Below the pieces are notes generated by a model that did no database searches, was not told the origin of the DNA, and saw only the letters and a program-made list of their open reading frames with translations. A stretch of 11,243 nucleotides of DNA from Sneathiella sp. GTDB lineage: Bacteria > Pseudomonadota > Alphaproteobacteria > Sneathiellales > Sneathiellaceae. The position numbers and the translations under genes were made by a program. The stretch spans positions 1 to 11,243 of the forward strand of contig JAESPT010000455.1 in NCBI GenBank assembly GCA_016765515.1. The letters are read 5' to 3'. Shown piece by piece: positions 1 through 11,243 of this stretch (its first letter is position 1; every line of letters begins with the position of its first letter).

Positions 1-337
1 CAGTATAGGTTCCGTCAAGTTCCCGGCTAATGGATCGCAACGCGATATCTGTCTGCGATCCGTACCCTTCTTCTTCAATAATTTTGGGGCCGAAGCGCAA
101 ATATTTTTCCAGTTTCGCTGCATCAATACTGTCTTCACGTGCCAATAGATCGGCCGTTGTTGCCGTGGCCCGTGCAACAGAATCCGCCACATTCACATAT
201 CGGACAAGCTCCGCACCCATTGCCATTAGAAGAAAAAGCAAGGGAATACAAACAGCTGTTTCAATGGCAACGGCCCCTTTTTCGCCAATTTGACAAAAGC
301 ACCAGTCCGGTATTTTTTTGATTTTCAGGAAATTCAT
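1..337 (-). CDS. TadE/TadF-class pseudopilin, last gene of the tad operon in view (3' end outside window)
   Basis: This reading frame starts at ATG 337, two bases after the stop of the preceding pseudopilin gene, and stays open for 112 codons to the left edge, so its C-terminus is missing. The protein has a charged leader of about 21 residues ending in GEKG, then AVAIETA and a hydrophobic segment (about residues 27-42, with CIPLLFLLMAMG). That is a prepilin-type site: cleavage after Gly21, with Glu at +5 (Glu26) and a following membrane helix. In tad loci such proteins (TadE, TadF) are minor pseudopilins matured by CpaA/TadV and needed for Flp pilus assembly. Position +6 is Thr here, where Flp has Tyr and the neighbouring TadE has Phe. 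The ribosome binding site is weak (a GAG within the end of the upstream gene), which suggests translational coupling. The class is well supported; TadE versus TadF, or a longer TadG-like protein, cannot be decided from this fragment. Confidence 0.85.
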   Translation of the reverse strand, partial: MNFLKIKKIPDWCFCQIGEKGAVAIETAVCIPLLFLLMAMGAELVRYVNVADSVARATATTADLLAREDSIDAAKLEKYLRFGPKIIEEEGYGSQTDIALRSISRELDGTYT

Positions 338-339
338 AA

Positions 340-879
340 TCAGGGCTCGTTCTGGATGACTTTTGTTACAGTGAGAGTTTTGATGTCATTACTCAAAAGA
401 GTATCCAGATAGGGCGTGATCGCGTGCCAATTATAGGTCACACTGTACACAACCAACTGAGAAGTCGCCCCAACCACATCCGTGCCAATAACAGCATTCC
501 CATCCACATAATTGGCAACATCGTCATAAACAGAAATATTCAGGACAAGATCGTCTAGTGAAAGTTCGGTGCCAAAATACCCAGCAATGTATGTTGCGAA
601 ATCGGCCTGAACTTTAGACGCTGTAAGGGCTGTCCTCTCATCGTCATTGCCAACAGTTTGATGATCTCTGGCCACCACCCGGACGACTTCTTGAAGTTTG
701 CTGTCAATATAGTGATATCGCGCCACTTCAATAACAGAGAATAAGGACGCGAATGCAACAGGAAGCACCAAGGCAAATTCCAAGGCTGCAATGCCGCGAC
801 TATCCCGAAAAACAGACCGAATTTGACGAAATGCGACTTTGAGAAAAAGCGCTCTCAGATGTGCGAATTTGATAAACAC
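340..879 (-). CDS. tadE: TadE-family pseudopilin
   Basis: A 179-residue protein with a basic N-terminal leader ending RDSRG, followed by IAALEFALVLP and a hydrophobic helix to about residue 52. Prepilin cleavage is expected after Gly29, with Glu34 at +5 and Phe at +6, the arrangement seen in TadE-like pseudopilins. The remaining 125 or so residues would lie in the periplasm. The start is a GTG at 879. No Met occurs in the early part of the frame, and a GAGG motif lies about six bases upstream, so GTG is the best choice. The gene sits 14 bases after tadD and two bases before another pseudopilin. Inferred role: a minor pilin-like component acting with the Flp pilus, matured by the CpaA encoded upstream. 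The symbol could equally be tadF, because the two families grade into each other; the tad pseudopilin assignment itself is firm. Confidence 0.85.
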   Translation of the reverse strand: MFIKFAHLRALFLKVAFRQIRSVFRDSRGIAALEFALVLPVAFASLFSVIEVARYHYIDSKLQEVVRVVARDHQTVGNDDERTALTASKVQADFATYIAGYFGTELSLDDLVLNISVYDDVANYVDGNAVIGTDVVGATSQLVVYSVTYNWHAITPYLDTLLSNDIKTLTVTKVIQNEP

Positions 880-893
880 CCGATCCTCTTTTC

Positions 894-1736
894 CTAATGT
901 GTGTCTGCAGGTATTGAATTTTCATTGTCAAATAACATGCCTAACTTCGGCCCTGTCGCGCCACTTTTCCGTATTAATTTGAAATATTTGATATTTTCCT
1001 GAACTTCCATTTCTGGAAGATCCGTTCTGGCGATCAGTGCTGCCGCCGTGAAGTCGCCTTTCATGCCATAGGCAAATGACAAATTTTGGCGCATTCGCGC
1101 GGTTGAGTCCGCTGTGAATGCAATGTCTGTGAGGACTTCGATCGCTTCGTCATAATCACCGCTGAGAGCCAGAGACAAACCTAAATTGCTTTTGACACCC
1201 GTGCCATCCGGATCAATTTCCAAAGCCTTCCGATATAGCATCTGCGCTTTGGAACTTTCTCCAATGCCATCATTCGCCACTCCCATTGCAGCAAGAACTG
1301 TGACAGATTGCGGCGCCAGGTTTCGGGCACGCCCTAAATAAACCAGTGACTGATCCGGACTGTGGAGCGCCAACAGCGATCGACCGATCCCCATAATCGC
1401 CGAAACATTGTCATGATCAGACGCCAGGACCAGCTTAAACGTGCTGATTGCATCATGATATGCGCCAATTTCAAACAACGCTGTACCGAGTTTTTCGGCA
1501 ACATCCATATTATTTGAATTGGCATCCAACAGGTTTTTATAGATCCGAACCGCTGTCCGATAATCACCGGCCTCCTGCGCAGAATTCGCCACACTCAAAT
1601 TGGCAGCCAATTTCGGAGATTCTTCACTGCGATCGCCAAACTGTCCCGTTAAAGGTGTTACGCAACCACCAAGGACGACAGCAAAAGTACCGAGTAACAT
1701 AACATGTCTTAAGTGCGGAATAATTTTACTAAACAT
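894..1736 (-). CDS. tadD: TPR-repeat lipoprotein TadD
   Basis: A 280-residue protein with a lipoprotein signal peptide: basic start, hydrophobic stretch, then the lipobox LGGC with the lipidated Cys at residue 25. From about residue 48 it consists of tetratricopeptide repeats, with the TPR spacing of small and aromatic residues visible in segments such as AQEAGDYRTAVRIYKNLL, GAYHDAISTFKLVL and AQMLYRKALEIDPDGTGVK. TadD is the standard TPR lipoprotein of tad loci, thought to be a pilotin-like or assembly factor for the envelope part of the machine. ATG 1736 is preceded by AAGGGA about eight bases upstream. The gene lies 11 bases after tadC and 14 bases before tadE, in the same operon. The order tadB-tadC-tadD-tadE makes the assignment secure, although TPR proteins alone are hard to name. 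Confidence 0.9.
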   Translation of the reverse strand: MFSKIIPHLRHVMLLGTFAVVLGGCVTPLTGQFGDRSEESPKLAANLSVANSAQEAGDYRTAVRIYKNLLDANSNNMDVAEKLGTALFEIGAYHDAISTFKLVLASDHDNVSAIMGIGRSLLALHSPDQSLVYLGRARNLAPQSVTVLAAMGVANDGIGESSKAQMLYRKALEIDPDGTGVKSNLGLSLALSGDYDEAIEVLTDIAFTADSTARMRQNLSFAYGMKGDFTAAALIARTDLPEMEVQENIKYFKLIRKSGATGPKLGMLFDNENSIPADTH

Positions 1737-1747
1737 CAGGCAATCCC

Positions 1748-2761
1748 TTAACTTCCCAATAATTCAAATATTTTGTAGACGCTTGGACCGGCGACAATGA
1801 CCATGACCGTAGGCATAATAAAGAGCATCATTGGAAGGGTCATAATAGCGGGCAATTTTGCCGCTTTGGTCTCCAACCGCACCATTTTGTGCTTTCGGCC
1901 TTCAACAGCGATGGTGCGAAAAGATTGCGCCAGCGGCGTCCCATATTTCTCTCCCTGAGCCAGGATCAAAATAAGTGTTTTCAACTCCTCAACACCGGTG
2001 CGGTTATAGAGGTTTTCCAACGCCTCCCGGCGATCCGGTAAAATACTGAGCTCGGCACTTGTCAGTTCCAGCTCATTGGCCATGGCCTGGTGAGACATCC
2101 GCAATTCTTTTGCCACCCGCAGAATGAGCGTATCAAGGGTCAGACCGGCTTCGGCGCAAATAACCATCAGATCGACAGCGTCTGTCACGCCGTCTTCCAG
2201 ATGCCTGCGACGTCTGTTCGCCAACCCTGCAATAATAATATCGGGTATGTTGCTGGCTGCAATAAAGGCAACAGCCAGGACAACAATGCGAATGACAAGT
2301 GCATCGGCAAACATTTCCCGTGACGCCATAAATAACCAGGCTGAACTGACACCGACTAATGAGCACAAAAACTTCAGGGCGATACCTATGCTGACTGCGT
2401 CCTGCATGCGAATACCCGCATGGATAAGATTTTTCTCCAGTTTTTGACGATCAGATTGGCCATAAATTGGAATTTTTGATGCCAGAAGAGATAAAGGTGC
2501 CAAAATGCGAATAATCGTAGATGTATTATCCTCATCGCCTGCAGATGCATAATTATTTCCCAAAGTGACATTGCTATACTGCCGAGCAACAGGGGACAGC
2601 GCCAAATTTAACCGACGGTCTACAGCATGCTGTTTAAGCGCGTAGCGCCAATAGAAAGCGGATCCAAGTGCAAATACCGCAACAGCGACAAAAAAAGAAA
2701 ATCCAATCAGAATTTGTTCTGAGGAAATTAAGGAAATCCAGTTATTGAAAAATTCCTGCAT
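1748..2761 (-). CDS. tadC: Inner-membrane platform protein TadC (type II secretion F domain)
   Basis: A 337-residue polytopic membrane protein. Hydrophobic segments appear near residues 17-36 and in two stretches between about 110 and 160. A cytoplasmic GspF-type domain follows (about 170-300, with DLMVICAEAGLTLDTLI and the LAQGEKYGTPLAQSFR block typical of TadC), then a C-terminal hydrophobic pair from about 305 to 330. With TadB it forms the inner-membrane platform on which the CpaF ATPase drives Flp pilin polymerisation. ATG 2761 follows the tadB stop by six bases, and its AAGG ribosome binding site overlaps that stop, indicating coupled translation. Length and layout match the family; nothing appears truncated. 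Confidence 0.93.
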   Translation of the reverse strand: MQEFFNNWISLISSEQILIGFSFFVAVAVFALGSAFYWRYALKQHAVDRRLNLALSPVARQYSNVTLGNNYASAGDEDNTSTIIRILAPLSLLASKIPIYGQSDRQKLEKNLIHAGIRMQDAVSIGIALKFLCSLVGVSSAWLFMASREMFADALVIRIVVLAVAFIAASNIPDIIIAGLANRRRRHLEDGVTDAVDLMVICAEAGLTLDTLILRVAKELRMSHQAMANELELTSAELSILPDRREALENLYNRTGVEELKTLILILAQGEKYGTPLAQSFRTIAVEGRKHKMVRLETKAAKLPAIMTLPMMLFIMPTVMVIVAGPSVYKIFELLGS

Positions 2762-2767
2762 GATACC

Positions 2768-3760
2768 TTACCTCACTGATTTCATAAGCATGTAGATGCA
2801 CAGAATACCAACCAGAAGGCTCCCGGCCATATATTGCAACATTAGTTGACCTGTGGAATTTTCAAAAAAGAAGAAAAAGCCGTCCTTATTTGTCATGTAT
2901 AGATAGAGGCCAAACAAAAAAGGAATTGCAGAAATTATTGACGCTGAAACCCGCACCTCGGATGTTGTCGCTTTAACCTTCTTTTTCAGCAAATTCCGGT
3001 CGCGAAGCAATTGAGACAGGTTATCCAGTGTCTCTGCTAGCTGCCCACCTGTTTCACGTTGCAAGAGCAAAGTGACAGAAAAAAACCTCAATTCCGGTAA
3101 ATCTATTTCTCGAATACCACCCTCCAGGGCAGGCGCCAAATCGACACCAATTTTCAAGCGATCTGCGATGCGGGCAAAAACAGGGCCAATCGGAGCCGGT
3201 ATTTCTTCGCCTATGCTTCTAATCCCCTCTGCAACAGGGACACCCGCGCGAGCGCCACGGCTTATGATCTCCAATGCATCCGGAAAATAATTATAAAAGG
3301 ATTTTACAGCCTGCCCCGCCCTGAAATGAATAATGCTGACTGTGACAGCAGGCGCTGTTCCTGCAAATAATCCAATCCCGTTCAGAAATCCAATACCGAA
3401 ATAAACCGATAACAGGCCGATTAAAATTGCGGAACCGAAAGATGAAAAGACAATCACGCGTATTGCCAGTTCCCGACCACCGGCCAGAGCCGTCCGGGTT
3501 TCGACAAACGCCATAACTTTTTTCCAAAGAAAATGCTGATCCTTTTCATCTCGAAAAACATTTTCAGACGAACCTGCATTTTTGCCCATTGCCTGGTATC
3601 CGGTGACCATGCCCAGCCGTTCATTGATACCAGTCTGATTTCTCTGGTGGATTGATAACCAGGCGAAAAAGATGGATCCGACAAAGGCAAGTCCAATAAA
3701 GGCTGTAAATGCAATTATATCAGCGATAGCAAAATCAAAGGAGGAGAGCCATTCGATCAT
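2768..3760 (-). CDS. tadB: Inner-membrane platform protein TadB (type II secretion F domain)
   Basis: A 330-residue membrane protein, paralogous to TadC. Hydrophobic segments lie near residues 12-35, 102-145, 271-290 and 308-326. The GspF-type cytoplasmic domain spans about 155-265 and contains FPDALEIISRGARAGVPVAEGI and LLLQRETGGQLAETLDNLS, both highly characteristic of TadB. It partners TadC in the pilus motor platform. The start ATG overlaps the cpaF stop by four bases (ATGA, 3757-3760), and an AGGAAG motif lies about eight bases upstream. The overlap points to fixed stoichiometry with the CpaF ATPase. Length is normal for the family (just over 300 residues). Confidence 0.95.
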   Translation of the reverse strand: MIEWLSSFDFAIADIIAFTAFIGLAFVGSIFFAWLSIHQRNQTGINERLGMVTGYQAMGKNAGSSENVFRDEKDQHFLWKKVMAFVETRTALAGGRELAIRVIVFSSFGSAILIGLLSVYFGIGFLNGIGLFAGTAPAVTVSIIHFRAGQAVKSFYNYFPDALEIISRGARAGVPVAEGIRSIGEEIPAPIGPVFARIADRLKIGVDLAPALEGGIREIDLPELRFFSVTLLLQRETGGQLAETLDNLSQLLRDRNLLKKKVKATTSEVRVSASIISAIPFLFGLYLYMTNKDGFFFFFENSTGQLMLQYMAGSLLVGILCIYMLMKSVR

Positions 3761-5142
3761 GCGAATGCTTCCTGCAGGGCATCGGTTAATCCGTAATATT
3801 GAGCTTGTTTGTAAAATTTCGGCCGAATACCACTCGCTAAAAATTCCCCGGCCAAAGTTCCGTCTGCCATCTCCTCTTTATAGTCATAAGTAAAGAGATC
3901 CTGGCTGACAATCACATCCCCTTCCAGTCCGACAACTTCAGTAATAGACGTTACCCTGCGGCGGCCATCTCGCATGCGCTCCAGATAAATTATGAGGTCA
4001 ACAGCACTGACGATCTGACGTCGAAGAGCAAGGATTGGCATCTGCATTGTCCCCATCAACATCATGTTTTCCAGGCGTATCAATGCATCCCGAGCAGAAT
4101 TGGAATGGATTGTTGACATACTACCCGAATGTCCCGTGTTCATTGCCTGCAGCATATCAAAGGCTTCGGCGCCTCGAACCTCGCCAATGATTATGCGGTC
4201 AGGGCGCATGCGCAGGGCATTTCGGAGCAAATCCCGCTGCGTAACCTCACCGGCACCTTCAATGTTTTGCGGACGTGTTTCAAGGCTGATCACATGAGGC
4301 TGCTGAAGACGTAACTCCGCGGCATCTTCAATGGTGACAATGCGCTCCCGTCGGTCAATCATGGCGGACATGGCATTCATCATCGTTGTTTTGCCAGACC
4401 CTGTCCCGCCAGCAATTATTATATTCAACCGGATACGAGCACAAATTTCTAACAACCGAGCCATGCCTTTGGACAGACTGCCAGAACGGGCGAAATCATC
4501 CAGCAACAAAGAATCTTTGGGAAATTTTCGAATGGAGATACACGTTCCTTTTAGCGCCAGCGGCGGCCCGACAACATTCACCCGGCTGCCATCAGCCAGT
4601 CGGGCGTCAACCATTGGACTGCTTTCATCAATGCGGCGTCCAACACGAGAAGCGATACGTTGTGCTATTCTCAGAACGTGAAGGTCATCCCGGAAGGTAA
4701 TATCCGTTTCCTCGATAATCCCATTGCGTTCAACAAACACGCTATTCGGTCCATTGACCATAATGTCGGCAATTGTGTCATCCTTCATCAAAGGCTCGAT
4801 TGGCCCCAGTCCCAACATGTCATCCAACATTTCAAGAGCAATCGCTTCCTGCTCTTTCTGATTCAATTGCAGGCGCTGTTCGCTGGCAATATCACCAACG
4901 GCTTTGTTAATCTGTGCCAGGAGTTGGTCAGAATTTGTACGGGCCGCGACAGTCGGATCAATGCGTGCAAGAAGCGCCTCTTGAATGGCATCCCTGGCGA
5001 AATTGGATTTTGTAACAGTGTCATTGCGCGCGGAGACCCGGTCTCCACCGGAGGTCATCAGGTTTATCGGCGAAGAGCCAGCTGTTCCACCCGTGATCTC
5101 TCTTGGCTCAGTTAAGAGGCTTTTTTCCTTTTTTCCAAACAT
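3757..5142 (-). CDS. cpaF: Flp pilus assembly ATPase CpaF/TadA
   Basis: A 461-residue hexameric-type secretion ATPase (VirB11/GspE superfamily) that powers Flp pilus extension, and probably retraction, from the cytoplasmic face. All core motifs are intact: Walker [10 protein letters not shown] at residues 245-253, the Asp box around VTIEDAAEL (269-277), the Walker B region [12 protein letters not shown] (316-327) and the His box [13 protein letters not shown] (337-349). The first hundred or so residues form the variable N-terminal part. ATG 5142 shares one base with the cpaE stop (TGATG) and is preceded by a strong purine-rich site (GGAAGGG). The downstream end overlaps tadB. This is the best conserved gene of the operon. 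Confidence 0.97.
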
Positions 5143-6356
5143 CAGCCCTTCCTTCTTAATACGTCTAATAACCGGCGCGGTTTAATAACTGCATTTCCAA
5201 CGAGACCATGAGCTAATTTCCGGACTGCTTTTGTCGCCGTTCCATTCTGCATTGAAAAAGGTTTTCCCATGACGGAAGCCTGGATTCCGGCTGTTTTTGC
5301 GTAAGGAATTTCATAGTCGACCTTGCGGTTGAGAGCCGCTTCGATTTTAGTCAGTTTCAGGGCACCCCTTTGCGGCGGTAGAATATTATTCAGGACAAGG
5401 AGTGTTCGACCATTTGGGTTGCCCGTATCCAATTCATTTATATATCTGGCGGCATCCCGGACCGAGGCAATATCTGAAGTAACCACAACAATTCGCAAAT
5501 CTGCGCTCTTGGCAACTTCCATCATGTCACTGTTAATCAGGGATGGCATGTCCAGCCCAACATAATGGAACTGTTTCTGAAGGGCGCGAACCAATTCATT
5601 GACTGCGTTCGCTCGCAATTCTGTTGCCGACCCCAGTGGTTCTTCGGAAGATAATATTCGAAGCCGTTTCCCCACCGTGATCATCGCACGCTCAAGAAAC
5701 AAAGGGTCCAGCCTATCACTGTTATGCAGGATTTCACTGAGACCCTGATTGGATTTCTGATTGAATGATAATCCAAGCGTCCCTGATTGCAGATTAAGGT
5801 CAATCAGGGCGACCCGGCGACCCAGATCTTCTGCAATTAACCAGGAAATATTACTGAGAAGTGTTGTGGCTCCAACGCCCCCGCGTGCGCCAAGAATAGC
5901 AATTACTTTTCCTGCCCGTTGCCTGGCTTGGGATAACGGTAGAATTCCCAAAGCCTGGTGCAGAGAACGGCTGAATAGATCATAAGGCAACGGTTTTGCC
6001 AGATAATCCTGTATGCCCATTTGCACAAGATCCCGGAACAGTCCGATATCGTTGCGTTTTCCAATAACAATCACTTGAACACTAGGTTCACAGACATTGG
6101 CAAGGCTCTCCAGATCATTCGCCGGAAAGTCAGACGCACTCACATCTACGATCAAAACCTTGGGAGATTCATGGTCGGTGAAAAATTTAATGGCATCCTT
6201 AAGGGATCCACGGGCAACCACAGAGTTATTTTGCCCCAAACGGCGCAAATACTCTGCGATAACCGTTTCAGTTTCTCCGTCATCGATAAAAGCAATAACT
6301 TCACGATATTCTGCAGTATCTGCAGATCCGTCGACTGGTTTAAGTGCAATAGCCAT
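5142..6356 (-). CDS. cpaE: CpaE/TadZ pilus localisation protein (receiver-like plus MinD-like ATPase domain)
   Basis: A 404-residue protein with two parts. The N-terminal 15-140 region is an atypical receiver domain with an acidic pair (IDDGET, about residues 25-26), an Asp at the expected strand-3 position (LIVDVSA, about 71) and a Lys at the strand-5 position (LAKPLP, about 121). The usual Thr/Ser after strand 4 is replaced (VIVIGK). From about residue 149 follows a MinD/ParA-like domain. Its Walker A is GARGGVGATT (about 156-165), lacking both lysines of the KGGxGKT consensus, a degeneration known in CpaE/TadZ proteins. ALIDLNLQSGTLGL forms the following block. CpaE places the Tad machine in the cell, often at a pole. 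ATG 6356 is preferred over the adjoining TTG codon 6359; it lies 13 bases after the cpaD stop. The gene overlaps cpaF by one base. Confidence 0.93.
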   Translation of the reverse strand: MAIALKPVDGSADTAEYREVIAFIDDGETETVIAEYLRRLGQNNSVVARGSLKDAIKFFTDHESPKVLIVDVSASDFPANDLESLANVCEPSVQVIVIGKRNDIGLFRDLVQMGIQDYLAKPLPYDLFSRSLHQALGILPLSQARQRAGKVIAILGARGGVGATTLLSNISWLIAEDLGRRVALIDLNLQSGTLGLSFNQKSNQGLSEILHNSDRLDPLFLERAMITVGKRLRILSSEEPLGSATELRANAVNELVRALQKQFHYVGLDMPSLINSDMMEVAKSADLRIVVVTSDIASVRDAARYINELDTGNPNGRTLLVLNNILPPQRGALKLTKIEAALNRKVDYEIPYAKTAGIQASVMGKPFSMQNGTATKAVRKLAHGLVGNAVIKPRRLLDVLRRKG

Positions 6357-6369
6357 CAAACTCGTTCCG

Positions 6370-7005
6370 TTAATTATTCAGAAAATTGGATGTATTGGAA
6401 TCTGGAAGAGGTTTCAGTTTGTCCGAATAATATCGGCGCACTGCATTAACCGCTGTTTGGCCACTGGCCATATCCAAAGACCGCCCCCGAACCAGGTCCC
6501 TGGGATTAACCAGTGTAAGGGCTAGATTTCGGTCTACGGAGCAACCCAGATTGCTGCTGTTTCGATTACTGCTATTTATCAGATTCCCATTACTCCAATC
6601 TGTGCATTCAGCAAGATTAAGCAGAAACTGGTCTACCCTGATTGTGACCGTGGAAGGTATTTCATTAGCCTCGAAAGGGGTTAATCTGATTTGTGTCGGT
6701 TCAATTCCGAGATTCTCTAATAAAGAGACCACATGATCAGCTGACTGCGGATCTGGTGACAATACCCAGACTTCGGCATTCCTGTTGACACTGATATTTT
6801 CAAGAAATACGTCTAGTTTTTCTTTGCTGCCTGCGGTAGGCTGACGCTGTAGCATCTGAAGGTTAATCTGGTGGCTTACCAGCTCAACGATTGCCGGTTT
6901 TGCTCTTTCTTCGGAGGACCATTTTGCAATTTCTCCAGTGCAGCCACCGACAGTAACGGTGGTCGCCAGCGCCAGGGCAATTACAGTATTTTTTTTGCTC
7001 ATCAT
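6370..7005 (-). CDS. cpaD: CpaD-family pilus lipoprotein
   Basis: A protein of about 211 residues with a lipoprotein signal peptide (MMSKKNTVIALALATTVTVGGC, with the lipobox Cys at residue 22). The mature part contains the block AEVWVLSPDPQSADHVV and a conserved-looking C-terminal region (about 150-195), including CSVDRNLALTLVNPRDLV, as in alphaproteobacterial CpaD. It is thought to be an outer-membrane or periplasmic partner of the CpaC secretin, filling the place of RcpB in other tad loci. The start is uncertain: ATG 7002, 7005 and 7014 are all possible, as is GTG 7041, which would overlap cpaC. ATG 7005 was chosen because AGGA at the cpaC stop lies about 11 bases upstream; 7014 is only two bases from that site. 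Position between cpaC and cpaE supports the name. Confidence 0.85.
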   Translation of the reverse strand: MMSKKNTVIALALATTVTVGGCTGEIAKWSSEERAKPAIVELVSHQINLQMLQRQPTAGSKEKLDVFLENISVNRNAEVWVLSPDPQSADHVVSLLENLGIEPTQIRLTPFEANEIPSTVTIRVDQFLLNLAECTDWSNGNLINSSNRNSSNLGCSVDRNLALTLVNPRDLVRGRSLDMASGQTAVNAVRRYYSDKLKPLPDSNTSNFLNN

Positions 7006-7018
7006 CACGGTCATATTC

Positions 7019-8437
7019 CTAATAGTAAAAACCGGCAGCACCGTTCAAGCGAACTCCGCCTGGCCCCATTGTCGTCCGCAGTGTTGGAGAAACCCCGGGG
7101 CGAGCAACACGATTTTCGAATATTCTCTCCAAATCAGAAGAGGGTCGATAGGCTGACATAGGCGTTGAATATTGGTTTGTTTCGGTAGGTTCAACCACAT
7201 ATGCGGTTGCAATGACCACCAGTTCCGTTTCGTTTTTTTGAAAGGAATCAGACCTGAACAAGGACCCCAGAATTGGAAGGTCTCCCAGTCCTGGAAATTT
7301 GGAAACAATACTTCGGGTATTATTTTGCAACAGTCCGGCAAGAGCAAAACTCTGACCACTTGCAAGTTCGATCGTCGTTTCTGTCCGTCTTGCCGACACG
7401 GCCGGAATAGAGAAACCGTTCAACACGATGGCCCCTTCACTCGACAATTCACTCACTTCTGGACGAATGCGCAGCGAAATACGATTATCGGACAGGATTG
7501 TCGGAACAAAATCCAGAATGACGCCGAATTTCTTAAACTCGATAGTAATCTCGCTGCCATCCTGATTGATCGGAATTGGAAATTCACCGCCGGCAAAAAA
7601 GCTGGCGGTTTCTCCAGAGACAGCGGTCAGGTTTGGCTCAGCGAGAACAGACACCACGCCTTCTTCCGCCAGAGCATCAATCACGGCGGTTGCGGACATA
7701 TTTGAATCGGAAAATCCGATCCCTGCGCTGCCACCGTTTAACGCTGTCAGGCTGCTGTTGGCCACAAACGAACCTGCACCGGCCGTGATAGGGTTTCGCC
7801 CCGTCAATAGGCCGACTGCAAAATTGCCGGGTGAAAGTATGACATCCCAATTGATACCGAATTCGCGGGTCACTTCCCGGGACATCTCGGCGATGCGTAC
7901 CCGAATATTCACCTGGTTGGATGCGGTTATTTTAAGTTGGTTTATCACGCCTACGTCTTCGCTGATATACCCCTCAGCAATAGAAAGGATAGCTTCGGCA
8001 ACGTCAGCACTTGCAACGGATCCTCGAATGAAGATCCGACCTGGCGTAGAACTGATGGAGACATTGACTTTGGGAAACTTACCGTGAATTAGTTCAGTCA
8101 AATCACTGTAATCCCGGAACACTTTTATGACTTTCTCAAGAATTATCTTCTCATCTTTATCAAGCGCATAAAGTGTTGTTTCACCCACCTGTTGCGCCAG
8201 GATAAAGATATTGCTGGCAGAAACAGTCTGAATATCCGCGATTTCAGGATTAGCGATAAAAATCTGCTTTGCCGGGCGCAGAAGAGTGACAAGCGTCCCC
8301 TTGTTTATTTCAAGTCTAAGTTTTCCCTCATCGGCGACGGAGTATCCGCCTGCTGCCAGCGTAAGAACACACGCTAACAAAAGAGAGACAGACTTTCTCC
8401 GCAAATGTTCCAACGCTTTTGTCATGTGATACAGCAT
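7019..8437 (-). CDS. cpaC: Outer-membrane secretin CpaC/RcpA
   Basis: A secretin of about 472 residues that forms the outer-membrane channel for the Flp pilus. A signal peptide covers about residues 1-35 (basic LRRK, then a hydrophobic core, cleavage near SVA-DEG). Next come the N-terminal pilus domain (about 40-110, LEINKGTLVTLLRPAKQIFI), a BON-like domain (about 120-165, GRIFIRGSVASADVAEAIL) and the secretin core (about 180-417). The hallmark FPGLGDLPILGSLFR is at about 381-395. The start is ambiguous: TTG 8452 and ATG 8437 are in frame, and ATG 8425 follows closely. ATG 8437 is favoured because a GGGG run lies nine bases upstream, whereas TTG 8452 has almost no space after its GGGG. The gene follows cpaB closely and its stop precedes cpaD by 13 bases. 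Confidence 0.95.
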   Translation of the reverse strand: MLYHMTKALEHLRRKSVSLLLACVLTLAAGGYSVADEGKLRLEINKGTLVTLLRPAKQIFIANPEIADIQTVSASNIFILAQQVGETTLYALDKDEKIILEKVIKVFRDYSDLTELIHGKFPKVNVSISSTPGRIFIRGSVASADVAEAILSIAEGYISEDVGVINQLKITASNQVNIRVRIAEMSREVTREFGINWDVILSPGNFAVGLLTGRNPITAGAGSFVANSSLTALNGGSAGIGFSDSNMSATAVIDALAEEGVVSVLAEPNLTAVSGETASFFAGGEFPIPINQDGSEITIEFKKFGVILDFVPTILSDNRISLRIRPEVSELSSEGAIVLNGFSIPAVSARRTETTIELASGQSFALAGLLQNNTRSIVSKFPGLGDLPILGSLFRSDSFQKNETELVVIATAYVVEPTETNQYSTPMSAYRPSSDLERIFENRVARPGVSPTLRTTMGPGGVRLNGAAGFYY

Positions 8438-8455
8438 GAATTTTTTCCCCAACCC

Positions 8456-9364
8456 CTATTGTGCTTTTTCATCCGCACGACTATTGATTGTCTGACTGTT
8501 ACTGCCGCGGATGACAATGAGCTCATCCGCTTTCTTCTTCTGCGCCTGTGCAACTCTGGGCGGCCGTCGAAATGCTTCCGATACATCCGCTCCCCAGGTT
8601 GGTTTTAGGGCGACGTCCCTATCTCCGGTTTTCACAGTGTCCGCAACTAAACTGCGCAGGCTCAGCGACAATTCTCCAATACGGGCGGCGACGTTAACTT
8701 TTTCTGCCTGCGCTGGGCTAACCTCCAGTGTCGCCGTGCTACTCACTCTTTCACTTGTTTCCAGGTCCGCGTCTGCAAGATTTTCAACATCTCGTCCCAT
8801 CGCGATCACTCTGATATTCTGCATGATTGTCTCGGCGAGCATTTGATAGCCTATATCGCCGCCATCACCGTTTCTGTGACGTCCGCGCTCCCCTTGTGTT
8901 AAAATTACATCCACATGGTCCCCCGGATTAACCAGACCTGCATTACCAGTGACCGCATTAATTGAAACAGAGACGGCCCGTTTTCCGCTACGCAAGACTG
9001 CGGCCAGAAATCCGCGTTGTCCGGGTTTGACCAGATTGGCGGCTGTGAGTGGGTCCCCTTTTTTGATCGTGCGTCGGGCCACGGCGCCAATTAACTGATC
9101 TCGGCTGATGACTCCCCTCAGCAAATGCTGTGACAGAACAACCTGTCGTTCTGTGGATTTCCAGGTCATATCTTCAATGTGAAGAAATGCTCCAACCTCA
9201 AGGTCAGCAGCGGAAATAAGAATTTTGACCAGTTCAATTTCCTGAACCGGTTCTGTCCGGACAGCCGCTTGCGCCGTTGGTGTCAGTACATACCGAATAC
9301 CCGCGACGATACCCCCGCCAAAAATGACAAAAGCCAGAAAATAGACAAATATTCGCGTTATCAT
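8456..9364 (-). CDS. cpaB: Flp pilus assembly protein CpaB/RcpC
   Basis: A 302-residue protein with an N-terminal membrane anchor or uncleaved signal (about residues 4-26) and the rest in the periplasm. Residues 45-112 form a SAF (antifreeze/flagellar P-ring chaperone-like) domain, with VKILISAADLEVGAFL and RRTIKKGDPLTAANLV. An RcpC-type domain follows (about 120-240, with GKRAVSVSINAVTGNAGLVNPGDHVDVILT). CpaB works with the secretin CpaC and may link it to the inner membrane or peptidoglycan. ATG 9364 has a GGAGGA site about five bases upstream, one of the best in the operon. The C-terminal tail (from about 260) is charged and low in hydrophobic content. Confidence 0.95.
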   Translation of the reverse strand: MITRIFVYFLAFVIFGGGIVAGIRYVLTPTAQAAVRTEPVQEIELVKILISAADLEVGAFLHIEDMTWKSTERQVVLSQHLLRGVISRDQLIGAVARRTIKKGDPLTAANLVKPGQRGFLAAVLRSGKRAVSVSINAVTGNAGLVNPGDHVDVILTQGERGRHRNGDGGDIGYQMLAETIMQNIRVIAMGRDVENLADADLETSERVSSTATLEVSPAQAEKVNVAARIGELSLSLRSLVADTVKTGDRDVALKPTWGADVSEAFRRPPRVAQAQKKKADELIVIRGSNSQTINSRADEKAQ

Positions 9365-9388
9365 ATGTCCTCCACCCGTGATCCGTTA

Positions 9389-9910
9389 CTACCCAGACAC
9401 AGTGATGCTATGTAAAATCGCCATTCCGCCAGTTGCAATAGCCACCCCGTAAGGCAATTCAATACCTTTGATGTCGCTGACAAAGAAAGTTGGCGCCGGT
9501 TTGCTGAACGCGGTTTCAAAAAACCAGTTCGCCCCGATCAATACCGCCGGGCTTTTGAACAACAGTACCGGCATCAAATAAACCAATCCCAGCACACCGC
9601 CCGCCAACGTTGTGATTATCGTCAGCGTGAAGAAATGCTCCGGCCCGGCCCAGAAGGCGAGGGCGGCAAATAACTTTACATCCCCGCCGCCGAACCAGCC
9701 CAAGGCATAGAGGATCAGCCCTGCGATAAAAACACCGCCGCCAACAAGGAGATGACCGGGCGCTTCCGTCCAGAGCCCGTTCAAGACAATATGCAACAGG
9801 AACAGACAAAACACGGTGAGAGACAGCGCGTTTGGGATGAGACGAAACCGTACATCCCAAAGAGCAGCTCCCAACAGAAGCAAACCGGTGCAAAAAATAG
9901 TGACAAGCAT
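9389..9910 (-). CDS. cpaA: Prepilin peptidase CpaA/TadV
   Basis: A 173-residue polytopic aspartic peptidase (type IV leader peptidase family, short form without the methyltransferase half) that cleaves the Flp pilin and the TadE/F pseudopilins at the inner membrane. The two catalytic aspartates are visible: Asp19 in WDVRFRLIPN and Asp77 in the GGGD motif followed by VKL. Hydrophobic segments lie near residues 2-17, 29-45, 55-72, 78-110 and beyond. The start ATG 9910 lies 46 bases after the pilin stop, with only a weak GAG upstream. Residues 40-70, between the two catalytic Asp, are duplicated in inverted orientation at 10591-10683, in the scar beyond the pilin. The intact gene itself shows no damage. 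Confidence 0.95.
   Translation of the reverse strand: MLVTIFCTGLLLLGAALWDVRFRLIPNALSLTVFCLFLLHIVLNGLWTEAPGHLLVGGGVFIAGLILYALGWFGGGDVKLFAALAFWAGPEHFFTLTIITTLAGGVLGLVYLMPVLLFKSPAVLIGANWFFETAFSKPAPTFFVSDIKGIELPYGVAIATGGMAILHSITVSG
9701..9793 (-). repeat. Inverted repeat, left arm (inside cpaA)
   Basis: These 93 bases, encoding cpaA residues 40-70, match 10591-10683 in opposite orientation at 88 of 93 positions. The two arms bracket 9794-10590, which includes the cpaA 5' end, the pilin gene, its leader and the integrase fragment. Confidence 0.9.
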
Positions 9911-9947
9911 TTGTTTTTATCGCTCAATCAAATTTCTTCATTCAATC

Positions 9948-9968
9948 GCGCTTACTTTAAGTGAGCGC
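9948..9968 (-). other. Hairpin over the pilin stop codon
   Basis: In the minus-strand transcript these 21 bases can form a hairpin: a five-pair outer stem (GCGCU with AGCGC), one C-A mismatch, three inner pairs (ACU with AGU), and a three-base loop that is exactly the UAA stop codon of the pilin gene. No U-run follows, so it is not a standard intrinsic terminator. It could stabilise the 3' end of a short pilin mRNA or attenuate read-through into cpaA, which would fit the usual need for far more pilin than machinery. This is inference from sequence alone. Confidence 0.4.
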
Positions 9969-10121
9969 AGCAGCAAGTTTCGCAGACATAGCTGTCGCAA
10001 AACTACCAGTGTCAGAAAATACTGTCGTAACGATAGCACCAATTGCACCAGCCAAAATGGCATATTCAATCGCAGATACACCGCGTTCGTCTTTCATAAA
10101 TTTGGTCAGAAACTTAGTCAT
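9957..10121 (-). CDS. flp: Flp-type pilin (major pilus subunit)
   Basis: A 54-residue prepilin, the expected size for Flp/PilA of tad systems. The leader MTKFLTKFMKDERG ends in Gly14. The mature protein begins VSAIEYA, with Glu at +5 and Tyr at +6, the Flp signature, and continues as one hydrophobic helix (AILAGAIGAIVTTVF) and a short tail. CpaA should cleave after Gly14, and the subunit is polymerised by CpaF with TadB/TadC. ATG 10121 is chosen over a longer in-frame extension to 10223 because GGAGAG lies four bases upstream and the extension has no pilin character. It is the first gene of the operon. A stem-loop covers its stop codon, and a 46-base gap separates it from cpaA, which may allow separate, higher expression. 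Only one pilin gene is seen in this window. Confidence 0.95.
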   Translation of the reverse strand: MTKFLTKFMKDERGVSAIEYAILAGAIGAIVTTVFSDTGSFATAMSAKLAAALT

Positions 10122-10125
10122 ACTA

Positions 10126-10131
10126 CTCTCC
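10126..10131 (-). promoter_or_regulatory. Ribosome binding site that sets the pilin start
   Basis: GGAGAG on the minus strand, four bases before ATG 10121. It decides the short 54-residue form against the longer in-frame reading from 10223. Confidence 0.75.
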
Positions 10132-10396
10132 AAGGTATTATAAATTGCGGAATCAACTCCGTAGAATTGGAACAATATGAAACTAAATGTAAAAATTTCA
10201 CTAATTTGAGTGCAACTTTTCAAACATATTAAACATAATGATATCTATTAATTAGTGTATTATATAATATCTAATATATTAAATAATACTTGAAACGTTA
10301 TGATCAACGCAGTTTTGAAAGGCTCCAAAGCGGGTGGAAAGACCTATAGATATAACCGAATAACAAAATGAAAAGTTTGGTGAGTCAGTTTGAGAA
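10132..10396 (-). promoter_or_regulatory. AT-rich leader and likely promoter region of the pilus operon
   Basis: This stretch upstream of the pilin contains no credible gene. Positions 10221-10290 have only 9 G/C in 70 bases, far below the surrounding genes. A minus-strand TATAAT lies at 10259-10264, but the hexamer 17 bases upstream of it (ATTATT) is a poor -35 box, so no promoter can be placed with assurance. A transcript from there would have an untranslated leader of about 130 bases. Small dyads are present: CACT/AGTG at 10199-10212, and CGGA/TCCG just upstream of the ribosome binding site. Such an AT-rich tract could bind nucleoid proteins or a regulator. Positions 10330-10396 show nothing I can identify. 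Confidence 0.4.
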
Positions 10397-10588
10397 TTAC
10401 GGGAAATAAATGAATTTTAAGCCAATACTGTCAAATGGATCGGTAATTTCGGATTTCTCAAGCCACCCTTGCAACTCCAGCACAAGACAAAAACCTACCT
10501 TCCTACAGGGAATTCTAATCTTTCGGTCTTCACCCACCTGATCGGTCTTGGATTTAGTGATGGCAATGAACAGTCCTTGTCTGGCGGT
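10397..10588 (-). pseudogene. Tyrosine recombinase (phage-type integrase) fragment
   Basis: Read on the minus strand, this gives about 63 codons ending at TAA 10397-10399. The translation contains TARQGLFIAITKSKTDQVGE, then DRKIRIP, LELQGWLEKSEITD and PFDSIG. This matches the central part of the catalytic domain of tyrosine recombinases, where a beta-hairpin reads I-T-x-S-K-T-D-Q-x-G-x-x-R-x-I-x-I-P, followed by a W-L-E-x-x-x-I-T helix. The lysine of SKTD is probably the catalytic beta-hairpin lysine. The first catalytic Arg, the HxxR motif and the nucleophilic Tyr are all absent. The 5' side is cut off by the cpaA fragment at 10591, and after PFDSIG the sequence becomes unrelated. The fragment cannot be functional. 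The family call rests on remembered motifs and would need a profile search. Confidence 0.6.
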
Positions 10589-10590
10589 TT

Positions 10591-10683
10591 CATATTGTCT
10601 TGAACGGGCTTTGGACGGAAGCGCCCGGTCATCTACTTGTTGGCGGCGGTGTATTTATTGCAGGACTGATCCTCTATGCCTTG
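10591..10683 (+). pseudogene. Fragment of a second cpaA, inverted copy of part of the intact gene
   Basis: The plus strand encodes 31 consecutive residues, beginning HIVLNGLWTEAPGH and ending GLILYAL, identical to residues 40-70 of the intact CpaA. The DNA agrees at 88 of 93 positions with the reverse complement of 9701-9793. All five differences are silent third-codon changes (Leu, Leu, Val, Ile and Gly codons). Similarity stops sharply at both ends: TGG CGG TTT precedes it and AAA CAT TTA follows, and an in-frame stop lies upstream at 10567-10569. The piece lacks both catalytic Asp residues and has no start signal, so it is a relic. Silent-only divergence suggests it came from a cpaA that was once functional, in a second tad locus or a related strain. 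Confidence 0.88.
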
Positions 10684-10834
10684 AAACATTTACGTCATAG
10701 GTGGTGGGGCTAGCCATAATAAGAACTTTGATGCCATGTGAAGAGGCATAATTAATCACTTCAAAGACATCTTTTAGAGTGGATTTCTCACCGGCCTTCT
10801 TAGGCACTGGACTCAGTGAACTGGCCGTGTAGGG
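10684..10834 (-). pseudogene. Unrecognised coding remnant
   Basis: On the minus strand an open frame follows a TAA at 10835-10837 and runs into the cpaA fragment. It reads SLSPVPKKAGEKSTLKDVFE, then VINYASSHGIKVLIMASPTT and YDVNVS. The alternation of charged helix-like and hydrophobic strand-like segments (GIKVLIMAS) looks like real protein, but no family is recognised. No start codon with a ribosome binding site is present, and the frame closes shortly after entering the cpaA relic. It probably represents an interior piece of a lost gene. Chance openness over 50 codons is possible, so confidence is low. Confidence 0.35.
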
Positions 10835-10869
10835 TTAGCCCCGCGACATCATTCTTCTAAGGGAAAATT

Positions 10870-11243
10870 ATGGCACAAGGTAGAACTCCCCTTAAACTGG
10901 CCATCGCCGGATTTGGGGCAATTGGATTGACTGTTGCACGATATGTTGATGAGGGCCGGATACCGGGTATGAAAGTGACAGCGGTATCAGCGCGCGACAC
11001 TGGCAAGGCCATCAGAAATTTGGCGGAATTTAGATCAAAACCACAAGTATTGCCTTTGCACCAATTGGCAGACGTCGCCGACATCATCCTTGAATGTGCG
11101 CCTGCTGCCGTTTTCGAACAAAGCGCCCGCCCAACAGTTGAACAGGGGAAAATATTTGTCCCGTTATCTGTGGGGGCGTTGCTCAACCATATGGATCTGA
11201 TAGAGCGGGCGAAGGAAACAGGGGCAAAGATAATGGTGCCGAC
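10870..11243 (+). CDS. nadX: L-aspartate dehydrogenase, NadX-like (3' end outside window)
   Basis: The first 124 codons of a gene that continues past the right edge. The N-terminus has a Rossmann nucleotide-binding motif, GFGAIG, at residues 14-19 after a hydrophobic strand (LKLAIA). Later blocks, DIILECAPAAVFEQ, VPLSVGALLNHMDLIERA and AKIMVP, are typical of aspartate dehydrogenases, which oxidise L-aspartate to iminoaspartate with NAD(P)+. Iminoaspartate can feed quinolinate and NAD synthesis in place of NadB, or the enzyme may serve in amino-acid breakdown. The start ATG 10870 has AAGGG six bases upstream. It is transcribed away from the pilus operon and separated from it by the scar, so no functional link with the pilus is implied. 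The active-site half is not in view. Confidence 0.85.
   Translation, partial: MAQGRTPLKLAIAGFGAIGLTVARYVDEGRIPGMKVTAVSARDTGKAIRNLAEFRSKPQVLPLHQLADVADIILECAPAAVFEQSARPTVEQGKIFVPLSVGALLNHMDLIERAKETGAKIMVP

Follow-up and report, generated by a model that had tools for sequence, protein, structure and literature searches.

The window analyzed here, a stretch of 11,243 bp that is one whole contig (C455), carries an intact gene for the prepilin peptidase CpaA and, inverted about 0.8 kb away, a broken 93-base piece of a cpaA that differs from the intact gene at five positions, all of them silent. The reading that we favor, tentatively and at somewhat less than an even chance, is that this relic may preserve, as a local inverted copy, an older allele whose place in the middle of cpaA was later taken, through recombination, by sequence from a close relative.

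The tad/Flp locus and the cpaA relic

The contig belongs to an assembly of 2.39 Mb, split into 475 contigs, for which the listed completeness is 56.6% and the contamination value 0.13. Its minus strand carries a tad/Flp cluster in the order flp, cpaA, cpaB, cpaC, cpaD, cpaE, cpaF, tadB, tadC, tadD, and two TadE-like genes. The families found consecutively and on the same strand were the Flp pilin, an A24 peptidase, RcpC/CpaB, a secretin, CpaD, a ParA-like CpaE, a T2SSE ATPase, two T2SSF proteins, and TadE-like genes, with cpaE and tadD named by position and domains; transcription as a single operon is predicted. The intact cpaA (9389..9910, minus strand) encodes a prepilin peptidase of 173 aa (Pfam Peptidase_A24, E 1.7e-15). 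The flp gene (9957..10121, minus strand), encoding a pilin of 54 aa (Pfam Flp_Fap, E 3.8e-9), lies between the two cpaA copies. The remainder of the operon, from cpaB to the first TadE-like gene (340..9364, minus strand), and the second TadE-like gene (1-337, minus strand), which runs off the contig, were assigned from open frames and family matches. At the other end of the window, the start of an aspartate dehydrogenase (nadX-like) gene (10870..11241, plus strand) also runs off the contig; the 124 residues present matched NF009825 at E 5.3e-34 with 118 bits, which is under the curated cutoff of 253, and only weak matches to this gene start were seen, in 2 of 23 congeners. The gene order flp-cpaA-cpaB-cpaC-cpaD-cpaE-cpaF-tadB-tadC-tadD-tadE is that of a Tad/Flp (type IVc) pilus locus with a CpaA/TadV prepilin peptidase, from which the window differs in having an inverted cpaA relic upstream of flp.

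In a repeat search of the window, a single inverted pair reached 30 nt or more (9701-9797 and 10587-10683; 97 nt, 94% identity). The relic proper (10591..10683, plus strand) corresponds to codons 40 to 70 of a cpaA, is inverted relative to the intact gene, and is broken at both ends. Alignment base by base to the matching segment of the intact gene (9701..9793, minus strand) gave 88 matches in 93 bases and 31 identical residues out of 31. The five mismatches, at 10611, 10635, 10653, 10659, and 10665, are all silent and at third positions (from cpaA to the relic, CTC>CTT, CTC>CTA, GTT>GTA, ATC>ATT, and GGG>GGA), which bears out the preliminary description of this copy. The homology is beyond chance at both the nucleotide level (E 5.9e-36 by self-BLAST of the window and 20 sampled contigs) and the protein level (E 1.3e-14). 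With 31 of the 173 codons, homology that ends at 10590 and 10684, and an open frame of 47 codons only, the relic is, as judged from its sequence, a dead fragment that would make no plausible protein and has no predicted present function. A self-search also revealed a separate set of repeats on contig C9 of the same genome (L104, 1714-2326), namely, three direct copies of 48 to 59 nt with 92 to 98% identity.

Sequence flanking the relic

The relic is abutted by another piece of sequence at each end. The first is a piece of a tyrosine recombinase of about 51 codons (10439..10591, minus strand; ends approximate), itself broken at both ends. The frame at 10415-10597 (minus strand) matched a protein of 1 of 23 congeners (G008; 52% over 52 aa, E 1.2e-12), and the recombinase piece was 42 to 46% identical to three plasmid integrases. 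The G008 relative, of 358 codons, matches Pfam Phage_integrase, and the naming of the piece rests on this full-length relative and the three integrases; searched by itself, the piece reached E ≤ 1 with no family of Pfam, NCBIfam, or PHROGs and had no PDB or phage match. The alignment with the G008 relative placed conserved Glu-Thr codons at 10586-10591, from which it was deduced that the cpaA homology begins at about 10591 and that the junction shares 1 to 2 bases. The three extra matching bases at 10587-10589 and the nonsilent mismatch at 10590 thus lie in codons of the recombinase piece, the Glu-Thr pair being shared by the piece and its relative, and the boundaries first proposed for the relic look right.

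At the other end, an open frame of about 50 codons without a convincing match (10684..10834, minus strand) abuts the relic. The full open frame on the minus strand, 10661-10834, has 58 codons, and the cpaA homology stops inside it, at 10684. Searches with this frame gave no match in Pfam, PHROGs, plasmids, or the 23 congeners, a single NCBIfam match at E 0.05, and a best PDB match at E 0.35. A search of the class gave matches in 24 of 385 genomes at E ≤ 0.1, the window's own genome included, with a best other E of 0.005. Five of the class loci were inspected; one (L047) aligned at 47% over 34 residues, the others gave no useful alignment, and the 171-codon frame at L047 was read as a STAS-like protein.

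The region 10120-10880 was searched for a target-site duplication or the terminal repeats of an inserted element, and short repeats of 10 to 18 nt only were found. The left junction of the relic has a 12-nt inverted match to the flp leader (10172-10183), which was rejected as within chance, a match of this kind arising somewhere in 75 of 400 first-order random sequences of equal length. No tRNA was found in the window, no Rfam match in 9600-11243, and no promoter or terminator consensus in 9900-10900.

Silent differences between the two copies

The 93-base segment contains 24.7 silent sites, so that the silent divergence of the two copies is about 0.24, while the replacement divergence is zero. 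A neutral duplicate had been expected to collect changes at all codon positions. If every change is placed in a neutral relic, the probability that all five are silent is 0.0013 to 0.0041, depending on the transition and A+T bias assumed; if the gene branch is allowed to add silent changes only, it rises to 0.013 to 0.031. The five of five silent changes go against that expectation (P 0.0013 to 0.031 overall), but with only five changes the pattern is weaker than the preliminary wording implied.

For two functional alleles, the corresponding probability is 0.26 at an omega of 0.11 and 0.09 at an omega of 0.22. The first omega is the median for the whole gene and the second the value for segment 40-70; both come from a set of 10 stand-alone cpaA genes, out of the 12 found in congeners. 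Pairs with a dS of at least 1.5 were dropped, which left 20 of 45 pairs for the whole gene (25 dropped) and 32 of 45 for the segment (13 dropped). A Poisson count at an omega of 0.2 gave a probability of 0.04 for no replacement between functional alleles. With equal, simple site counts on both sides, a silent-only pattern is 7 to 20 times likelier between functional alleles than between a neutral relic and a constrained gene, and the ratio is still at least about 3-fold if mutation bias is granted to the neutral side alone. The earlier proposal that the fragment diverged under coding selection is thereby moderately favored over neutral decay, and both copies probably diverged mostly under such selection. 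We regard the silent-only pattern as moderately informative, useful but not decisive, five changes being few.

Residues 40 to 70 are otherwise variable: 12 of the 31 are changed in the nearest known protein, whose overall identity is 71%. The two alleles must then be close, and they are taken to be those of sister strains or species.

Base composition of the two copies

The third-position G+C content (GC3) of the intact cpaA is 0.62, compared with 0.33 for flp and 0.43 to 0.50 for the other tad genes, and after correction for amino acid content it is 3.9 standard deviations high. The excess is concentrated in codons 27 to 146 (9473..9832, minus strand), the candidate overwritten tract, where GC3 is 0.70 versus 0.46 in other tad codons. 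In a scan along the operon, this tract had a z of 5.28, a value reached in 0 of 2,000 simulations; the model assumes independent codons, and since the best z outside cpaA was 3.19, the real noise is larger and the simulated P is too small. Codons 1 to 30 and 151 to 165 are at or below expectation, and codons 46 to 60, inside both the tract and the relic span, have exactly the expected GC3 and are not discordant. The difference between the GC3 of cpaA and that of its neighbors is +0.16 here versus −0.11 to +0.08 in 17 congeneric tad loci, a comparison that omits G020 (L080) and G010 (L083) and in which the neighbors were cpaB and cpaC only for the 11 short loci. Elsewhere in this genome, 20 contigs were sampled for open reading frames of 150 codons or more, and none of the 72 obtained reached a GC3 of 0.62 (mean, 0.455).

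The relic, by comparison, is typical of the operon, with a GC3 of 15/31 (expected, 15.05), while the opposite segment of the gene has 19/31, or 1.5 standard deviations above expectation. These values point to the intact gene, rather than the relic, as the changed copy, a reading whose strength comes from the whole tract, the segment by itself being weak. The proposal that the local gene had been replaced thus gained ground, the atypical GC3 being that of the intact cpaA and not of the relic; the discordance of the tract with the operon is one of composition only. Codon usage at the five differing sites (lnLR, −0.69) slightly favors the codons of the gene over those of the relic. Of the five changes, four alter the G+C content, and in each of these the relic has the A or T, a pattern that AT-biased decay would also give.

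cpaA genes in the genus

The cpaA genes found in congeners, whether linked to tad genes or stand-alone, encode proteins 26 to 48% identical to that of the window. Two types of tad locus were recognized, with cpaA genes 32 to 39% identical to the window's (best tblastn stretch), and the stand-alone lineage reached 43 to 48%. The nearest proteins found were 66 to 71% identical (P0003 to P0006). In a tree with rough bootstrap values, the window CpaA grouped first with four metagenomic proteins (99/97) and next with the stand-alone clade (98/92). Searches of the present genome, 57% complete with an estimated 43% missing, found one cpaB and no third copy of cpaA beside the intact gene and the relic. 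Among the 23 congeners, 13 have two cpaB matches and 12 have a stand-alone cpaA.

The arrangement of these genes was compared at the stand-alone cpaA loci (L051 to L061) and at the cpaB genes of first-type tad loci (L063 to L083). The latter represent 21 congeners, from 22 with any cpaB match; G013 was excluded as a weak match of the other type. No cpaA was found next to cpaB, in the interval from flp to cpaB, in 9 of the 21, and all nine carry a stand-alone cpaA of another lineage elsewhere. The other 12 keep cpaA by cpaB (G010 by a weak partial match), and 2 of these also have a stand-alone copy. At 11 of 12 stand-alone loci, no tad genes were found at E 1e-3 in the surrounding 4 to 15 kb (the contig of G013 was too short), with the exception of one 36-codon cpaD match taken as chance. 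All 11 loci share at least one of seven neighboring genes with the locus of G021, whose neighbors we take to be SNARE-associated, DsbB, Coq7, EmrE-like, and glycosyl- or methyltransferase genes. It seems that in nine congeners the tad peptidase was relocated or was replaced by an unlinked one.

Origin of the relic

Under the favored reading, a break near flp would have been repaired with scraps, which included a recombinase piece and a stretch of the local cpaA in inverted orientation. Either end-joining or a template switch could have dropped the fragment, along with mobile-element debris, at a distance of about 0.8 kb from its parent. We infer this step, and with it a local origin, from the nearness of the two copies, their orientation, and the short overlap at the junction; if the genome measures about 4 Mb (size taken from congeners), a random landing as near to cpaA as 0.8 kb has a chance of about 0.0004. 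Homologous recombination with a close relative would later have overwritten the center of cpaA, roughly codons 27 to 146, and this step and its place in the order of events are suggested by the GC3 and the silent differences. The putative donor allele would have carried silent differences only in the comparable stretch and would have had a higher third-position G+C content. The relic, a short segment on the opposite strand, would have escaped overwriting and would keep the old bases. Several points count against such a replacement of the gene: the changes are few, and functional alleles in this variable stretch would often show an amino acid replacement; the simulated P for the tract is too small; the GC3 of the gene segment opposite the relic is weak evidence; codons 46 to 60 are normal; codon usage at the five sites leans, weakly, toward the gene; and AT-biased decay would likewise put A or T in the relic.

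The most serious competitor, though an unlikely one, is that it was the relic that came from outside: a piece of cpaA from a close relative would have entered, possibly with mobile debris, and been joined beside the native gene. Such an import would account for the silent-only differences and for the adjoining recombinase piece, the neighborhood is not conserved (the flanking 10870-11241 has its weak matches in 2 of the 23 congeners), and the codon usage at the differing sites slightly favors the gene's codons as native. Random landing, however, leaves the distance of 0.8 kb from the native cpaA unexplained, and it is the relic that has operon-typical GC3 and the intact gene that is atypical. 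Nor did the sources of such an import yield a candidate: the relic protein had no match in the plasmid collection at E ≤ 1, and no cpaA relative was found in viral contigs with six peptide patterns and one DNA pattern.

A plain local inverted duplication in neutral decay, whose first five changes were silent by luck, is also improbable in our estimation. The copy lies near its parent, five events are few, and the four changes that affect G+C run toward A or T in the relic, the direction expected of mutation. It is the low probability of five silent changes, whether in the relic only or with silent changes in the gene as well, that weighs against it.

A chimera of amplification or a mixed-strain assembly that placed another strain's cpaA stretch at this position would be an artifact, and we think this quite improbable. 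Amplification chimeras are often inverted, and the assembly is fragmented into 475 contigs and 57% complete. The junction overlap of 1 to 2 nt and the distance of 0.8 kb would also fit, given that such chimeras are reported to join chromosomally nearby parts through short overlaps (PMC4595205). A chimera would copy its template, yet five differences are present; moreover, the relic has other pieces at each of its ends, and the listed contamination is 0.13.

A past second tad locus, raised in the preliminary description as one possible source, was rejected as the donor. In this version, the genome would once have carried another tad locus, almost the same in sequence, of which the relic is what remains, and extra copies are indeed common in the genus, as the cpaB matches and stand-alone cpaA genes show. 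The congeneric cpaA genes found are nevertheless far too divergent to have given 31 identical residues, and the search for a second locus that had been suggested ended with one cpaB and no further cpaA, in a genome of which 43% is estimated to be missing. We consider this origin very improbable.

Finally, the inverted arms enclose flp and cpaA codons 1 to 39, and rare inversions between them could in principle switch this whole stretch, the flp leader included, between an off and an on state. The peptidase gene would then have supplied, through duplication of a part of itself, the arms of a pilus switch, and flipping would put both arms under coding selection in turn and so leave silent-only differences. 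We find such a working switch scarcely credible, as the arms share exact runs of only 20, 23, 17, 5, 5, and 18 nt, the recombinase beside the relic is present as a fragment only, and only one orientation was seen. Bacterial recombination is reported to need no more than 30 identical bases in a block (PMC8918686); against this figure, the longest run of 23 nt suggests that exchange between the arms would be rare at best, though a run of that length could still allow it.

Significance of the relic

Local duplication followed by partial replacement of the parent gene, our favored reading, would combine features of two known kinds of sequence. The relic resembles other bacterial gene relics from partial inverted duplication in being a short, broken coding piece near its parent, beside mobile debris and without a plausible reading frame of its own; it differs from them in its silent-only differences and in that the parent, rather than the relic, is compositionally atypical. 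The intact gene resembles a mosaic gene produced by homologous recombination in having an intragenic tract unlike the operon with gene ends that are near normal; it differs in that the mosaic would be deduced from its composition and from the fossil that the other allele has left nearby. A literature search turned up nothing on such a relic, from which we do not claim that none is in print.

If the favored reading is true, the relic records an allele of a pilus gene from before its partial replacement by recombination, and the replacement of an allele would be visible within a single genome, without the donor. No new mechanism or system is involved. The relic is a small genomic fossil and, on that reading, would be a useful example of allele turnover in a locus for a surface structure.
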